From: Rubrobacter xylanophilus
Lineage (GTDB): Bacteria > Actinomycetota > Rubrobacteria > Rubrobacterales > Rubrobacteraceae
Assembly: GCF_007164525.1 (NCBI RefSeq)
Contig: NZ_AP019791.1
Location: 496,001 to 560,000 of the forward strand
Length of the DNA: 64,000 bases
Direction: 5' to 3'
Shown here: positions 1 to 64,000 of the stretch, in pieces
Numbering within the stretch: position 1 is the stretch's first letter
Layout: each line of letters begins with the position of its first letter
Position numbers and translations under genes: made by a program
Notes under the pieces: generated by a model
What the model saw: the letters and a program-made list of their open reading frames with translations, nothing else
What the model was told of the DNA's origin: nothing
Database searches by the model: none

Positions 1-171
1 AGCCTGCTGCGCGCCGCCGGGAGAGAGCTCGGCGGGGAGGGGGTGCGGTTCTGCGAGCTCGTCGTTGGCGGGGGAGCGGACGGGGAGCGGGTCGCCGGGG
101 AGGTGCTCCGCCTTCTCTCCACCCGGGATCAGGGCGGGTTCCTCCTCCGACATCTCCCGGGCGGGACTTGA
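1..171 (+). CDS. C-terminal fragment of an unidentified protein
   Basis: An open frame enters from the left edge and runs 56 codons to a TGA at 169-171. The visible residues are Arg/Gly/Leu-rich with C/G third positions, typical of genes in this window, and end in the run LLRHLPGGT. I recognise no motif and assign no function. The next gene on the same strand begins about 80-115 nt later, so the two could be co-transcribed. Confidence 0.55.
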   Translation, partial: SLLRAAGRELGGEGVRFCELVVGGGADGERVAGEVLRLLSTRDQGGFLLRHLPGGT

Positions 172-285
172 GATCTTGGTCCATCCGCGATAGGGTCGTG
201 CCCCGTGTCGTGGCACGGACCGGCGATGCGGAGGGAGTGATTCGCTCTGCTGGCATCGAACAGTGCGCTGCAGAACCTGGCGTCG

Positions 286-1320
286 GTGGACCTCTCGGAC
301 TTCGCCGTTCCGCTGGGTCTGGTGGTCGGAGCGGTGTTCGTGGGCTTTCTCTTCGAGCTCGTGGTTCTGAGGAAGCTGCGGGAGATGGCGGCCTCCACCA
401 GGTTCCGGGGGGACGACCTCATCGTGGGCGCGGTCAAGGGGGTCACCACGCTATGGTTCGGGATAGCTGGGGTGTATCTGGCGCTCGTCCGGCTCCCGCT
501 CACTCCGGCGGTCGCCGGTCTCCTCAGGGATCTTTTGCTCGCCTCGCTCATCCTCTCCGGCGTGATAGTGCTCGCGCGGATAGCCGCCCGGCTCGTCGGC
601 TTCTACACCGGGCGCATACAGGGGATGCCCTCCTCCTCGCTGTTGACCAACCTGGCCCGGATCACCGTGCTGGTGCTCGGCGGGCTCGTGATCCTGCAGT
701 CGCTTGGGATCGCGATCGGACCGCTCATCGCGGCCCTCGGGGTCGGGGGGCTCGCCGTGGCGCTCGCCATGCAGGAGACCCTCTCCAACCTCTTCAGCGG
801 GGTCATGATCATCGCCTCCCGCCAGCTGCGCCCCGGGGACTTCGTCCGGCTGGACTCCGGGGAGGAGGGCTACGTGGAGGACGTCAACTGGCGCAACACC
901 ACCATCCGCTCGCTGCCGAACAACATGATCATCGTCCCCAACGCCCGTCTGGCCCAGTCCGTGGTGACCAACTACTACCAGCCCGAGCGCAAGATGTCGG
1001 TGGTGATCCCGGTGGGGGTGAGCTACGAGAGCGACCTCTCCCACGTCGAGGAGGTGACCATCGCGGTGGCGAACGAGGTGATGACCGAGATCGAGGGCGG
1101 CGTCCCGGAGTTCGAGCCGTTTATCCGGTACAACAACTTCGGCTCCTACAGCATAGACTTCTCGGTGATCATGCAGACGCGCGAGGTGGTGGAGCAGTAC
1201 CGCATCAAACACGAGTTCATAAAGCGCCTGCACCGCCGCTACGGCGAGGAGGGGATAGTGATTCCCTACCCGATCATGACGAACATCCACGTCGGAGAGG
1301 GAATACCCACCCGCCGCTGA
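286..1320 (+). CDS. Small-conductance mechanosensitive channel (MscS family)
   Basis: Encodes 344 residues from a GTG at 286. Several hydrophobic helices in the first 150 residues are followed by the Gly/Ala-rich pore helix and its typical continuation (GVGGLAVALAMQETLSN, about residues 150-166), then a soluble beta domain with PGDFV and a PNARLAQSVVTNYY-type segment. The family releases solutes from the inner membrane under hypo-osmotic shock, which suits a cell that accumulates compatible solutes. The start is uncertain. In-frame coding-like sequence extends upstream to a TGA at 238-240. A GGAGGGA ribosome-binding site at 230-236 is better placed for a CTG at 247 than for GTG 286, but there is no ATG/GTG/TTG between the TGA and 286. 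Confidence 0.9.
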   Translation: MDLSDFAVPLGLVVGAVFVGFLFELVVLRKLREMAASTRFRGDDLIVGAVKGVTTLWFGIAGVYLALVRLPLTPAVAGLLRDLLLASLILSGVIVLARIAARLVGFYTGRIQGMPSSSLLTNLARITVLVLGGLVILQSLGIAIGPLIAALGVGGLAVALAMQETLSNLFSGVMIIASRQLRPGDFVRLDSGEEGYVEDVNWRNTTIRSLPNNMIIVPNARLAQSVVTNYYQPERKMSVVIPVGVSYESDLSHVEEVTIAVANEVMTEIEGGVPEFEPFIRYNNFGSYSIDFSVIMQTREVVEQYRIKHEFIKRLHRRYGEEGIVIPYPIMTNIHVGEGIPTRR

Positions 1321-1358
1321 GGACCCCTGCCGGCCGCCGTGGGTTATGATCTGTTGCC

Positions 1359-2054
1359 GTGACCCGCGGGCTGGCCTCATACCTGAGAAGCTTGGAGCCG
1401 GACCGGCAGGCGCTGCTCCTGCGCCGCGCTGCCTCCCGGCCTCTCCCCAACTGGCGCGAGGTCTACGAGAGCGTCTCCCCGGTGGATCTCAAGACGGGCG
1501 AGCGGCGCCCCAGGGTCCCGCCGCCCGGCTCACACCCCCGGCGCGCTGCGGTCCTCGTGCCGGTGCTTCTGGACCGGCGAGGACCCCGCCTGGTCTACAC
1601 GGTGCGTCGCGACCACCTGCCGGACCACGCGGGACAGATCTCCTTCCCCGGTGGTGGCATGGAATCCGGGGACGGCTCGCTCCGGGAGACCGCCCTGCGC
1701 GAGGCGCACGAGGAGATAGCGCTCGATCCTTCCCTGGTGGAGACCGCTGGACGCCTGGAGGAACTCTACATCCACGTCTCCAACTTCCTGGTGACCCCCT
1801 TCGTCGGACTGCTCCCGGAGGACACCGGCCTGGTCCTCGCCCCGGACGAGGTGGAGGAGATCTTCGTCGCCCCCATCGAGGAGCTGGTCGCCCCTGGAAC
1901 CTTCCGCCTCGTGCTTCGCGACCTCGGCGACGCTAAAGTGGGAGTCCCGGTCTTCTCGGCCGCCGGCCACGATATCTGGGGGGCGACCGCCGCCATCACC
2001 GCAGGCCTCCTGGCCCGGCTGGGCTGGGAGGGATACCGTGATCCCGCCCGCTGA
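1359..2054 (+). CDS. Nudix hydrolase, CoA pyrophosphatase-like (NudL/YeaB group)
   Basis: Protein of 231 aa. Residues 98-121 form the Nudix box (GGG, then REAHEEI), the Mg2+-binding helix of diphosphate hydrolases. It is preceded by LPDHAGQISFPGG at about 87-99, matching the UPF0035 signature that marks CoA-pyrophosphatase members. The likely reaction is hydrolysis of CoA or a related nucleoside diphosphate; the exact substrate is inferred. A TATGAT -10-like hexamer at 1345-1350 lies only 8 nt before the GTG start and no ribosome-binding site is visible, so the mRNA is probably leaderless. The gene is convergent with the inositol cytidylyltransferase gene. Confidence 0.85.
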   Translation: MTRGLASYLRSLEPDRQALLLRRAASRPLPNWREVYESVSPVDLKTGERRPRVPPPGSHPRRAAVLVPVLLDRRGPRLVYTVRRDHLPDHAGQISFPGGGMESGDGSLRETALREAHEEIALDPSLVETAGRLEELYIHVSNFLVTPFVGLLPEDTGLVLAPDEVEEIFVAPIEELVAPGTFRLVLRDLGDAKVGVPVFSAAGHDIWGATAAITAGLLARLGWEGYRDPAR

Positions 2055-2070
2055 AGGACGCTGTAGGAGG

Positions 2071-2115
2071 TTATCCACAAGATGTTGTGGAAAAGCCGCC
2101 TCCGGCGGTGGATAA
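2071..2115. promoter_or_regulatory. Cluster of three DnaA-box-like 9-mers in a convergent intergenic region
   Basis: The plus strand reads TTATCCACA at 2071-2079, an exact match to the DnaA-box consensus TTATNCACA. The minus strand gives TTTTCCACA (2094-2086) and TTATCCACC (2115-2107), each one mismatch from TTATCCACA. The same DNA can fold: CCACAA-GATG-TTGTGG (2075-2090) and CCGCC-TCC-GGCGG (2097-2109), so it may also be a bidirectional terminator between the convergent genes. No dnaA or dnaN lies nearby, which argues against oriC. Confidence 0.5.
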
Positions 2116-2152
2116 CTTGCGCTTCGTGTAACTTTCTTGCAACCGGAAGGGG

Positions 2153-3460
2153 TTACGTGCGTTCCTTCTTCAGCGCCAGCAGGCGGCGCAGGGCCTCGGC
2201 GTTGCCGAGGATCCCGGTCGCGAGCAGCGCCGCCACCGGCGCCCGCAGCATCCCCCCGAGGGCCAGAACGGCGAGCCTCACGTCCCGGGTGGCTCCGAGC
2301 CCGGTGAACCGGGAGGGCATCCTGCCCAGAGCTGCCTCCCAGCGGGCCCGGGTGTAGGAGACGAGCAGTGCCCCGGCGAGCGCCGGATACCCGGCGACCG
2401 CCGCCCGGCGGGTGCCCGCTCCGAGGGCGAGCCCGGAGATGATGAGCGCGTCGGCCCAGCGGTCGAGGGTGGCGTCGAAGACGGCCCCCCGCGGGGAGGA
2501 CTCCACCCGGGCCCGGGCCAGCTCTCCGTCACACCCGTCCACGACGGAGGCGAGCTGCACTAGCACTCCCCCGAGCCTGAGGCGTCCGGCGGCGAGCAGG
2601 CCGGCCCCCAGCGCCGCCAGGGCGAAGCTCAGCAGGCTGACCTGGTCGGGCGAGAGCGGGGCGTCGAGGAGCCGGCGGGTGATCCTGCGGCTGATCCGCC
2701 GGTTGATGTGGCGGGAGATGGGACCGTCGTTCCCGCTCGCGGCCCACCCCAGCACCATCTCCTCCGAGAGGCGCAGATCCCGCGGGGTGTCCACGTCGGT
2801 CCACGGCGCCCCGGCCAGATCGCAGGCCACCACCTCCCCCCCGGAGGCGAGCCAGGCCCGCTTGAGGTCGTTCCAGGAGAGCCGCTCCTGCCCCGCCGCC
2901 TCCCTCAACCGCCCCAGCGCAGACCGCGAGCAGAGGAAGAGCCCGGCATCCAGCCCGTCGTACTCCGGAAGCTTCTTGCCGAAGTCCACCACCCTCCCAT
3001 CTTCGATCCTCACCCGGGTGGCCTCGCCGGGGTCGGCGTAGACCGGCCGGGTATCCACCGCCGCCACGAAGTCCCCCTCGCATCCCAGCAGCCGCCGCAC
3101 CGAGTCCGGCGTGTGGACGTGGTCCACCATGGCTACCACGAACCGCTCCGGAAGAAACCTCATCGCCGCCAGAACGGAGGTCCCGTTGCCCCGCGGATAG
3201 TCCGGGTTCTCGACCACCCGTACCGGCAACCCCCGCTCCTTGCAGTACCCCGTCACCTCCTCTCCCCGGTGGCCGACCACCACGGCTATCTCGCCGTCCA
3301 AACCCCCGGCCCGTAGCGTCCTTACCGTGCGCTCCAGCAGCGTGAGCCCCGCCACCCGCGCAAGGGGCTTGGGACACCCGCACTCCCGCAGCCGCTCCCC
3401 AAAACCCGCGGCGAGCACCGCCGCACCGACCGAATCCCCGCGCCGCTCCGTCTCCGGCAT
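2153..3460 (-). CDS. Bifunctional CTP:L-myo-inositol-1-phosphate cytidylyltransferase / CDP-inositol:inositol-1-P transferase (DIPP synthase)
   Basis: 435 aa from ATG 3460, which is preceded by GGGAGG. Residues about 12-235 are a nucleotidyltransferase domain with LAAGFGERL and PKPL (residues 16-33), activating inositol-1-phosphate with CTP. Residues about 250-435 are a membrane CDP-alcohol phosphatidyltransferase with the motif DG-x2-AR-x8-G-x3-D-x3-D at about 308-337, condensing CDP-inositol with inositol-1-phosphate to phosphorylated di-myo-inositol phosphate. This fusion is the key enzyme of di-myo-inositol phosphate synthesis in thermophiles. The divergent neighbour makes its substrate. 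A start 33 codons further upstream is open but lacks a ribosome-binding site. A separate phosphatase for the last step is not identified here. Confidence 0.9.
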   Translation of the reverse strand: MPETERRGDSVGAAVLAAGFGERLRECGCPKPLARVAGLTLLERTVRTLRAGGLDGEIAVVVGHRGEEVTGYCKERGLPVRVVENPDYPRGNGTSVLAAMRFLPERFVVAMVDHVHTPDSVRRLLGCEGDFVAAVDTRPVYADPGEATRVRIEDGRVVDFGKKLPEYDGLDAGLFLCSRSALGRLREAAGQERLSWNDLKRAWLASGGEVVACDLAGAPWTDVDTPRDLRLSEEMVLGWAASGNDGPISRHINRRISRRITRRLLDAPLSPDQVSLLSFALAALGAGLLAAGRLRLGGVLVQLASVVDGCDGELARARVESSPRGAVFDATLDRWADALIISGLALGAGTRRAAVAGYPALAGALLVSYTRARWEAALGRMPSRFTGLGATRDVRLAVLALGGMLRAPVAALLATGILGNAEALRRLLALKKERT

Positions 3461-3605
3461 GCCCGTCCCGCCTCCCGTTAACGATAGGATCCGCGAAAAC
3501 CCATCCGCCGCCGGGGATGGAAGTTCCCCGGAGAAGGTGAAATGTATGTTAACTCGCACCCCATGATCCTACAAGCACCAGCGACAACCGAGTGCTTTTG
3601 TTCGT

Positions 3606-3635
3606 TTGGATCAAGAGCCATTGAGGGCTTATAAT
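3606..3635 (+). promoter_or_regulatory. Promoter of the inositol-phosphate synthase gene
   Basis: TTGGAT (3606-3611), an 18-nt spacer and a consensus TATAAT (3630-3635) precede the gene. Transcription would begin near 3642, giving a leader of about 50 nt with AAGGAGG at 3679-3685. The 231-bp divergent region is A/T-richer than the genome and contains two GTTAAC hexamers (3477-3482 and 3548-3553) that could be shared regulatory elements. Confidence 0.6.
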
Positions 3636-3691
3636 CTCATCCCTTTGTCCGGGGCGTAGATGCATACTCCGAGGCAGGAAGGAGGCGGAGC

Positions 3692-5041
3692 ATGGGCGAG
3701 AGGCGGCAGAGAGCAAGAGAGCGGGGTGCGGTCGAGGGGCGTCCTGTGGACGGCAAGTTGGGTGTGATGCTGGTGGGGGTAGGAGGAGCGGTTGCGACCA
3801 CCTTCATGGCGGGCATTGAGCTCGTAAGGCGGGGCTTTGGGGAGCCGGTTGGGTCCCTGAGCCAGCTGGGGAGGCTTGTGGTGGAGGGGGAGAAGAGGGA
3901 GAGGATAAAGGACCTTCTGCCGCTTGCCTCTGTGGAGGATCTTGTGTTTGGGGGCTGGGACGTCTTTGGGGAGGACTGCTACGAGGCGGCGGTGGGGGCT
4001 GGGGTTTTGAGCAAGGAGCACCTTGGGGTGGTGCGGGAAGCGCTCAAGGAAGTTGAAGTGTTGAGGGGGGTTTTCGACGGGCGCTTTGTGAGCTCTCTTG
4101 AGGGGGATTACACCAAGGAGGGGGAGTACGGGAGCCTCAAGGAGGCGGTCTCGCTCATAAGGGAGGACATCCGCTCCTTCAGGGAGAGGAGCGGTGTGGA
4201 GAGGGTTGTGATGATCAACTGCGCCTCCACGGAGGCGTATGTGGATTCTGAGGCGGCGAGGCGGGTACACGGGAGCGTTGAGGACTTTGAGCGGGCGCTC
4301 GAGGAGAAGCGGCATCATCCTGCCATACCGCCCTCTGTGCTCTATGCGTATGCGGCCATAGAGGAGGGGGTACCCTACGCCAACGGCACGCCCTCGCTGG
4401 GGGCTGAGAGCGGGGCTTTGAAGGAGCTTGCCGAAAGCAGGGGGGTTGCTCTGTGTGGCAAGGACTTCAAGAGCGGGCAGACCTTCATAAAGAGCGCTTT
4501 GGCCCCGGCGATAAAGGCGAGGATGCTGGGGATGGAGGGGTGGTTTTCGACCAACATCCTGGGCAACCGGGACGGGCTTGTGCTGGAGGAGCCGGCCAAC
4601 TTCAAGAGCAAGGAGATAACCAAGCGCTCGGTGCTCGATGCGATTCTTGAGCCTGAGGTCTATGGGGAGCTCTACGGGGAGCTCCACCACCGGGTAGAGA
4701 TCAACTACTACCCCCCGCGGGGGGATGCCAAGGAAGGGTGGGACAACATAGACATCTTTGGGTGGCTTGGCTATCCGATGCAGATAAAGGTCAACTTTTT
4801 GGCGCGGGACTCCATACTGGCGGCGCCGATGGTGTTGGATCTGGTGCTGTTTTTGGACCTTGCGCAGAGGGAGGGGCTTGGAGGGGTACAGCGGTGGCTC
4901 TCCTTCTACTTCAAGAGCCCCATGGAGGAGGAGGGGGGCAGGGTTGAGCACGACTTGTTTGTGCAGCTACTGATGTTGAGGGAGCGGCTGCGCGAGATGG
5001 CGGGGCTCGGGCCTCTTTGTGACCCCTCCTCCCTCCGATGA
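3692..5041 (+). CDS. ino1: Inositol-3-phosphate (L-myo-inositol-1-phosphate) synthase
   Basis: 449 aa. Converts glucose 6-phosphate to inositol phosphate with tightly bound NAD. An N-terminal Rossmann motif GVGGAVATT (about residues 28-36) is followed by the family blocks NGTPSLGAESGAL, CGKDFKSGQT, NILGNRDG and NFKSKE, the last two forming the catalytic domain. It supplies inositol phosphate to the divergent DIPP synthase and possibly to phosphatidylinositol. Start ATG 3692 follows AAGGAGG by 6 nt. Codon use is unlike the neighbours: many TTG, CTT, GTT, TTT and GGG codons where flanking genes prefer C-ending codons. That suggests later acquisition or special expression constraints. Confidence 0.93.
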   Translation: MGERRQRARERGAVEGRPVDGKLGVMLVGVGGAVATTFMAGIELVRRGFGEPVGSLSQLGRLVVEGEKRERIKDLLPLASVEDLVFGGWDVFGEDCYEAAVGAGVLSKEHLGVVREALKEVEVLRGVFDGRFVSSLEGDYTKEGEYGSLKEAVSLIREDIRSFRERSGVERVVMINCASTEAYVDSEAARRVHGSVEDFERALEEKRHHPAIPPSVLYAYAAIEEGVPYANGTPSLGAESGALKELAESRGVALCGKDFKSGQTFIKSALAPAIKARMLGMEGWFSTNILGNRDGLVLEEPANFKSKEITKRSVLDAILEPEVYGELYGELHHRVEINYYPPRGDAKEGWDNIDIFGWLGYPMQIKVNFLARDSILAAPMVLDLVLFLDLAQREGLGGVQRWLSFYFKSPMEEEGGRVEHDLFVQLLMLRERLREMAGLGPLCDPSSLR

Positions 5042-5116
5042 GGCGGTGGAAATGCCACCCGCGGGCTTTACAATAGGCCGCAGAGAGAGCCGGAGAGCAC
5101 GAGAGGTGGTAATACG

Positions 5117-5419
5117 GTGGTTACCGAGGAGAGAGTCAGGGACCAGCTCAGGAACGTCATAGACCCGGAGCTCGGGATGGATCTCGTGGAGCTGGGGCTC
5201 ATCTACGACATCGGGATCCACGACGAGGGCCGTCACGTGGACGTCACCTTCTCCCTGACCAGCCCGATGTGTCCGGTTGGGGACCTCATCCAGGAGCAGG
5301 TGGAGACGGAGGTACTCTCCATAGAGGGGGTTGAGACGGTCAACGCGCAGCTGACCTTCGAGCCCATGTGGAACCCGGACATGATGAGCCCCGCCGCAAA
5401 GCTCTTCTTCGGGCGGTAG
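5117..5419 (+). CDS. MIP18/DUF59-family iron-sulfur assembly protein (SufT/PaaD-like)
   Basis: 100 aa, essentially only the DUF59 domain. It shows the hallmark VIDPELGMDLVELGLIYDI near the N-terminus and the SPMCPVGD loop, whose cysteine is the conserved residue of this family. Members help mature Fe-S clusters or act in phenylacetyl-CoA oxygenase assembly. As a stand-alone gene with no suf or paa neighbours, a general Fe-S maturation role is the likelier one. A TACAAT -10-like hexamer lies at about 5070-5075. The alkylation-repair glycosylase reading frame opens directly after its stop. Confidence 0.85.
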   Translation: MVTEERVRDQLRNVIDPELGMDLVELGLIYDIGIHDEGRHVDVTFSLTSPMCPVGDLIQEQVETEVLSIEGVETVNAQLTFEPMWNPDMMSPAAKLFFGR

Positions 5420-5525
5420 GAGGGGTATAAAGATCCCAATCTCCGATCACGCGGCCCCGGCATCCGGATGGGATGCCGGGGCCGCGCATCTGCTCGGCTG
5501 TGGGGATGCGGTCATCGCCGCCCTG

Positions 5526-6089
5526 GTGCGCCGGGTCGGGCCGCTCGGCGAGGAGGGGCGTTCCCGGGGAAGGCCGGAGGATCCTTACGGGGCGCTCGTC
5601 CGGACGGTCGTTGGGCAGCAGCTCTCCGTCCGGGCTGCACGCAGCATCTACGGTCGGCTGTGTGCCCGGTTCGGGGGGCGTCCGCCGCTTCCCGGGGAGC
5701 TCGAGGCCGTGTCCGACGACGAGCTCCGGGCGTGCGGTGTCTCCGGGGCCAAGGCCCGCTGTCTGAGGGAGCTGGCCCGCAGCGTGGAGGAGGGGAGTCT
5801 GCCGCTCGGGGAACTGGGGCGTCTGTCCGACGAAGAGGTCGTTTCCCGTCTCACCGCGGTCAGGGGCATCGGGCGCTGGAGCGCCGAGATGTTCCTCATC
5901 TTCCACCTCCGGCGCCCCGACGTGCTCCCGGTCGGGGATCTCGGTCTCCGCCGGGCCGCCGCCCTACTCTACCGGCTTCCTGAGCCTCCCGGACCGGAAG
6001 CGTTCCGGCGGCTCGCGATGCCCTGGCGGCCCTGGCGCACCACCGCCTGCCTCTACCTCTGGCGCTCCCTGGACGCGCTGCCCGGATGA
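5526..6089 (+). CDS. DNA-3-methyladenine glycosylase (AlkA, HhH-GPD superfamily)
   Basis: Base-excision repair glycosylase for alkylated purines. It shows VVGQQLSVRAA, the helix-hairpin-helix LTAVRGIGRWSAEM and the downstream catalytic aspartate in PVGDLGLRRA. The first canonical start is GTG 5526 (187 aa), but the frame stays open with family-like N-terminal sequence upstream (DHAAPAS, then GDAVIAALVRRVG), back to AGGAGGGG at 5418-5425. No ATG/GTG/TTG exists there; only ATA 5427 and ATC 5433 or 5439 could initiate. The real protein is therefore probably about 30 residues longer and uses a rare start. The 3-prime end is complete. Confidence 0.85.
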   Translation: MRRVGPLGEEGRSRGRPEDPYGALVRTVVGQQLSVRAARSIYGRLCARFGGRPPLPGELEAVSDDELRACGVSGAKARCLRELARSVEEGSLPLGELGRLSDEEVVSRLTAVRGIGRWSAEMFLIFHLRRPDVLPVGDLGLRRAAALLYRLPEPPGPEAFRRLAMPWRPWRTTACLYLWRSLDALPG

Positions 6090-6181
6090 TACTTCCGTTC
6101 CGGCCGGTTATCATGCGCTTCTGTGCCGGACGTTCTTCCTGGAAGGGTGGTACGTGCCAGCGGAGCGGAGGGAGGAAGGTT

Positions 6182-6583
6182 TTGAAGGTCGTGGAGGTCA
6201 GCGTGAGGACCAGCCGGCGGTACGAGTTCGTCAGCATAACCGACGAGGTGCGTCGGGCAGTCCGGGAGTCGGGCGTGGAGGAAGGGGTGTGCGTGATCAC
6301 CTCTGCGCACACCACCGCCGGGGTGACCGTCAACGAGGACTACGATCCGGATGTCGCCCGGGACCTCACCGCTGCGAGCGAGGCCCTGGTGAACGCCCTC
6401 GACGTCAGCTTCGTGCACGCCGAGGGCAACAGCGACTCGCACCTGCTCACCAGCCTCTTCGGCCAGTCCGAGACTCTTCTGGTGCGGGACGGGGAGCCGC
6501 AGCTCGGGCGCTGGCAGGGAGTGTTTCTGGCCGAGTTCGACGGGCCCAGGAGCCGCACCGTGCGGGTGACGGTCATCGAATAG
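6182..6583 (+). CDS. YjbQ/UPF0047 family protein
   Basis: 133 aa beginning at TTG 6182, placed 6 nt after GGAGG (6171-6175); an ATG at 6086 is open but has no ribosome-binding site. The family core is visible as VCVITSAHTTAGVTVNED, then HAEGNSDSHLLTSLFG and GRWQGVFLAEFDGPR, including the conserved histidine and acidic residues of the beta-barrel active site. Some members replace thiamine-phosphate synthase weakly; the physiological role is not settled. No thiamine genes are adjacent. Confidence 0.85.
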   Translation: MKVVEVSVRTSRRYEFVSITDEVRRAVRESGVEEGVCVITSAHTTAGVTVNEDYDPDVARDLTAASEALVNALDVSFVHAEGNSDSHLLTSLFGQSETLLVRDGEPQLGRWQGVFLAEFDGPRSRTVRVTVIE

Positions 6584-6593
6584 GAGGTAGGAA

Positions 6594-7961
6594 GTGGAGC
6601 TCATAGCCGCCATAGACAACCTGCTCTGGGGGTACCTGCTCGTATTCCTGTTGCTCGGCGTCGGCATACTCCTCACCTTCGTGCTGCGTGGAATACAGTT
6701 CCGGATGCTCGGTCCCGCGCTCTATCTGGCCCTCATCCGGCGCAAGGAAGAGGGGGCCGACGGGGACATCTCGCATTTTCAGGCGCTCATGACCGCGCTC
6801 GCGGCCACGGTGGGGACCGGCAACATCGTCGGGGTGGCGACCGCCATCGCCGCGGGAGGGCCCGGGGCGCTGTTCTGGATGTGGATCACGGCGCTCTTCG
6901 GGATGGCCACCAAGTACTCGGAGGCGCTGCTCGGTGTCAAGTACCGGCACACGGACGCAGCGGGGGAGAAGAGCGGCGGACCGGCCTTCTATCTCACCCG
7001 GGGCATCGCCGAGGTGTGGAACAACGGGCCCGGGCGAGCCGTGGGGCGGGTGCTCGGTGTTCTCTTCGCGCTTTTCGCTGCGGTGGCTGCCTTCGGCATC
7101 GGCAACATGGTGCAGGCCAACGCCACCGCCACCAACATAAACAACGTGACCGGCATACCCCGGTGGGTGATCGGGGTTGTCCTGGTCGTGCTCGCCGCGG
7201 CGGTCATTCTCGGCGGCATCCGGTCCATCGGCCGCTTCACGGCGTTCTTCGTCCCCATCATGGCGCTCTTCTACGTGCTGGCCGCCACGGTGGTGCTCAT
7301 CGTCAACATAGAGAACCTGCCCGGGGCCATAGCCACCGTCGTCTCCGACGCGTTCACCGGGACGGCGGCGGCCGGGGGCTTCGCAGGGGCCACGGTCGCG
7401 GCGGCGATCCGGTTCGGCGTCGCCCGCGGGCTCTTCTCCAACGAGTCCGGGCTTGGTACGGGCGGCATAGCGGCCGCCGCCGCCCAGACCAGCGTCCCGG
7501 CGCGGCAGGCGCTGGTCTCCATGACCCAGACCTTCATAGACACCATAGTCATCTGCTCGTTCACCGGGCTCGCCATCGTCTCCACCGGCGTGTGGACCGA
7601 GTCCGACGACCCCGGCGTGCTCACCCAGATGGCGTTCTCCGAGTCCATCGGCGGCATCGGACCGGTTCTGGTGGCGGTGGGGCTAGCGTTCTTCGCTTTC
7701 TCCACCGTGCTCGGGTGGGCTTACTACGGCGAGCGGAACCTGGAGTACCTCTTCGGGCGAGTGGCCGTCACGCCCTACCGGTTGATCTTCATCGCGGCCA
7801 TCTTCGTCGGGACCGTGCGCGAGCTGGAGAGCCTCTTCCTCATCTCCGACCTGATGAACGGGCTCATGGCGTTGCCCAACCTCATCGGTCTGATCTTGCT
7901 TTCCGGTGTCGTGGCCCGGGAGACGCGCGACTACTTCCGGAGAGCGGGACGTCAGGTATGA
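6594..7961 (+). CDS. Sodium:alanine symporter, AGCS family
   Basis: 455 aa polytopic membrane protein. It carries the AGCS signature around TALAATVGTGNIVGVATAIAA (about residues 62-82) and the later block ARGLFSNESGLGTGG. Members import alanine or glycine with Na+. The GTG start at 6594 lies 10 nt after the YjbQ stop with GGAGG just before it, so the pair is probably an operon. About eleven hydrophobic segments are evident, as usual for the family. Substrate specificity between alanine and glycine cannot be read from the sequence. Confidence 0.93.
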   Translation: MELIAAIDNLLWGYLLVFLLLGVGILLTFVLRGIQFRMLGPALYLALIRRKEEGADGDISHFQALMTALAATVGTGNIVGVATAIAAGGPGALFWMWITALFGMATKYSEALLGVKYRHTDAAGEKSGGPAFYLTRGIAEVWNNGPGRAVGRVLGVLFALFAAVAAFGIGNMVQANATATNINNVTGIPRWVIGVVLVVLAAAVILGGIRSIGRFTAFFVPIMALFYVLAATVVLIVNIENLPGAIATVVSDAFTGTAAAGGFAGATVAAAIRFGVARGLFSNESGLGTGGIAAAAAQTSVPARQALVSMTQTFIDTIVICSFTGLAIVSTGVWTESDDPGVLTQMAFSESIGGIGPVLVAVGLAFFAFSTVLGWAYYGERNLEYLFGRVAVTPYRLIFIAAIFVGTVRELESLFLISDLMNGLMALPNLIGLILLSGVVARETRDYFRRAGRQV

Positions 7962-8063
7962 CGCCGCGGTCCTGCGGGTAGAAAAATTCCCGGCGCGGGG
8001 TGACAATAGCGCACTCCGCAGGGACTTGTAGGTGAGGCGGCGCTTCCCGGGAGGTTCTGCGTT

Positions 8064-9470
8064 ATGAACAAGCTGGCGAGAGGGGGGCTGTTCCTCGGTG
8101 GGGCGGCCCTGGGAGCGATGGCACTCCGGAGGCTGCTTAACCCGCCGCCGCGCTACGCTCCGTGGGAGAAGCCGCGCTACCGGGACTTCGAGAAGAAGGT
8201 GCTCATCGTCGGTGGGGGCTTCGCCGGCTACACGGCGGCCAAGAGGCTGTGCGAGCTGGTGCGCGACCGGGACGACGTGGGCATCCTCGTGCTGGCCCGG
8301 GAGAACTACTTCACCTTCTGGCCCATAGTCCCCGAGATCGTCAGCAGCGACGTCGATGCCCACAACGTGGCCCAGCCCCTGCGGCGGGCGCTCATCACGG
8401 CGGGGGCGAGCTTCCGGAGGGCCAAGGTGAGGAAGGTCGCCCCCGAGCGCAACGTAGTGGTCGCCGACGGGGACATCGAGTTTCCCTACGACCAGCTCAT
8501 CGTTGCGGTCGGCGGACAGCCGAACTTTTTCGGCATCCCCGGGGTGGAGGAGCACGCCCTCAGCATGCGTGGGCTCTCGGATGCTGAGCAGATCCGCAAC
8601 CAGGTCATAGAGCGCTTCGAAGAGGTCTCCCTGATCCGGGGTGAGATCCCCGAGTCCAAGCTGACCTTCGTGGTCATCGGAGGTGGGGCCACCGGGGTGG
8701 AGGTTGCCTCCCAGATTCACACCCTAGTCCACGAGCACCTGGCCTCCGACTACCCCAACATAGACCCCAACCGGGTGAGGATCTACCTCGTCGAGGCCCT
8801 GCCGGAGATCCTGCAGGAGCTCGACCCGGCGCTGCGGCGGGCGGCCCGCAACCGGCTCTACCTCCAGCGGATAGAGGTGCTCACCGACACGCTGGCCGAG
8901 GAGGTCACCGCCGACCGGGTCAGGCTGAAGGGGGGTGGGGAGATCCTCTCGGAGAACGTGATCTGGACCGCCGGCAACCGGCCAAACGCCGTGATCCAGA
9001 GCCTCGGCCTGCCCTACGACGAGAAGAACGGCATAAAAGTGGACGAGTACCTGCGGGTGGAGGGATGCCGCAATATCTGGGCGATCGGCGACTGCGCCGC
9101 CATCCCGGACGTTCGGGAGGAGGGCAAGGTGGTGCCTCCCAACGCCCAGGCCGCCGTTCAGGAGGGCAAGACCGTCGCCCGCAACGTCCTGGCCACCCTC
9201 GACGGACGCGAGGACGTGTTGGAGAAGTTCGAGTACAAGCCGCTCGGGCAGCTGGTGGAGCTGGGAGGCGACTTCGCGGTGAACGAGGTCATGGGCGTGC
9301 GCTTCTCCGGGTTTCTCGCGGCGCTGTTCTGGAGGCTCGCCTACTTGGTGCGCCTCACCAGCCCCCAGAGCAAGGCGCGGGTGGCCGCGGACTGGATCGT
9401 CGGCTTCTTCCTGCGGCCCGCCGTCACCCAGGTCAGGGGAGCCAGAAACGAATCGGACGACCCCACTTGA
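8064..9470 (+). CDS. ndh: Type II NADH dehydrogenase (NDH-2), FAD-dependent
   Basis: 468 aa. Two Rossmann motifs are seen: VGGGFAGYTAA (about residues 49-59, FAD) and VIGGGATGVEVA (about 204-215, NADH), plus the C-terminal IWAIGDCAAI block that binds flavin and AQAAVQEGK. It oxidises NADH and reduces membrane quinone without pumping protons. The N-terminus has a short hydrophobic stretch and the C-terminus an amphipathic or hydrophobic tail (about residues 410-455) that would hold it on the inner membrane face. The upstream gap of about 100 nt has a GGGAGG ribosome-binding site. Confidence 0.92.
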   Translation: MNKLARGGLFLGGAALGAMALRRLLNPPPRYAPWEKPRYRDFEKKVLIVGGGFAGYTAAKRLCELVRDRDDVGILVLARENYFTFWPIVPEIVSSDVDAHNVAQPLRRALITAGASFRRAKVRKVAPERNVVVADGDIEFPYDQLIVAVGGQPNFFGIPGVEEHALSMRGLSDAEQIRNQVIERFEEVSLIRGEIPESKLTFVVIGGGATGVEVASQIHTLVHEHLASDYPNIDPNRVRIYLVEALPEILQELDPALRRAARNRLYLQRIEVLTDTLAEEVTADRVRLKGGGEILSENVIWTAGNRPNAVIQSLGLPYDEKNGIKVDEYLRVEGCRNIWAIGDCAAIPDVREEGKVVPPNAQAAVQEGKTVARNVLATLDGREDVLEKFEYKPLGQLVELGGDFAVNEVMGVRFSGFLAALFWRLAYLVRLTSPQSKARVAADWIVGFFLRPAVTQVRGARNESDDPT

Positions 9471-9542
9471 GGGCCACTGGCAAAGGTGCTAACTTAGCCG
9501 GCGGCGGGCATGGAAGATGACACTTGACGCGGGAGATCCCGG

Positions 9543-10109
9543 ATGACGCTAGCCAACCAGCTGACGCTGGCGCGCCTTGTGGCGATCGTACCGCTCATGA
9601 TCGCCCTGTACGTTCCTTTCCCGGGCAACCGTATCGTCGCTCTCCTGCTGTATGTCGCTGCCATCCTCACCGACTACTTCGACGGCATCGCCGCCCGGCG
9701 TTCCAACAAGGTTACGGGCTTCGGCAAGCTGATGGACTCCATCGCCGACAAGGCGCTCATCGTCTCGGTCTTCTTCGCGCTGGTTGATCTCGGGCTCATG
9801 GCCTCCTGGATGGCGGCCATCATGGTGATCCGGGAATTCGCCGTCACCGGGATGCGGATGGTGGCCCTGGAGGGCGGCGAGGTGATCGCCGCCAACCGCT
9901 GGGGCAAGGCGAAGATGAACGCCCAGAGCCTCGCGGTGTTCGTCCTCCTGCTGGGGTACACCGGCCTTTGGATGCCCGGGTTCCTGGTCGAGGTTGGCTG
10001 GTGGCTGATGGTGGTGGCCGTGATCCTCACGCTCATCTCGGGCTGGTCGTATCTGAAGGACACCCCGCGGATACTCTCCATCCAGTCCCGCCGGGATCAG
10101 AGGCTCTAG
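9543..10109 (+). CDS. pgsA: CDP-diacylglycerol--glycerol-3-phosphate 3-phosphatidyltransferase
   Basis: 188 aa. It starts with the family hallmark NQLTLARL and carries the CDP-alcohol transferase motif as DYFDGIAARR followed by GKLMDSIADK (about residues 43-67), supplying all Mg2+-binding aspartates. It makes phosphatidylglycerophosphate, the precursor of phosphatidylglycerol and cardiolipin. Four hydrophobic segments are visible and length is typical. A CDP-inositol acceptor is unlikely because the N-terminal region follows PgsA rather than phosphatidylinositol synthase. Confidence 0.88.
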   Translation: MTLANQLTLARLVAIVPLMIALYVPFPGNRIVALLLYVAAILTDYFDGIAARRSNKVTGFGKLMDSIADKALIVSVFFALVDLGLMASWMAAIMVIREFAVTGMRMVALEGGEVIAANRWGKAKMNAQSLAVFVLLLGYTGLWMPGFLVEVGWWLMVVAVILTLISGWSYLKDTPRILSIQSRRDQRL

Positions 10110-10157
10110 ACGCCCTCGAAAAACCGAGCGCCAAAACCTGTAGAATCGTCGCTTGTC

Positions 10158-11009
10158 ATGACCCAGGGCACCGACAGACGCCTGCTCGGTCCCGCCGAGG
10201 TGGAGGCGGTGCTGCGCCGGGCCGCCGAGTTCAACGCCCGCCGGTGGGCCACGCGCTCCGAGGGACACGCGGTGGCTCCCGAGGCGGTGGTGCGGGCGGC
10301 GGGGATGGCCGGAATACCGGAGGAGTGCGTCCGCCGGGCTCTGTGGGAGCTGGACGCCGAGCGGGCGGCCGACCCGCCCACGCTGGCCAGGAAGATCTAC
10401 GGCCCCTCCCGGATAAAGGTTCGCAGGGAGCTACCCCATCCGCGCGAGGCGGTGGAGGACCACCTGGAGTCGCTGGCCCGCCTCGAGCACGGTCTGAGGC
10501 TCAGGATGAAAAACCCCGGCGTGCTGGTCTGGGAGGCCGGGGGATCACTCGGTGCCGTCCGCCGGGCGCTGGATCTCTCGGGAGGGCACGCGCTGCTGAA
10601 GGCGCGCTCCGTCGAGCTGCGCGCCGAGGAGCCGGAGCGCGGGAGGTGCGTTGCCGCTCTCACCGCCGATGTCTCCGATCAGCGGGCCGAGTGCCTGACC
10701 CTGTCCGCCATCCTGGGGGTCACCCTGGCCATGCTCTTCGTTCTGGCCGGTTTCCAGAACGGCTTTTTCCTGCTCGGCGTTCTGCCGGCCTTCGCAGCGC
10801 CGGTTGCGGGCTTCAGGCTCTTCTACGTGCGCACCCGGGCCGAGGTATGGCGGCAGCTGGAGGCTCTGCTGGACGCCGCGGAGCAGGGCCCGCCGGAGGA
10901 GCAGCCTCCTCCCGACCGCACCGGCCGTCCGCCGGGGCACATCCAGGGGCTCGAGCCGATACCCCGTTTCTCCCCCAACCGGGGACGCGGCGGCACGGAG
11001 GACGCTTGA
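10158..11009 (+). CDS. Uncharacterised protein with two C-terminal membrane helices
   Basis: 283 aa, no function recognised. Residues 10-75 form a charged helical domain (VEAVLRRAAEFNARRW, then VVRAAGMAGIPEECVRRAL) that resembles small regulator N-termini. A central soluble part follows, then two hydrophobic helices at about 190-232, and a Pro-rich tail. A TAGAAT hexamer at 10141-10146 sits 11 nt before the ATG with no ribosome-binding site, suggesting an almost leaderless message. The PfpI gene follows 54 nt later. Confidence 0.7.
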   Translation: MTQGTDRRLLGPAEVEAVLRRAAEFNARRWATRSEGHAVAPEAVVRAAGMAGIPEECVRRALWELDAERAADPPTLARKIYGPSRIKVRRELPHPREAVEDHLESLARLEHGLRLRMKNPGVLVWEAGGSLGAVRRALDLSGGHALLKARSVELRAEEPERGRCVAALTADVSDQRAECLTLSAILGVTLAMLFVLAGFQNGFFLLGVLPAFAAPVAGFRLFYVRTRAEVWRQLEALLDAAEQGPPEEQPPPDRTGRPPGHIQGLEPIPRFSPNRGRGGTEDA

Positions 11010-11063
11010 TCTGCTAAAACTCTTTCTGCGTAGCGGCGATCCGTTCTGGCAGGAGGAGGTTGC

Positions 11064-11585
11064 GTGATGAGGCTGCGGGGTAAGAAGGTCGCGGTTCTGG
11101 TGGCCGAGGGCTTCGAGGATCTCGAGTACTGGGTGCCGCTGATGCGGCTGCGGGAGGAGGGGGCCGAGGTGGTCTCGGTCGGGCCGAGCCTGGATCCGGT
11201 GCGCGGCAAGAACGCCCTTCAGGCTCGCGCCGACGTGACCCCGGACCAGATCGACGCCTCCGAGCTCGCCGGCGTAGTCGTCCCCGGCGGCTGGGCTCCG
11301 GACAAGCTGCGGCGCTACCCGGAGATCACGGGCCTCGTCCGGCGGGTGCACGAGCGGGGTGGAATCGTGGGGATCATCTGCCACGGCGGGCTGGTGGCGA
11401 TCTCCGCCCGGATCGTGGAGGGCGTGCGGGCCACGGGTTCGCTGGGCATCAAGGACGACCTGGAGAACGCCGGCGCCGTCTGGGTGGACAAGCCGGCCTT
11501 CCGGGAGGGGAATTTGGTCTGGGGCCGGGTGGTGCCGGACATCCCGGACTTCTGCCGGGAGCTGATCTCCGCCCTCGCCGACTGA
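11064..11585 (+). CDS. DJ-1/PfpI-family class I glutamine amidotransferase-like protein
   Basis: 173 aa. The fold markers are VAVLVAEGFEDLEYWVPL near the N-terminus, VVVPGGWAPDKLR in the middle and the nucleophile elbow IICHGGL (Cys about residue 109). A glutamate at the end of the AEGFED motif matches the Cys-modulating residue. Relatives are stress-induced deglycases, chaperones or peptidases; which activity applies is unknown. GTG 11064 and ATG 11067 are both possible starts after AGGAGGAGG (11051-11059). Confidence 0.88.
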   Translation: MMRLRGKKVAVLVAEGFEDLEYWVPLMRLREEGAEVVSVGPSLDPVRGKNALQARADVTPDQIDASELAGVVVPGGWAPDKLRRYPEITGLVRRVHERGGIVGIICHGGLVAISARIVEGVRATGSLGIKDDLENAGAVWVDKPAFREGNLVWGRVVPDIPDFCRELISALAD

Positions 11586-11629
11586 GGCGCCCGGGGAGAC
11601 CGCCGCGCCGGCGGTAGTAGAATGAGGGT

Positions 11630-12073
11630 ATGAAGAGCCTCGGCGCAGTGGTCCTGGGAGTGCTCCTGGCGCTCCTGCTGGGCCTTCTGCTGGTGTTCGG
11701 GATCTTCGCCCCGGTGCTCACGGCCGTCTTTGGCCTGCAGGGCGGGGTGGACACGCTGGGGGCCACGGGGCTTCCCACCGTGCTGGTCGCCTTTTCGGCC
11801 GCCTTCGGCTTCTACTTCGGTGGGATGGCCGCAGGCTACTACGCTCCCGCCCGCCGGCGGTTGCACGGCGTGGCGGTTCCTGCGGTGGCCTTCGTTATCT
11901 CGCCGGTGGTGAACCTGCTCTCCGGCGATGGCGCCTTCCCCGGCGTGGGCACGGCCTGGGCGGCGCTGGTGGTCGTGGCCGTGCTGGCCCTCTCCTTCGG
12001 GGCCTCCTACGTCGGGGCCCGCCGCGGGGAGGCCCTCTACCACTACCACGAGAAGCTCAGGCGCCGCCGCTAG
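11630..12073 (+). CDS. Small four-helix membrane protein
   Basis: 147 aa with four hydrophobic segments (about residues 3-28, 45-68, 76-96, 105-128) and an Arg-rich end. No family recognised. TAGAAT at 11618-11623 lies 6 nt before the ATG, the spacing expected for a transcript starting at the start codon itself. The TAG stop shares the tetranucleotide CTAG (12070-12073) with the stop of the convergent coiled-coil gene. Confidence 0.7.
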   Translation: MKSLGAVVLGVLLALLLGLLLVFGIFAPVLTAVFGLQGGVDTLGATGLPTVLVAFSAAFGFYFGGMAAGYYAPARRRLHGVAVPAVAFVISPVVNLLSGDGAFPGVGTAWAALVVVAVLALSFGASYVGARRGEALYHYHEKLRRRR

Positions 12074-13728
12074 CGGGCCTGCACCCCCAGCATGAGGCGG
12101 CCGCGAGCATCCACCCGGGCGTTGGGCTGGTTTTCGGGGGGCTTCAGGTCTTCCGGCGAGTCGCCGGTCCCGATGAGGTAGACCCGGGGTTCCTCTACCC
12201 CTTCGGTCGGGTCCGAGACGTAGCGTCGCCAGCCGATCTCCTCCCAGACGAAGGTCAGGACCGGCTTGCCGCCGTTCTCTTCGTCTATCCGGGCGTGTGC
12301 CCGTGGCAGCCCGAGTGCTTTGGAGATGGAGGCTACGGCCCGGGAGTGTTCGCTGGCGTTGAAGAGGGCTATGCCCTCCCGCAGCCGCTGCTCGGGCTCG
12401 GAGAGCCGCCGCAACTTGTCCAGGGCCCTCTCGAGCTCCTCGGCGTTGCGCCGCCCCTCTTCGCGGGCCGTTGCCAGCTCCTCCTGCAGGCTCTCGATCC
12501 GTTCCTCAGCCAGCAGCTTTTCCGCCTCCAGCTCCTGCAGTCTCTGCCGCAGCTCTTCGTCGGGTTCGGCACTCGGGGTCGGAACGAGGGGCTCCCTGCG
12601 GGCCTCGAGCCTGCCCCGGAGCTCCACGAGCTCGTCCTCGAGCCGCTTCCTAAGGCTCTCCGACTCCTTGAGGGCATCCTCCAGATCCGAGATCCGGTGC
12701 TCCAGCCGGGAGATCTCCTCCCCGAAGCGGGCGACGACCCGCTCCAGGTTCTCCTCATTCTCTTTCCTACCGGCGAGCCGCTCGGCCTCCAGCTCCTTCA
12801 GGCGTGCGGTGTAGGCCCGCCGCTCGGCCTCCCGCCGGCTCTGCAGCTCCTCCAGATGCTCCTGCAGGGCCCAGGTCTCCTGCTTGCGCCGCTCATCCTC
12901 GGCCGCGAGCCGCTCCTCGTAGGTGCGTCGGAGCTGGAGCACCTCCTTCGCGTGACGCTCCCTGAGCGCCCGGTTGTCCGCCTCCTTCTGGGCCTTGAGC
13001 GCGGAGATCTTACGCTCGGCTTCGGCCCTAACCTCTTCGAGCTTGGCGGCGTGGGCCCGCTTGAGCTCCCGCTCCCGCTCCTCGGCGAGGCGTTTGATCT
13101 CGCGCAGCGCCTCCCGCCGCTCTTCCTCGGCGCGCTCTTCCTGCTGCCGCAGCCGTTCGCGCAGGGCCTCTATCTCGGCCTGCTGCGATTCGATCACCAC
13201 CTGGTAGTCGCGCTGGAGGTCCAGCTCCCGCCTCGCGGAGGCGCTGCGCAGTGCGTGCAGGGCGTCTTCGTGCTGGCGCTCGCGCCGCGCCCGCTCCTCT
13301 TTCAGCCGCCGCCCGAACTCCCCGCGCAGTGAGCTCTCGAGGTCGTTCCTCTCTCGCTCCGCCCGCCGCCTTAGTTCCTCCAGCTCCCGCCGGTGGCGCT
13401 CTTCCTGTTCCCGGTAGGCCCTGCGCAGCTCCTCCTCCCATTGTTTGGAGGAGTTCCGCAGTGATTCCAGTTCCTCCCGGTGTTGCGCTTCCGAGGCCTC
13501 CCGCTCGCGGCGCATCTCCTCCCGGATCTCCCGGAGCTCCCGCTCCTTCTCCTCCAGCGCCCGCCCCCGGGCGGAGACTTCCTGTTGGGCGGCCCGGAGC
13601 GCCAGCCGGGCCTCCTCGAGGTCGTGGCGCAGCCGCGCCACCTCCTCCTCGAGGCTCTCTATGAGAGCGCCCGCGGCCTCCAGCTGGCTCGCGAGGGCGC
13701 CTACTGGATCGCCGGGTTCAGGGCTCAC
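12070..13728 (-). CDS. Long coiled-coil protein with conserved C-terminal globular domain
   Basis: 552 aa from a GTG at 13728 with AGGGGA just upstream. Residues about 8-430 are almost uninterrupted heptad-type coiled coil, very rich in Glu, Arg, Leu and Ala. The last 110 residues are different: LREGIALFNASEHSRAVASI and VWEEIGWRRYV suggest a compact mixed alpha/beta domain. No membrane segment or signal peptide is seen. A structural, chromosome-associated or scaffold role is possible, but I do not assign one. Composition alone makes SMC-like search hits misleading. Confidence 0.75.
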   Translation of the reverse strand: MSPEPGDPVGALASQLEAAGALIESLEEEVARLRHDLEEARLALRAAQQEVSARGRALEEKERELREIREEMRREREASEAQHREELESLRNSSKQWEEELRRAYREQEERHRRELEELRRRAERERNDLESSLRGEFGRRLKEERARRERQHEDALHALRSASARRELDLQRDYQVVIESQQAEIEALRERLRQQEERAEEERREALREIKRLAEERERELKRAHAAKLEEVRAEAERKISALKAQKEADNRALRERHAKEVLQLRRTYEERLAAEDERRKQETWALQEHLEELQSRREAERRAYTARLKELEAERLAGRKENEENLERVVARFGEEISRLEHRISDLEDALKESESLRKRLEDELVELRGRLEARREPLVPTPSAEPDEELRQRLQELEAEKLLAEERIESLQEELATAREEGRRNAEELERALDKLRRLSEPEQRLREGIALFNASEHSRAVASISKALGLPRAHARIDEENGGKPVLTFVWEEIGWRRYVSDPTEGVEEPRVYLIGTGDSPEDLKPPENQPNARVDARGRLMLGVQAR

Positions 13729-13815
13729 CGCTTCCCCTCTCGAAATCCATCCCTCGCCAGAGAGAAGTGTAGTAGTGCGTCCGGATCAGGGTAAACCCTT
13801 CCATACCCCGGGTAA

Positions 13816-13837
13816 AGGCCCCCGGAGAGAGGGGCCT
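13816..13837 (-). terminator. Probable terminator after the Fur/small-protein operon
   Basis: AGGCCCC (13816-13822) pairs with GGGGCCT (13831-13837) around an 8-nt loop. On the minus strand it follows the stop of the 59-aa gene by 6 nt and is followed by TTTACC, a short U-containing tail. The stem is fully G/C-rich, so it should be stable at high temperature. Confidence 0.5.
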
Positions 13838-13843
13838 GTAGAT

Positions 13844-14023
13844 CTAGTCCTCGAACAGCCGCAAAGAACCGGTGAAGAGCCCCCGGAACTCCTCTCCGCC
13901 CGATTCCTCGGCCCGCCGCCTCAGGAACTCCTCGAAAATTTGCACGGCATGACGGGCCTGCTCCTCATCTAGCCCGGCCCTCTCCCGCAGCTCCTTCTCC
14001 AGATCCCTGCGGCTCCTACCCAT
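13844..14023 (-). CDS. 59-residue acidic helical protein co-translated with the Fur regulator
   Basis: A short gene starting at ATG 14023 and ending TAG 13844-13846. It reads MGRSRRDLEKELRERAGL and continues as a charged helix with aromatic spacing (FEEFLRRR, FRGLFTGSLRLFED). Its ATG overlaps the stop of the upstream Fur gene by 8 nt, the arrangement of translational coupling, and it is followed by a terminator. Codon use fits the genome. Function unknown; a small partner or modulator of the regulator is an inference from coupling only. Confidence 0.6.
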   Translation of the reverse strand: MGRSRRDLEKELRERAGLDEEQARHAVQIFEEFLRRRAEESGGEEFRGLFTGSLRLFED

Positions 14024-14444
14024 CCTGACAGGCGGGACAGATTCCCTCTAACAGCATCGTCGCCCGCGTTACCCTGTAGGGGGTGTTTTCCTGGATGCGA
14101 GATTCAAGGTCGCCCAGATCCACACCCGACACCTCCTCGACCCGTCCGCAGCGGATGCAGCGGATGTCCAGGTGCGGCTCGACGTTCAGGTCGTAGCGGG
14201 TGGGTGACTCCGACCAGTGCTTGGACTCTACGACCCCTATCTCCTCCAGAACCGAGAGGGCCTGGTAGACGGTGCCCAGGGCGACCCGCGGGTTCTTTCT
14301 CTTCACCAGGAGGTAGACGTCCTCCGCCGAGGGGTGTCCCTCCGCCTCCTTGAGGGCCTCGAGCACCGCCCGGCGCTGCGAGGTGAGGGTGTAGCCCGAC
14401 CGGCGGAACTTCTCCCGGATGTTTTCTTCGAGCCTCTCGGTCAT
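14016..14444 (-). CDS. Fur-family transcriptional regulator (PerR/Fur-like)
   Basis: 142 aa from ATG 14444; an upstream GTG would add 13 residues without a ribosome-binding site. The winged helix occupies residues about 5-80 (LTSQRRAVLEAL, then GTVYQALSVLEEIGV). The C-terminal half carries the structural zinc cysteines as RCIRCG and GICPACQ and metal-ligand histidines in EPHLDIRC. Such proteins repress iron, zinc or peroxide genes with a bound metal. It is divergent from sppA and coupled to a 59-aa gene. The metal cannot be decided from sequence. Confidence 0.88.
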   Translation of the reverse strand: MTERLEENIREKFRRSGYTLTSQRRAVLEALKEAEGHPSAEDVYLLVKRKNPRVALGTVYQALSVLEEIGVVESKHWSESPTRYDLNVEPHLDIRCIRCGRVEEVSGVDLGDLESRIQENTPYRVTRATMLLEGICPACQDG

Positions 14445-14532
14445 GCAAAAATCCTGCCAACCAATAACGGTTCCTGTTTCCACAACGAGTTTACCATACC
14501 GGCCCTGCCGAGCGCTGGTGTACCATTACGGG

Positions 14533-16182
14533 GTGTCCGTTGCGACCGATTCCCTGAAGAGCCTGCGCCGCCTGCTCGGAAACGTCCGGGCTCGCCTGCT
14601 CGGTCGCCCGCCGGGCTATGTCTGGCTTGAGGTCTCCGGGGACCTGCCGGAGTTCTCGCCGCGCCTCGGGCTTCTTCGCCGGCGACTCGCGCCGTTCCCG
14701 GCCGGGCCGAGCCTGGAAGCGCTGCGGGGGGCGCTCGAGGCCGTGCTGTACGACGGGCGTCCCGCGGGGGTGGTGCTCGGGATCCGGGGCCTCGGTGCCG
14801 GGTGGGCGTCTCTGGAGGAGCTGCGGGGCGAGCTCCTGCGGTTCCGGGAGGCGGGTGGGAGGGTCGTGGCCTATCTGGGCGAGGATGTCGACAGCCGGGC
14901 GTACTACCTGGCGTGCGCCGCGGACGAGGTGCTCGCTGCTCCCCTGGCCACGCTGGTCCTGACCGGTCTCAGGAGCCGGGTGGTCTTCGTCCGGGAGGCG
15001 CTGGAGCGGGTTGGTCTGCGGGCCGAGGTGCTCGCGGTCTCGCCCTACAAGTCCGCCTACGACGCCCTCTCCCGCACCGGTTTCTCCCGGGAGGCCCGGG
15101 AGCAGGCCGAGCGGTTGCTCGATGAGCGGTTCGCGGAGCTGCTGGAGGCCGTGTCGGGATCCCGGGGGATCCCGGGGGAAGCGGTGCGCAGGCTCGTGGA
15201 CCGGGCGCCACTGCCGGCCCGGGAGGCGCTCGAGGCCGGGCTGCTCGACGGGGTGTGCTACGAGGACGAGCTCCCGGAGCGCCTCGGAGGGGTGCGGGTT
15301 GCGAGGTGGGGGGAGGCTCGCCGCTCTATCCGGGTGCCGCCCGAGAGGCCGCGCCGGAGGAGGGTGGGGCTCGTCAGCGTCTCCGGACTCATCGTGCGGG
15401 GCAGGAGCCGGTCCCTGCCCATGCCCCTCCCGTTCTTCGGAGGGGAGCAGGCCGGGGCGGATTCGGTCTCGGCGGCGCTGCGGGCCGCCGAGAGGGACCG
15501 GTGGGTCGCGGCGGTTTTGCTGCACGTGGAGTCGCGCGGCGGGGACGCGCTGGCGTCCGATCTGATCTGGCGGGAGGTCGCCCGCCTGCGGCGCCGCAAG
15601 CCGGTGGTGGTCCTCATGGGTAACTTCGCGGCCTCCGGAGGCTACTACGTCGGGGCCGCCGCCGACCGCATCGTCGCCCGCCGCAACACCCTGACCGGCT
15701 CGGTGGGGGTGGTGCTGGTGCGTCCGGTGGCGAGCGGGCTCTACGGGCGGCTGGGGCTGCGCCCCGAGGCGCTGCAGCGGGGGGCGAACGCGGGGATCAT
15801 GGACCCGGCCACGGAGCCGGGGCCGGGTGAGCTGGAGGCGCTCCGGCGCCAGCTGGAGTACGCCTACCGGGAGTTCCGGATGAGGGTCGCCGGGGGGCGC
15901 GGCATCCCCCCGGAGCGGCTGGAGCGGCTCGCCGGGGGACGGGTCTGGACCGGGGAGGAGGCCCGGAGAGCGGGGCTCGTGGACGGGACCGGCGGGTTCC
16001 GGGAGGCCCTGAGGCTCGCCGGGGAGCTCGGCGGGGTCCGGGTGGACGGCCCGGGGGCCGTGGTCCGGCTCTCCCCGCGTGGAAGCCCTCCCGCGCCGCT
16101 GCCGGCCCGCGACCAGGAGGGGGCTCCGCCCCTGAGCGTCGGGCCCTGGGCGATAATGCCCTATGACGTCTGCGATATCTGA
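14533..16182 (+). CDS. sppA: Signal peptide peptidase SppA, 67K-type tandem protease
   Basis: 549 aa containing two ClpP/crotonase-like repeats. The N-terminal repeat provides the general base lysine in SPYKSAYDALSRTG. The C-terminal repeat provides the serine nucleophile in NFAASGGYYVGAAAD. Together they form the Ser-Lys dyad of SppA, which degrades released signal peptides or membrane fragments. No N-terminal membrane anchor is obvious, unlike the E. coli enzyme. TACCAT (14521-14526) lies 6 nt before GTG 14533 with no ribosome-binding site, so a leaderless start is likely; GTG 14518 is an alternative. The MFS exporter follows after 25 nt. Confidence 0.87.
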   Translation: MSVATDSLKSLRRLLGNVRARLLGRPPGYVWLEVSGDLPEFSPRLGLLRRRLAPFPAGPSLEALRGALEAVLYDGRPAGVVLGIRGLGAGWASLEELRGELLRFREAGGRVVAYLGEDVDSRAYYLACAADEVLAAPLATLVLTGLRSRVVFVREALERVGLRAEVLAVSPYKSAYDALSRTGFSREAREQAERLLDERFAELLEAVSGSRGIPGEAVRRLVDRAPLPAREALEAGLLDGVCYEDELPERLGGVRVARWGEARRSIRVPPERPRRRRVGLVSVSGLIVRGRSRSLPMPLPFFGGEQAGADSVSAALRAAERDRWVAAVLLHVESRGGDALASDLIWREVARLRRRKPVVVLMGNFAASGGYYVGAAADRIVARRNTLTGSVGVVLVRPVASGLYGRLGLRPEALQRGANAGIMDPATEPGPGELEALRRQLEYAYREFRMRVAGGRGIPPERLERLAGGRVWTGEEARRAGLVDGTGGFREALRLAGELGGVRVDGPGAVVRLSPRGSPPAPLPARDQEGAPPLSVGPWAIMPYDVCDI

Positions 16183-16207
16183 AGGTTTTTCTCGGGAGGA
16201 AACGGTT

Positions 16208-17383
16208 TTGAGCAGGGTTTTGGGAAAAGGCGTGGACCGGCGGGCGATGGCCGCCCTCTCCGCCGGGCATCTCTTCACCGACGTGAACCAGGGGGCGGTG
16301 GCGGCGATCATCCCGTTTCTGGTCTCGGAGCGGGGGATCTCGCTCGCTGCCGCCGGGGCGCTGGTTCTGGCTTCCACGGTGAGCTCCTCGGTGGTCCAGC
16401 CGCTCTTCGGCGTGCTCTCGGACCGGCGCCCACTGCCGGCGCTGATGCCGCTCGGGGTGCTGGTCGCCGGGCTCGGCATGGCCCTCGTGGGCGTCGCGCC
16501 GGGCTACGCGGCGATCTTCGCGTGCACCGTGCTGAGCGGCGTCGGGGTGGCGGCCTTCCACCCGGAGTCCGCCCGGTTCGCCAACTACGTCTCCGGCTCC
16601 CGCCGGGCGCGGGGGATGAGCCTCTTCTCCGTGGGGGGCAACGCGGGTTTCGCCCTCGGACCGGTACTGACCACCCCGCTGGTGCTGCTCTTCGGGCTTC
16701 CCGGGACCCTCTTTTTGGCCCTTCCGGCCGCGGCGATGGCCGCGATCCTGATGCACGAGCTGCCGCGCCTGCGGGGCTTTCGCCCGGAGGAGGGAGTCCC
16801 GGCGGAGGGCGGAGGAGAGGCCGCCTCCGGGGACCGCTGGGGACCGTTCGCCCTCATGGCGGGCGTGGTGGTGTTGAGGTCGCTCATATACTTCGGGCTC
16901 GTGGCCTTCGTGGCCTCCTACTACGTGCGGGTTCTCGGGACCTCCGAGGCCTGGGGCAACACCGCGCTCGCGACGCTCACCGGAGCCGGGGCCGTGGGAA
17001 CGCTGGTTCTCGGGCCGCTCGCGGACCGTTTCGGGCGGCGGACGGTGCTTGCGGGCTCGATGCTCCTCCTGGGGCCGGTGCTCTTCGCCTTCGCCCACGC
17101 CGGGCCGCTCTCCGGGATGGTCCTGCTGGCGCTCGCCGGAGCCGCCATAGTCGGCACCTTCGGGGTGACCGTGGTGATGGGACAGGAGTACCTGCCACGC
17201 AGCATAGGGCTCGCCGCCGGGGTGACCATGGGGCTCTCCATCGGGCTCGGTGGTGCCGGAGCACCGGTGCTGGGCTACGTGGCCGACCTCTACGGGCTGC
17301 ACGCGACCATGCTCCTCATCTCCGGGCTGCCGCTGCTGGCGCTGCTGCTCGCCCTGGCCCTGCCGGAAGGGAAGCGGGTGTGA
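16208..17383 (+). CDS. MFS exporter, fosmidomycin-resistance (Fsr) type
   Basis: 391 aa from TTG 16208, 8 nt after GGGAGG; an ATG at 16163 inside the sppA end is less likely. Twelve hydrophobic segments are visible. The opening SAGHLFTDVNQGAVAAIIPF and the block AAFHPESARFANYVSGS followed by FSVGGNAGFALGP are diagnostic for the Fsr group, which exports fosmidomycin and related compounds. The natural substrate here is unknown. It lies in a run of membrane functions with SppA and the MMPL protein. Confidence 0.87.
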   Translation: MSRVLGKGVDRRAMAALSAGHLFTDVNQGAVAAIIPFLVSERGISLAAAGALVLASTVSSSVVQPLFGVLSDRRPLPALMPLGVLVAGLGMALVGVAPGYAAIFACTVLSGVGVAAFHPESARFANYVSGSRRARGMSLFSVGGNAGFALGPVLTTPLVLLFGLPGTLFLALPAAAMAAILMHELPRLRGFRPEEGVPAEGGGEAASGDRWGPFALMAGVVVLRSLIYFGLVAFVASYYVRVLGTSEAWGNTALATLTGAGAVGTLVLGPLADRFGRRTVLAGSMLLLGPVLFAFAHAGPLSGMVLLALAGAAIVGTFGVTVVMGQEYLPRSIGLAAGVTMGLSIGLGGAGAPVLGYVADLYGLHATMLLISGLPLLALLLALALPEGKRV

Positions 17384-17427
17384 GAGCTACCGCAGCGGCG
17401 GCGCCGAACGCGGCTAAGATGTGCCGC

Positions 17428-17466
17428 ATGGCGTCGCATCCGAGGAGAACCCCGGGCGGAAGATGA
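17428..17466 (+). CDS. 12-codon upstream ORF overlapping the MMPL start
   Basis: ATG 17428 opens a 12-residue frame (MASHPRRTPGGR) whose TGA (17464-17466) overlaps the ATG of the MMPL gene as ATGA. TAAGAT at 17415-17420 puts the predicted transcription start at about 17427, making the mini-ORF leaderless. It is one of three such arrangements in this window, with 30305 and 46422. Confidence 0.4.
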   Translation: MASHPRRTPGGR

Positions 17467-19907
17467 GGATTTTCCACCGCCTGGGGAGCTTCGATTACCG
17501 CTGGCGGTGGCCGATACTCGCCCTGTGGGCGCTGCTGATCTCCGCCGGGGCCTTCTTCGCGCCGCGCATCGGGAGCGAGCTGGAGGGGGGAGGCTTCGAC
17601 GGCGCGGGGACCGAGGCCGAGCGGGTTCAGGACCTCATGGTGGAGGAGTTCGGAGCCTCACCAGCGACCCTCACCATCGTCTTCGACGGCGAAGGGCTGG
17701 ACGCCCGGAGCGAGGAGTTCCGGCGGGCCGAGCAGGCGGCGCTGGAGCCGCTGCGCGAGATGGAGGAGGTCCGGTACGTCTCCACCTACGCCACCACCAG
17801 AGATCCGCGCTTCATCTCCGAGGACGGGGAGGAGACGTACGCGGTGGTGGCCTTCGACGTCTCCATCGACAAAACCCAGGATCTGGTCGACGAGGTGCGG
17901 CGGAAGGTCCGCTCCGACCGGCTCGAGACCTACGTGACCGGGGCTCCGGCGGTCTACCAGGACATCCAGACCGCCAGCAACGAGGACATCCGGAAGGCCG
18001 AAAAGTACGCCTTCCCGCTGGCGGTGCTCATCCTGATCTTCGCCTTCGGCACGGTGGTCGCCGCCGGGGTGCCGGTGCTCATCGGGGGGGCGAGCGTGCT
18101 CTCGACCTTCGCGGTGCTCTACTTCGTGGCCGGCTCCTACGACATGTCCATCTTCGTGCTCACGATCTCCACGATGCTGGGGCTGGGGCTGGGGATAGAC
18201 TACGCCCTCTTCGCGGTGAGCCGTTTCCGGGAGGAGCTCGAGGACTACCCGGTGGAGGAGGCGGTCGCGCGTACGGTGGCCACGGCGGGACGTTCGATCT
18301 TCTTCTCCGGGATGGCGGTCCTGATCGGGCTCTCCGGGCTGTTGTTCTTCCCGTTCATGTTCATGCGTTCCATCGGGCTGGCCGGGGTGATGGTGGTGTT
18401 CGTCTCGGTTCTGGCGGCCCTGACGCTGCTGCCGGCGTTCGTGGGCGTGCTGGGCCACCGGGTGAACGCCCTCTCGATCCGGCGGCACAGAGGGGCGCCG
18501 GGAACCCGCTTCTGGAGCCGGAGCGCGGAGCTCGTGATGCGCCGGCCGGTCGTCGTGATCCTGGGCGTGGGCGTCTTGCTGGGGACACTGCTCTACCCGG
18601 CGCTGCATATGGACCTGGCGGTCCCGGAGGCGAGCGTCCTGCCCAAGAAGTACGAGTCGCGCGCCGGAGACGACATCCTGAGGCGGCAGTTCGACTACCA
18701 GGCCCTGAACCCCATGCAGGTGGTGGCGCAGGTGCCCCACGACCCGCTGAGCGCGGAGGGCCTGGCCGACGTGAAGGAGCTCGGGGAGCGGCTTGAGGCG
18801 ACGGGCGAGGTGAGGGAGCTCACGAGCATCTACACCGTCGGGGAGCGGGCGGCGCAGCGTTACGCCCGGCAGGTTTCGGAAGCCCGGGAGAGCGCCCGGG
18901 AGCGGGCGGACCGGCAGGTTGAGCGGGTGGTGGACGCCCGGCTCTCAGAACTCCGGTCGCAACTCGGGTTCGTCCCGGCGGGCGCGGAGGAGAGGATCCG
19001 GGAGGAGGCCCAAAGAAGGGCGCAGGCGGAGCTCGAGCGCCGGCTGCCCGACCTGCCCGAGGGGGTCTCCGCCGAGCGGGTCACCCCGGAGGGGGTTGCG
19101 AACTTCCTCGAGCTCCCCGCCGCCCGCGACTCGGAGCGGCTCCGGGAGGCGATCGACTCGTTCGTCGCGGGTGACCGGGCGCTCATCCAGGTGGTGGGCA
19201 GGGACGACCCGTACTCCGAGGAGGCCTACGCGGCGGTCGAGGAGCTGCGCTCGGTCGAGCCCCCGCAAGGGACGAGCTTCCTGGTGGGCGGGCTCTCCGC
19301 CGGACAGCGGGACTTCATAGCGAGCCTCTACGGCAAGGCCCCCTACGTCGTGGGGTTCGTACTCGGGGTGACCTATCTGATCCTGCTCTTCACCTTCCGC
19401 TCGGTGTTCATCCCGCTCAAGGCGGTGATCGTGAACATCCTGAGCCTGACGGCGAGCTTCGGCGCTATGGTCTTCGTCTTTCAGGACGGACACCTCTCGG
19501 GTCTGCTCAACTTCACCCCTCTGGGCTTCGTGGACGCCACGCTGCCCATCCTGATGTTCTGCACCATCTTCGGGGTCTCGATGGACTACGAGGTGTTTCT
19601 GCTGTCCAGGATCCGGGAGGCCTACGAGAACGGCGACTCCAACGCCGCGAGCGTGGCCAAGGGCCTCACCTCGACGGCCGGGATCATCACCTCGGCGGCT
19701 GCGATCATCATCGCGGTCACCGGGGCCTTCGCCTTCACCGGGATCGTGCTGATCAAAGCCGTCGGCCTCGGCCTCGCCGTCGCCGTCTTCGTGGACGCCA
19801 CGATCATCCGGGTGCTGCTGGTGCCGGCAACCATGCGTATCCTCGGCGACTGGAACTGGTGGCCCGGCGGCCGTAGGACCACCTTCCATCCCGGCGGCAA
19901 GGACTGA
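17463..19907 (+). CDS. MMPL/RND-family membrane transporter
   Basis: 814 aa with two homologous halves of about six helices. Each half carries the proton-relay signature: GLGIDYALFAVSRFREE in the first and FGVSMDYEVFLLSRIREA in the second. The first external loop lies between helices 1 and 2. The second loop contains a long Arg/Glu-rich coiled segment (about residues 465-525). MMPL proteins export lipids or hydrophobic compounds across the cytoplasmic membrane using the proton gradient. ATG 17463 fits the usual N-terminus (MRIFHRLGSFDYRWRWPI). A Fur-type regulator gene and its operator follow immediately. Confidence 0.88.
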   Translation: MRIFHRLGSFDYRWRWPILALWALLISAGAFFAPRIGSELEGGGFDGAGTEAERVQDLMVEEFGASPATLTIVFDGEGLDARSEEFRRAEQAALEPLREMEEVRYVSTYATTRDPRFISEDGEETYAVVAFDVSIDKTQDLVDEVRRKVRSDRLETYVTGAPAVYQDIQTASNEDIRKAEKYAFPLAVLILIFAFGTVVAAGVPVLIGGASVLSTFAVLYFVAGSYDMSIFVLTISTMLGLGLGIDYALFAVSRFREELEDYPVEEAVARTVATAGRSIFFSGMAVLIGLSGLLFFPFMFMRSIGLAGVMVVFVSVLAALTLLPAFVGVLGHRVNALSIRRHRGAPGTRFWSRSAELVMRRPVVVILGVGVLLGTLLYPALHMDLAVPEASVLPKKYESRAGDDILRRQFDYQALNPMQVVAQVPHDPLSAEGLADVKELGERLEATGEVRELTSIYTVGERAAQRYARQVSEARESARERADRQVERVVDARLSELRSQLGFVPAGAEERIREEAQRRAQAELERRLPDLPEGVSAERVTPEGVANFLELPAARDSERLREAIDSFVAGDRALIQVVGRDDPYSEEAYAAVEELRSVEPPQGTSFLVGGLSAGQRDFIASLYGKAPYVVGFVLGVTYLILLFTFRSVFIPLKAVIVNILSLTASFGAMVFVFQDGHLSGLLNFTPLGFVDATLPILMFCTIFGVSMDYEVFLLSRIREAYENGDSNAASVAKGLTSTAGIITSAAAIIIAVTGAFAFTGIVLIKAVGLGLAVAVFVDATIIRVLLVPATMRILGDWNWWPGGRRTTFHPGGKD

Positions 19908-19910
19908 TCC

Positions 19911-19949
19911 GTATCAATTCTTGATACTGGTCGGAGAGAGGGCTACACT
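19911..19949 (+). promoter_or_regulatory. Promoter with overlapping Fur-type inverted-repeat operator
   Basis: GTATCAA (19911-19917) and TTGATAC (19921-19927) form a perfect 7-bp inverted repeat around TTC. The second arm contains TTGATA (19921-19926), which with a 17-nt spacer and TACACT (19944-19949) makes a good promoter for the Fur gene at 19961. A repressor on the palindrome would cover the -35 element, indicating autoregulation. Transcription would begin at about 19956, only about 5 nt before the ATG. Confidence 0.65.
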
Positions 19950-19960
19950 TTAGCGCAGGG

Positions 19961-20380
19961 ATGATGGAGTTCGAGCAGATCCTGCGGAGCCGGGGCTACC
20001 GGCTGACGAACCAGCGGCGGGTGATCGTCCGGGAGCTGGAGGGCGAGCGGCACCTGTCGGCGGAGGAGATCTACGACCGGGTGAAGGAGGAGCATCCGGA
20101 GCTGGGGCTCTCGACGGTCTACCGGACGCTGGATCTTTTGCACGAGCTAGGGATCGTACGCAAGGAGGACTTCGGCGAGGGGTACTCGCGCTACGAGCTG
20201 GCGACGGAGCGGATGCACCACCACGCCCGCTGCCGGCGGTGCGGGAAGGTCATAGAGTTCAACGAGGAGCTCATGGAGTACCTGACGCTGCAGGTCGAGC
20301 GGGAGACCGGCTTCGTCACGGACTCCTACGAGATCACGCTGCACGGCCTCTGCCGGGAGTGCGCCGCGGCGTCCTCTTAG
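19961..20380 (+). CDS. Fur-family transcriptional regulator (second copy)
   Basis: 139 aa. DNA-binding winged helix in residues 1-80 (GYRLTNQRRVIVREL, then GLSTVYRTLDLLHELGI). A His-rich hinge reads RMHHHARCRRCGKVIEF, and the second zinc Cys pair is GLCRECA. This spacing suits Fur, Zur or PerR subgroups. It is probably autoregulated through the palindrome overlapping its -35 element, and the mRNA is almost leaderless. Its position after the MMPL gene hints that metal or envelope stress responses are linked, but the target set is unknown. Confidence 0.88.
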   Translation: MMEFEQILRSRGYRLTNQRRVIVRELEGERHLSAEEIYDRVKEEHPELGLSTVYRTLDLLHELGIVRKEDFGEGYSRYELATERMHHHARCRRCGKVIEFNEELMEYLTLQVERETGFVTDSYEITLHGLCRECAAASS

Positions 20381-20389
20381 GGACGGGGC

Positions 20390-21145
20390 TCACACCTCCA
20401 GGGTCATCCCGTCCCTCGCGACCGCCACCTCGCCGTCGAACCCGGCGGCTCGCACCCGTTCTGGAAGCTCCGGGGTGTCCACCTTCGGATAGAGATGGGT
20501 CAGAACCAGCCGCCGGACGCCCGCTTCCCTGGCTGCGGTGGCGGCACCGGAGGGGGTGAGGTGTCCCTCCACCGGGGATTCGTCCGGGAAGGAGCACTCC
20601 GTTAGCAGGGTGTGGGCCCCGCGGGCCAGTGCGACGACGGGCTCTCCGTAGGAGGTGTCACCGGTGTAGACGAAGTCTCCGCGGTCGCCCGCGAGCCGGT
20701 ATCCGACGCTCTCGGGTCGGTGGGGCACCGGACCCCAGGAGAGCGGGCCTCCCGGGAGCTCCAGATGGCCGCCGCCGTGGGGGAGCTCGGTGATCCGCAG
20801 GTAATCGCCGGAGATCCACTCTCCCCACGCGCCGCTCAGGGAGTCCCAGAAGGCGGCGAAGGGCTCCGGTCCACAGACGTGCAGCGGCCGGGTGCGCGGG
20901 CTCTCGGAGCCGTATCTGGCGGTGAAGAGCAGCGCGGGGAGATCCACCGTGTGATCCGGATGAAAATGGGTCAGGAAGACCCGGTCCACCTCCAGCGGGT
21001 CGAGTCCGGCGCGCAGCATCCCGCGCAGCGCGCCGGAGCCCAGGTCGAAGACGATCAGCTCCCCGCCGCATTCCACCGCCACGCAGCTCTGGCGGCGCTC
21101 CGGGTTGGGGACCACGGTGCCAGAGCCCACCACCGTCATCCTCAC
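20390..21145 (-). CDS. Metallo-beta-lactamase-fold hydrolase, RNase Z-like
   Basis: 251 aa from GTG 21145. The zinc motif THFHPDHTVDLP is present, with further ligands in YTGDTSYG and the histidine in LTHLYPK. The opening VVGSGTVVPNPERRQS and the overall layout resemble the RNase Z/arylsulfatase branch of small MBL proteins, but the exosite of true tRNase Z is not evident. The start overlaps the stop of the upstream phosphatase gene as GTGA, so the two are translationally coupled. Substrate unknown. Confidence 0.85.
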   Translation of the reverse strand: MRMTVVGSGTVVPNPERRQSCVAVECGGELIVFDLGSGALRGMLRAGLDPLEVDRVFLTHFHPDHTVDLPALLFTARYGSESPRTRPLHVCGPEPFAAFWDSLSGAWGEWISGDYLRITELPHGGGHLELPGGPLSWGPVPHRPESVGYRLAGDRGDFVYTGDTSYGEPVVALARGAHTLLTECSFPDESPVEGHLTPSGAATAAREAGVRRLVLTHLYPKVDTPELPERVRAAGFDGEVAVARDGMTLEV

Positions 21146-21765
21146 GTTCTCCTCTCCTCCTTCCCTTCGCGCGCGAACGCCCAGGCCAGGCCGGCGGCGC
21201 CCAGCAGCGCCCCGCCGACGACGTCCGAGAACCAGTGCACCCCGAGGTAGACCCGGGTGGCCGCCATCCCAGCGAGCAGGAAGCCCGCGGCGAGGAGCGC
21301 CGGCAGGCTTCCGGGCCTGAGAGCTGCCGCCGCCCCGGCGACGAGCGTGAGCCGCAGCATGTGCCCGCTCGGGTAGGGATACGGGTAGTCCACCTCCACT
21401 ATGGGGGAGGGATCCGTCGAACGGCTTATGTCCTCCGGTATGGGGGGCACCGGAAGGAAGAACTTCATAGCCACCTCCAGAACCCCAGTGGCCGCGAAGG
21501 CCACGACGAGCCGCCAGGCCGCTCGCCGCCGGCCCTGCCGGAGCAGCGCGGCGCACACGACGAGCAGCGCCGCCGCCGTGACCTCTATGTCCCCGAGCCA
21601 GGAGAGGGCCCTCCCGGCGGCGTCGAACGCCTGCGGCGTCCTGCGCTGGGCCAGCTCCACGAGCCACAGGTCGAGCGGCAGGAGCAGGCCAGCCCCCGCC
21701 AGCGCGGAGAAGGCGGCGAAGGCCGCGAAGAGCGACAGAGGTGTACGCGGGATCCTGCTCCTCAT
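21142..21765 (-). CDS. PAP2-family membrane phosphatase
   Basis: 207 aa from ATG 21765. Five or six hydrophobic helices and the PAP2 active site are visible: a Lys/Arg-containing first motif (KFFLPVPPIPEDISR), PSGH in YPYPSGHMLRL, and the third motif RVYLGVHWFSDV whose His is catalytic. It would dephosphorylate a lipid phosphate or undecaprenyl diphosphate. The longer frame that begins at 21828 would start inside the preceding terminator loop and is rejected. Coupled to the MBL hydrolase downstream. Confidence 0.85.
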   Translation of the reverse strand: MRSRIPRTPLSLFAAFAAFSALAGAGLLLPLDLWLVELAQRRTPQAFDAAGRALSWLGDIEVTAAALLVVCAALLRQGRRRAAWRLVVAFAATGVLEVAMKFFLPVPPIPEDISRSTDPSPIVEVDYPYPYPSGHMLRLTLVAGAAAALRPGSLPALLAAGFLLAGMAATRVYLGVHWFSDVVGGALLGAAGLAWAFAREGKEERRT

Positions 21766-21810
21766 GCGGTGCACCCGGAAGACTCTAGCAGAAAGCTTGA
21801 ACGAGAGAGA

Positions 21811-21838
21811 CGCCCCGGGTATGTACACACCCGGGGCG
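21811..21838 (-). terminator. Terminator of the sigma factor gene
   Basis: A perfect 10-bp stem pairs CGCCCCGGGT (21811-21820) with ACCCGGGGCG (21829-21838) around an 8-nt loop. It lies 27 nt beyond the sigma stop and on the minus strand is followed by TCTCTCTCGTTC, a pyrimidine-rich tail. Confidence 0.7.
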
Positions 21839-21864
21839 CTCCTATGGAGGGGGGAGTGGCGGTC

Positions 21865-22749
21865 TCAGGCCACCGCGTTGCGGAGCACCCTGCCGTGCTC
21901 GCCGCTCTTCAGGATCCGCTCCGCCTCCCGCTGGAGCTGCCGCACCCGCTCCCGGGAGATCTTCAGCTCGTCCCCCAGCTCGGCCAGCGTCGCGGGCTCC
22001 CGGTCGTCCAGCCCGTAGCGCCGGACCAGCACGTAGCGCGCCCGCTCCGGGAGCCGCTCGATCGCCTCCTTCAGCTGGTTCGTCTCCAGCTCCTTGAGCA
22101 CCGTGTCGGGGGTGTCGGAGCTCCGCTCGTCCTCGATGAAGTCCCCGAGCTCCGAGGCCGACTCCTCGCTGGAGACCGGCTGGTCCAGGCTGGTGGCATC
22201 GGGCATCGCGCTGATGGTCATCCGGACGTCCTCTACGTCCCACTCCAGCCTGCGGGCTATCTCCTCGTCGGTGGGCTCCCGCTCGAGCTCGATAGAGAGC
22301 TCGTTGTAGGTCCGGCTGACCTTGCGGATCTTCTCGGTCATGTGAACCGGTACCCTTATCGTGCGGCCCTTGTCCGCAACCGCCCGCTGTACCGCCTGAC
22401 GGATCCACCAGGTGGCGTAGGTGGAGAAGCGGAAGCCCCTCTCGGGGTCGAACTTCTCAACCGCCTTCATCAGCCCTATGTTGCCCTCCTGGATGAGATC
22501 CTCAAAGGGCAGCCCGTAGCCGCGGTACTTCTTGGCCACCGAGACGACGAGCCTCAGGTTCTTCTCGATGAGCTTCTGACGGGCCTTCTTGTCCCCGGCC
22601 TTCGCCCTCCTTGAGAGCTCTATCTCCTCCTGGTGCGTCAGAAGCTCTCCCTGCCCGATGTGCGCCAGGTACTTGGCCAGAAGCTCCGGCGTCTCGTTGT
22701 CGCGCCCGGCTCGCCCTCCCTCCGGTCTTCTCGTCAGGTCCGTGGTCAA
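21865..22749 (-). CDS. RNA polymerase sigma factor, sigma-70 group 2
   Basis: 294 aa from TTG 22749 with GGGAGG 4-5 nt upstream. Region 1.2 is at about residues 25-55, region 2 follows ([45 protein letters not shown], the -10 recognition helix), region 3 starts at about 140, and region 4 ends with [17 protein letters not shown] (the -35 helix). Region 1.1 and the primary-factor C-terminus are missing, so this is a non-essential, stress- or phase-related sigma factor rather than the housekeeping one. It is divergent from an RsbRD-type signalling protein. Confidence 0.9.
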
Positions 22750-22789
22750 TCTCGCCTCCCGGAATCTACCCTATCCGCAGGAAATCAAT

Positions 22790-22834
22790 TTTAGAAACTA
22801 CTCTTGATTATGGCCAGACGACACCGTTTCTAAA
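22790..22834. promoter_or_regulatory. Nine-bp inverted repeat between the sigma factor and the RsbRD-GGDEF gene
   Basis: TTTAGAAAC (22790-22798) and GTTTCTAAA (22826-22834) are perfect inverted copies 27 nt apart in an A/T-rich divergent region. They could be one regulator site for both genes, or paired GTTT-type -35 elements. The plus-strand gene has its own TATACT at 22917-22922. Confidence 0.4.
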
Positions 22835-22932
22835 CCCATTTTCGCGGCTCCTGCCATGGCACCGCACTCGTCCGTATATACGCATGCGGCGGACGAAAAG
22901 TTGCGTCCTGCGGGGTTATACTGCGAAGACGT

Positions 22933-23862
22933 ATGTCCAGTGAGTCCCTCATAGCGGACAGCATCCGGCGGGATCTTCCGGCCATCGTAGCCAGGTGGCG
23001 TGAGGAGCGCGGGGAGACTGCCGGGGACGTGCGGTGGGAGGCGCTCGCCGCGGGGATGGAGGAGTTGGTGGTGGCCTTCACCGAGTTCTTGTGCAGTCCG
23101 GAGCCGGTGGAGACCTTCAGCCGCGGCGGTGCAACCCGGGCGCTGGTCGGGCGCATCGCGCGCTACCAGCGGGGGCTCGGGCGGGACGCGGTGGGCGTCA
23201 TCGAGGACTTCATGGTCCTCCGGCGCTGCGTGTGGCGGTCGGTGGAGCGGCGGGTGGACCTCGGCCGGCTCGGCGGGGGCGAGGTGGCCCGGTTTTTCGT
23301 CAAGCTGATGCAGGCTTCGGACTGGGTCACGGAGAAGGGACTCGAGGCCTTCGACGCCCTGGTGCAGGAGGAGATGGAGCAGGAACTCGGCCGGGCGCAG
23401 GCCACTGACCTGGTGACCGGGCTGCCCGACAGGGATCTCTTCCACCGCGTACTGCTGCCGCGGGCCATCGCCGGGCACGAAAGGCTCTCGCTCGCGGTCT
23501 TCGACGTCGCCGACTTCACCGAGACGGTCGCCCGGGGACGGGTCGACGACGCCCGGCGCATCCTGTACCGGCTCTCCGAGACGGTCCGGGAGGAGGCGCC
23601 GGAGGGAGCGGTGTGTGCCCGGTTCGGGGACGATGAGATCTCGGCGCTTTTGCCCGGGGTGGGGGCCGAGACCGCCTACCAGATGGCCGAGCGGGTACTG
23701 CGGCGGCTCGCCGCCGAGCACGGCAGCTTCGAGGTGGACGTCGGGGTCGCCGAGTATCCGGCCCACGCCTCCGGACCCGGAGACCTCGTCTCTGAGACCC
23801 TGCGGGCGCTCGGTACGGCCAAGCGGCTCGGGGGGAGCGGCATCGTGGTCGCCAGACAGTGA
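22933..23862 (+). CDS. RsbRD-N-like sensor fused to a degenerate GGDEF domain
   Basis: 309 aa. Residues about 5-155 resemble the RsbRD/RsbT co-antagonist N-terminal domain (helical, with a VARFFVKLMQASDWV-type segment). Residues about 165-309 follow the diguanylate cyclase fold (DLVTGLPDRDLF, then a domain end), but the catalytic GGDEF loop reads FGDDE. Synthesis of cyclic di-GMP is therefore doubtful and a binding or scaffold role more likely. TATACT at 22917-22922 sits 10 nt before the ATG, so the transcript is almost leaderless. Divergence from a sigma factor suggests a stress-signalling pair. Confidence 0.75.
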   Translation: MSSESLIADSIRRDLPAIVARWREERGETAGDVRWEALAAGMEELVVAFTEFLCSPEPVETFSRGGATRALVGRIARYQRGLGRDAVGVIEDFMVLRRCVWRSVERRVDLGRLGGGEVARFFVKLMQASDWVTEKGLEAFDALVQEEMEQELGRAQATDLVTGLPDRDLFHRVLLPRAIAGHERLSLAVFDVADFTETVARGRVDDARRILYRLSETVREEAPEGAVCARFGDDEISALLPGVGAETAYQMAERVLRRLAAEHGSFEVDVGVAEYPAHASGPGDLVSETLRALGTAKRLGGSGIVVARQ

Positions 23863-23881
23863 GGGGAGGTGGCTTCAGCAA

Positions 23882-24196
23882 GTGATAGCCGTGGCCAACA
23901 GGTTGCCCGTGCGGGAGGGCGCGGCGGACCGGATCGTGGAGATGTTCTCGTCCGGTCGGGGGGCGGTGCAGGAGTTCCCCGGCTTCGTCGCGATGGAGGT
24001 GCTCAAGGCCGAGGACGCGAGCGAAGTGCTCGTGGTCACCTGGTGGGAGGACCGGGCTTCCTTCGACGCCTGGGTGGGGAGCGACGCCTTCAAGAGGGCT
24101 CACGGCCGGGGAGGCGGTGGGGAGCTCCTGCGCGGGCACCCGCAGATGACCGTCTATGAGGTTGCGCTGGAGCGCGACCGGCGGCGTGTTCCCTGA
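23882..24196 (+). CDS. Antibiotic-biosynthesis-monooxygenase-fold protein, IsdG/HmoB-like
   Basis: 104 aa from GTG 23882 after GGGGAGG (23863-23869). The dimeric ferredoxin-like fold is recognisable by the N-terminal VIAVANRLPVREG and by VVTWWEDRASFDAWVGSDAF followed by KRAH. The Asn of NRL, the Trp and the His match the catalytic triad positions of heme-degrading IsdG-type enzymes, so oxygenative heme cleavage to release iron is plausible. Plain ABM proteins with other roles share the fold. It lies 19 nt after the RsbRD-GGDEF gene. Confidence 0.78.
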   Translation: MIAVANRLPVREGAADRIVEMFSSGRGAVQEFPGFVAMEVLKAEDASEVLVVTWWEDRASFDAWVGSDAFKRAHGRGGGGELLRGHPQMTVYEVALERDRRRVP

Positions 24197-24200
24197 AGGG

Positions 24201-24344
24201 CTACGCCAGGGTGACGATCTGCGCCGAGGAGTGTTCGCCCTTCGGGGAGGGCTCGTACTCTCCCTTGCCGAGGACGGCGAACGTCATGGCGAACAGAAAG
24301 ATCAGTATGGCGACCAGAATCCCGTATGCCAGCCGTTCGCGCAA
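24201..24344 (-). CDS. 47-residue single-pass membrane protein
   Basis: A TTG at 24344 lies 5 nt after GAGGAG and opens a 47-codon frame. It has a basic start (LRERLAYG), one helix (ILVAILIFLFAMTFAVLG) and a hydrophilic, Glu/Ser-containing tail predicted outside. The size resembles small subunits of respiratory complexes, but nothing beyond topology supports that. Convergent with the monooxygenase gene (4-nt gap) and divergent from the Crp regulator. Confidence 0.5.
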   Translation of the reverse strand: MRERLAYGILVAILIFLFAMTFAVLGKGEYEPSPKGEHSSAQIVTLA

Positions 24345-24414
24345 TCTCGCTCCTCTCTGCTCCCGACCTGCCAGCAGCATTCTATCGCAGTTTGTCCCCA
24401 CGTTCTGCGGGCGG

Positions 24415-24444
24415 GGGAACGTTTCCCGACCCGTAATGTACAAT
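24415..24444 (+). promoter_or_regulatory. Putative crp-type gene promoter with GGGAA palindrome at -35
   Basis: TACAAT (24439-24444) is a good -10. The -35 position is covered by GGGAA-CGT-TTCCC (24415-24427), a 5-bp inverted repeat instead of TTGACA. That could be an operator, or the GGAAC of an ECF-type -35, although no CGTT -10 follows at the right distance. Confidence 0.4.
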
Positions 24445-24481
24445 GTAACGGCACGTAGTGGGAAGTCCGGAAGGGAGCCGG

Positions 24482-25180
24482 TTGGACGTTGACCTGACCC
24501 TGAACGAATACACGAAGCTGCAGGAACAGGAGTGCCGGGATCTGCTGCGGCTGTTCCATGGGATGGGGATCGCGACCGCCGACCGGGTCTATGCCCCCGG
24601 GGACGCCGTCTACCGGGAGGGGGAGTACGGGGACGGACTGTACATCCTCACCTCCGGGGTTCTCAAGCTCTTCCGGCCCTACTCGGGAAGCAAAGAGGCT
24701 ACCTTGCGGCTCCTGAAGCCCTGGGACATCTTCGGTCATCTGGCCTTCGCCGGGGAGGCGCGCCAGCTGGCCTACGCCGAGGCGGTGACCGAGTGCCGGG
24801 TGACCAAGGTGCCCAAGGTGTTCGTGGAGCGCGGGATCCGTCGGGACCCGCAGGTGGCGTTCAAACTGGCCACCCTGCTGGAGCTGCGGCTCGTGCAGTA
24901 CGAGGAGCTGGTCAGGTGCCTGCTGCCGCGCGAGACCGAGGTGCGGCTGGCCAATCTGCTTCCCATCCTGGCCCAGAAATTCGGTGAACCCTCCGAGGAG
25001 GGGGATATAACCATAAACCTGCGGCTTACGCACCAGGATCTCGCGGCGATGGTGGCCTCCACCCGCGAGTCCGTCACCAAGGTGCTCAACGACATGCGCA
25101 ACCGCGGCCTGATCGAGGTCCGCTCCGGCAGGATCACCCTCAAGGACGCGCGCACGCTGGCCGAGATAGGCCAGGTCTAG
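24482..25180 (+). CDS. Crp/Fnr-family transcriptional regulator
   Basis: 232 aa from TTG 24482 (AAGGGAG 5 nt upstream); GTG 24458 would add 8 residues. The cyclic-nucleotide-binding-type beta barrel spans about residues 25-130 (VYAPGDAVYREGEYGDGLYIL). The helix-turn-helix is near residues 180-215 (LTHQDLAAMVASTRESVTKVL). No Fnr-type N-terminal cysteine cluster is present, so oxygen sensing by a 4Fe-4S cluster is unlikely. Its stop shares CTAG (25177-25180) with the convergent sulfatase. Confidence 0.9.
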   Translation: MDVDLTLNEYTKLQEQECRDLLRLFHGMGIATADRVYAPGDAVYREGEYGDGLYILTSGVLKLFRPYSGSKEATLRLLKPWDIFGHLAFAGEARQLAYAEAVTECRVTKVPKVFVERGIRRDPQVAFKLATLLELRLVQYEELVRCLLPRETEVRLANLLPILAQKFGEPSEEGDITINLRLTHQDLAAMVASTRESVTKVLNDMRNRGLIEVRSGRITLKDARTLAEIGQV

Positions 25181-26664
25181 TACGCCGGCAGCGGCCCGCC
25201 CGCGTCGGAGAGGATGTACTCCTCGAACATCCTCTCCACGATCTCTGGACGCTCCGGGGCCACGTCCCGCCTCTGGTCTGGATCCTCGCGCAGGTCGAAG
25301 AGGCGCGGCTCGGATCCGTCGCGGCGGACGATGAGGGCGTACTCTCCGTCGCGGGCCCAGGCGTGGTCGTGGTAGCCCGCGGTGAGGTGGGGGCGCTCCT
25401 GCCCGGGCCGGTCTCCCTCCAGCAGGGGCGTGAGGTCCGTGCCGTCCATCGGGGAGGGGGGATCCAGACCCACGTTCCCCAGGATGGTCGGGGCCACGTC
25501 GTGGGTGGAGGCCGGATATCCGGTGCTCCTCCCGGCGCCCCGGCCTTCCGGATGCCGGAGGAGGAGGGGGATGTCCAGCAGCTCCGGGTAGAGGGCCGAA
25601 GGCACCTTCCCGGCTATCCCGTGCTCCCCGAACGCGTGCCCGTGGTCCGAGAGCAGGATGACGAGCGTCTCCTCGAGCAGGCCCAGCTCCTGTGTCCGGT
25701 CCAGGAAGTTGCCGAGCCAGCGGTCCACCATGGTCACCTCGGCGGCGTAGAGCGCCCGCATCCGTTTCAGCTGCCGCTCTTCGAGCCAGCCGCTGTCCCC
25801 GCTGCTCGCGATCTGCGGCTCCAATCCCCGGTACTCTTCATCGTAGAGCCGGACGTAGTGCGCGGGTGGATCCCACGGCTCGTGGGGGTCGTAGGCGTCC
25901 ACGAGGAGGAAGAAGGGCTGCGCCTCCCGGGCGGAGTCCAGGAACTCCATCGCCTTCAGGAAGACCCGGGGGGCGAACCAGTCCTCCTCGCGGCGGCGGC
26001 CGCGGGTGTTCGCCAGGTACTGGCGCATGATGCGGGTGGCGTGCTCGCGTTTGGGGCCCCCGAGCAGCACCTTCCTCAGCGCCCCCTCCGGGCACAGGGA
26101 GGCGGGACGGTAGAGGTCCCGCTCCTGGCCCCGAACGAAGTGGAAGACGTCGAAGCCCCGGTGGAAGTTGTAGCCGGGCCTGAACTGGTGCAGCGTGTCG
26201 GTGACGAGCATCGTCGAGTACCCGGCGGCGTGCAGGATCTCGGCGAGGGTAGTCTGGTCTTCGGGCACCGGCTGCCAGCCGTAGAGGTTCACGTCCTGGC
26301 GGCTCGCCCGGTGCCAGTCGCGGAACGGCCAGGTCCGCAGGCCGGTGTGTATGGCCCGGCGGGCCGGAATGGAGGGGAGCGACTCCGGGTAGGCCCTGTC
26401 GAAACGCAGGCTGTCGGCGGCGAGCGCGTCCATGTTGGGCGTCAGGATCCAGCGGTTCCCGTAGGCGCCTACGTGGTCCTTGCGCAGGGAGTCGACGATG
26501 ATCAGGATGACGTTCATCTCATCTTCCTCTGCGGGTTCTCTTCCCGCGCTCCCCCGGCCTCCTCTCTCGGCGCTTCCGCAGGCCCCGAACAGGGCCAGGC
26601 CCGGTCCGGAGGCCCCGACCATCCTGATGAACTCCCTCCGGGAGAGGTTCCGGCGGTCGCTCAT
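25177..26664 (-). CDS. Tat-exported sulfatase with a serine-type active site
   Basis: 495 aa. The N-terminus NLSRREFIRMVG is a twin-arginine signal, followed by a hydrophobic stretch and a cysteine (FGAC) that may be a lipoprotein attachment site. The alkaline-phosphatase-fold sulfatase domain begins at MNVILIIVDSLRKDHVGAYG (metal Asp). The formylglycine motif is SIPAR, serine-type (S-x-P-x-R), followed by TG seven residues on. Later metal ligands are in LLSDHGHAFGEHG. It would cleave sulfate esters outside the cell, fitting the surface-glycan island that starts here. No maturase is in the window. Confidence 0.88.
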   Translation of the reverse strand: MSDRRNLSRREFIRMVGASGPGLALFGACGSAERGGRGSAGREPAEEDEMNVILIIVDSLRKDHVGAYGNRWILTPNMDALAADSLRFDRAYPESLPSIPARRAIHTGLRTWPFRDWHRASRQDVNLYGWQPVPEDQTTLAEILHAAGYSTMLVTDTLHQFRPGYNFHRGFDVFHFVRGQERDLYRPASLCPEGALRKVLLGGPKREHATRIMRQYLANTRGRRREEDWFAPRVFLKAMEFLDSAREAQPFFLLVDAYDPHEPWDPPAHYVRLYDEEYRGLEPQIASSGDSGWLEERQLKRMRALYAAEVTMVDRWLGNFLDRTQELGLLEETLVILLSDHGHAFGEHGIAGKVPSALYPELLDIPLLLRHPEGRGAGRSTGYPASTHDVAPTILGNVGLDPPSPMDGTDLTPLLEGDRPGQERPHLTAGYHDHAWARDGEYALIVRRDGSEPRLFDLREDPDQRRDVAPERPEIVERMFEEYILSDAGGPLPAY

Positions 26665-26696
26665 AGGAACATCCTACAGGGAGTGCTCCCCGCCTT

Positions 26697-26740
26697 GGTT
26701 ACACCCCGGTAACACGTACTTTAACTCCGTTTTGTCTTCC
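26697..26740 (+). repeat. Array A of 11-bp phased GGTTAA-like repeats
   Basis: Units begin at 26697 (GGTTAC), 26708 (GGTAAC) and 26719 (CTTTAA), exactly 11 bp apart, with a weaker fourth at 26728-26730. The array lies just upstream of the -35 of the epimerase promoter and 33 nt upstream of the sulfatase start. The 14 nt at 26697-26710 recur identically at 30268-30281 in array B. Tandem 11-bp units are the geometry of OmpR/PhoB-family binding sites. Confidence 0.6.
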
Positions 26741-26751
26741 GGGCAGGGCTT

Positions 26752-26780
26752 TTGTGCGGTCTTCGATCGTGCCCTATACT
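26752..26780 (+). promoter_or_regulatory. Promoter of the epimerase gene
   Basis: TTGTGC (26752-26757), a 17-nt spacer and TATACT (26775-26780) place transcription start near 26787, about 35 nt before the TTG start with GGGGAGG at 26811-26817. Array A ends about 12 nt upstream of the -35. Confidence 0.6.
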
Positions 26781-26821
26781 CGGCATGTCGTGTTCTCATT
26801 CCAGGGGCGCGGGGAGGCGTG

Positions 26822-27805
26822 TTGAACTGGCTCATCACCGGCGGGTGCGGGTTCATCGGGACGGCGCTGGTGCGCTCGCTGGTGGGGGAGGGACACGCAG
26901 TGCGGGTGGTGGACGATCTCTCGGTGGGCACCCGCGAGGATCTCGGGGCGGTATGTGGTTTCCGGGAGGTTGCTCCGGAGAGGGCGGGCCCCATGCAGGG
27001 AGAGGGCGTGGAGCTCGTCGTCGGCGACATCCTCGACGAGGGCCTGGCCCGGCGGGTCTGCTCCGGGGCTGAGGTGGTCGTCCATCTTGCGGCCAGCACC
27101 GGCGTAGCTCCCTCGGTGGAGGATCCCCGCCGGGACTGCGCGACCAACGTCATCGGGACGCTCAACTATCTCGAGGCCGCCCGCGGGGCCGGGGTGCGGC
27201 GCTTCGTCTTCGCCTCCAGCGGGGCTGCCGCGGGGGAGGTGGACCCCCCGATCCACGAGGAGGTCTGTCCGCGGCCGGTCTCGCCCTACGGGGCCGGGAA
27301 GCTCGCCGGGGAGGCCTACTGCTCGGCCTACCACCGGACCTTCGGGCTGGAGACGGTGGCCCTGCGGTTCGGCAACGTCTACGGCCCCGGCTCGGGACAC
27401 AAGAACAGCGTGGTGGCGAAGTTCATACGCCGGGCGTCACGCGGGGAGCCGCTGGAGATCTACGGCGACGGTACCCAGACCCGCGACTTCATCTACATCG
27501 GGGATCTGGTGCGTGCCCTGCGACTGGCCGCCACGGCCCGCGGAGCTGGCGGGGAGGTCTTCCAGATCGCCACGGGGCACGAGACCTCGGTCGGAGAGCT
27601 GGTCGAGCTTCTTCTGCCGGCGCTGGCCGCCGCAGGGATAAAGGACGTGCGGGTGCGGCGGGCGGCCCCAAGACCGGGGGACGTGCTGCGCAACTACGCC
27701 GACACCTCCAAGGCTCGCCGTCTGCTCGGCTGGCGGGCGGAGGTGGGACTCGAGGAGGGGCTCCGGCGCACCGTGGAGTGGTTCGTGGAGCGGGGGGAGC
27801 TCTAG
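26822..27805 (+). CDS. NAD-dependent sugar-nucleotide epimerase/dehydratase (GalE-like)
   Basis: 327 aa extended short-chain dehydrogenase. The cofactor motif is ITGGCGFIGTALV (about residues 5-17). The active site has the serine region FASSGAAAGEV and the pair Tyr-x3-Lys in SPYGAGKLAGEAY. Likely a UDP-hexose 4-epimerase or a related dehydratase that supplies a sugar for the surrounding glycan genes; substrate not determinable. TTG 26822 follows GGGGAGG by 4 nt. The stop shares CTAG (27802-27805) with the convergent flippase gene. Confidence 0.88.
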   Translation: MNWLITGGCGFIGTALVRSLVGEGHAVRVVDDLSVGTREDLGAVCGFREVAPERAGPMQGEGVELVVGDILDEGLARRVCSGAEVVVHLAASTGVAPSVEDPRRDCATNVIGTLNYLEAARGAGVRRFVFASSGAAAGEVDPPIHEEVCPRPVSPYGAGKLAGEAYCSAYHRTFGLETVALRFGNVYGPGSGHKNSVVAKFIRRASRGEPLEIYGDGTQTRDFIYIGDLVRALRLAATARGAGGEVFQIATGHETSVGELVELLLPALAAAGIKDVRVRRAAPRPGDVLRNYADTSKARRLLGWRAEVGLEEGLRRTVEWFVERGEL

Positions 27806-29085
27806 GCGCGGTTCCGCCGCCGGGCGTCCAGGTAGAGAGCCAGCTGCGCCAGCGCCGCGGCCAGCACCCCGGCGGTGAGGGCGTGGGCGACCCGGGCCAC
27901 CGGGTCCTCTCCGGAGATGGCGGCGAAGACCACCGTGGCGGGGATCCCGCACAGCCATCCCAGCGCGGCCCGGCGCCCGAGACCCCGGGCGAAGAGCGCC
28001 TGGTTGAGCACCTCGCAGAGCAGATAGAGCCCGGCGAGGGCCGAGAGAGGGACCAGAATCTCCCTTCCCGCCTCGAACCCCGGGCCGTACAGCAGCCGCA
28101 TCGCGGGTTCTCCCAACAGCCACACCCCGGCGACCATCGCGATCCCGACGGCCGTGACCAGCGCGGCGGCCCGGGCGGCGAACCTGTCCAGCCCGCCAGG
28201 CCCGTTCTCGGCCAGGGTCCGGCTCGCGTGTGGCAGCAGGCCGGCGATGGCCGGGCTCAGGACGTACTGGGGTGCGCGGGCCAGGATCAGGGCCGCCAGA
28301 AGCAGCCCGGCCTGCTCCCGGGATCCCCCGAGCAGGGGGACCAGCAGGGGACCACCGTTCATGAACGCCTGGGCGAGCGCCATGCACGCGAGGACCGGGG
28401 CGGCGAAGGCGAGCGCGCGGTGCAGGCTGAACGGCTCCGGGAGCGGGGGAGGCGTGGGGCTCGCCGGGCGGACCAGCAGCGTGGCTAGCAGGGGGGCCGC
28501 CACCATTGCGAGCGCCGGACCCCAGACCCCCGCGCCCGCCAGCAGCAGCGCGGCCGCGAGCGCCGCCCGGCTCGCCGATTCGAGGACGTGCAGCGCCCCG
28601 AGCCGGGAGAACTGCCGGTAGCCCCCGAAGACCCCGCGCCGGAAGTACTCCGGGGCGTAGGCGGCGACGGATGCGGCGAAGGCCGCGGTGAGCGCCGGGT
28701 CTCCGCCGAAGAGGCCGCCGGGGAGCGCGAGATGCGCCGCGACGACCAGCACCAGGAAGCCCCCCAGCAGCAGCGCCTGCATCCTCCGGACCGAGGCGAG
28801 CACCGGCCGCCAGTCAAGGCCTCTGGCCTCCCGCCCGGCGATGTGGCTTCCGAGGGTCTGGGAGGCCCCGATCCAGAGCACCTGCACCGTCAGGAAGGTC
28901 GCGGACCACAGGAGGGCCAGTTGACCGTAGCCGGCGGGGCCCAAAAGCCGGGCCGAGAGACTCTGGAAGACGTAGGTGAGCGCCCCGGAGGCGGCGAAAG
29001 AGATGGCGACGTAAGCCGTCCCCGCGCTCGCCCCCTGCGGTGATGCGCCCAGCAGGGGACGCATCATCCGAAAGGCGGCGCGCAT
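27802..29085 (-). CDS. Wzx-like oligosaccharide flippase (MOP superfamily)
   Basis: 427 aa with about 12 hydrophobic helices and the polysaccharide-export layout. The N-terminal helix pair reads YVFQSLSARLLGPAGYGQLA, whose LGPAGYG loop is the common Wzx/RfbX signature. It would turn a lipid-linked glycan to the outer face of the membrane. The start lies 4 nt after the stop of the polyprenyl-sugar synthase gene, so the two form an operon. Confidence 0.85.
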   Translation of the reverse strand: MRAAFRMMRPLLGASPQGASAGTAYVAISFAASGALTYVFQSLSARLLGPAGYGQLALLWSATFLTVQVLWIGASQTLGSHIAGREARGLDWRPVLASVRRMQALLLGGFLVLVVAAHLALPGGLFGGDPALTAAFAASVAAYAPEYFRRGVFGGYRQFSRLGALHVLESASRAALAAALLLAGAGVWGPALAMVAAPLLATLLVRPASPTPPPLPEPFSLHRALAFAAPVLACMALAQAFMNGGPLLVPLLGGSREQAGLLLAALILARAPQYVLSPAIAGLLPHASRTLAENGPGGLDRFAARAAALVTAVGIAMVAGVWLLGEPAMRLLYGPGFEAGREILVPLSALAGLYLLCEVLNQALFARGLGRRAALGWLCGIPATVVFAAISGEDPVARVAHALTAGVLAAALAQLALYLDARRRNRA

Positions 29086-29089
29086 CCCC

Positions 29090-30160
29090 CTAGCGCAGCC
29101 ACGTCTGGACTATGACCCTGAACACCCCGAGTGGGTAGGCCAGCCGTTTGGGCTTCTTGCTCTCTCCCTCCGCCCGCCGCAGCATGGTCACCGGCACCTC
29201 CTCGAAGCGCAGGCCGTTCTTGAGGGCCTCCAGGATCAGCTCGGTGGCGTTGAAGCGGTCCTCCCTCAGGTCCAGCTTCCCGAGCTCCGAGACCCGGATG
29301 GCCCGGAAGCCGTTGGTGCAGTCGGTGATCCTGCGCCCCGTCAGCAGCGAGATGAGCCAGGAGAAGAAGACCACCCCGGCGTGACGGACGCTCCCGGCCT
29401 CCTCGTAGTAGCCGAGGAAGCGGGAGCCCAGCACGAAGTCCGCCTTCCCGTCGAGGACGGGGGCGACCAGCCGCTCCATCTCCTCGGGGAGGTACTGACC
29501 GTCGGCGTCGAGGTTGACCACCACGTCGGCCCTTTCCAGCTCGGCGATCCTGAAGCCGGTCCTGAGCGCGTCCCCCTGCCCCCGGTTGACCACGTGAGCG
29601 GCGACCGGACATCCTGCGGCGGCCGCCGCGACCTCGGTGTCGTCGGCGGAGCCGTCGTCGACCACCACCGCCCGGACCTCGCACCCGAGCAGCTCGCGGG
29701 GCAGCCGCTCCAGCACCTTCCGTATGGTGCCTCCCTCGTTGTACGCCGGGATTACCACCATCACCCTCCCCCGGCTCCCCTCCGGCAGCGGGGCGGGAGG
29801 GGAGTGGCGCTGCCGGTACTCGCGGAGCGCCAGACCGCCCACGATGTCCCCGCTGCGGCGGTTGCTCGCGCGCATCTGGCCGAGCAGGTAGACGAAGAGC
29901 GCGAACAGCACCAGGTTGGAGAGCGAGAGCAGGGCGAAGGCCCGGTTTTCGAGCCTCAGCAGCCACCCGAAGGGATCGCCGACCTGCGGGAAGACCGAGA
30001 CCACCCCGACCCCGCAGGCAACCAGGAGCGCCAGCAAGAGATCCGCCCGCCTCCAGCCGCCGCGCCGGTACTTCACGATGCCGTAGGTGGCCAGCGCCGC
30101 CGCAAAGATCACCCCGGCGATCCTTATGTGTTCGGCCGTCACGCCCGACCTCCCGCTCAC
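29090..30160 (-). CDS. DUF2304 membrane domain fused to a GT2 polyprenyl-phosphate sugar synthase
   Basis: 356 aa. The N-terminal part (about residues 1-110) has three hydrophobic helices of the DUF2304 type. From about 130 a GT2 domain begins: VVIPAYNEGGTI, VVVDDGSADDT and the metal motif NLDADGQYLPEE, closest to DPM1/dolichyl-phosphate hexose synthases. It would load a sugar from a nucleotide donor onto polyprenyl phosphate for use by membrane GT-C enzymes. GTG 30160 is nearly leaderless behind TATTGT (30182-30177). GTG 30142, preceded by GGGAGG, is an alternative start. In operon with the flippase. Confidence 0.87.
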   Translation of the reverse strand: MSGRSGVTAEHIRIAGVIFAAALATYGIVKYRRGGWRRADLLLALLVACGVGVVSVFPQVGDPFGWLLRLENRAFALLSLSNLVLFALFVYLLGQMRASNRRSGDIVGGLALREYRQRHSPPAPLPEGSRGRVMVVIPAYNEGGTIRKVLERLPRELLGCEVRAVVVDDGSADDTEVAAAAAGCPVAAHVVNRGQGDALRTGFRIAELERADVVVNLDADGQYLPEEMERLVAPVLDGKADFVLGSRFLGYYEEAGSVRHAGVVFFSWLISLLTGRRITDCTNGFRAIRVSELGKLDLREDRFNATELILEALKNGLRFEEVPVTMLRRAEGESKKPKRLAYPLGVFRVIVQTWLR

Positions 30161-30234
30161 CTTCGTGAGAGACCAGACAATACCCGTCGGCAGGGGATTG
30201 TATAGCGTGCACCGTGGCGAGGTACAGAGCGGGC

Positions 30235-30289
30235 GGTTAACCGGAGGTTAAATCTGGTTGAAGGCCCGGTTACACCCCGGTTCCCGCTG
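30235..30289 (+). repeat. Array B of 11-bp phased GGTT repeats
   Basis: Five units start at 30235 (GGTTAA), 30246 (GGTTAA), 30256 (GGTTGA), 30268 (GGTTAC) and 30279 (GGTTCC), an average period of exactly 11 bp. The array ends just before TAAGCT (30291-30296), a -10-like hexamer for the downstream gene, so a protein on it would occupy the -35 position, as PhoB-type activators do. It lies in the divergent region between the GT2 operon and the GT-C-like gene. Confidence 0.65.
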
Positions 30290-30304
30290 CTAAGCTAAGC
30301 TTCG

Positions 30305-30337
30305 ATGGCTGAGAGGGCGCTGCGGAGCGAAGCGTGA
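30305..30337 (+). CDS. 10-codon upstream ORF overlapping the membrane glycosyltransferase start
   Basis: ATG 30305 encodes MAERALRSEA and its TGA overlaps the GTG of the next gene as GTGA (30334-30337). It begins 8 nt after TAAGCT (30291-30296), hence probably leaderless. The arrangement matches those at 17428 and 46422. Confidence 0.4.
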   Translation: MAERALRSEA

Positions 30338-32367
30338 GCGAGATACTCGGGGATCTCGCGCCGGCGCTGCTCGTCGTTGTTTGCGTGGGGGTGGTCCCCG
30401 GGTGGTTCTGGGCCCGGCTGCTGGTCGGGGATGCGTGCCGGGTCGGCCTCGTGGCGCACTCGGTGGCCTTCTCGATCTCGCTGGTCCCCGCCCTGGCCCT
30501 CCTGCCGACCTACGCCGGGGTGCCCGTGACGTTGCCGGTGGCCCTGCTCTCTCCGGCCGCCGTCTTCCTCGGCGGGCTTCTGCTCCATCACCGTTTCGGC
30601 GCTTCGAAGGCTCCCGAGCCCCCGCTGGCCCCGCCGCCTCCGCGACCTTCGTCTCGGGCGCTGCTCCTGCTGGTTCTGGCTTTCGTGCCCGCGGCGGGGG
30701 CCGCGGCCGGTCTCCTTCCCTTATGGGCCGCGGCCCTCGCCTCTCTCGTGTTGGCCGGGGTTGCGGCCGCCGCAGGAGGAGATCCGGCGGGCCCGGAGCT
30801 CCCGCGGCGATGGGTGGAGGGGCTGCTCGCCGCCGTCCTGTTCCTCGTGCTGTTGCGAGGCTACCTGGGTCCTGCGCTGCACGACTGGCCGCACATTCGC
30901 GGCATAGACAAGTACACCCAGGCAATAATGGTGGACCTCATGCTCTCCCGGGGAAGCATCGAGTCCTACATGGTCTACCCGCCCGGCTTCCACACGCTGA
31001 TGGCCGTGATCTGCCGGCTCGGCGGGCTGGACCCGCTGGAGCTCTTCCCGGTGCTGGCGCCGGCCTTCCTGCTCCTGCCCGCCCTCGCTCTGTACGTGCT
31101 CGGACGCACGCTGTGGGGCGCAGGGTGTGGGCTCGCCGCCGCCCTTCTGGGCGGGCTGGTACTGGGCAGCCCGTACCTCTACCTCGCCGAGGCCCGCTAT
31201 CCTCAGCTGATCAGCGCGCAGTTCCTCACGGTGCTGGCGGTGGCGGCGCTCTTCCGGCTGCTGGCCGCTCCCTCCCCGCGCGCCGGGGTCTCCCTGGCGT
31301 TGCTGGGCTCCTCGGTGGTCCTCTACCACCACGTGGGGGCCTATTTCTTCGCGCTGGTGCTGGCTGCGGCCGCTCTCTTGCTCTTCCCGGCACTCCTTCT
31401 CCGGGGCGAGCGGCGCCGGGCCGGGGCGCTGTTCGTCTCGCTCGGGGCTCTCGGGGTACTCTCGATACTCTACGCCTGGGACACCTACGACCTGGCCGGT
31501 CTTCTCCTGGGGAACGGGGGCTCCGGGGCGACCGCCGAGGCGGTCAGCGGGGCGATCGGCACCCAGCAGCCCTTCCCGCTGTCGCACCTCGCCGAGCCCG
31601 TCTCTCACCCGGTGCTCTGGCTCGGGATCCTCGGGGTTCCCTTCGCCCTACTGGGCGCCCGCCGGGCCTCCCTCCCCGGCAGGCTCGCCCCATGGGTTCT
31701 GCTCGCCTGGTGTCTCGTCATGTTCGCCGGGAGCCGCACCGCACTCAGCGGGTTTCCCGAGAGGTTCGAGCGCGACCTGGGGGTCCCGCTCGTCCTGTTC
31801 GCCGCCTACGCCCTCGTGATGCTGCTGCGCCCCGCGCTCCGTCGCCGGGGAGAGTCCCGCCTCGCGGTGGCCGTCGCCGCGTTCGCCGGCCTCGTGGTGG
31901 TGGCGGGGGCCGTCCGGGGGCTTGCGGTGGCCGCGCTGCCCGCCCCGGAGGGGCCCTCGGACTCCGCCCGGCTAGCCACGACCCCCACCGTGGAGGCGGC
32001 GGGACGCTGGCTGAAGAAGCACAACACCGGCGGCAACATCATCGTCACCCCGTACATCGACCACGTACCCAGCCGGGCGCTGCTGGCCATGGGCGGATAC
32101 TCGGCGGTGCAAACCTTCAACCTCTCACGCATAGAGCGCGCCCGGGACCTTCCTCCCTCCGGCAAGAAGCCTCCGCTGGACGCCTTCGTGGTCATGAAGC
32201 GTCCTGGGAGCCCGGGGGCCCGGCGGGTGCTCCGGGAGTATGACGTCCGCTACGTGGTGCTCTCCAAAGATTACCCGGGGGTCGACTGGAAGAAGTTCGA
32301 GCGGCTGCCCGGACTCTACCGCAAGACCTTCGAGAACAGGGACGTGGTCATCTACGCCCCCGAATAG
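30334..32367 (+). CDS. Large GT-C-like integral membrane protein (copy 1)
   Basis: 677 aa with about 14 hydrophobic segments and a soluble C-terminal domain of about 110 residues. The extracytoplasmic acidic motif region GIDKYTQAIMVDLML and the VYPPGFHTLMAVICRLGG stretch suggest a GT-C-fold enzyme using polyprenyl-phosphate sugars, but no named family is certain. YAWDTYDL marks a conserved loop. The C-terminal part (KKHNTGGNIIVTPYIDH) is shared with the paralog at 35512-37614. A 66-nt segment (31002-31067) is identical in both genes. It is preceded by array B and a 10-codon upstream ORF. Confidence 0.75.
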   Translation: MSEILGDLAPALLVVVCVGVVPGWFWARLLVGDACRVGLVAHSVAFSISLVPALALLPTYAGVPVTLPVALLSPAAVFLGGLLLHHRFGASKAPEPPLAPPPPRPSSRALLLLVLAFVPAAGAAAGLLPLWAAALASLVLAGVAAAAGGDPAGPELPRRWVEGLLAAVLFLVLLRGYLGPALHDWPHIRGIDKYTQAIMVDLMLSRGSIESYMVYPPGFHTLMAVICRLGGLDPLELFPVLAPAFLLLPALALYVLGRTLWGAGCGLAAALLGGLVLGSPYLYLAEARYPQLISAQFLTVLAVAALFRLLAAPSPRAGVSLALLGSSVVLYHHVGAYFFALVLAAAALLLFPALLLRGERRRAGALFVSLGALGVLSILYAWDTYDLAGLLLGNGGSGATAEAVSGAIGTQQPFPLSHLAEPVSHPVLWLGILGVPFALLGARRASLPGRLAPWVLLAWCLVMFAGSRTALSGFPERFERDLGVPLVLFAAYALVMLLRPALRRRGESRLAVAVAAFAGLVVVAGAVRGLAVAALPAPEGPSDSARLATTPTVEAAGRWLKKHNTGGNIIVTPYIDHVPSRALLAMGGYSAVQTFNLSRIERARDLPPSGKKPPLDAFVVMKRPGSPGARRVLREYDVRYVVLSKDYPGVDWKKFERLPGLYRKTFENRDVVIYAPE

Positions 32368-32422
32368 GCCGGGGCCCGACGCCTTTCTTACGCCGGGCCA
32401 CCGGTGGTTGGTTCGCGGTTTT

Positions 32423-33699
<1,277 letters not shown>

Positions 33700-33716
33700 G
33701 AGTGTAACGGCTCTAC

Positions 33717-33771
33717 CGTTAAACGTGGCTTAACGGCGGGTTAACTCTCCGTTTCGCCGCCTTTTACCCGC
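33717..33771 (+). repeat. Array C of 11-bp phased repeats
   Basis: Units start at 33717 (CGTTAA), 33728 (GCTTAA), 33739 (GGTTAA), 33750 (CGTTTC) and 33761 (CTTTTA), all exactly 11 bp apart. The first two also give an inverted repeat, CCGTTAA (33716-33722) with TTAACGG (33730-33736). The array ends about 22 nt before TATAAG (33794-33799), the -10 of the DUF2723 gene, and lies 104 nt upstream of sqdB on the other strand. Confidence 0.65.
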
Positions 33772-33793
33772 TCTTGCGGGGCCTACACCCTGC

Positions 33794-33799
33794 TATAAG
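33794..33799 (+). promoter_or_regulatory. -10 element of the DUF2723 gene
   Basis: TATAAG ends 8 nt before the ATG at 33808, so transcription should start at about 33806 and the message be leaderless. No TTGACA is found 17 nt upstream; array C ends there instead, consistent with an activator-dependent promoter. Confidence 0.5.
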
Positions 33800-33807
33800 A
33801 CCCGGGG

Positions 33808-35388
33808 ATGCCCGCGACCTCGGAGGACTCTTTCGTGAAGAGAGCGAGGAAGAGGAGCAGGGAGGCGTATCCGGGGCTCGCAGCCGGGGCCTTCGCCCTC
33901 GGGCTGTATGCGGCGACGCTCGCGCCCACCACGTTGCCCTACGACCTGCCGGAGCTTCCGGACGCGGCGATGCTCCAGATGCAGGCGTGCGTGCTCGGGA
34001 TCACCCACCCCACCGGTTATCCCTCATACCTCGTGCTGACCCACCTGTTCACATACCTGCCCTTCGGGGACTGCGCCTACGCGGTCAACCTGGCCAGCGC
34101 TGTCTACGCCGCGCTGGCGGTGGTGGCGGTGTACTGGGCGGGGCTGCTGCTCGCGCGCAGCGTGATCGCGGCCCTCGTCGGGGCGCTGGCATTCGGGGTG
34201 GGCACCACCTTCTGGTCGCAGGCGGTGATAGCCGAGGTCTACACCCTCAACGCCCTGCTCGTTGCCCTCTCGCTGGGGGTCTTGCTCCTGTGGCGGGAAC
34301 AGCGGCGGGACCGCTACCTGCTGCTCGCCGCCTTGCTCCTCGGGCTGTGCCTGACCAACCACATGACGAGCGGGGCCCTGCTCCCGGCGGCCTTCCTGTT
34401 CGTGGCCGCCGTGGAGCGGAGGAAGCTCCTCGAGTGGCGGCTCATCCTGAAGGGAGCGGGGCTCTTCGTGCTCGGGCTTCTGCCCTACGCCTACCTGCCG
34501 CTCCGGGCTTCCATGGAGCCGCCGATGAGCGCCAACAAGCCGGACACCCCGGAGCGGTTCTGGTACGTGGTGAGCGGGGGGAACCTGCGGGGGACCTTCT
34601 TCGCATTCGGTCCCGGGGAGATGCCGGGCCGGATGCGGATGTACCTGGAGCACCTCTTCGAGAACTTCCACTGGGTGCTGGTGGAAGTCGGGTTGCTCGG
34701 GTTTTTGGCGCTGCTCGTCTGGGACCGGGCGGCGGCCCTGCTGCTCGGGGTCCCCTATGCGATCTGGCTGGTGCACGCCCTCGGAAACAATATCGTGGAC
34801 GTCGAGCTCTACTTCATCCCCACGTACCTCGTGCTCGCGCTGTGCGTGTCCCGGGGAGGTGCGCTGTTGCTCTCCGAGGCGCAAGTGCTTCTGGGGAGGC
34901 TCGGGGGGGCTCCCGCCGGGTTCGGGGCCGCCGCTCTTTCGGGGCTTCTCCTCCTGGCCTCTCTGGCATCTCTGCCCCGCGCCTACGCCGCGAACGACAT
35001 GAGCGGGTACTACCGGGGGCGGGAGATCCTGGAGACCGTGGCCTGCCGGGTCGAACCGGGCTCAACCGTGCTGCATCACCGGAGCAACCTCTGGTATTTG
35101 GTGCTCGTCGAAGAGCGCCGGCGCGATCTCACGCTGGTGGATCCCTTCCGGCACAACAGGGAGGTGAGCTACGCCGACCTGGTGTGGCCCGCCGAGATGG
35201 ATCTCCGGACCACCGACAGAGTCTACGGGACCGACGACCCGAGCGGGCTGAAGTCCGCCCGCATCGCCGTGCGGAGGGGACCTGTCTACCTGCTGGCGCA
35301 GGAGGAGGCCGATCCCCGCCCCTTCCGGGAGGCGGGGTGGCGGGTGGTTCGGGTGGAGGGGCCTCTGTACCGTTTGCTGCCTCCGTAA
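33808..35388 (+). CDS. DUF2723-family membrane glycosyltransferase-like protein
   Basis: 526 aa. After a short basic N-terminus come about ten helices. The DUF2723 signature is clear: YDLPELPDAAMLQMQACVLG, then ITHPTGYPSYLVLTHLF, LPFGDCAYAVNLASAVYAAL and WSQAVIAEVYTLNALL. This family has a GT-C-like fold and relatives act as protein O-mannosyltransferases in Bacteroidetes. The acidic residues in the first loop are the likely catalytic or metal site. In this island it may transfer a polyprenyl-linked sugar to surface protein or glycan. The start is leaderless behind TATAAG. Confidence 0.85.
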   Translation: MPATSEDSFVKRARKRSREAYPGLAAGAFALGLYAATLAPTTLPYDLPELPDAAMLQMQACVLGITHPTGYPSYLVLTHLFTYLPFGDCAYAVNLASAVYAALAVVAVYWAGLLLARSVIAALVGALAFGVGTTFWSQAVIAEVYTLNALLVALSLGVLLLWREQRRDRYLLLAALLLGLCLTNHMTSGALLPAAFLFVAAVERRKLLEWRLILKGAGLFVLGLLPYAYLPLRASMEPPMSANKPDTPERFWYVVSGGNLRGTFFAFGPGEMPGRMRMYLEHLFENFHWVLVEVGLLGFLALLVWDRAAALLLGVPYAIWLVHALGNNIVDVELYFIPTYLVLALCVSRGGALLLSEAQVLLGRLGGAPAGFGAAALSGLLLLASLASLPRAYAANDMSGYYRGREILETVACRVEPGSTVLHHRSNLWYLVLVEERRRDLTLVDPFRHNREVSYADLVWPAEMDLRTTDRVYGTDDPSGLKSARIAVRRGPVYLLAQEEADPRPFREAGWRVVRVEGPLYRLLPP

Positions 35389-35390
35389 CC

Positions 35391-35433
35391 GGTTCATGAA
35401 CCTTTAAAGCCCGTTTCACCCGGGTGCAACAAA
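35391..35433 (+). repeat. Array D of 11-bp phased repeats
   Basis: Units start at 35391 (GGTTCA), 35402 (CTTTAA), 35412 (CGTTTC) and 35423 (GGTGCA), spaced 11, 10 and 11 bp. The third unit continues as GTTTCACCCG, close to the GTTCACC core of Streptomyces PHO boxes as I remember it. The array begins 3 nt after the DUF2723 stop and ends about 19 nt before a possible -10, TAACAT (35452-35457). Confidence 0.55.
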
Positions 35434-35511
35434 AGGCATTGCGGCCCCGGCTAACATCCTCTCGCCGAGCCTTGCGTGCGTCGTCCGGCGGTTTTTGCGG
35501 AAAGGAGTTCT

Positions 35512-37614
35512 GTGCTGCGGGATCTCATCGTCGCCCTCTGCGTGGCGCTGCCCCTCGTCCTGCTTCCCGGCTACCCGTGGGCGCGGGTGCTCTGCGGGGA
35601 GGAGGACCGGGCGGCGCGGTTGATTTTCGGGTTGGCCCTCTCCCTGGCGACGGTCCCGGCGGCGGCGCTCGCCGCTGCCCGCCTCTCGGGTACGGGCGTG
35701 ACCGCCGCCGCTGCCCTCCTGGGGAGCGGGGCGGTCTTCCTCTCCGGCGTCGCCGTCTCTCTGGTCTTCGGGCCGGCCCGTCCGGCGGACAAGCCCCTGC
35801 TCGCGCTGCCGTCCGCTCCTCTGGGGCCGGCCGCCCTGCTGCCGCTCGGGGGGGCGCTGCTGGTCGGGATCGGGGTCGCTTCCGGGGCCGTTCCCGGGGG
35901 ATGGTGGCCGTCGGTCGCCGCGGCGCTGCTCGCCGGAGCGGCGGGCGCGCTGGGGCTCGCCCGGCCGGGAGGGGGCGCGGGGTTTCCGGTGCCTCCGAGA
36001 GCCTCCGCTCTCCGGGCGTTTGCGCTTCCCGCTTCCCTGCTGCTGGCGCTGCTCTGGGGGTACTCGGGACCCGTGCTGCACGACTGGCCCTTCATCCGGG
36101 GGGTGGACCACTACTCGCACACCGTAATGGCCAACCTCATGATGGAGCGCGCAGAGATCTACCCCTACCTCATCTACCCGCCAGGCTTCCACACGCTGAC
36201 GGCCGTGATCTGCCGGCTCGGCGGGCTGGACCCGCTGGAGCTCTTCCCGGTGCTGGCGCCGGCCTTTTTGCTCCTGCCCGCGCTTGCGCTCTACGTTCTC
36301 GGGCGCACCCTGTGGGGGGGAGGGCTCGGGGAGCTCGCCGCCGCCTCCCTGGTATTGCTCGGGGGGACCTACTACTACTTCCAGGACGCCATGTATCCCA
36401 ACATGGTCACCGCGCAGTTCCTCCTGCCGATGACGTTGGCGGCCCTTCTCCGGCTGTACGCCGCCCCCGGCCCCCGCACGTCCCTGCTGGTGGCCGTGAT
36501 TGGCTCCTCGGTGGTGCTCTACCACCAGGTTTCCGCAATGTACCTGGGGCTTCTGCTGGCGCTGCTCTGCGTGTGGGGGCTGCCGTACCTCCTGCTCCGC
36601 GAGCGGGAGGTGGGGGGATGGATGCTGCTCTCGCTCGCGCTCCTCGGTTCTCTCTCCGTCCTGTACGCCTGGGACACCTACGATCTTCCTGGGCTCGTCC
36701 GGGGGCTTGTCTCCGGCTCCCCGGGCGGTGCGGCGACCGGAGAGGCCGTCGGGATGGCGCTCGGCACCCAGCCGCCCTACAGCTTCTCCTTCCTCTCCGG
36801 CACCATGGTCTCCCTGCCGGTGCTCTGCCTCGGTCTCTTCGGGCTGGTGCTCGCGGCGGGCGGGACGGTGCGTCGGGCGGGGAGGCTGTCGTATCTCACG
36901 CTGGTGCTCTGGGCGTTCGTGCTCTTCGTGGGCAGCCGGACCGCGATGAGCGGGTTCCCGCAGCGGTTCGGGCGAGATCTCGGGATTCCGCTCGCCCTCT
37001 TCGCCGCCCTGGGCCTCGTGGTGGTGCTCCGTTCGCTGGTTCCCCGCAGACCCCTTCTCGTCTTCGCAACCTCGGTGGTCGCGCTGCTCGCCGTGGGGCT
37101 GATCGGGGTGCGGGGCGCGCAGAGCCTGCAGTACGCCGCGGGGCCCAGCGTCCAGCTCACAATGACGCCCGGCATAGCGGCCGCCGGGGAGTGGCTGGAG
37201 CGGCACAATACCGGGGGGAACATAATCGTCGGCCCGCATGCCAACCAGGTGCCGAGCCGGATGATGCTCGCGATGGGCGACTATTCAGCGTTGCAGTCTT
37301 TCACCAGAAAACAGATCCTCCGCCCCCGAGACCTGCCGCCCAGGGGGCCGCGCCCGCTCGTCGACGTGCTCCGGGTGGTCGAGAACCCGGCGGGCGGGGA
37401 GGTGCCGGAGATCTTGCGCCGTTACGACGTCCGCTACATCGTCCTCTACAAAAACATGCCCGACAGACCCACCCGGGACTACTGGCGGGCCTTCGCCGAC
37501 CACCCCGGCCTCTACCGCGTCCGCTTCGAGAACCGCGACGTCCTGATCGTCGAGCCCCGCTTCGAGAATGGCTCGTCGTCCGACGCCCCCGAACGCCCGG
37601 CCGATCTGCGGTAG
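35512..37614 (+). CDS. Large GT-C-like integral membrane protein (copy 2)
   Basis: 700 aa from GTG 35512, 4 nt after AAAGGAG. It is a paralog of the 30334 gene with the same plan: about 14 helices, a GVDHYSHTVMANLMM acidic motif, the PPGFHTLTAVICRLGG stretch, YAWDTYDL and a soluble end (ERHNTGGNIIVGPHANQ) closing with EVPEILRRYDVRYIVLY. Probably a GT-C enzyme for the same surface glycan, acting at a different sugar or acceptor. The near-identity of 36201-36266 with the first copy suggests gene conversion. Confidence 0.75.
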   Translation: MLRDLIVALCVALPLVLLPGYPWARVLCGEEDRAARLIFGLALSLATVPAAALAAARLSGTGVTAAAALLGSGAVFLSGVAVSLVFGPARPADKPLLALPSAPLGPAALLPLGGALLVGIGVASGAVPGGWWPSVAAALLAGAAGALGLARPGGGAGFPVPPRASALRAFALPASLLLALLWGYSGPVLHDWPFIRGVDHYSHTVMANLMMERAEIYPYLIYPPGFHTLTAVICRLGGLDPLELFPVLAPAFLLLPALALYVLGRTLWGGGLGELAAASLVLLGGTYYYFQDAMYPNMVTAQFLLPMTLAALLRLYAAPGPRTSLLVAVIGSSVVLYHQVSAMYLGLLLALLCVWGLPYLLLREREVGGWMLLSLALLGSLSVLYAWDTYDLPGLVRGLVSGSPGGAATGEAVGMALGTQPPYSFSFLSGTMVSLPVLCLGLFGLVLAAGGTVRRAGRLSYLTLVLWAFVLFVGSRTAMSGFPQRFGRDLGIPLALFAALGLVVVLRSLVPRRPLLVFATSVVALLAVGLIGVRGAQSLQYAAGPSVQLTMTPGIAAAGEWLERHNTGGNIIVGPHANQVPSRMMLAMGDYSALQSFTRKQILRPRDLPPRGPRPLVDVLRVVENPAGGEVPEILRRYDVRYIVLYKNMPDRPTRDYWRAFADHPGLYRVRFENRDVLIVEPRFENGSSSDAPERPADLR

Positions 37615-37664
37615 TATTTCGGGGCTGTTTTGGTCGACGGCAGGACGAGAGAGGATCTTCTGGT

Positions 37665-38483
37665 TTGCTGGAGCTTTTGCAGGCGGTGCTTCTCGGGGTG
37701 GTGCAGGGGCTCACCGAGTTCCTGCCGGTCTCCAGCTCCGGGCACCTGTTGCTCGGGCAGTACTTTCTCGGTCTCGACCAGGACAGGTTCGGGCTCTCCT
37801 TCGACGTGGCGCTACACCTGGGGACGCTGGTGGCGGTGGTGGTCTTTTTTCGGCGGGATCTCTTGCGGATGGCCGCGGCCTTTCTCCGCTCGCTCGGCGG
37901 CGGCCGCGACCTCGCCGATCCCGACCAGCGGCTGGCATATTTGGTGCTGGCGGCCACCGTCCCGGCCGCCCTCATCGGCTACCTGTGGGAGGACTTCTTC
38001 GAGACTGCGGTGCGCAGCCCGTGGGTGGTGGTCTTCAACCTGGCCTTCGTCGGGCTCCTGTTCCTCGTCGCCGAGGCGGTCGGGCGCAAGAGCCGCCGGG
38101 CAGAGAAGATGGGCTTCGCCGAGGCCGTCGGCATCGGGCTCGCCCAGGCCGCGGCGCTGGTGCCCGGGGTCTCGCGCTCGGGGGCGACGATCACGCTGGG
38201 GCTCCTGTTCGGGCTGCGCCGGGAGGAGGCGGCCCGCTTCTCCTTCCTGATGAGCGCTCCCATCATCGCCGGCGCCGGGACGCTGCAGCTCGGGGAGGTG
38301 CTGGCCGAGGGGCTGGGGCCCGAGCAGGCTCTCATGTTCGTCGTGGGCTTCCTCTCCTCCGCCGTGGTGGGGTACCTCGCCATAAGGTTCTTCATCTCCT
38401 TCGTCGCCCGCTACAGCCTGCGGGCCTTCGCCTACTACAGGTTCGGGCTCGCGGCCTTCGTGGCCGTCCTGCTCCTGTTTTGA
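37665..38483 (+). CDS. uppP: Undecaprenyl-diphosphate phosphatase (BacA/UppP)
   Basis: 272 aa from TTG 37665, 9 nt after AGAGAGGA. The two active-site signatures are present: VQGLTEFLPVSSSGHLLLG near the N-terminus and LVPGVSRSGATITLGLLFG in the middle, with eight hydrophobic segments. It regenerates undecaprenyl phosphate from the diphosphate released by peptidoglycan or glycan polymerisation. It closes the surface-glycan island, where carrier-lipid recycling is needed, and also confers basal bacitracin tolerance. Confidence 0.93.
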   Translation: MLELLQAVLLGVVQGLTEFLPVSSSGHLLLGQYFLGLDQDRFGLSFDVALHLGTLVAVVVFFRRDLLRMAAAFLRSLGGGRDLADPDQRLAYLVLAATVPAALIGYLWEDFFETAVRSPWVVVFNLAFVGLLFLVAEAVGRKSRRAEKMGFAEAVGIGLAQAAALVPGVSRSGATITLGLLFGLRREEAARFSFLMSAPIIAGAGTLQLGEVLAEGLGPEQALMFVVGFLSSAVVGYLAIRFFISFVARYSLRAFAYYRFGLAAFVAVLLLF

Positions 38484-38557
38484 AGTCGCCACCCTTTTCT
38501 GCTAATTTGGATATGATCATGGTGCGTGCGGCGGGCGGGATGCGGCGATTTACCAGG

Positions 38558-38593
38558 GAGGGGCGCGGCCCCTTCGGGCGCGGCGCGCCCCTC
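38558..38593 (+). terminator. G/C-rich hairpin with UUCG-type loop between uppP and pheA
   Basis: GAGGGGCGCG (38558-38567) pairs perfectly with CGCGCCCCTC (38584-38593). The enclosed sequence can form an inner CCC-TTCG-GG hairpin. It follows the uppP stop by 75 nt and directly precedes TATAGT (38595-38600), the likely pheA -10. No U-tract follows, so it may be a terminator, a leader structure or both. Confidence 0.5.
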
Positions 38594-38665
38594 CTATAGT
38601 CCGGAAGCGCTCGAATCCTTCTTACTGGCCGCAGAGCAGAGTGATACCCAGGAGGCCGCACGACC

Positions 38666-39781
38666 GTGTATCCGACTGACCAGTCCGCAGGAGCCCGGGA
38701 CAAGGGGATCGAGGAACTCAGGGCCGGCATAGACGAGATAGACGCCGAGATAGTCCGGCTGCTGGACCGCCGGGCGCGGCTCGCTAGGAAGATCGGCGAG
38801 TTCAAGCGCAGTAACGGGCTCGAAGCCTACGTACCCTCCCGGGAGCGGGCCGTGCTCGACCGGGTGCTGCGGCTCGGCGAGGGGGACTTTCCGCGGCGGG
38901 GCCTCGAGGCGGTCTTCCGGGAGATCATCTCCTCCTCCATCTCGTTGGAGGAGCGGATGCGGGTGGCCTACCTGGGGCCTGAGACCACCTTCACCCACGA
39001 GGCGGCCCTGCGGGCCTTCGGGGCCAGCGTGGAGCTGGAGCCCGAGGCCACGGTCTCCGACGTCTTCGCCCGGGTGGAGCGGGGCGAGGCCCAGCACGGG
39101 GTGGTGCCGCTGGAGAACTCGATGGAGGGGGCGGTGACCCACACCCTCGACGAGCTGATGAACAGCCCGCTGAAGATCTGTGGCGAGGTCTACCTTCCGA
39201 TCATGCAGAATCTTCTCTCCCGGGAGGATTCCCTGGAGGGGGTGCGGGTCGTCTGCTCCCATCCGATGGCTCTGGCGCAGGCGGCACCGTGGCTGCGGCG
39301 GAATCTCCCCGCCGCCCGGCTGCAGGAGGTCGAGTCCACGGGGGAGGCGGCCCGGATGGCGGCCTCCCGCCCGGGTTTCGCCGCGGTGGGGAGCGCGCTC
39401 GCCGCCGAGTCCTACGGGCTCAAGGTGCTCGCCCGCGGTATCCAGGACTCCCGGGCCAACGCCACCCGCTTCATCGTGCTGGGCCGCAGATGGGCCGGCA
39501 GGACGGGCCGCGACAAGACCAGCGTGGTCTTCTCCGTGAAGGACCGTCCCGGTGTCCTGCGAGACGCGCTCTCCGCATTCGCCGAGGAGGGGATAAACCT
39601 CACCCGCATAGAGAGCCGCCCGAGCCGCAAGCGGGCCTGGACGTACGTGTTCTTCGCGGACTTCCAGGGGCATCCCGAGGAGGAGCGGGTCCGGCGGGCT
39701 CTGGAGGCGCTGGAGGAGCACTGCCCGTACGTCGTTCTGATCGGAGCCTACCCCGAGGCCCGCGACCCGGAGGCGCTCTGA
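38666..39781 (+). CDS. pheA: Chorismate mutase-prephenate dehydratase (P-protein)
   Basis: 371 aa with three domains. Chorismate mutase AroQ is at about 14-95 (LRAGIDEIDAEIVRLLDRRA). Prephenate dehydratase follows at about 100-275 (VAYLGPETTFTHEAAL, VVPLENSMEGAV and the TRFIVLG end with catalytic Thr). An ACT regulatory domain is at about 285-362 (KDRPGVLRDALSAF, ESRPSRK for phenylalanine binding). It makes phenylpyruvate and should be feedback-inhibited by phenylalanine. GTG 38666 follows AGGAGG. The HARE-HTH gene follows after 12 nt. Confidence 0.95.
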   Translation: MYPTDQSAGARDKGIEELRAGIDEIDAEIVRLLDRRARLARKIGEFKRSNGLEAYVPSRERAVLDRVLRLGEGDFPRRGLEAVFREIISSSISLEERMRVAYLGPETTFTHEAALRAFGASVELEPEATVSDVFARVERGEAQHGVVPLENSMEGAVTHTLDELMNSPLKICGEVYLPIMQNLLSREDSLEGVRVVCSHPMALAQAAPWLRRNLPAARLQEVESTGEAARMAASRPGFAAVGSALAAESYGLKVLARGIQDSRANATRFIVLGRRWAGRTGRDKTSVVFSVKDRPGVLRDALSAFAEEGINLTRIESRPSRKRAWTYVFFADFQGHPEEERVRRALEALEEHCPYVVLIGAYPEARDPEAL

Positions 39782-39793
39782 GGGAGGTTGCTT

Positions 39794-40027
39794 GTGGGTT
39801 TCAAGCGGGCGGCGGAGGAGGTGCTGAGGGAGGTCGGCCGGCCGCTGCACTACACGGACATCACCGAGCTGGCCCTGGAGTCCGGCTACCTCACGACCCG
39901 CGGGAAGACCCCGCACAACACGATGCGGGCCCGGCTCTCCGTGGACGTGAGGGACAACCCGGAGAGCCCGTTCGTCCAGACGGCCCCCGGCGTCTACGGC
40001 CTACGGAAGATGCCAAAGAGACGCTAG
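39794..40027 (+). CDS. Stand-alone HARE-HTH domain protein
   Basis: 77 aa from GTG 39794, 6 nt after GGGAGG. The entire protein is the HARE-HTH fold (HB1, ASXL, restriction endonuclease helix-turn-helix): FKRAAEEVLREVGRPLHYTD, then a wing with NTMRARLS and a final GVYGLRK. In other bacteria the domain is fused to nucleases or forms the RNA polymerase delta subunit. Here it is alone and probably co-transcribed with pheA. A DNA-binding or polymerase-associated role is an inference. Confidence 0.78.
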   Translation: MGFKRAAEEVLREVGRPLHYTDITELALESGYLTTRGKTPHNTMRARLSVDVRDNPESPFVQTAPGVYGLRKMPKRR

Positions 40028-40092
40028 AGATGCTGTATAGTCAGTGACGGCCCTGCGTGATGCGCTACCGATGATTGGGAGGAGCCTTGCAC

Positions 40093-40803
40093 ATGGTTGA
40101 GCTTGCCGACAGGACAGCCGAAGCAGCCCGCAAGATCCGGAGCCTCGACGACTTCGAGGCCCGGCTGGAACGCGCCGCCGGGAGGGTGGACGAGCTGACC
40201 GGGCGTCCGGAGGCGGCGCTGGTGATCTACGAGGCCGCACTGATGAAGAGCGGGCGGCCCAGAGAGGAGATACGAAGACTCGTGGACCGCTTCCGGGAGA
40301 CGTTCGCGGACGAGGAGGAGCCCCTGACCATCCCCCGGGTGAGCGCTCTGATGAAGGTCGAGGGCGACGAGTGGTTCTTCGGCGAGAAGGAGCTCAGGGT
40401 GCTCACCGGCCAGCTCCTCGGTCAGTTCCAGCACCGGGTGGCCCAGTACAACTACCTGGACGAGCGCACGGTCCTGCGGCGCTGGGCCGACTCCTACGAC
40501 ACCCGGCTCTTCATCCGGCGCCGGATCCTGGACACCGAGCCGGTGGTGGGGGTGACCGGGGCCTTCGACCTGGAGCTGATGCAGTACCTGCGGGTCATCG
40601 CGGGCGGGGATACGCTGGTGCCCACGGAGGGTGTGGCCCGGGGCCTCGAGCTTCTGGGCTTCGACAGGCCCTCCGACGGATACGAGACGCTGGCCGCGGC
40701 CGAACAACTCGCCCTGCACCTGGAGCTTCCGGCTCCGGTGGTCGGGGAGATGCTCGAGGAGCTCGCCCGCGAGGGCGGGGAAGGATCCCTCTCCGGAGAG
40801 TAG
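40093..40803 (+). CDS. Uncharacterised helical protein
   Basis: 236 aa from ATG 40093 with GGAGGAG 9-10 nt upstream. It is soluble and mostly alpha-helical, with Arg/Glu-rich segments (ADRTAEAARKIRSLDDFEARL) and a conserved-looking centre (VEGDEWFFGEKELRVLTGQLL, then FQHRVAQYNYLDER). No signal peptide, membrane helix or recognised motif. Its placement between a HARE-HTH protein and a cold-shock fusion suggests nucleic-acid or gene-expression functions, but that is only context. Confidence 0.7.
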   Translation: MVELADRTAEAARKIRSLDDFEARLERAAGRVDELTGRPEAALVIYEAALMKSGRPREEIRRLVDRFRETFADEEEPLTIPRVSALMKVEGDEWFFGEKELRVLTGQLLGQFQHRVAQYNYLDERTVLRRWADSYDTRLFIRRRILDTEPVVGVTGAFDLELMQYLRVIAGGDTLVPTEGVARGLELLGFDRPSDGYETLAAAEQLALHLELPAPVVGEMLEELAREGGEGSLSGE

Positions 40804-40935
40804 CCGGAGGGGATGCCGGGGTAGGCGCTGGAGAGGCTGCCCGGGGCAAGCCGGCCGGGAGGTGGTAGAATCCCCTCGCATCCGGCCATGCATGTAACCT
40901 CGGCGCGAGAGGCGGATAAGGAGCAGGATCACCTC

Positions 40936-41541
40936 ATGGCGGATTCCAAAAAGCGCATAGCACTGAAGCCACACATAGACCAGATCCGGGAGTGGGTCGA
41001 CCAGGGCAAGAGCGACGAGTGGATCGCCGACGCCCTGGGGACCAGCGCCTCCTCCGTGCAGTCGTTCCGCTCCCGCAACGACATCTACCGCCGGGAGAGG
41101 GTCCAGCGCGAGCCCGAGAGCATCTTCGAGGGCGTGCTGGACCACGGCGAACGCGACGGGTGGGGCCTGTGGCTCGACCCGGCGGTGGCCGAGGACCCCA
41201 TCTGGAAGCGTCACTGGCAGGACGTGGACGCCGTGGTGGTGAAGCTCGCCCGCGAAGCGATAGTTCTGGAACCCGATCGCGCCGAGCCGGCGAGCGATGG
41301 CGGGGGGCTGCCGGTCCAGCAGGAGGAAGGGGAATCCGGACGCCGGGAGCAGGGCCGGGTGAAGTGGTTCGACCCGGAGAAGGGTTACGGTTTTTTGGTC
41401 CGGCCCGGTGGCGAAGATCTCTTCGTGCATCACTCTGAGGTAGAGGGTGATGCTTCGGAGTTGCGACAGGGAGCGGAGGTGGAGTACGAGGTCGGAAGCA
41501 ACGAGCGCGGTCCGAATGCCCGGCGGGTCAGGGTGCTATAG
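40936..41541 (+). CDS. Helical N-terminal domain fused to a C-terminal cold-shock domain
   Basis: 201 aa. Residues about 1-45 look like a helix-turn-helix (HIDQIREWVDQGKSDEWIAD, then TSASSVQSFRSRN). A linker of about 85 residues follows, then a cold-shock domain at about 136-201 with RNP1-like KGYGFLV and RNP2-like DLFVHHSEV. Such a protein could bind single-stranded RNA or DNA through the CSD and a second target through the N-terminus. ATG 40888 gives 16 more residues and is near-leaderless behind TAGAAT (40866-40871). I prefer 40936 because homologous N-termini of this type start at MADSKK-like sequence, which I cannot verify. Confidence 0.78.
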   Translation: MADSKKRIALKPHIDQIREWVDQGKSDEWIADALGTSASSVQSFRSRNDIYRRERVQREPESIFEGVLDHGERDGWGLWLDPAVAEDPIWKRHWQDVDAVVVKLAREAIVLEPDRAEPASDGGGLPVQQEEGESGRREQGRVKWFDPEKGYGFLVRPGGEDLFVHHSEVEGDASELRQGAEVEYEVGSNERGPNARRVRVL

Positions 41542-41548
41542 CTCGTTT

Positions 41549-42211
41549 CTACTCCACGGTAGAGGTCTTCGGGTCGGGCTCCTCCGGCAGGTGGTCGGTG
41601 GAGGCCAGCTCCAGCAGCCGGGGTTCGGAGTCCGGCGGCCAGAGGATTCGGGTTATGGAGGCGTTGGGAGCCCTGCGGTCTCCGGCGAGCACGCCCGGTC
41701 CGAAACGGTCGCGCAGGAAGGCCCTTATGGCTCCTCCGTGGGAGACGACCGTCACGAGCCCGCCCCGGGGGTGGCGGGCCCGGATCTCCGCGACGGCCGC
41801 TTCGAAGCGGCCGAGCACCTCCTCGTCCGTCTCGGCGCCGACCATCTGCCAGCGCTCCTCCTCGGGGACGGCGAGGAACTTCTCCAGCAGCTCCGGGAAG
41901 CGGGCGATGCGCTCCTCGTGGGTTGTGCCCTCCAGGATCCCCCCTCGGCGCTCGGTCAGACCCTCCAGCAGAACTATCTCTCCCGTATAGCCCGACTCGC
42001 GGGCCAGGATCTCCGCCGTCTCCAGAGCCCGGCGCAGCGGGCTTGAGTAGATGGCGGAGATCCTGCGGGCGGCCAGCGCCCTTCCAGCGTACCGGGCCTG
42101 TCGGCGTCCCTCCTCGGAGAGGGGGAACTCTCTCCGTCCCTGCCAGATCCGCTTTGCATTGGCCGTGGACTGGCCGTGGCGTATCAGCAACATCTCCAGG
42201 GGCTCGGGCAT
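41549..42211 (-). CDS. Histidine phosphatase superfamily protein (phosphoglycerate-mutase-like)
   Basis: 220 aa. The phosphohistidine motif LLIRHGQSTANAKRIWQGR is near the N-terminus, the second arginine lies in YSSPLRRALETA, the proton-donor Glu is in the LTERRGG region and the second catalytic His in VVSHGGAIRAFL. It is probably a cofactor-independent phosphatase on small phosphorylated metabolites rather than a glycolytic mutase. ATG 42211 and ATG 42229 are both possible. The upstream GTTAAGGTTAACC may be regulatory. Confidence 0.85.
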   Translation of the reverse strand: MPEPLEMLLIRHGQSTANAKRIWQGRREFPLSEEGRRQARYAGRALAARRISAIYSSPLRRALETAEILARESGYTGEIVLLEGLTERRGGILEGTTHEERIARFPELLEKFLAVPEEERWQMVGAETDEEVLGRFEAAVAEIRARHPRGGLVTVVSHGGAIRAFLRDRFGPGVLAGDRRAPNASITRILWPPDSEPRLLELASTDHLPEEPDPKTSTVE

Positions 42212-42306
42212 GGTGTTAAGGTTAACCATGCCTCTACGTTTCGGCAACCCTCAACCGGTGCTAGAATCCTTGGAGCCGCTTTGAGGCCGAGGGGAGGATT
42301 GCCGCA

Positions 42307-43125
42307 GTGCTGTGGAAGAGAAGAGGTGGCGCCTTGCCGGAGGAGGACAAAAAGGAATCTTCTGGGCGGGGACGACCGATTCGGCTGAAGCCGGGAGCGC
42401 CGCGCCCGGCGACGATCTTGCAGGTGGCGGAAGAGCTGGAGGCGCGGGGTGCGGAGATCGTCGAGCTGTTCAAGGAGCTGCGCTCTCCCGCGGGAGAGGC
42501 CGTCTACCCGATACACGCTCGCCGGGGGGGGCGGGAGATGTTCATCGAGGTCGAGACGGGGGTCTGGGACGAACAGGTACGCCGGGGGGTTCTGGAGCGC
42601 GCCGCGGTTCTGCGGCGTTCGGAGTACGCTGCGGCGGAGCTGCGGATCCTGAGCGCCCATCCAGTGCCATCAGACGTACGTTTCCTGACCGGCGGTTCCC
42701 CGGGAGCGCTGCTGCAGCTGGACCTCGTGGGTGGCGACCCCGGTCGTCCAGAGGAGTTCGCCGAGCTCTTCCGGCAAGCGGCGGGCCGTCGGTGGGGTGT
42801 GGACCTGGACTACAGCCCGGAGAGCCTGCCCCTTACCGAGGAGCTCGTCCGGGCTGCCCTGGACGGGGGGGAGGGCGACCCGGCTCCAGCGCTGGAGCCC
42901 CTAGTGAACGGCCTGGGTTGCTTCCTCGGTGAGGTCATCCGCCGCAGCGCCCCGGTCGCGGGCTCCTGGACCCAGGACCCGGAGGAGCGGAAGCCGCTCG
43001 TGGAGTGTGGCGACTACCTGCTCGATACGGTGGGTAAGGCCCGCGCCTTTCTGGAAGAGGGGCCCGAGGACTCCATCTCCTTCTATGCCCGCTATGCGCT
43101 GGAGCGCATCCGGGATCAGGCGTAA
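42307..43125 (+). CDS. Uncharacterised soluble protein
   Basis: 272 aa from GTG 42307, about 9 nt after AGGGGAGG. After a basic, Gly/Arg-rich head (about 25 residues) the protein is an acidic alpha/beta fold with MFIEVETGVWDEQ and a helical end. No known catalytic motif. A TAGAAT at 42264-42269 is a possible -10. The last 10 nt overlap the convergent glutaredoxin-like gene. Confidence 0.68.
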   Translation: MLWKRRGGALPEEDKKESSGRGRPIRLKPGAPRPATILQVAEELEARGAEIVELFKELRSPAGEAVYPIHARRGGREMFIEVETGVWDEQVRRGVLERAAVLRRSEYAAAELRILSAHPVPSDVRFLTGGSPGALLQLDLVGGDPGRPEEFAELFRQAAGRRWGVDLDYSPESLPLTEELVRAALDGGEGDPAPALEPLVNGLGCFLGEVIRRSAPVAGSWTQDPEERKPLVECGDYLLDTVGKARAFLEEGPEDSISFYARYALERIRDQA

Positions 43126-43346
43126 CGCCTGCGCAACTCCCGGATGATGTTGGTCGAGTCCACCAGCACCTCGTCGCCGATGGTAAGAACCGGAATCGCC
43201 CGCTGCCCGGAGAGCCGGATTACCTCCTGCCTCCCGTCCGCATCGGCGTCGACCGTCTCATAGGAGAGCCCGAGCCGCTCCAGCTCCCTCTCCACCCGTC
43301 TACAGTACGGACAATACGTCCCGGTGTACAGCCTGATCTCTCCCAC
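43116..43346 (-). CDS. Glutaredoxin-like protein (NrdH/mycoredoxin type)
   Basis: 76 aa with the redox motif TYCPYCRRVE at about residues 9-18, the cis-proline AIPVLTIGDE and a C-terminal helix (STNIIRELRRRY). Size and CPYC match mycoredoxin or NrdH proteins, which reduce mixed disulfides or ribonucleotide reductase. No nrdEF is near, favouring mycothiol- or bacillithiol-independent mycoredoxin-like functions. GTG 43346 follows GAGGTGAT. Confidence 0.85.
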   Translation of the reverse strand: MGEIRLYTGTYCPYCRRVERELERLGLSYETVDADADGRQEVIRLSGQRAIPVLTIGDEVLVDSTNIIRELRRRYA

Positions 43347-43616
43347 GTCGGAAAATCACCTCACCGTAAATTCGGGTTCGCCAAAACTCAAAAAATTATA
43401 CTCGCGCCAACGTTGGCTCCAGAGAATCCCCTCACGCTCCGAGATCTGAACTTCTTCCTCAGGGGCATCAGAACCCTCAACTTCAGAGTTCGCCTTGTGG
43501 GAAAAACACTGCCGAAGGTTGGCGAAACCGTTGAGGCCGTGCTAGGGTTTGGGAGCATTTTATGCGAAGTGAGCACGGACACCGAGGAACTCTTTGAGGG
43601 CTTTCTGGAGGAAAGT
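43347..43616. other. Compositionally distinct intergenic/leader block before the VanW gene
   Basis: This 270-nt stretch is clearly A/T-richer than its surroundings. ATTATACT at 43395-43402 supplies a -10 on both strands (TATAAT minus, TATACT plus). Plus-strand frame 43413-43616 stays open into the VanW gene and would add 68 residues, but its codons (AGA, TTA, CTA, ATT) are atypical, so I treat it as an unexplained leader. CCCCT...AGGGG (43428-43465) could pair in RNA. Confidence 0.45.
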
Positions 43617-45383
43617 TTGAGCCTCAAGAGGGTCGCGGGCAGGGATGCCTCCCGGCGGGAGCAACGGGGGCGGAATCTCTTCCAGAAGAGGAGTGGTGCC
43701 TTCGGAGGTACCGAGCGCGGTGTACGCAGGTTCGTGGGGCCACTCATCATCGCGCTCGCCGCGGTGGCGGTACTGGTCGCGCTGGACTACTGGATGAACG
43801 CCGGCCGCATCTACCGGGGCGTCGAGGTGGGTGACGTGGCACTCGGGGGCAGGACCCCCGAGGAGGCCGAGGAGATCGTGCTCCGCAGGGCCGAGGGGGC
43901 TCTGGAGCGGGTGGAGCTCCGCGGCGGGCCGGAGGGCGAGGTTTCCTTCAGCGCCCGGCAGATGGGCATCGACTACAAGGTTCGCGAGACCGTCGAGGCC
44001 GCCTATGCCGTCGGGCGCGAGGGTGGGATCCTGGAGCGGCTCGGGGAGCGGCTTCGGGCTGCCTACGGCACGGTGACCATTGAGCCGCGGGTGGATTACC
44101 GCCCTGAGGTGGCCCGGCAGCGTGTGGAGGAGGTTGCTTCCCGCCTCGACAAGCCGCCGCGGCAGGCCGAGGTTAACGTCTACGGCTCCGAGGTGGACGT
44201 GGTCGGCTCGCGGGAGGGTTACAGGCTGGACGTGGAGGCCACCATGCGCTCGGTGGACCGGGCCGTCGAGGACATGAGCGGCGAGGCCCGGCTGGTCGGG
44301 CGGGTGCTTGAGCCCGAGTACACCACCGCCGAGGCCGAGCGGGCCGCAGAGAGGGCCCGGCGGGCGCTGGGTGGGCAGCTCGTGCTCACCTACGAGGGGC
44401 GACGCTGGACCGTCTCGCCAGCGGCCATAGGCGATTCGCTAAAGATCACCGCGCGCGACGGCGAGTTCCGCGTCGAGGTGAACCGGGACCGGCTGCGGGA
44501 GAACCTCTCCGGCGTGTACGCCGCCATCAACCAGGAGCCGGTCGAGGCCGGGTACGAGGTCTCGGGCGAGCAGATCACCGTGACCCCCAGCCGTACGGGC
44601 CGGGCCATCCAGGACGAGAAGCTGCTCGGCGCCATAGCGGAGGGGGTCTTCGAGGGGCGCCGGGAGTACGAGATCCCGGTCGCCGTCGACCGGCCGGAGC
44701 TCACCACGGCCGAGGCCGAGCGCCTCAAGCCCACCGACCTGCTCGCCACCTACCAGACCAACTACCTCACCTACGACGACTCCCCCGGGCGGGTGGAGAA
44801 CCTGGAGATAGCCTCCGAGGCGGTGGACGGCACGCTGCTCGCGCCGGGCGAGGTCTTCTCCTTCAACGAGCTCGCGGCCCCGCTCGAGTACCACGACACC
44901 AAGGTCATCATCAACGGGCGGGTGGACACCGCCGAGGGCGGCGGCCTCTGCCAGGTCTCCTCCACGCTATACATGGCGGCCAATCTCGCCGGCCTCGACG
45001 TCATAGAGCGCCACCCGCACTACGCCGAGCTGCCGTACATAAGGCCCGGTTTCGACGCGACCGTGTGGTTCGGGGCGCTGGACATGAAGTTCAAGAACAA
45101 TTCTCCGGGCTACATCCTCATCCGGGAGTGGGTCGACCGCAGCACCGGCACCGTCAACGCCGCCATCTACGGGCGCCCCAGCGGAATCGAGGTGGACATG
45201 CGCTCCGAGAAGGTCTCCGAGACGGTCGACGAGGAGGGCAAGCCGGTGACCACCTGGATCACCTACCAGACCGTGCGCAAGAACGGCGAGGTCGTCTTCG
45301 ACGGGGTGCTGCACAAAGACGTCTACAAATATCTCAAGCCCGCGGCGCCCGACGCTCCCTACGACGAGCGCCCGGTCAACTAG
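43617..45383 (+). CDS. VanW-family cell-wall-associated membrane protein (YoaR-like)
   Basis: 588 aa from TTG 43617, 5 nt after GGAGG. The cytoplasmic N-terminus (about 35 residues, basic) is followed by one helix (FVGPLIIALAAVAVLVALDYW) and an extracellular part. That part has two peptidoglycan-binding_4-type repeats (about 60-330) and a C-terminal VanW domain with PGEVFSFNE, GGGLCQVSSTLYMAA and ERHPHYAELPY. VanW proteins occur near glycopeptide resistance and L,D-transpeptidase systems; the biochemical role is unknown. The stop shares CTAG with the convergent RidA gene. Confidence 0.88.
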   Translation: MSLKRVAGRDASRREQRGRNLFQKRSGAFGGTERGVRRFVGPLIIALAAVAVLVALDYWMNAGRIYRGVEVGDVALGGRTPEEAEEIVLRRAEGALERVELRGGPEGEVSFSARQMGIDYKVRETVEAAYAVGREGGILERLGERLRAAYGTVTIEPRVDYRPEVARQRVEEVASRLDKPPRQAEVNVYGSEVDVVGSREGYRLDVEATMRSVDRAVEDMSGEARLVGRVLEPEYTTAEAERAAERARRALGGQLVLTYEGRRWTVSPAAIGDSLKITARDGEFRVEVNRDRLRENLSGVYAAINQEPVEAGYEVSGEQITVTPSRTGRAIQDEKLLGAIAEGVFEGRREYEIPVAVDRPELTTAEAERLKPTDLLATYQTNYLTYDDSPGRVENLEIASEAVDGTLLAPGEVFSFNELAAPLEYHDTKVIINGRVDTAEGGGLCQVSSTLYMAANLAGLDVIERHPHYAELPYIRPGFDATVWFGALDMKFKNNSPGYILIREWVDRSTGTVNAAIYGRPSGIEVDMRSEKVSETVDEEGKPVTTWITYQTVRKNGEVVFDGVLHKDVYKYLKPAAPDAPYDERPVN

Positions 45384-45850
45384 GAATCCCGGTGGAGCTC
45401 CACGACCAGCTCCACCTCCACCGGCGCGTCCAGCGGCAGTTCCGCGACCCCGACCGCCGACCGGGCATGCAGCCCGGCCTCACCGAAGAGTTCGCCGAGC
45501 AGATCCGAGGCGCCGTCGATCACCTGCGGCTGCTGGTTGAAGCCCGGGGCGGAGGCGACGAACCCCACCACCTTTACGATGCGGGCTATGTTCTGGAGTC
45601 CCCCCGCGGCTTCCGCGGCCGCCGCCAGGGCGTTGAGGGCGCAGATCCTCGCGGCTTTTCTGGCCTCCTCCAGGTTCACGGCCTCACCCACCTTGCCCGT
45701 GAAGGCCAGCTCTCCGCCCCGGAAGGGCACCTGTCCGGCGGTGAAGACCAGATCGCCGCTGCGCATGGCGGGTACGTAGGATCCCGCCGGAGAGGGGACG
45801 TCGGGCAGTTCGTATCCCAACTCCTCGAGACGGGTGCGGGGATCCGGCAT
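45380..45850 (-). CDS. RidA/YjgF-family protein
   Basis: 156 aa. Typical trimeric RidA fold with FTAGQVPFRGGELAFTGKVG, VVGFVASAPGFNQQPQVIDG and the arginine-containing ARSAVGVAELPLDAPVEVEL near the end, the Arg being the carboxylate-binding residue for 2-aminoacrylate deamination. The N-terminal ERLEELG-like extension and length place it with the larger YjgH/Rid-like subgroups. Co-transcribed with the flavin reductase gene, 1 nt upstream. Confidence 0.87.
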   Translation of the reverse strand: MPDPRTRLEELGYELPDVPSPAGSYVPAMRSGDLVFTAGQVPFRGGELAFTGKVGEAVNLEEARKAARICALNALAAAAEAAGGLQNIARIVKVVGFVASAPGFNQQPQVIDGASDLLGELFGEAGLHARSAVGVAELPLDAPVEVELVVELHRDS

Positions 45851-45851
45851 G

Positions 45852-46346
45852 CTAGCTCAGAGCTCCCTCGTACTCGCCGGGGTCGTAGATCAGGGGGTAG
45901 TCGTTGGCCAGGGTCTCCCCTGCGGTGACCTCCCCGACGAGGAGCGTGTGGTCTCCGGCCCGCGCGGTGTCCATCACCCGGCAGTCCAGATAAGCCAGGC
46001 AGTCGAGCAGGTAGGGGGAGCCCCCCGGCGTCAGGCCGTAGGGGACGCCCTGCAGCTTGTCGTGGTATTCGCCGCTGGTCTCCGAGAAATGGTGGGCCAG
46101 CTTCACCTGACTGTCCCGCAGGATGCTCAGGGCGAAGGTCCCGGACTCCAGCACCATGTCGTGGGTGTAGCGGTCCTGCCGGATAGCCACCGCCACGGCG
46201 GGAGGCCTTTCGCAGGCCTGCATAACCCAGGAGGCGGTCATCGCGTTGGACTGCCGGCCGCGCCGGGTGCCCAGCACGTAGACCCCGTGGGTGAGGTGAC
46301 GCATCGCCTCCAGGATGGACTCGCGGCTGTGGGTGTCCCTCTCCAA
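45852..46346 (-). CDS. Flavin reductase-like FMN-binding protein
   Basis: 164 aa from TTG 46346 with CGGAGG upstream. The split-barrel flavin reductase layout is visible: MRHLTHGVYVLGTRRGRQSNAMTASWV-type opening, PPAVAVAIRQDRYTHDMVLESGTFALSIL, and the domain end LLVGEVTAG. It reduces FMN or FAD with NAD(P)H, often for a partner monooxygenase. Coupling to RidA suggests catabolism of nitrogenous or reactive enamine compounds. Confidence 0.86.
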   Translation of the reverse strand: MERDTHSRESILEAMRHLTHGVYVLGTRRGRQSNAMTASWVMQACERPPAVAVAIRQDRYTHDMVLESGTFALSILRDSQVKLAHHFSETSGEYHDKLQGVPYGLTPGGSPYLLDCLAYLDCRVMDTARAGDHTLLVGEVTAGETLANDYPLIYDPGEYEGALS

Positions 46347-46421
46347 CGCCTCCGTCTCCGCCGTCTCTTTGCTGCCGCTTCGAAGGTATTCTATCAGGGC
46401 TGAGGATGTATACTGCCTCCC

Positions 46422-46448
46422 ATGCGAGAGAGCGCGGGGGACAGGTGA
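46422..46448 (+). CDS. 8-codon upstream ORF overlapping the PrsW start
   Basis: ATG 46422 encodes MRESAGDR; its TGA overlaps the main GTG as GTGA (46445-46448). TATACT (46409-46414) predicts transcription start at about 46421, so the mini-ORF is leaderless. Same arrangement as at 17428 and 30305. Confidence 0.4.
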   Translation: MRESAGDR

Positions 46449-47446
46449 GCGGGACGCTCGTCGGGATAGGGGTCCTGCAGACCCTCGTCTACCTGGCTTT
46501 CATCCGGTTCATAGATCTCTACGAGCGGGAGCCGCTCAGGTACGTCGTTCCGGTCTTTCTCTGGGGCTTCACCGTGGCCGTCGGGGTCTCGCTGTTCTTC
46601 AACACGCTGTTTCAGGTGGCGATCAGCCAGATCTCCACGATGCAGGTCGCGGGGTTTTTGACGGCGGTGGTCGCCGCCCCGGTGGTGGAGGAGTGCTCCA
46701 AGGGGCTGGCCCTGTTTCTGGTGTTCCTGGTCTCTTATGCGGCCTCCCGGCGTCGGGGTGAGGTGGAGTTCTCCGGGGTGATGGACGGGATCGTCTACGG
46801 TTCGGCGGTCGGCTTCGGCTTCTCGCTGGCCGAGGATCTACTCTACTACGCCCAGTTCGGCCCCGAGACCTACGCGGTGCGCAGGATCTTCGGCGGGTTC
46901 GCCCACGCGGCGTTCACCTCCATGACGGGCATCGGGTTCGGGCTCGTCCCCTGGGTGAGGAGCCCGTTGCTCAGACTGATGCCCCCGGTGTTCGGGCTCG
47001 GAATCGCGATCGGTCTGCACGCGGCGTTCAACCTGACCGCCAGCCTCTTCGGTCCGCTGGCCTACGGGGTGCTGTTTCTGGTGCTTCTGCTGTACGTGGC
47101 GATCATAGCCGGATGGCTCGCCTTCGAGCGGCGGGCCATCCGCAACGAGCTGCGAGAGGAGGTGGCGGCCGGGCTCGTGAGTCCCGAGGACTACGCGGTT
47201 CTGCCGACCTATCTGCGGCGCACGGGGCGCTACCTGAGGCTCGCGCTCACCGGGCGCTGGGGAGAGTGGTTCCGCGAGCGGCGGCTGCACGCCGCCGCGG
47301 TGGACCTCGCGCTGGCCAAGCGGGTCTCCCGCTCGGGGATGCGGGGCGAGGACGAGCGGGTCGGTCGCCTGCGGCGCAAGCTTCTGGAACTGCAGCGGCT
47401 ATCCTCCGCCGGTTCCCGCGGGGCGCGATGGACGCCACCTGCGTGA
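46445..47446 (+). CDS. PrsW-family intramembrane metalloprotease
   Basis: 333 aa with about eight helices. The PrsW motifs are present: AAPVVEECSKGLALF (EE-x3-K/G), GVMDGIVYGSAVGFGFSLAEDLLYY (E-x4-Y) and the histidines in GGFAHAAFTSMTG and IGLHAAFNL. PrsW performs site-1 cleavage of an anti-sigma factor in Bacillus. An anti-sigma target is not encoded nearby. The hydrophilic C-terminal tail of about 90 residues is longer than usual. Start GTG 46445 is coupled to an 8-codon ORF; ATG 46406 lies upstream of the predicted transcription start. Confidence 0.85.
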   Translation: MSGTLVGIGVLQTLVYLAFIRFIDLYEREPLRYVVPVFLWGFTVAVGVSLFFNTLFQVAISQISTMQVAGFLTAVVAAPVVEECSKGLALFLVFLVSYAASRRRGEVEFSGVMDGIVYGSAVGFGFSLAEDLLYYAQFGPETYAVRRIFGGFAHAAFTSMTGIGFGLVPWVRSPLLRLMPPVFGLGIAIGLHAAFNLTASLFGPLAYGVLFLVLLLYVAIIAGWLAFERRAIRNELREEVAAGLVSPEDYAVLPTYLRRTGRYLRLALTGRWGEWFRERRLHAAAVDLALAKRVSRSGMRGEDERVGRLRRKLLELQRLSSAGSRGARWTPPA

Positions 47447-48009
47447 TCCTGGCCGGTGGCGGGAGCCGCCGGATGGGCCGCGACAAACTCGGGGAGGAGA
47501 TAGGAGGCGTTCCTCTTCTGCACCGGGTTCTCTCCTCGCTCAAGGGCGTCTGCGGCGAAGTGCTGGTCGCCGGCGACGCGGGACCCTGTCCCCCCGGCGT
47601 GCGGCGCATCTCCGACCTGCGGCCGGGCCGCCAGGGGCCTCTGGCCGGGATGGAGGCCGGTCTCTCGGAGGCTTCCTTCCCGACCGTGTTCGTGGTCGCC
47701 GGAGACATGCCCTTCGCGTCGGCGGCGCTCGCGGCGCACCTGGTGGGCCTCGTGGCCGGTGGGGAGACCAGGGCTGCCGTGCCGTGGCACGCCGGTCGCG
47801 CGCAGCCGCTCTTTGCGGCCTACGACCGAGGGGTGCTGCCGGTGGTGTCCGCCGAGCTGGATGCCGGACGCAGGTCGGTGAACGGTGTTCTCGAGCGTCT
47901 CGGGCGGGTGGAGTACGTGGAGGATCTGGAGAGGTTCGGCGATCCCGCTCTCCTGCTGATGAGCGTGAACACCCCGCGGGATCTGGAGGCCGCCCGGAGG
48001 GTGGGTTGA
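47428..48009 (+). CDS. mobA: Molybdenum cofactor guanylyltransferase
   Basis: 193 aa. The N-terminal VILAGGGSRRMGRDK is the nucleotide-binding signature, with GPLAGMEAGL and the metal aspartate in VVAGDMPFAS. It attaches GMP to molybdopterin to make the bis-MGD cofactor or supplies related cofactors. ATG 47428 overlaps the end of the PrsW gene by 19 nt, and its TGA overlaps the next start as TTGA. No molybdoenzyme gene is in the window. Confidence 0.9.
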   Translation: MDATCVILAGGGSRRMGRDKLGEEIGGVPLLHRVLSSLKGVCGEVLVAGDAGPCPPGVRRISDLRPGRQGPLAGMEAGLSEASFPTVFVVAGDMPFASAALAAHLVGLVAGGETRAAVPWHAGRAQPLFAAYDRGVLPVVSAELDAGRRSVNGVLERLGRVEYVEDLERFGDPALLLMSVNTPRDLEAARRVG

Positions 48010-48593
48010 GCAACCCCGTTGCGGGCGGGCTGGCCACCAACCTCCGGCGGCTGTTGCAGGTCTTCCTGGGGGAGATGTCCTCGCGGGGCGGCGACGCGGA
48101 GGTCGCGGTGGTGCTCGGCTCGCAGGTCCTGCCCGGAGGGCGGCCCAGCGGCACCCTCATGGCCCGGACGCTGCACGCGGCCCGGCTCTACGCCGGGGGG
48201 AGGGTGCGGTTGATCATACCCACCGGCGGGGTCGGCAGACATCCCCCGAGCGAGGCGGAGATCATGGCCCGCATTCTGCGGGAGGCCGGGGTGCCGCGGG
48301 AGGCGGTGCTCCCCGAGGGTGGGGCGATGAGCACCTGGGACTCGGCCCGGTTCGTCTCCCGGATGATGCGCGATCTTGGGGTGGAGCGGGTGCTCGTGGT
48401 CACCGACCCGCTCCACTGCGTGAGGACCGTTGCGGCCTTCCGGCAGGCGGGGCTCGAGGCCCTCCCGGAGCCCGTGTATAGTAGCCCCATGTGGCGCAAC
48501 CGCTGGCTGCGGCTGGGGCAGTTCGCGCGAGAGACGGGGGCTCTGGCGTGGTACAAGGCAAAGCATGGGGTAGGCTCGCCCTCCCGGCGGTAG
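48006..48593 (+). CDS. YdcF/SanA-like DUF218 protein
   Basis: 195 aa from TTG 48006, coupled to mobA by TTGA. The DUF218 core is clear: EVAVVLGSQVLPGGRPSGTL, LIIPTGGVGRHPPSEAEIMA, GGAMSTWDSARFVSRMM and VLVVTDPLHCVRTVAAF. Family members bind nucleotides or act in envelope integrity and vancomycin sensitivity; some are membrane-anchored, but here the N-terminal helix is only weakly hydrophobic. The 3-prime end overlaps the EamA transporter by 46 nt. Confidence 0.85.
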   Translation: MSNPVAGGLATNLRRLLQVFLGEMSSRGGDAEVAVVLGSQVLPGGRPSGTLMARTLHAARLYAGGRVRLIIPTGGVGRHPPSEAEIMARILREAGVPREAVLPEGGAMSTWDSARFVSRMMRDLGVERVLVVTDPLHCVRTVAAFRQAGLEALPEPVYSSPMWRNRWLRLGQFARETGALAWYKAKHGVGSPSRR

Positions 48594-49453
48594 TAGTAGG
48601 CGTGCTGGCCGTCGGATCGGCGGCCGTCCTGATCCGGCTGTCCGGCGCACCCGCCCTGGCGGTCGCCTTCTGGCGCTGTGCCCTGGGGGCCGGGCTGCTT
48701 CTCCCGGTGGCCCTCGTCCGGCGGGAGCGCTTCCCGCGGGGGAGGGAGCTCCGCATCGGGGTGGCCTCCGGGGTGGCGCTCGGGGCGCACTTCGGGTTGT
48801 GGATCTCCTCGCTCGACTACACCAGTGTGGCGGCGAGCGTGGTACTGGTCTCCACCCAGCCGGTCTTCGTCGCCATCCTGGCTTACCTGCTCTTCCGAGA
48901 GCGCACCCCGGCGCTCTCGCTCGCCGGGATACTCGTCGCCATCGTCGGGACGGTCCTCATCGCCGGGGACCGCTCGGTCGGGGAGGCCGCCCTGCTCGGC
49001 AACGCGCTGGCGCTGGCCGGCGCGCTGGCGGTCGCCGTCTACGTCCTGATCGGGCGCTCCTCCCGGACCGGGGGGCTGGGGGCGCTGCCCTACTCCGTGG
49101 TGGTCTACTCCTCGGCGGCGCTCGTGCTTCTGGCGGCCGGGCTGGCGGGCGGCGTGCGGATGTGGGGTTACCCGGCGGAGACCTGGCTCTGGCTGTGGGC
49201 CATCACGCTGGGGCCCCAGCTGATGGGGCACACGGTCTTCAACTGGGCGCTGCGCTACGTGGAGGCTTCGATCGTCTCTGGGAGCATCCTCGCCGAGCCG
49301 GTGATCGCCGCGCTGCTGGCCTGGTTAGTGCTCGCCGAGCGGCCGGGGTGGCCCACCCTCGTCGGCGGCGCCGTCGTGCTGTTTGGGCTGGCGCTGCTCC
49401 TCTGGGGATACCGGCGCGCGGGCTCTCCAGGGGGGAGCTCTCACAGCCCGTGA
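48548..49453 (+). CDS. EamA/DMT-superfamily transporter
   Basis: 301 aa with ten helices in two EamA repeats. The first has AVLIRLSGAPALAVAFWRCALG, and each repeat ends in a typical helix with acidic Glu (LLFRERTPALSLAGILVAIVG and WLVLAERPGWPTLVGGAVVL). Substrate unknown; relatives export amino acids or nucleotides. Start GTG 48548 lies inside the YdcF gene, suggesting coupled translation of the mobA-ydcF-eamA run. Confidence 0.85.
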   Translation: MVQGKAWGRLALPAVVVGVLAVGSAAVLIRLSGAPALAVAFWRCALGAGLLLPVALVRRERFPRGRELRIGVASGVALGAHFGLWISSLDYTSVAASVVLVSTQPVFVAILAYLLFRERTPALSLAGILVAIVGTVLIAGDRSVGEAALLGNALALAGALAVAVYVLIGRSSRTGGLGALPYSVVVYSSAALVLLAAGLAGGVRMWGYPAETWLWLWAITLGPQLMGHTVFNWALRYVEASIVSGSILAEPVIAALLAWLVLAERPGWPTLVGGAVVLFGLALLLWGYRRAGSPGGSSHSP

Positions 49454-49482
49454 GGCTCCGGATGTTGTATGCTCTTGCCGGC

Positions 49483-50112
49483 ATGGAGCGAACGCCGCAA
49501 GAGAGGAAACAGGGCCCGCTCGGGGTGGGCCTGTTCTACGGGACGCTGGGCGTGCTGATAGCCGTCGTCGAGGGCTTCGCCCTCTTCCTGCTCGACCCCC
49601 GCACCACCAGCGCCTGGCTGCTCGCCGCCCTCACGGACTTTCTGCCCCTGCTGGCGCTGGCCTCCTACATCCTGCTCGCCGCTCTGGCGGCGCTCAGGGT
49701 CCGGCCGGTCCGCCTGGAGCCCGGCGTCCCCTACCGTTCGCAGCTGATGCGGGATGCCGCGCTCGCCGCGGGGATCGTGGGGCTGATGGTCGGGCTGGCG
49801 GCGCTCGTCCTCACCGGGCTCCAGGCCACGCTGTTCGCCGACGAGATCCGGGCCTTCGCCGGCGAGGCTGCTCCCCGGATAGCCGCCTACATCGAGGAGA
49901 CCCGCCGGGAGCTGAGCGACCCGCCGCCCCCGGTGAGCGCCGCCCAGGTCGAGCGGCTGCTCCAGCCCCCAACGCCGGGCGACCTCGGACGGGCTCTGGG
50001 CAACGCGGCGCTCGGGGCCATCTTCCTGGGCGCCCTGGGCGCGCTCGTCGGCGCCCTGCGCGGCCGCTTCGGCGCGGGAGGGCCGGAGGGCAAGGAGGAG
50101 CCGGGCTTCTAG
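49483..50112 (+). CDS. Uncharacterised membrane protein
   Basis: 209 aa from ATG 49483, which lies 9 nt after TATGCT (49468-49473) and has no ribosome-binding site, so probably leaderless. Four hydrophobic segments (two N-terminal, one central, one C-terminal) flank a hydrophilic external loop rich in Arg, Glu and Pro (FAGEAAPRIAAYIEETRREL). No family recognised. The stop shares CTAG (50109-50112) with the convergent hydrolase. Confidence 0.7.
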   Translation: MERTPQERKQGPLGVGLFYGTLGVLIAVVEGFALFLLDPRTTSAWLLAALTDFLPLLALASYILLAALAALRVRPVRLEPGVPYRSQLMRDAALAAGIVGLMVGLAALVLTGLQATLFADEIRAFAGEAAPRIAAYIEETRRELSDPPPPVSAAQVERLLQPPTPGDLGRALGNAALGAIFLGALGALVGALRGRFGAGGPEGKEEPGF

Positions 50113-50834
50113 GAGCCCAGTTCCTCCCCGGGCTTCATGACGTGGATCTCCAGCTCCAGGCCCAGATCCTCGACGTGGCGCTCCAGCTCCTCCGGGGTGC
50201 CCGGCAGGAACGGGAAGGTCTGGTAGTGCATCGGGACCACGTGCCGCACGCCGAGCAGCCGGGCCGCGTGCGCCGCCTCGAAGGGGCTCATCACCACCCG
50301 GTTCCCTATCGGGAGGAGCGCCAGATCCGGGGCGTAGAGCTCCCCGATCAGGCGCATGTCCCCGAAGACGGCGGTGTCCCCGGCGTGGTAGAGCTTGAAC
50401 CCGCTCTCGAACTCCACCACGAAGCCCATCGGCTCGCCGCCGTAGATGGTGGAGCCGTCCTCGGTCTGGATCGAGGAGGCGTGGAAGGCGTGGGTGCCGG
50501 TTACCCGCACCCCGCCGACCTGCGCGGTGCCTCCCTTGTTGAGGGGCATGACGTTCTCGAGGCCCTGACCCTGCAGGTACGAGGAGATCTCGAAGTTCGC
50601 CACCGCGGTGGCCCCGGTCTGTCGGGCGAGGGGGATCGCATCGGCGAAGTGGTCGAAGTGCCCGTGCGTTATGAGGATGGTGTCGAGGTCGCCGACCTGC
50701 TTGAGCTCCTCGGGGGTCTGCGGGTTGTCGGTGAGGAAGGGGTCGATGAGGATGTTCTCACCGCCGGGGGTGGTGAGCCTGAAGGTGGCGTGGCCGAGGT
50801 AGGTGATCCTGGTTCCGCCGAGCAACTCTTTCAC
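50109..50834 (-). CDS. UPF0173 metal-dependent hydrolase (MBL fold)
   Basis: 241 aa from GTG 50834 after GGAGGGAG. Zinc ligands are seen in ILITHGHFDHFADA (HxHxDH), with GTHAFHASSI, LYHAGDTAVFGDM and the final VVPMHYQTF. The opening RITYLGHATFRLTTPGG is typical of the UPF0173/YtkL group, whose substrates are not established. Its own upstream region overlaps the promoter of the divergent GH15 gene. Confidence 0.88.
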   Translation of the reverse strand: MKELLGGTRITYLGHATFRLTTPGGENILIDPFLTDNPQTPEELKQVGDLDTILITHGHFDHFADAIPLARQTGATAVANFEISSYLQGQGLENVMPLNKGGTAQVGGVRVTGTHAFHASSIQTEDGSTIYGGEPMGFVVEFESGFKLYHAGDTAVFGDMRLIGELYAPDLALLPIGNRVVMSPFEAAHAARLLGVRHVVPMHYQTFPFLPGTPEELERHVEDLGLELEIHVMKPGEELGS

Positions 50835-50973
50835 TCTTCTCTCCCTCCTGTTCTTTTCCCAAAGGTCTCCGCACACGAGAGATTCTCCCTCGAGACAGCT
50901 TACCGTATACCCGTCCGCCCCGCCGGGCGAAACGGCGTCCCGGAGGCTCCGGTCGTATGCTTCAATTAGAAGG

Positions 50974-52773
50974 ATGTCCTACCTTCCCATAGAGGACCAC
51001 GGCATCATCGGCAACCTGCACACGGCGGCGCTCGTGGGCACCGACGGCACGGTAGACTGGATGTGCCTGCCCCGCTTCGACTCGCCGAGCGTCTTCGCCG
51101 CCATCCTGGACGACGAGAAGGGCGGGCACTTCCGCCTGCGCCCGCGCCGCTACATCCGCAGCCAGCAGCTCTACCTGCCGGACACCAACGTCCTGCTCAC
51201 CCGCTTCCTGGCCGAGGAGGGGATGGCAGAGGTTCTGGACTTCATGCCGATCCTCTCCGGCCCGCACGAGCGGCGCCGCCTGGTGCGCAGCGTGCGGGTC
51301 GTCCGGGGCCGGATGTCCTTCGAGGTGGAGTGCCGGCCCGCCTTCGACTACGCCCGTCGCCCCCACAGGCTCTCCACGGGCGGGGCGGGGGCGGTGTTCG
51401 AAGCGGGAGACTCGGCCCTGGCCCTCTCCGCCGGGGTGCCGGTGCGGCCGGGACCCGGCGGGGCCGCCCGGGCGGCGTTCGAGCTCGAGGAGGGTGGGGA
51501 GAGGGTGACCTTCGTCCTCGACGAGGGGCGCCGGGGAGAACCGCCGCGGGAGCCGATGGCCGAAGAGGAGTTCGAGCGGCTGCTCGGGAGGACGCTCGAC
51601 TACTGGCGGCGCTGGATCTCCCGCAGCACCTACACGGGGCGCTGGCGGGAGCTCGTCAACCGCTCGGCGCTGGTACTCAAGCTCATGGTCTACGACCCCA
51701 CCGGGGCGCTGGTCGCCGCCCCTACTATGGGGCTTCCGGAGAGGGTGGGCGGCGAGCGCAACTGGGACTACCGCTACACCTGGCTCAGGGACGCGGCCTT
51801 CACGCTCTACGCCCTGCTCTCCATAGGCTTCGACGAGGAGGCCGGCAACTTCATGGGCTGGCTCACCGAGCGCTGCGCCCAGGACGACGACGGTCTGCTG
51901 CAGCCGCTCTACGGCATCGACGGGCGCGCCGAGCTCCCGGAGGAGACGCTGGACCACCTCTCTGGCTACCGGGGCTCGCGGCCGGTAAGAGTAGGCAACG
52001 CCGCCTACCGCCAGGTCCAGCTGGACCTCTACGGTGCGGTGCTGGACGCCGCCTACCTGTACAACAAGCACGGCGCCCCCCTGGACTACGACACCTGGGA
52101 GAACCTCCGCCGGATACTGGGCTGGCTCACCGAGAACTGGCGCCAGCCGGACGAGGGTATCTGGGAGGTGCGGGGCGGGAGGCGCCGGTTCGTCTCCTCC
52201 CGGCTGATGAGCTGGGTGGCCCTGGAGCGGGCCGTCAGGATCTCGCGCAAGCGCGGGCTGCCGGCCGGCGAGGGGCGCTGGGTGAAGGAGCGGGATGCGA
52301 TCTACGAGGAGATCATGGAGAAGGGCTGGAACGAGAGGCGCAGGAGCTTCGTCCAGTACTACGGCTCCGAAGCCCTCGACGCCTCCCTCCTCCTGATGCC
52401 GCTGGTGAAGTTCGTCGGGCCCACCGACCCGCGCTGGCTCTCGACGCTGGACAGGATCCGTCACGAGCTGGCACACGACGCGCTGGTGGACCGCTACAGG
52501 ATCGGGGAGGCCGCCGACGACGGGCTCCCCGGCACCGAGGGGAGCTTCAGCCTGTGCTCCTTCTGGCTCGTGGAGTGCCTCACGCGCGCCGGACGGCTTG
52601 AGGAGGCCCGGCTGGCCTTCGAGAAGATGCTCTCCTACGCCAATCACCTGGGGCTCTACGCGGAGGAGATAGGGGCCTCCGGAGAGGCCCTGGGGAACTT
52701 CCCGCAGGCCCTCACGCACCTCTCCCTGATCAGCGCGGCGGTCCACCTGGACCGGGCGCTGGGTGCCGGATGA
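50974..52773 (+). CDS. Glycoside hydrolase family 15 (glucoamylase/trehalase-like)
   Basis: 599 aa, cytoplasmic (no signal peptide). The N-terminal trehalase-associated beta domain opens with YLPIEDHGIIGNLHTAALVG and the (alpha/alpha)6 barrel starts near residue 240. The GH15 signature RNWDYRYTWLRDAAFTLYAL is present. The general acid is probably the Glu in PDEGIWEVRGG and the base the second Glu of GLYAEEIG. Actinobacterial relatives include trehalases. Trehalose degradation is therefore likely, and relevant because trehalose is an osmolyte alongside di-inositol phosphate. TATGCT at 50956-50961 suggests a short leader. Confidence 0.88.
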   Translation: MSYLPIEDHGIIGNLHTAALVGTDGTVDWMCLPRFDSPSVFAAILDDEKGGHFRLRPRRYIRSQQLYLPDTNVLLTRFLAEEGMAEVLDFMPILSGPHERRRLVRSVRVVRGRMSFEVECRPAFDYARRPHRLSTGGAGAVFEAGDSALALSAGVPVRPGPGGAARAAFELEEGGERVTFVLDEGRRGEPPREPMAEEEFERLLGRTLDYWRRWISRSTYTGRWRELVNRSALVLKLMVYDPTGALVAAPTMGLPERVGGERNWDYRYTWLRDAAFTLYALLSIGFDEEAGNFMGWLTERCAQDDDGLLQPLYGIDGRAELPEETLDHLSGYRGSRPVRVGNAAYRQVQLDLYGAVLDAAYLYNKHGAPLDYDTWENLRRILGWLTENWRQPDEGIWEVRGGRRRFVSSRLMSWVALERAVRISRKRGLPAGEGRWVKERDAIYEEIMEKGWNERRRSFVQYYGSEALDASLLLMPLVKFVGPTDPRWLSTLDRIRHELAHDALVDRYRIGEAADDGLPGTEGSFSLCSFWLVECLTRAGRLEEARLAFEKMLSYANHLGLYAEEIGASGEALGNFPQALTHLSLISAAVHLDRALGAG

Positions 52774-52838
52774 GGCCCGGTTCGTGCTGGTAGGATTCTT
52801 TTTTAGGGTGCTGAGCTTTTCGAGTGCGAGGAGGCGAG

Positions 52839-53669
52839 GTGGAAGGACGCACTGTTACCGCCGCGGCGATCCAGATGTCCTCCACGCCGGACAAGGAGGA
52901 GAACCGGCGGGTCGCCGAAGCCCTGATCCGGGAGGCCGCCGGAGCCGGCGCCACCCTGGTGGCTCTGCCGGAGCTCTGGAGCTGCCACGGGCTGGAGAGG
53001 GTCTACCGGGAGAACGCGGAGCCCATCCCCGGGCCGACCACGCAGTTCCTGGGCTCGCTGGCGCGGGAGCTGGGCATATACCTGCTCGGCGGCTCCATCC
53101 TGGAACGGGTGCCGGGCTCGGAACTTCTGGGGAACACCTCCACCCTGTACGCCCCGGACGGCTCGCTGGTCGCCGTCTACCGCAAGATGCACCTCTTCGA
53201 CGTGGAGGTCTCCGGGCGCCGTTACCTGGAGAGCGCGAACGTCGCCCCGGGCGATGAGGCGGTGACCGCGAAGGCCGGGCTCCTCACTTTGGGCCTCTCG
53301 GTCTGCTATGACGTACGCTTCCCGGAGCTCTACCGCCTGCTGGCCCTCCGCGGCGCGGAGGTGCTGGCGGTGCCCGCGGCCTTCACCCTCCAGACGGGCA
53401 AGGACCACTGGGAGCTTTTGCTGCGGGCCCGGGCGGTGGAGAACCAGGCCTACGTCCTGGCCCCCGCCCAGTGGGGCCGCAAGACCGACGGCCGCTGGAC
53501 CTACGGCCGCTCGATGATCGTGGATCCCTGGGGTACGGTGCTCTCCACCTGTCCGGACCGGGACGGCTTCGCGCTCGCCCGCCTCGATCTGGACTACCTT
53601 GACCGCCTGAGAGAGGAGTTCCCCTCTCTCGCGAACCGTCGCCCGGAGGTCTACCGCGGCCTCGCCTGA
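52839..53669 (+). CDS. Carbon-nitrogen hydrolase (deaminated glutathione amidase/omega-amidase-like)
   Basis: 276 aa from GTG 52839 following GAGGAGG. The nitrilase catalytic triad is complete: Glu in LVALPELWSC, Lys in YRKMHLFDV and Cys in LSVCYDVRFPE. The YRKMHLFDV/CYDVRFPE pairing is characteristic of the Nit1/Nit2 branch, which repairs deaminated glutathione or hydrolyses omega-amides. In an organism likely lacking glutathione the substrate may be another omega-amide. It follows the GH15 gene by about 65 nt. Confidence 0.88.
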   Translation: MEGRTVTAAAIQMSSTPDKEENRRVAEALIREAAGAGATLVALPELWSCHGLERVYRENAEPIPGPTTQFLGSLARELGIYLLGGSILERVPGSELLGNTSTLYAPDGSLVAVYRKMHLFDVEVSGRRYLESANVAPGDEAVTAKAGLLTLGLSVCYDVRFPELYRLLALRGAEVLAVPAAFTLQTGKDHWELLLRARAVENQAYVLAPAQWGRKTDGRWTYGRSMIVDPWGTVLSTCPDRDGFALARLDLDYLDRLREEFPSLANRRPEVYRGLA

Positions 53670-53678
53670 GGAGCCGCG

Positions 53679-55067
53679 CTACAGCAGGAGGCCCAACGCG
53701 GCCAGCACCATCACCGAGACGATAACCGGCGGGGCGGCGCGGACCATGACCTCCGCCTCCTTCCCGGCGAGCCCCACGGCCGCGGCGGCCAGCACCGCCC
53801 GCTGCGGGGCGAGGAGGCTGGCGTGGCTCCCCGCGACGTTCTGCACCGCCGCGATGATCCCCTCGTCGAGCCCGAGCTCTTCGGCCGCGCCGACCTGTAG
53901 CGGCATGAAGAGCGCGTTGGAGGCTGCATTGGACCCGGTCAGCCCGCCGCCGAGCGCGCCGAAGACCGGCGCAGCAGCGGGGTAGAGACCGCCCAGGGCG
54001 GCGGCCCCGGAGGCGAGCGTCGCCGCGGCCCCGCTGGCGGCGAAGACCTGTCCGGCGAGCACGAAGGAGAGCACCGCCCCGGCGGTGGGTAGCCACTGCC
54101 GCATCGTCCCCGCCGCCGCACGCGCGACCTGACGCCCGCCGAGACCGAACAGGACCGCCGCGGCCCCGCCCGCGGCGAGGAGAGGGGTGCCGGGGCCCGA
54201 GAAAACGGCGCCGCTCCCAATCCACCCGGCGATGAAGATGAGCACGACGAGGAGCGCGTAGGGGGCCAGCGCCCGCACGGGGATCCGGAGTCCGCGCAGT
54301 CGCCGCCACCGCACTCCCGCGAACAGGCCCGCCGCCGCCAGCCCCCCGGCCGCGCCGGAGAGCTCGGGCGAGAGGTAGACGCTGCACGCGAGCGTCATCA
54401 CCCCCGCCCCGACCCCGAGCGCCGCCGCCCCGATCCCATGCCGCCGCAGCCCCTCCCGCCCTCCGGCGAGCAGTGCCGCGGAGAGCCCGTAGACCGGGAA
54501 GAGCGGCAGGCTCAAGAGCGCGCTCAGGTCCGAGAGCTGCCCGAAACCCATCCCCGCGAGCTCCGCCCCGATCACCGTCCCCACCCCCAAAGCCCCCCAC
54601 GGCACCGCGCACTGTCCCCAGCTGGCGAGCACCGCCGCCCGCAGGGGAGAGAACCCGGCAGAGAGGAGTATCGGGGCGCTTATGATGATGGCGACCCCGA
54701 AGCCGGTGACCGACTCGAAGAAGGGCGACACTCCAAGAACCACCCCGACGGCCAGTGCCTCCCGATCTGGCTCGAGCCGCCCCAGAAAGCGTGAGATCTC
54801 CTCCACCGCCCCTCCCACAGAGAGCAGGTTGTACAGAAGCAACCCCCCGAAGAGCACGTAGAGTACCCTCCCGGAGATCCCAAAACCCTCCAACACCGCC
54901 TCCCCCAGTCCAGAGACCTGCAGCCCGGGCCAGAATGCCGCCCCCGCCACCGCCGCCCCGAACGCCGCAAGCCCCGCCCGCCCGGCAGACCACCTCAGCC
55001 CCGCCAGAGCCCCGGCCGCTACCAGAAACGGCGCAGCCGCCACCACATACCCTAATGTATCTACCAT
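53679..55067 (-). CDS. lctP: L-lactate permease family transporter
   Basis: 462 aa from ATG 55067. Twelve or more helices with the LctP blocks SPFFESVTGFGVAIIISAPIL, SWGQCAVPWGALGVGT, GGGLTGSNAASNALFMPLQ and QNVAGSHASLLAPQR. It imports lactate or glycolate with protons. Divergent from an XRE-cupin regulator with operator-like half-sites between the two starts, so it is probably its target. No lactate dehydrogenase gene is in the window. Confidence 0.9.
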   Translation of the reverse strand: MVDTLGYVVAAAPFLVAAGALAGLRWSAGRAGLAAFGAAVAGAAFWPGLQVSGLGEAVLEGFGISGRVLYVLFGGLLLYNLLSVGGAVEEISRFLGRLEPDREALAVGVVLGVSPFFESVTGFGVAIIISAPILLSAGFSPLRAAVLASWGQCAVPWGALGVGTVIGAELAGMGFGQLSDLSALLSLPLFPVYGLSAALLAGGREGLRRHGIGAAALGVGAGVMTLACSVYLSPELSGAAGGLAAAGLFAGVRWRRLRGLRIPVRALAPYALLVVLIFIAGWIGSGAVFSGPGTPLLAAGGAAAVLFGLGGRQVARAAAGTMRQWLPTAGAVLSFVLAGQVFAASGAAATLASGAAALGGLYPAAAPVFGALGGGLTGSNAASNALFMPLQVGAAEELGLDEGIIAAVQNVAGSHASLLAPQRAVLAAAAVGLAGKEAEVMVRAAPPVIVSVMVLAALGLLL

Positions 55068-55085
55068 GGTAGAATATTTTCTACC
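55061..55085. promoter_or_regulatory. Operator with three CTACC/GGTAG half-sites at the lctP-XRE junction
   Basis: CTACC (55061-55065), GGTAG (55068-55072) and CTACC (55081-55085) alternate. GGTAGAA and TTCTACC form a perfect 7-bp palindrome around TATT (55068-55085). The palindrome contains TAGAAT (55070-55075), the -10 of the regulator, and abuts the lctP start codon, so binding would block both genes. Confidence 0.65.
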
Positions 55086-55086
55086 A

Positions 55087-55719
55087 ATGAGCGAGAAGCG
55101 TGCAAGAGGGGTTGGTGAGCTGGCTGGGGAGGATGCCATCCGGCGGGTTGGGGAGCGGGTTCGGAGGCTCCGGCGAGAGAGGGGTCTTACGCTGGAGGGG
55201 TTGGCGGGGCGGTGTGGGGTTAGTCGCGCCATGATCTCCAAGGTCGAGCGGGGGGAGAAGGTGCCCACGCTGGTCGTTGCGGCGCGGCTGGCCGAGGGGC
55301 TGGGGGTGAGCCTTTCGGAGCTTGCCGGGGAGCGGGAGCACCGGGAGGTCGTGGTCGTACGGCGCGAGGAGCGGATGGTCATGCGAGATCCGAGGACCGG
55401 TTTCGAGCGCCAGCTGCTCTCTCCGGGCTTCGGCGGGCGGGGGGTGGAGTTCATCCGCAACGTCGTTCCCGAGGGTTCCACCTCCGGGGAGTTCCCGCCC
55501 CATCGGAGCGGGGTGGAGGAGTATCTGGTTGTGGAGCGGGGCAGGTTGCGGGCGGTGCTCGGGGGTGCGGAGTATCTCCTCGAGGAGGGGGACGCCCTGT
55601 ACTTCGCCGCCGACTTGCCCCACCGCTTCGACAACGCCGGGGAGGGGGAGTGCAGCTACTACCTCGTCATAGACTCCCGGGGTGCTCAGGCGGCCGGGGC
55701 GTCGGGGCGCAGCCCGTAG
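55087..55719 (+). CDS. XRE-family regulator with C-terminal cupin sensor domain
   Basis: 210 aa. The helix-turn-helix is at about residues 20-80 (VRRLRRERGLTLEGLAGRCG, then VSRAMISKVERGEK). The cupin barrel is at about 110-195, with the ligand-binding HRSGVEEYLVVERG and the DLPHRFDN His. Such regulators sense small organic acids, amino acids or polyamines; lactate is the natural guess because lctP is divergent. ATG 55087 is used because TAGAAT (55070-55075) makes the ATG at 55066 untranscribed; this start is near-leaderless. The 3-prime end overlaps the next gene by 34 nt. Confidence 0.87.
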   Translation: MSEKRARGVGELAGEDAIRRVGERVRRLRRERGLTLEGLAGRCGVSRAMISKVERGEKVPTLVVAARLAEGLGVSLSELAGEREHREVVVVRREERMVMRDPRTGFERQLLSPGFGGRGVEFIRNVVPEGSTSGEFPPHRSGVEEYLVVERGRLRAVLGGAEYLLEEGDALYFAADLPHRFDNAGEGECSYYLVIDSRGAQAAGASGRSP

Positions 55720-56195
55720 TCCTCTTCACCGGCGGCGAGTCGGGCGTTGCGTCCGTCCCGGTGTCCCCGGTAGTAGTCCAGCCGGTTTTCGGGAGAGGTC
55801 CAGCGGGCCAGCCCGCCGTTCGTGGTGAAGCTGAAGTTCTGCAGGTAGCGGCCGTCCAGCCATCCGCAGCGGTAGGCCTCGCTCCGGTCCGGCAACATCC
55901 AGGATTGCGGCGGGGGATCGGCGGGAGAGACCTCGTCGCCGCAGGCCGGGCAGCGGTACGGGCCGCCGGGCAGCAGGCGCATCTCCGGGTGGCCGCACTC
56001 GCAGGGGTGGCGTCCGAGCGCCTCGGGGAGCCCCGCTATGCCGCGCAGCGTCTCCAGCGGCGGGCCTCCCAGCACCTGACCGCAGGCCTCGCAGCGCATC
56101 GAGCGTCCGCCGAAGGGCTTGAGGAGGCCTCCCTCGCAGAGGGGGCAGAGCAGGAAGTATCCGGGGTCTGCCGCTTCGGGCGTCCGTCCCGGCAT
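55686..56195 (-). CDS. Protein with two zinc ribbons
   Basis: 169 aa from ATG 56195 with AAAGGAGGAG upstream. Two treble-clef/ribbon modules are visible: CPLC followed by CEAC in the first half, and CECG followed by CPACG in the second. The C-terminal part has GWLDGRYLQNFSFTTNGG and a YYRGHRDGRNARLA helix that recalls small nucleic-acid-binding tails. No family name is certain. It overlaps the XRE gene in antisense for 34 nt and lies downstream of pncB. Confidence 0.72.
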   Translation of the reverse strand: MPGRTPEAADPGYFLLCPLCEGGLLKPFGGRSMRCEACGQVLGGPPLETLRGIAGLPEALGRHPCECGHPEMRLLPGGPYRCPACGDEVSPADPPPQSWMLPDRSEAYRCGWLDGRYLQNFSFTTNGGLARWTSPENRLDYYRGHRDGRNARLAAGEEDYGLRPDAPAA

Positions 56196-56290
56196 CGCTC
56201 CTCCTTTCCTCCGGGGTGGCCTACGGAGGAGATTATGTCCCCCGGGGGAGGGATGCACATCGCGCAAATGAGTGATTTTGGCCGGAGGCT

Positions 56291-57427
56291 CTAGAGTCTG
56301 TAGCGGCCGCTCGCCAGCTGCTGCAGCACCCGTTCGCGGGCCTCCTGGACCGGAGCGTCCGGGTCCAGCGGCTGCAGGAGATCCCGGGCCCCTTCGGGGA
56401 CGGGGGCGTCGGCCGGGATCACGCGGTGCGAGCCGTCCGGCATCAGCAGCAGGCGCTTTCTGCCGCCGCGCTTGCCCCGTTTGGAGCGGTCCTCGCCGTT
56501 CACCTCCACGATATCCAGCGAGTAGTCGATCATGGGGGCGTCCGCGATCGCGCCTCCCACCCCGTAGGCGTCGCACACGTCGTTCAGGTAGAGGATGTAG
56601 TCCACGTCTATACCGCCGGAGGCGAAGATCTTCACGTGTTCGTAGCCGTGGCGGTCCAGCTCCCAGCGCACCTCCTTCATCAGGTCGCGGAAGTCGCCGC
56701 GGCGGTTGCCCGGGGTGTCCAGCCGCACGGCGTAGATCGAGTCCGGTATCGCCCGCGCCGCCAGCAGCGCGCCGAACTTCTCGTCGTCGAAGGTGTCTAT
56801 CAGGATCGTCCGGGGCACCTCGGGCTCTATCACCTCGTCGAAGGCCTTCGCCGCCTCGGCGGTGGAGCCCAGGATCAGGACCAGCGCGTGGGGGAGGGTG
56901 CCGGTGGCCGGGATGCCCATCCGCTGGACGGCGAGGTCCACCGCCACCCGGTCGCAGCCGCCGAGGTAGGCGGAGCGTTCGATCATGGGGGTTATCGCCG
57001 GGTGCATCCTCCTGGCCCCGAAGGAGATCACGGGCTTCTCCCCGGCGGCGAGCCGGCAGCGCGCCGCCCCGGTCGCCACCCCGGAGGCCTGGCACAGAAA
57101 GCCCAGGATGGCCGTCTCGTGCTCGGCGAAGGCCCCGTAGGGGCCGGAGATGGTAAGGATCGGCTCGTGTGGCCCGCAGATGGTGCCCTCCGGTACCGCC
57201 CGGGCCTCCACGTCGAGCCCGGAGAGCAGGTTGGCCACCTCGTCCAGCCCGGCGACCACGAACCACTCGTCCGGGTCGGAGGTCTTGTACGCCACCTCGG
57301 CGTGCACCGGGGTGTTCTCGAGCCCCTTCGCCCGCAGTATGCGCATCGTGCGGTGGAAGTAGGAGTCCGCCACCTCTGCATTGCGGATCTCCTCGTCGGT
57401 GGCCGAGTTGAACCTCCTGTTGCTCAT
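56291..57427 (-). CDS. pncB: Nicotinate phosphoribosyltransferase
   Basis: 378 aa from ATG 57427 with GAGGGGAG upstream. The type II phosphoribosyltransferase features include DSYFHRTMRIL near the N-terminus, EHETAILGFLCQASGVAT, the histidine-containing SFGARRMHPAI and the phosphate-binding FASGGIDVDYI. It condenses nicotinate and PRPP, with ATP stimulation, in the NAD salvage pathway. The C-terminus is short, as in archaeal-type PncB. Confidence 0.9.
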   Translation of the reverse strand: MSNRRFNSATDEEIRNAEVADSYFHRTMRILRAKGLENTPVHAEVAYKTSDPDEWFVVAGLDEVANLLSGLDVEARAVPEGTICGPHEPILTISGPYGAFAEHETAILGFLCQASGVATGAARCRLAAGEKPVISFGARRMHPAITPMIERSAYLGGCDRVAVDLAVQRMGIPATGTLPHALVLILGSTAEAAKAFDEVIEPEVPRTILIDTFDDEKFGALLAARAIPDSIYAVRLDTPGNRRGDFRDLMKEVRWELDRHGYEHVKIFASGGIDVDYILYLNDVCDAYGVGGAIADAPMIDYSLDIVEVNGEDRSKRGKRGGRKRLLLMPDGSHRVIPADAPVPEGARDLLQPLDPDAPVQEARERVLQQLASGRYRL

Positions 57428-57565
57428 GCCGTCGCTCCCCTCGGATCTCTCATAGGTGGATCGACCTCTCTCATCTAGCCCGATTTTGGCCGGTATGATA
57501 GCCAATCCTCCCTCTACGGGTACGGTGCCTGGTGGTCTCGCCTGCCGGATGGGTCCTGAGTCGGG

Positions 57566-57571
57566 TATGAT
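57566..57571 (+). promoter_or_regulatory. -10 element of the gamma-glutamyltransferase gene
   Basis: TATGAT ends 9 nt before the ATG at 57581. No ribosome-binding site is present in the intervening sequence, so the transcript is expected to be leaderless. Confidence 0.45.
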
Positions 57572-57580
57572 AGGCCGGCG

Positions 57581-59119
57581 ATGGAGACCTACGGGACGCC
57601 CCGCGCCTTCGCGGCGGCCGCCGGCACCCCGTACGCCGCCGAGGCCGCGGCGGAGATCTACCGGTCCGGGGGCAACGCCGTCGACGCCGCGGTGGCCGCT
57701 GCCGCGGCGGTGGGGGTTACCGAGCCACTCATGAGCTCCATCGGGGGCGGAGGTTTTGCGCTGGTGCGCACCCCGGGCGGGGCGGTGGAGGTCGTGGACT
57801 TCTTCGACGTGATGCCGGGCAAGGGGCTTCCCCCTTCGGCGTTCGGCGCGGGGGGCAGACCGCACACCGTGCTCCTGGATTACGGGGCCGGGGTAAGCTC
57901 CATCGTCGGAGGTCCCTCGGTGGCCGTGCCGGGGGCGGTGCGGGGCTGGGAGGAGCTCCTGAAGCGGCACGGGAGGCTCACCCTCCGGGAGACGCTTGCT
58001 CCGGCGGTGCGGCTGGCCAGGGAGGGTTTCCGGCTGTGCAGGACCAGCGCCTTGTGGTTCCGGGTGGCCCGGGAGGTGCTCGCGCTCACAGAAGAGACCC
58101 GCAGGAACTTCTACCGCGACGGCCGGGTCTACGAGGAAGGGGAGAAGATGTGCTTCCCCGAGCTGGCGGACACGCTGGAGGCCATAGGCGAGGAGGGGGC
58201 CGACCTCTTCTACGAGGGCGAGCTGGGGCGGAAGATCTCGGCTTACGTCCGCAAGATGGGAGGCCTCATAACCGAGCGGGATCTCGCCGAGTACAGGCCC
58301 GAGGTCCGGTCCCCCCTTACCGTCGGCTACCGGGACGGCGAGATCCACACCAACGGACCGCCCTCCGCCGGAGGGGCCACGCTCGCCCAGATGCTCAGGA
58401 TCGTGGCCGGCTACGACCTCTCCGCGCTCCCGGAGGAGGAGTACGTGCGGGTGGTGGCCGGGGCCATGCGGCTCGCGCTGCTCGATCGTGAGGAGCGCTA
58501 CGCCGACGGCTCCCGCAACGCGGAGGTGGTCGGGAAGCTCCTCGGGGAGGAGCACATCGCGTCCCAGAGGAAGAAGCTCTTCGGTCCCCACACCACCCAC
58601 CTCTCGTGCGCCGACGCCGAGGGCTACGCCGTCGCCATCACCGCCAGCATGGGCTACGGTTCGGGGCTCGTCGTCCCCGGCACGGGCATCCCGCTCAACA
58701 ACGTGCTCGGCGAGCCGGAGCTCAACCCCGGGGGCTTCCATGCGCTCTCCCCCGGAGAGCGGCCGGTCTCCAGCATGAGTCCCACCATCGTCTCCTCGGC
58801 CCGGGAGGGCGTCATCGCGCTCGGCTCGCCGGGGGCGACCCGGATCCCCACGGCCATCCTGCAGACCATCCTGAACGTCGTCGACCTCGGGATGCCGCTC
58901 GGGAGCGCGGTTCTGACCCCCCGGTTCCATGCCGAGGGGGATCTGTTCGCCTACGAGGCCGGGGCCCGCACCGCCGACCTCGACGCCTACGGGCGGGTGC
59001 TCGTCTACGAGGAACCCTCGATGTACTTCGGGGGGGTAAACGCCGTCCGGCGGACTCCTGAGGGGACCTTCGAGGCGGCGGCCGATCCCCGGCGCTCCGG
59101 AGGGGCCGCGTATGCCTGA
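57581..59119 (+). CDS. ggt: Gamma-glutamyltransferase family protein
   Basis: 512 aa Ntn-hydrolase. The autoprocessing site with the Thr nucleophile is in HTTHLSCADAEGYAV (about residue 341-343). The N-terminal GGNAVDAAVAAAAAVGVTEP and SSIGGGGFALV and the C-terminal PLNNVLGEPELNPGG and SSMSPTIV are typical. It has no signal peptide, unlike classical periplasmic GGT, so it acts inside the cell on gamma-glutamyl or related amides. It overlaps the arginase gene by 8 nt, suggesting joint use in nitrogen or gamma-glutamyl compound catabolism. Confidence 0.9.
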   Translation: METYGTPRAFAAAAGTPYAAEAAAEIYRSGGNAVDAAVAAAAAVGVTEPLMSSIGGGGFALVRTPGGAVEVVDFFDVMPGKGLPPSAFGAGGRPHTVLLDYGAGVSSIVGGPSVAVPGAVRGWEELLKRHGRLTLRETLAPAVRLAREGFRLCRTSALWFRVAREVLALTEETRRNFYRDGRVYEEGEKMCFPELADTLEAIGEEGADLFYEGELGRKISAYVRKMGGLITERDLAEYRPEVRSPLTVGYRDGEIHTNGPPSAGGATLAQMLRIVAGYDLSALPEEEYVRVVAGAMRLALLDREERYADGSRNAEVVGKLLGEEHIASQRKKLFGPHTTHLSCADAEGYAVAITASMGYGSGLVVPGTGIPLNNVLGEPELNPGGFHALSPGERPVSSMSPTIVSSAREGVIALGSPGATRIPTAILQTILNVVDLGMPLGSAVLTPRFHAEGDLFAYEAGARTADLDAYGRVLVYEEPSMYFGGVNAVRRTPEGTFEAAADPRRSGGAAYA

Positions 59120-60032
59120 GCGGCCGCCGGTGGCCATCCTCGGGGTCCCCATGGATCTCGGACAGGACCGCCGGGGGGTGGACATGGGACCGAGCGCGAT
59201 CCGCTACGCCCGGCTGCAGCCCGTGCTGGAGGAACTCGGCTACCGCGTCTCCGATCTCGGCAACGTGGAGGTGCCGATCCCCGAGGTCGCCTCCGGAGGC
59301 GGCGGCAAGGCCTGGCGGCTGCGGGCCGTGAGGGAGGTCTGCCTGCAGGTGGCCCGGCGGGCTGCGGGGGCGGCCCGAGAAGGGATGCTGCCCGTTTTCC
59401 TGGGCGGGGATCACTCCGTCTCCATCGGGACCGTGGCCGGGGTCCGCACGGCGGGCCGGACGGGGGTGCTGTGGGTGGACGCCCACGCGGACTTCAACAC
59501 CCCGGAGACCTCGCCCTCCGGAAACATCCACGGGATGCCGCTCGCCGCCCTCACCGGCCGGGGGCATCCGGATCTCGTGGGCGTCGGGGGGGAGGGGGCG
59601 AGCGTGCGCCCGGAAGACGTGGTGCTCGTGGGGCTCAGGTCGGTGGACCGGGAGGAGAAGGATCTCCTGCGGGAGGCCGGGGTAAGGGTGTACACCATGA
59701 AGGACATCGACGCCTACGGCGTCGCCGCCGTGGTCCGGCGGGCGCTCGATCATCTCTCCCCGCTGCCGCGGCTGCACCTCTCACTCGACCTCGACGTCGT
59801 AGATCCGGAGGTCGCCCCCGGGGTGGGGACACCGGTGCGCGGCGGCCTCACCTACCGGGAGGCCCACCTCCTCATGGAGCTCGTCAGCGAGGCCGGGGGC
59901 GTGACCTCGCTGGACGTCGTGGAGGTCAACCCCATACTCGACAGCCGCAACAGGACCGCGGAGCTCGCCGTCGAGCTGGTCGCCAGCCTGATGGGGCGCC
60001 AGATCCTCGAGCTCCCCCGCCGGCCGCTCTAG
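59112..60032 (+). CDS. rocF: Arginase/agmatinase-family ureohydrolase
   Basis: 306 aa. All manganese ligands are present: GGDHSVSIG, WVDAHADFNTPE and SLDLDVVDP, with the substrate loop SPSGNIHGMP matching arginase better than agmatinase. It hydrolyses arginine to ornithine and urea. ATG 59112 lies within the end of ggt (coupled). The stop shares CTAG (60029-60032) with the convergent trkH gene. Confidence 0.92.
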   Translation: MPERPPVAILGVPMDLGQDRRGVDMGPSAIRYARLQPVLEELGYRVSDLGNVEVPIPEVASGGGGKAWRLRAVREVCLQVARRAAGAAREGMLPVFLGGDHSVSIGTVAGVRTAGRTGVLWVDAHADFNTPETSPSGNIHGMPLAALTGRGHPDLVGVGGEGASVRPEDVVLVGLRSVDREEKDLLREAGVRVYTMKDIDAYGVAAVVRRALDHLSPLPRLHLSLDLDVVDPEVAPGVGTPVRGGLTYREAHLLMELVSEAGGVTSLDVVEVNPILDSRNRTAELAVELVASLMGRQILELPRRPL

Positions 60033-61468
60033 CCCCGCCAGAAGGCGGGGGTGAGAATCACCAGCACGGTGAACAGCTCGAGCCTTCCCAGCAGCATGAG
60101 CAGGCTCAGCATCAGCTTCGCCGTGGCGGGGAGCTCCGCGTAGAAGGTAGGATCGCCGGGGGCCCCCGGCGCCGTGCCGGTGATGTTCAGGCAGGCGAAG
60201 GCCGAGCCGAAGGCCGCGCCCAGCGGCACCTGGTGGAGCGCCATGAGCAGGGTCCCGGCCACCAGCGTCGCCACGTAGACGAAGAAGAAGCCCATCAGGC
60301 TCGCACGCAGCCGCTCGGGGACGACCCTCCGACCGAGCTTCAGGGCGGTCACGGCCCGCGGGTGGACCATCCGGAAGGCGTCCTGGAAGGCGTTCTTCGT
60401 GAGCAGGAGGGCCCGCACCACCTTCAGGCCGCCCGATGTCGAGCCCGCGCAGCCCCCTATGCCCATGAGCACCATCAGCAGGGCCTGCGAGAGGGGATCC
60501 CACGAGTCCCAGTCCGCTGTGCTGAAGCCGGTGCCGGTGGTGAGGCTGGCGCTCTGGAAGAGCGCCAGCCGGAGGGCCGTGAGGGGTGATTGCTGGTAGT
60601 CGAAGGCGTAAAGAGAGACGGTCATGATGGCGGTGGCGGAGAGGATCAGGGTCAGATACGCCAGGTATTCGGCGTTGGTCAGCGCCTCCCTGAAACGGCC
60701 CCGCACCACCTGAAAATACAGGGCGAAGTTCGTCCCGGAGAAGATCATGCCGGCCACGAGCACCAGCTCCACGGCTATCGAGTCGAAGGCTGCGATGGAT
60801 CCTTGGCGGGTGGAGTAGCCGCCGGTGGCCACGGTGGTGAGCGCGTGGTTTGCGGCGTCGAACGGTCCCATGCCCGCTGCGAGCAGCGCCGCGGCGAGCA
60901 CCACGGTGAGCGACACATAGATGTAGGTGAGCACCTTGGCCGTGTCCCGGATGCGGGGCGTCAGGCGCTCGGCGAGGGGAGTTGCGGCCTCGGCCGAGTA
61001 GAGCTGGGCGGCTCCGAAGCCCACGAGCGGCGCGACGGCGACGAAGAGCACGACGATTCCGATCCCGCCGAACCACTGGCTCATGCTCCTCCAGAGCAGT
61101 AAGGAGGGCGAGAGCTCCTCCGTCGTGGAGACGCCGGTGGTGGTGAAGCCGGCCATGGCGTTGAAGAACGCCTCCACCGGGGACATGAGCCCCGAGGCGT
61201 AGAACGGCAGCGACCCCGCCGCGGCCACCGAGATCCAGCCGAGCACCACCATCAGGAACACGTCGCGGATGGAGACGTAGGCGCTGGGGCGCCCGCGGGA
61301 GAGGGCGAAGACCATCCCGCCCGCGAGCAGAGCCGCCACCGCCGGGAGCGCGAAGGAGAGCCAGTGGCCGTCCGAGATCAGGTAGGAGAAGGCCGCCGGG
61401 ATCAGCATGGCCGCCCCGGTCGCGGCCACCACGGCCCCGAGGACGCTGGCTATGACCCTAGGGTGCAA
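60029..61468 (-). CDS. trkH: Trk/Ktr potassium transporter membrane subunit
   Basis: 479 aa from TTG 61468 (GAGAGG 5 nt upstream), which gives the typical N-terminus LHPRVIASVLG; GTG 61507 deeper in trkA is the alternative. Four pore loops carry the selectivity glycines: GFTTTGVST, TTVATGGYST, LTTGTGFST and CLNITGTAPG. Potassium import is gated by the TrkA subunit encoded just upstream with an 11-nt overlap. K+ would balance anionic solutes such as di-inositol phosphate. Confidence 0.92.
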   Translation of the reverse strand: MHPRVIASVLGAVVAATGAAMLIPAAFSYLISDGHWLSFALPAVAALLAGGMVFALSRGRPSAYVSIRDVFLMVVLGWISVAAAGSLPFYASGLMSPVEAFFNAMAGFTTTGVSTTEELSPSLLLWRSMSQWFGGIGIVVLFVAVAPLVGFGAAQLYSAEAATPLAERLTPRIRDTAKVLTYIYVSLTVVLAAALLAAGMGPFDAANHALTTVATGGYSTRQGSIAAFDSIAVELVLVAGMIFSGTNFALYFQVVRGRFREALTNAEYLAYLTLILSATAIMTVSLYAFDYQQSPLTALRLALFQSASLTTGTGFSTADWDSWDPLSQALLMVLMGIGGCAGSTSGGLKVVRALLLTKNAFQDAFRMVHPRAVTALKLGRRVVPERLRASLMGFFFVYVATLVAGTLLMALHQVPLGAAFGSAFACLNITGTAPGAPGDPTFYAELPATAKLMLSLLMLLGRLELFTVLVILTPAFWRG

Positions 61469-62789
61469 AGAGCCTCTCGACCCTCTCCACGGCACGCTCG
61501 ACGGCAAAGACGATCACGTCGTCCCCCGGCTCCAGGGCGTCCCGGCCGGTGGGGATGAGTACCTCCCCGTTCCGGATCACCGCCCCGATGATCGCCCCCT
61601 CGGGGAAGTCCACCTCGGCGAGCGGCCGGCCGGAGATCCTGCACCCCTGAGGCACCCGCAGCTCTATCATCTGCGCCCCGCTCTCCAGCAGGGCGACGTT
61701 CACCACCTCGCCCCGGCGCACGAAGCGCAGGATGGCCTCCGCGGCCAGCAGCCGCGGGGAGATCGTCAGGTCCACCCCCAGGGCGTCGGCCAGCGGGGCG
61801 AACTCGCCCTGGCTGATCCCCGCGATCGTCCGCCGGGCTCCCAGCCTGCGGGCGTACATCGCCGCCAGAAGGTTCGCCCGGTCGTCGCGGGTCACCGCGA
61901 CGAAAGCGTCGGCCTGGTCCACCCGCTCCTGCAGCAGGAAGTCCTCCGAGAGGGCGTCGGCGTGGAGCACGAAGCCCTTGCGCAGCTGCGAGGCCACGTA
62001 CCGCGCCCGACGCTCGTCGCGCTCTATGACCTTGACGTCCATCCCGGCCTCTTCCAGCGCGAGCGCCAGCCGCAGCCCGATCCTCCCGCCGCCGTAGATC
62101 ACGACCTCCCTCACCGGGGCGGTGTCGGCGCCGACGGCTCTCACGGCCTCCGAGACAGGGCGGGCGGTCACGAGGAGGATGTGGTCCCGCTCTTCGAGCA
62201 CCGTGTCCCCGCGCGGAACGAGAGCCTCGCCCTCCCGGACTATCCCGACGATGAGGGTCTCCGCAGGAAGCCTCACGTCGCGCAGCGCCCGGCCCACCAC
62301 GGGCGAGCCTTTCTCCAGGATGACCTCCGCCGCGGCCACCCTCTCCCCGGCGAAGGTGTCCAGGTTGACCGCCCCCGGCACCAGAAGGACGGTCCGGATT
62401 GTCTTCGCGGCCATCTGTTCGGTGTGGATGACGAAGTCTATGCCGAGCGTCTCCTGGGCGAAGGGCTCCTCCGGGTCGTAGTAGTCGGGGTTGTGGAGGC
62501 GGGCGACCGTGAGCCGCACGCCCTGGGTCTTGGCCAGCAGGCAGCCTATGATGTTCGCCTCGTCGGAGTTTGTGGCCGCCACCAGCAGGTCGGCGTCGTC
62601 TATGCCCGCCTCCGAGAGTACCCGGGGACTGGCGCCGTTGCCCTGGATGACCAGCGCGTCGAGCTGCTCTGAGACCTGTTCCACGAGAGATTCGTCCTGC
62701 TCCACCAGGATCACCTGGTGCCCCTCTCGCGAGAGCATCCGGGCGGTGTTGAAGCCCACCTCGCCGGCGCCGAGTATGACGGTGCGCAT
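61458..62789 (-). CDS. trkA: Trk potassium uptake regulatory subunit TrkA
   Basis: 443 aa with two repeats of RCK_N and RCK_C. The first Rossmann motif is VILGAGEVGFNTARML at the N-terminus and the second VVIYGGGRIGLRLALAL at about 230, each followed by an acidic Asp/Glu strand end for NAD(H) or ATP. It gates TrkH in response to nucleotides. The start is preceded by GGAG and by a 30-codon ORF that ends 11 nt upstream. Confidence 0.93.
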   Translation of the reverse strand: MRTVILGAGEVGFNTARMLSREGHQVILVEQDESLVEQVSEQLDALVIQGNGASPRVLSEAGIDDADLLVAATNSDEANIIGCLLAKTQGVRLTVARLHNPDYYDPEEPFAQETLGIDFVIHTEQMAAKTIRTVLLVPGAVNLDTFAGERVAAAEVILEKGSPVVGRALRDVRLPAETLIVGIVREGEALVPRGDTVLEERDHILLVTARPVSEAVRAVGADTAPVREVVIYGGGRIGLRLALALEEAGMDVKVIERDERRARYVASQLRKGFVLHADALSEDFLLQERVDQADAFVAVTRDDRANLLAAMYARRLGARRTIAGISQGEFAPLADALGVDLTISPRLLAAEAILRFVRRGEVVNVALLESGAQMIELRVPQGCRISGRPLAEVDFPEGAIIGAVIRNGEVLIPTGRDALEPGDDVIVFAVERAVERVERLFAP

Positions 62790-62799
62790 CCTGCTTCTC

Positions 62800-62892
62800 C
62801 TACTCCTCCCCGACGGGTTTCGGGGAAAACATGAGGGACGCTTCTGGAGCGTCCGTTGCTTCTGGCCCTGTCTGCGCGAACCGCCGCTTCAT
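62800..62892 (-). CDS. 30-residue ORF immediately upstream of trkA
   Basis: ATG 62892 to TAG 62800-62802 encodes a 30-residue peptide beginning MKRRFAQTGPEATDAPE and ending in SFPK-like Phe/Pro/Glu residues. GGAGGAGG lies about 10-12 nt upstream of the ATG. Its stop is 10 nt before the trkA start, so it could be a leader peptide or small Trk partner. No homologue is known to me. Confidence 0.4.
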   Translation of the reverse strand: MKRRFAQTGPEATDAPEASLMFSPKPVGEE

Positions 62893-62938
62893 CTTGTGTC
62901 CAATCCTCCTCCGGACGAACGTGCCGCCGCGAGCGGGA

Positions 62939-62960
62939 ACCGCCTCACCGGTGAGGCGGT
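62939..62960. promoter_or_regulatory. 22-bp perfect palindrome upstream of the trkA transcription unit
   Basis: ACCGCCTCACC (62939-62949) is followed directly by its exact inverse complement (62950-62960), with no loop. The absence of a loop favours a dimeric repressor site over a terminator. It lies 47 nt upstream of the 30-codon ORF on the minus strand, between sucD and trkA. The rest of the 318-nt gap (62790-63107) holds that ORF and a weak hairpin CGACCAG/CTGGTCG (63065-63071, 63082-63088) that may end sucD. Confidence 0.5.
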
Positions 62961-63107
62961 GTTCGGCGAGCGTCGCCGTCTGCAGCGGTAGTTTACCGGT
63001 CCCACCGGAAATCCGCGTTGAACGGGGAAAGAGACGGTCGCGGTTCCACGGGGTTCGATCGGAGCGACCAGCCATGCCGGACTGGTCGTGCGCGCTACGG
63101 CGCAGAC

Positions 63108-63989
63108 CTACGGCGACTCGTGGCCCAGCGCCTCGGCCACCAGCCGCGCCACCTCCGAGGGGTTCTCCGCCGCCCGGATGCCCGCCCGGCGCAGCGCCTC
63201 GCTCTTGGCCTGGGCGGTCGTCTCCCCGCCCGAAACGATCGCCCCGGCGTGGCCCATCGTCTTCCCCTCCGGGGCGGTGAAGCCCGCGATGTAGGCCACC
63301 ACCGGCGTCTCCATCTTCGCCTTTATGTATTCCGCTGCCCGCTGCTCGGCGTTGCCCCCGATCTCCCCGATCATCACCACGCACTCGGTCTCGGGGTCGG
63401 CCTCGAACTTCTTGAGTACCTCGATGAAGTCCGTCCCGATGATCGGGTCGCCCCCGATGCCCACCGCGGTGCTCTGGCCGAGCCCGATCTGGGTGAGCTC
63501 GTTGACGATCTGGTAGGTGAGCGTCCCGCTGCGGCTCACCACCCCCACGCCTCCGGGGGAGAAGATGTCGGCGGGCATGATGGAGACGTTCGCCTTGCCA
63601 GGGGAGAAGATGCCGGGACAGTTGGGCCCGATGAGGGTGGCGTCCCGCATCCGCAGGTAGTCGGTGACCCGCATCATGTCGTGCACCGGAACCCCCTCGG
63701 TGATGCAGCACACCACCTCTATCCCGGCGTCCAGCGCCTCGTAGACCGCGTCGGCGGCGAAGGGGGCCGGGACGAAGATGATGCTGGTGTTGGCCCCGGT
63801 CTCCTCCACCGCCCGGGAGACGGTGTCGAAGACGGGCACCCCCTCGAAGCTCTGCCCACCCTTGCCCGGGGTCACCCCGGCGACCACCCGCGTGCCGCTC
63901 TTGAGCATCCTGCGGGTGTGGAAGGCCCCCTCGCGGCCGGTTATGCCCTGGACCAGAAGGCGGGTGTTCTCGTCTGCGAGTATCGCCAT
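63108..63989 (-). CDS. sucD: Succinyl-CoA synthetase alpha subunit (ADP/GDP-forming)
   Basis: 293 aa. CoA-binding Rossmann N-terminus ([21 protein letters not shown]), [28 protein letters not shown] and the phosphohistidine GHAGAIV near the end. It forms succinate and ATP/GTP from succinyl-CoA in the citric acid cycle together with SucC. Only 11 nt remain upstream before the window edge and they contain TAG stops on this strand, consistent with sucC ending there in the usual sucCD operon. Confidence 0.95.
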
Positions 63990-64000
63990 CTACTAGTGAC

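Follow-up and report, generated by a model that had tools for sequence, protein, structure and literature searches.

The question raised by this locus of Rubrobacter xylanophilus is whether a ten-codon reading frame immediately upstream of a membrane protein gene serves to load ribosomes without a leader and to hand them on to the gene itself. The frame lies within the window, by which we mean the whole stretch of 64,000 nucleotides that was analysed (positions 496001-560000 of a 3.02 Mb genome). The original prediction that an ATG opens a ten-codon frame ending on the GTG start of the main gene was confirmed in its coordinates, translation and overlap. ATG 30305 opens a mini-ORF (30305..30337, forward strand) that would encode MAERALRSEA, and its stop codon TGA (30335-30337) overlaps the start codon GTG (30334-30336) in the tetranucleotide GTGA (30334..30337). 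Upstream lies an extended −10 element, TGC-TAAGCT (30288..30296, forward strand), with TAAGCT at 30291-30296 and the TG at 30288-30289. Because the gap between this element and the ATG is 8 nt, the predicted transcription start is the ATG itself or 1-2 nt before it, and in this form, as a prediction from spacing, the proposed coincidence of start point and ATG holds. When the locus was scanned with a consensus sigma-70 model, no −35/−10 pair was found. Inside the mini-ORF a Shine-Dalgarno-like GGAG (30324..30327) is situated 6 nt before GTG 30334, with a calculated duplex energy at this start of −5.8 kcal/mol. In addition, an inverted repeat, TTAACC-GGA-GGTTAA (30237..30251), precedes the predicted start by about 60 bp. 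At the matching position the nearest relative, a sister species (G001), carries TTAACCGGGGGTTAA inside a well-conserved block, and the dyad is a possible operator of the downstream gene.

The main gene (30334..32367, forward strand) encodes a polytopic membrane protein of 677 amino acids, for which no family match above threshold was obtained in Pfam or NCBIfam. We modelled it with AlphaFold2 using 20 relatives as input (pLDDT 84, pTM 0.88), and Foldseek matched the model to the GT-C enzymes STT3, AglB, PglB and AftA, with E-values down to 2e-9 (STT3). As far as the fold goes, the earlier designation of the product as a membrane glycosyltransferase is thus fair, the predicted structure being that of a GT-C glycosyltransferase fold. 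Proteins with this fold (30334-32367 and 35512-37614 in the window) form a Rubrobacteraceae family, of which many genomes carry one copy or several; for the family, too, Pfam and NCBIfam gave no match above threshold. The second paralogue, which starts at GTG 35512, is preceded by a strong Shine-Dalgarno (SD) sequence, AGGAG; a promoter-adjacent mini-ORF is absent there (region 35440-35530). The gene between the two, on the reverse strand (32423-33676), likely encodes a UDP-sulfoquinovose synthase (NF041015, 517 bits, cut-off 575).

Conservation at the 30305 locus was mixed. Among the glycosyltransferase homologues, the distance from the −10 element to the RTG peaked at 6-9 nt in at least six genera, far above other spacings, and the predicted leaderless start is therefore conserved at genes of this type. 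The same or nearly the same TG-N-TAANCT element was seen upstream of seven homologues (L002, L011, L012, L022, L024, L028 and L030). The SD sequences of the glycosyltransferase homologues are strong (median duplex energy, −8.4 kcal/mol); since the gene at 30334 also has its own SD, GGAG at a spacing of 6 nt, re-initiation need not be the sole route of entry. The sister species keeps the promoter and the ATG, the latter 10 nt from the −10 element, but insertions of 2 nt flank the ATG on either side and change the frame. The GTG is gone there, and the main gene starts with TTG behind a GGAGG SD and is overlapped for 11 nt by the mini-ORF frame. An 11-nt overlap is common in the other homologues because the fourth codon of the gene, a conserved Asp codon, contains the TGA. 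Where those homologues start, our species has an ATA codon, and its own start lies 9 nt further upstream, within the GTGA; the NTGA overlap at the GT-C locus is unique to this species. The original prediction had proposed conservation of that overlap as a check, and this check failed at 30305. It had also named a lack of conservation of the mini-ORF among close relatives as grounds for refutation, and this was half the case, the promoter and ATG being kept and the overlap lost. As far as sequence comparison goes, 30305 is the weakest case, with its layout conserved only loosely; the conservation evidence is partial here and decisive for the two similar cases at 17428 and 46422.

Both of these cases, which had been pointed out together with 30305, were as described. 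The first consists of a −10 element TAAGAT (17415..17420; TAACAT, TACCAT or TACGAT in orthologues), a predicted leaderless mini-ORF of 12 codons that begins 7 nt after it (17428..17466), and an ATGA overlap with the ATG 17463 start of an MMPL family transporter gene (17463..19907; PF03176, E=7.6e-86). In the second, the −10 element is TATACT (46409..46414; TATACT or TATAAT in nearly all orthologues), the predicted leaderless mini-ORF has 8 codons and again begins 7 nt downstream (46422..46448), and a GTGA links it to GTG 46445 of a PrsW-family intramembrane protease gene (46445..47446; PF13367, E=2.9e-35). All of these features are on the forward strand. A fourth case was found at 26775..26825 (forward strand), where TATACT (26775-26780) is followed after nine nucleotides by GTG 26790 and a frame of 11 codons, joined by TTGA to the TTG 26822 start of an NAD-dependent epimerase gene (26822..27805, forward strand; PF01370, E=5.9e-60). 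The mini-ORF of this soluble protein is kept in the sister species as ATG...GTGA and is not conserved outside the genus.

We gathered 30 orthologues each of MMPL, PrsW, dnaX and a Zincin_2 protein gene from across the Rubrobacteraceae and read their 5' regions. The last two were chosen from a genome survey described below because they were coupled in our genome or in the sister species, and not by function; for Zincin_2, coupling in both genomes was already known at that point. A 4-nt overlap with an RTG 6-8 nt after the −10 element was present in 17 of the 30 MMPL orthologues (10 genera), in 18 of 30 for PrsW (9 genera) and in 27 of 30 for Zincin_2 (10 genera). In dnaX the RTG lay 6-7 nt after TATACT or TATAAT in all 30 orthologues; 14 of them had the 4-nt overlap, in 13 the stop codon was placed between −6 and +9 nt relative to the start (as TAGTG or TAGATG), and three (L158, L178, L183) were directly leaderless. 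The idea of a repeated design thus stands for the layout as such, which by geometry and frame is kept in 9-10 genera for MMPL and PrsW, and falls for the overlap at 30305. In 25 dnaX loci from other families of the phylum no coupled mini-ORF was found, so at dnaX it would seem to be confined to the Rubrobacteraceae. In a few of these loci (L257-L281), from several families, dnaX itself looks directly leaderless; there the start follows a −10 element, TAGGAT for instance, at a distance of 6-9 nt. Two further promoter motifs were noticed. TATTCTAYCA recurs a few bases upstream of GTATACT at PrsW in many genera (46380-46414 in the window; L062-L088); it did not match a standard −35 element and is perhaps a site for an alternative sigma factor or a regulator. 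In many MMPL orthologues (among L043-L060) the −10 element is preceded, at a distance of about 30-45 nt, by a TGTRATAGAA-like motif.

It was also claimed that the main genes at 30305, 17428 and 46422 all encode polytopic membrane proteins. By a crude count of hydrophobic segments this is true (14, 14 and 4, respectively). As a link between the design and such proteins it does not hold, since dnaX, the Zincin_2 protein and the sugar epimerase share the layout; the restriction to membrane proteins is ruled out by these three, and the polytopic nature of the first three is a coincidence of the window. We likewise rejected a general lack of SD sequences in the main genes. Only the dnaX starts lack one (median −2.6 kcal/mol, compared with −3.2 for random sequence and −6.3 for the genome), while the starts of PrsW, Zincin_2 and the glycosyltransferase have average to strong SDs.

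In the MMPL, PrsW, dnaX and Zincin_2 families the mini-ORFs with a 4-nt overlap varied from 8 to 24 codons (down to 6 in unverified matches of the survey), and the distance from RTG to main start fell in the NTGA frame for 23 of 36 distinct values, where one third would be expected (p=1.7e-4; this test counts lengths as independent and ignores kinship, so that its significance is somewhat overstated). The similarity of the peptides between genera, 0.21-0.24, equalled that of shuffled peptides, while the N-termini of the main proteins reached 0.41-0.82. In all four families, then, the linkage is kept and the peptide is not. In a few orthologues the mini-ORF is fused in frame to the main gene (MMPL, L052 and L053; PrsW, L067; Zincin_2, L205), and in one MMPL orthologue (L048) the main gene is directly leaderless. 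We find it difficult to account for this interchange of coupled, fused and directly leaderless states if the RTG is not where ribosomes enter. Judged by these comparisons, the conserved module upstream of MMPL, PrsW, dnaX and Zincin_2 in the Rubrobacteraceae is real and old.

The survey covered 864 kb of our genome (40 stretches of 20 kb and the window) and 400 kb of the sister species, 1.26 Mb in total. An initial gene caller, for which long ORFs had served as training set, mistook antisense ORFs for genes and gave no clear enrichment; that result was discarded, and genes were called with a codon model trained on ORFs having GC3>GC1>GC2. We measured the distance of each RTG from TANNNT and derived expected counts from the other spacings. 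Mini-ORFs coupled by a 4-nt overlap were found 6-8 nt from TANNNT 19 times against 8.7 expected (p=0.002), and those with a −10 box matching in at least four of six positions 16 times against 5.7 (p=0.0003). Main starts that are themselves directly leaderless were enriched at the same spacing (92 against 45, p=5e-10). No enrichment was seen in this survey for uncoupled mini-ORFs (20 against 17) or for deeply overlapping ones (10 against 8.8). The coupled class therefore exceeds chance, but modestly; since about half of the coupled matches in a single genome are chance, conservation must decide each case. A mini-ORF upstream of FtsE, which came from the same survey and served as a specificity control, is an example of such a chance match. 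It is coupled in our genome and in the sister species only, and elsewhere it was not conserved, with one further chance match (L225) at 5 nt from TANNNT. Extrapolating from the sample, we estimate that a few tens of genes in each genome use the layout.

In the main rival explanation at 30305, the ATG at the 5' end of an SD-led gene is incidental: the mRNA would have an ordinary leader of about 29 nt, the GTG would be reached through its own GGAG, and the ATG and GTGA would be there by chance. The position of GGAG 6 nt before the GTG with a duplex energy of −5.8 kcal/mol, the strong SDs of the homologues, the sister species without the same overlap and frame, and the share of coupled matches expected by chance in each genome all speak for it. 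It leaves unexplained why an RTG 6-9 nt from the −10 element recurs in the homologues of at least six genera and why the same layout has been selected at other genes of this genome, and we consider it a possible though somewhat doubtful account.

The other explanations give the peptide or its codons a role. If the mini-ORF encoded the N-terminus of the main protein and were joined to it by frameshifting or stop suppression, or were set apart from it by a sequencing error, the in-frame fusions in MMPL, PrsW and Zincin_2 orthologues would find an explanation; for M. tuberculosis, suppression of a stop codon within an AUGA overlap has been reported (PMC11260477). The fusions are a minority of the orthologues, however, the frame relation is the same over many independent assemblies and lengths, and the peptides are not conserved, which makes this reading quite unlikely. 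We think it still less probable that the mini-ORF is an attenuation leader sensing charged tRNA. Mycobacteria do have leaderless, cysteine-rich regulatory small ORFs (Canestrari et al. 2020, as cited in PMC9094748), but the peptide at 30305 contains no run of a single amino acid, and in the four families peptides are not conserved between genera. The conserved regulatory codons and the terminator between leader and gene that mark an attenuator were not found; there is no terminator-like hairpin inside the mini-ORF, and with its stop on the start codon there is no room for one. Least probable of all, to the point of being hardly credible, is a functional micropeptide. Small proteins from leaderless transcripts are found in mycobacteria (PMC4633059), yet between genera the peptides of all four gene families resemble each other no more than shuffled ones do.

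The reading we prefer is one of ribosome delivery. Transcription from TGC-TAAGCT would start on ATG 30305 or no more than 1-2 nt away from it. The 5'-terminal AUG would be bound, with no need for an SD, by an intact 70S ribosome, which would read the ten codons and terminate at the TGA at 30335, and re-initiation would take place at the overlapping GTG 30334, aided by the GGAG within the mini-ORF. The peptide would be irrelevant, and the role of the mini-ORF would be to bring ribosomes to the main gene. We infer the start point, the translation of the mini-ORF and its coupling by re-initiation from the sequence. It seems rather likely that the 30305 frame is a leaderless upstream ORF that delivers ribosomes in this way to the GT-C gene. 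For the class as a whole, leaderless ribosome delivery is highly probable; for the 30305 locus judged alone, the case is evenly balanced.

Leaderless small ORFs coupled by RTGA are already known from mycobacteria, where they are over-represented and conserved in architecture and not in peptide (Shell et al. 2015, PMC4633059). Members of that class have an RTG at the transcription start, 5-50 codons and a TGA overlapping the next RTG; the frames at 30305, 17428 and 46422 have 10, 12 and 8 codons and end in GTGA, ATGA and GTGA. Their RTG lies 6-8 nt after the −10 box, a spacing conserved among relatives, at a start site that is here predicted. Coupled linkage is over-represented in our genome too (19 against 8.7), while the RTGA linkage of 30305 is not kept in the nearest relative. 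The mycobacterial class was studied by mapping of transcription starts, plus ribosome profiling in M. smegmatis, whereas the Rubrobacteraceae case is read from sequence. In the latter, the linkage is conserved through many genera, stops may also abut the start (TAGATG) or share a single nucleotide with it (TAGTG), main genes often begin with TTG, and relatives of 30305 have a shifted overlap. Re-initiation at overlapping stop and start codons has been described by Huber et al. 2019 (PMC6728339) and, at an AUGA, in a B12-riboswitch study of M. tuberculosis in 2024 (uPPE2/PPE2, PMC11260477). The GTGA at 30334-30337 resembles these NUGA pairs, and dnaX here, like PPE2 there, is a downstream gene without an SD; in contrast to those pairs, our upstream frames comprise only a few codons, have a predicted leaderless start and are putatively coupled. 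Closest to the 30305 locus are the E. coli mRNAs with a 5'-terminal uAUG upstream of an SD-bearing gene, a class not defined by NTGA overlap, in which the effect on the downstream gene ranges from strong to none (Beck et al. 2016, PMC4965119). The idea of ribosome delivery is stated in a 2025 review (PMC12548453). In the literature that we searched, leaderless translation in Rubrobacter was not the subject of any paper. The present comparison widens the taxonomic range, shows how deep the conservation goes, and contributes both dnaX, as an example that lacks an SD, and the interchange of states.

Rubrobacteria branch deep within the Actinobacteria, so the trait is not peculiar to mycobacteria. 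Whether the linkage is selected had been judged from few comparisons. With four gene families and as many as 13 genera, we have a natural experiment in which lengths and peptides drift while the 5' spacing and the proximity of stop and start hold. Mini-ORFs this short escape annotation pipelines and lead to miscalled start codons. A genome-wide Cappable-seq map of transcription starts in R. radiotolerans, made for another purpose (PMC8325347), could test the leaderless starts directly. It is likely, on present evidence, that the promoter-adjacent mini-ORFs of the Rubrobacteraceae are a selected module for ribosome delivery without a peptide function, which would be the main point of entry for some SD-less genes including dnaX, and that coupled, fused and directly leaderless arrangements are three equivalent states exchanged in evolution while leaderless loading is kept.
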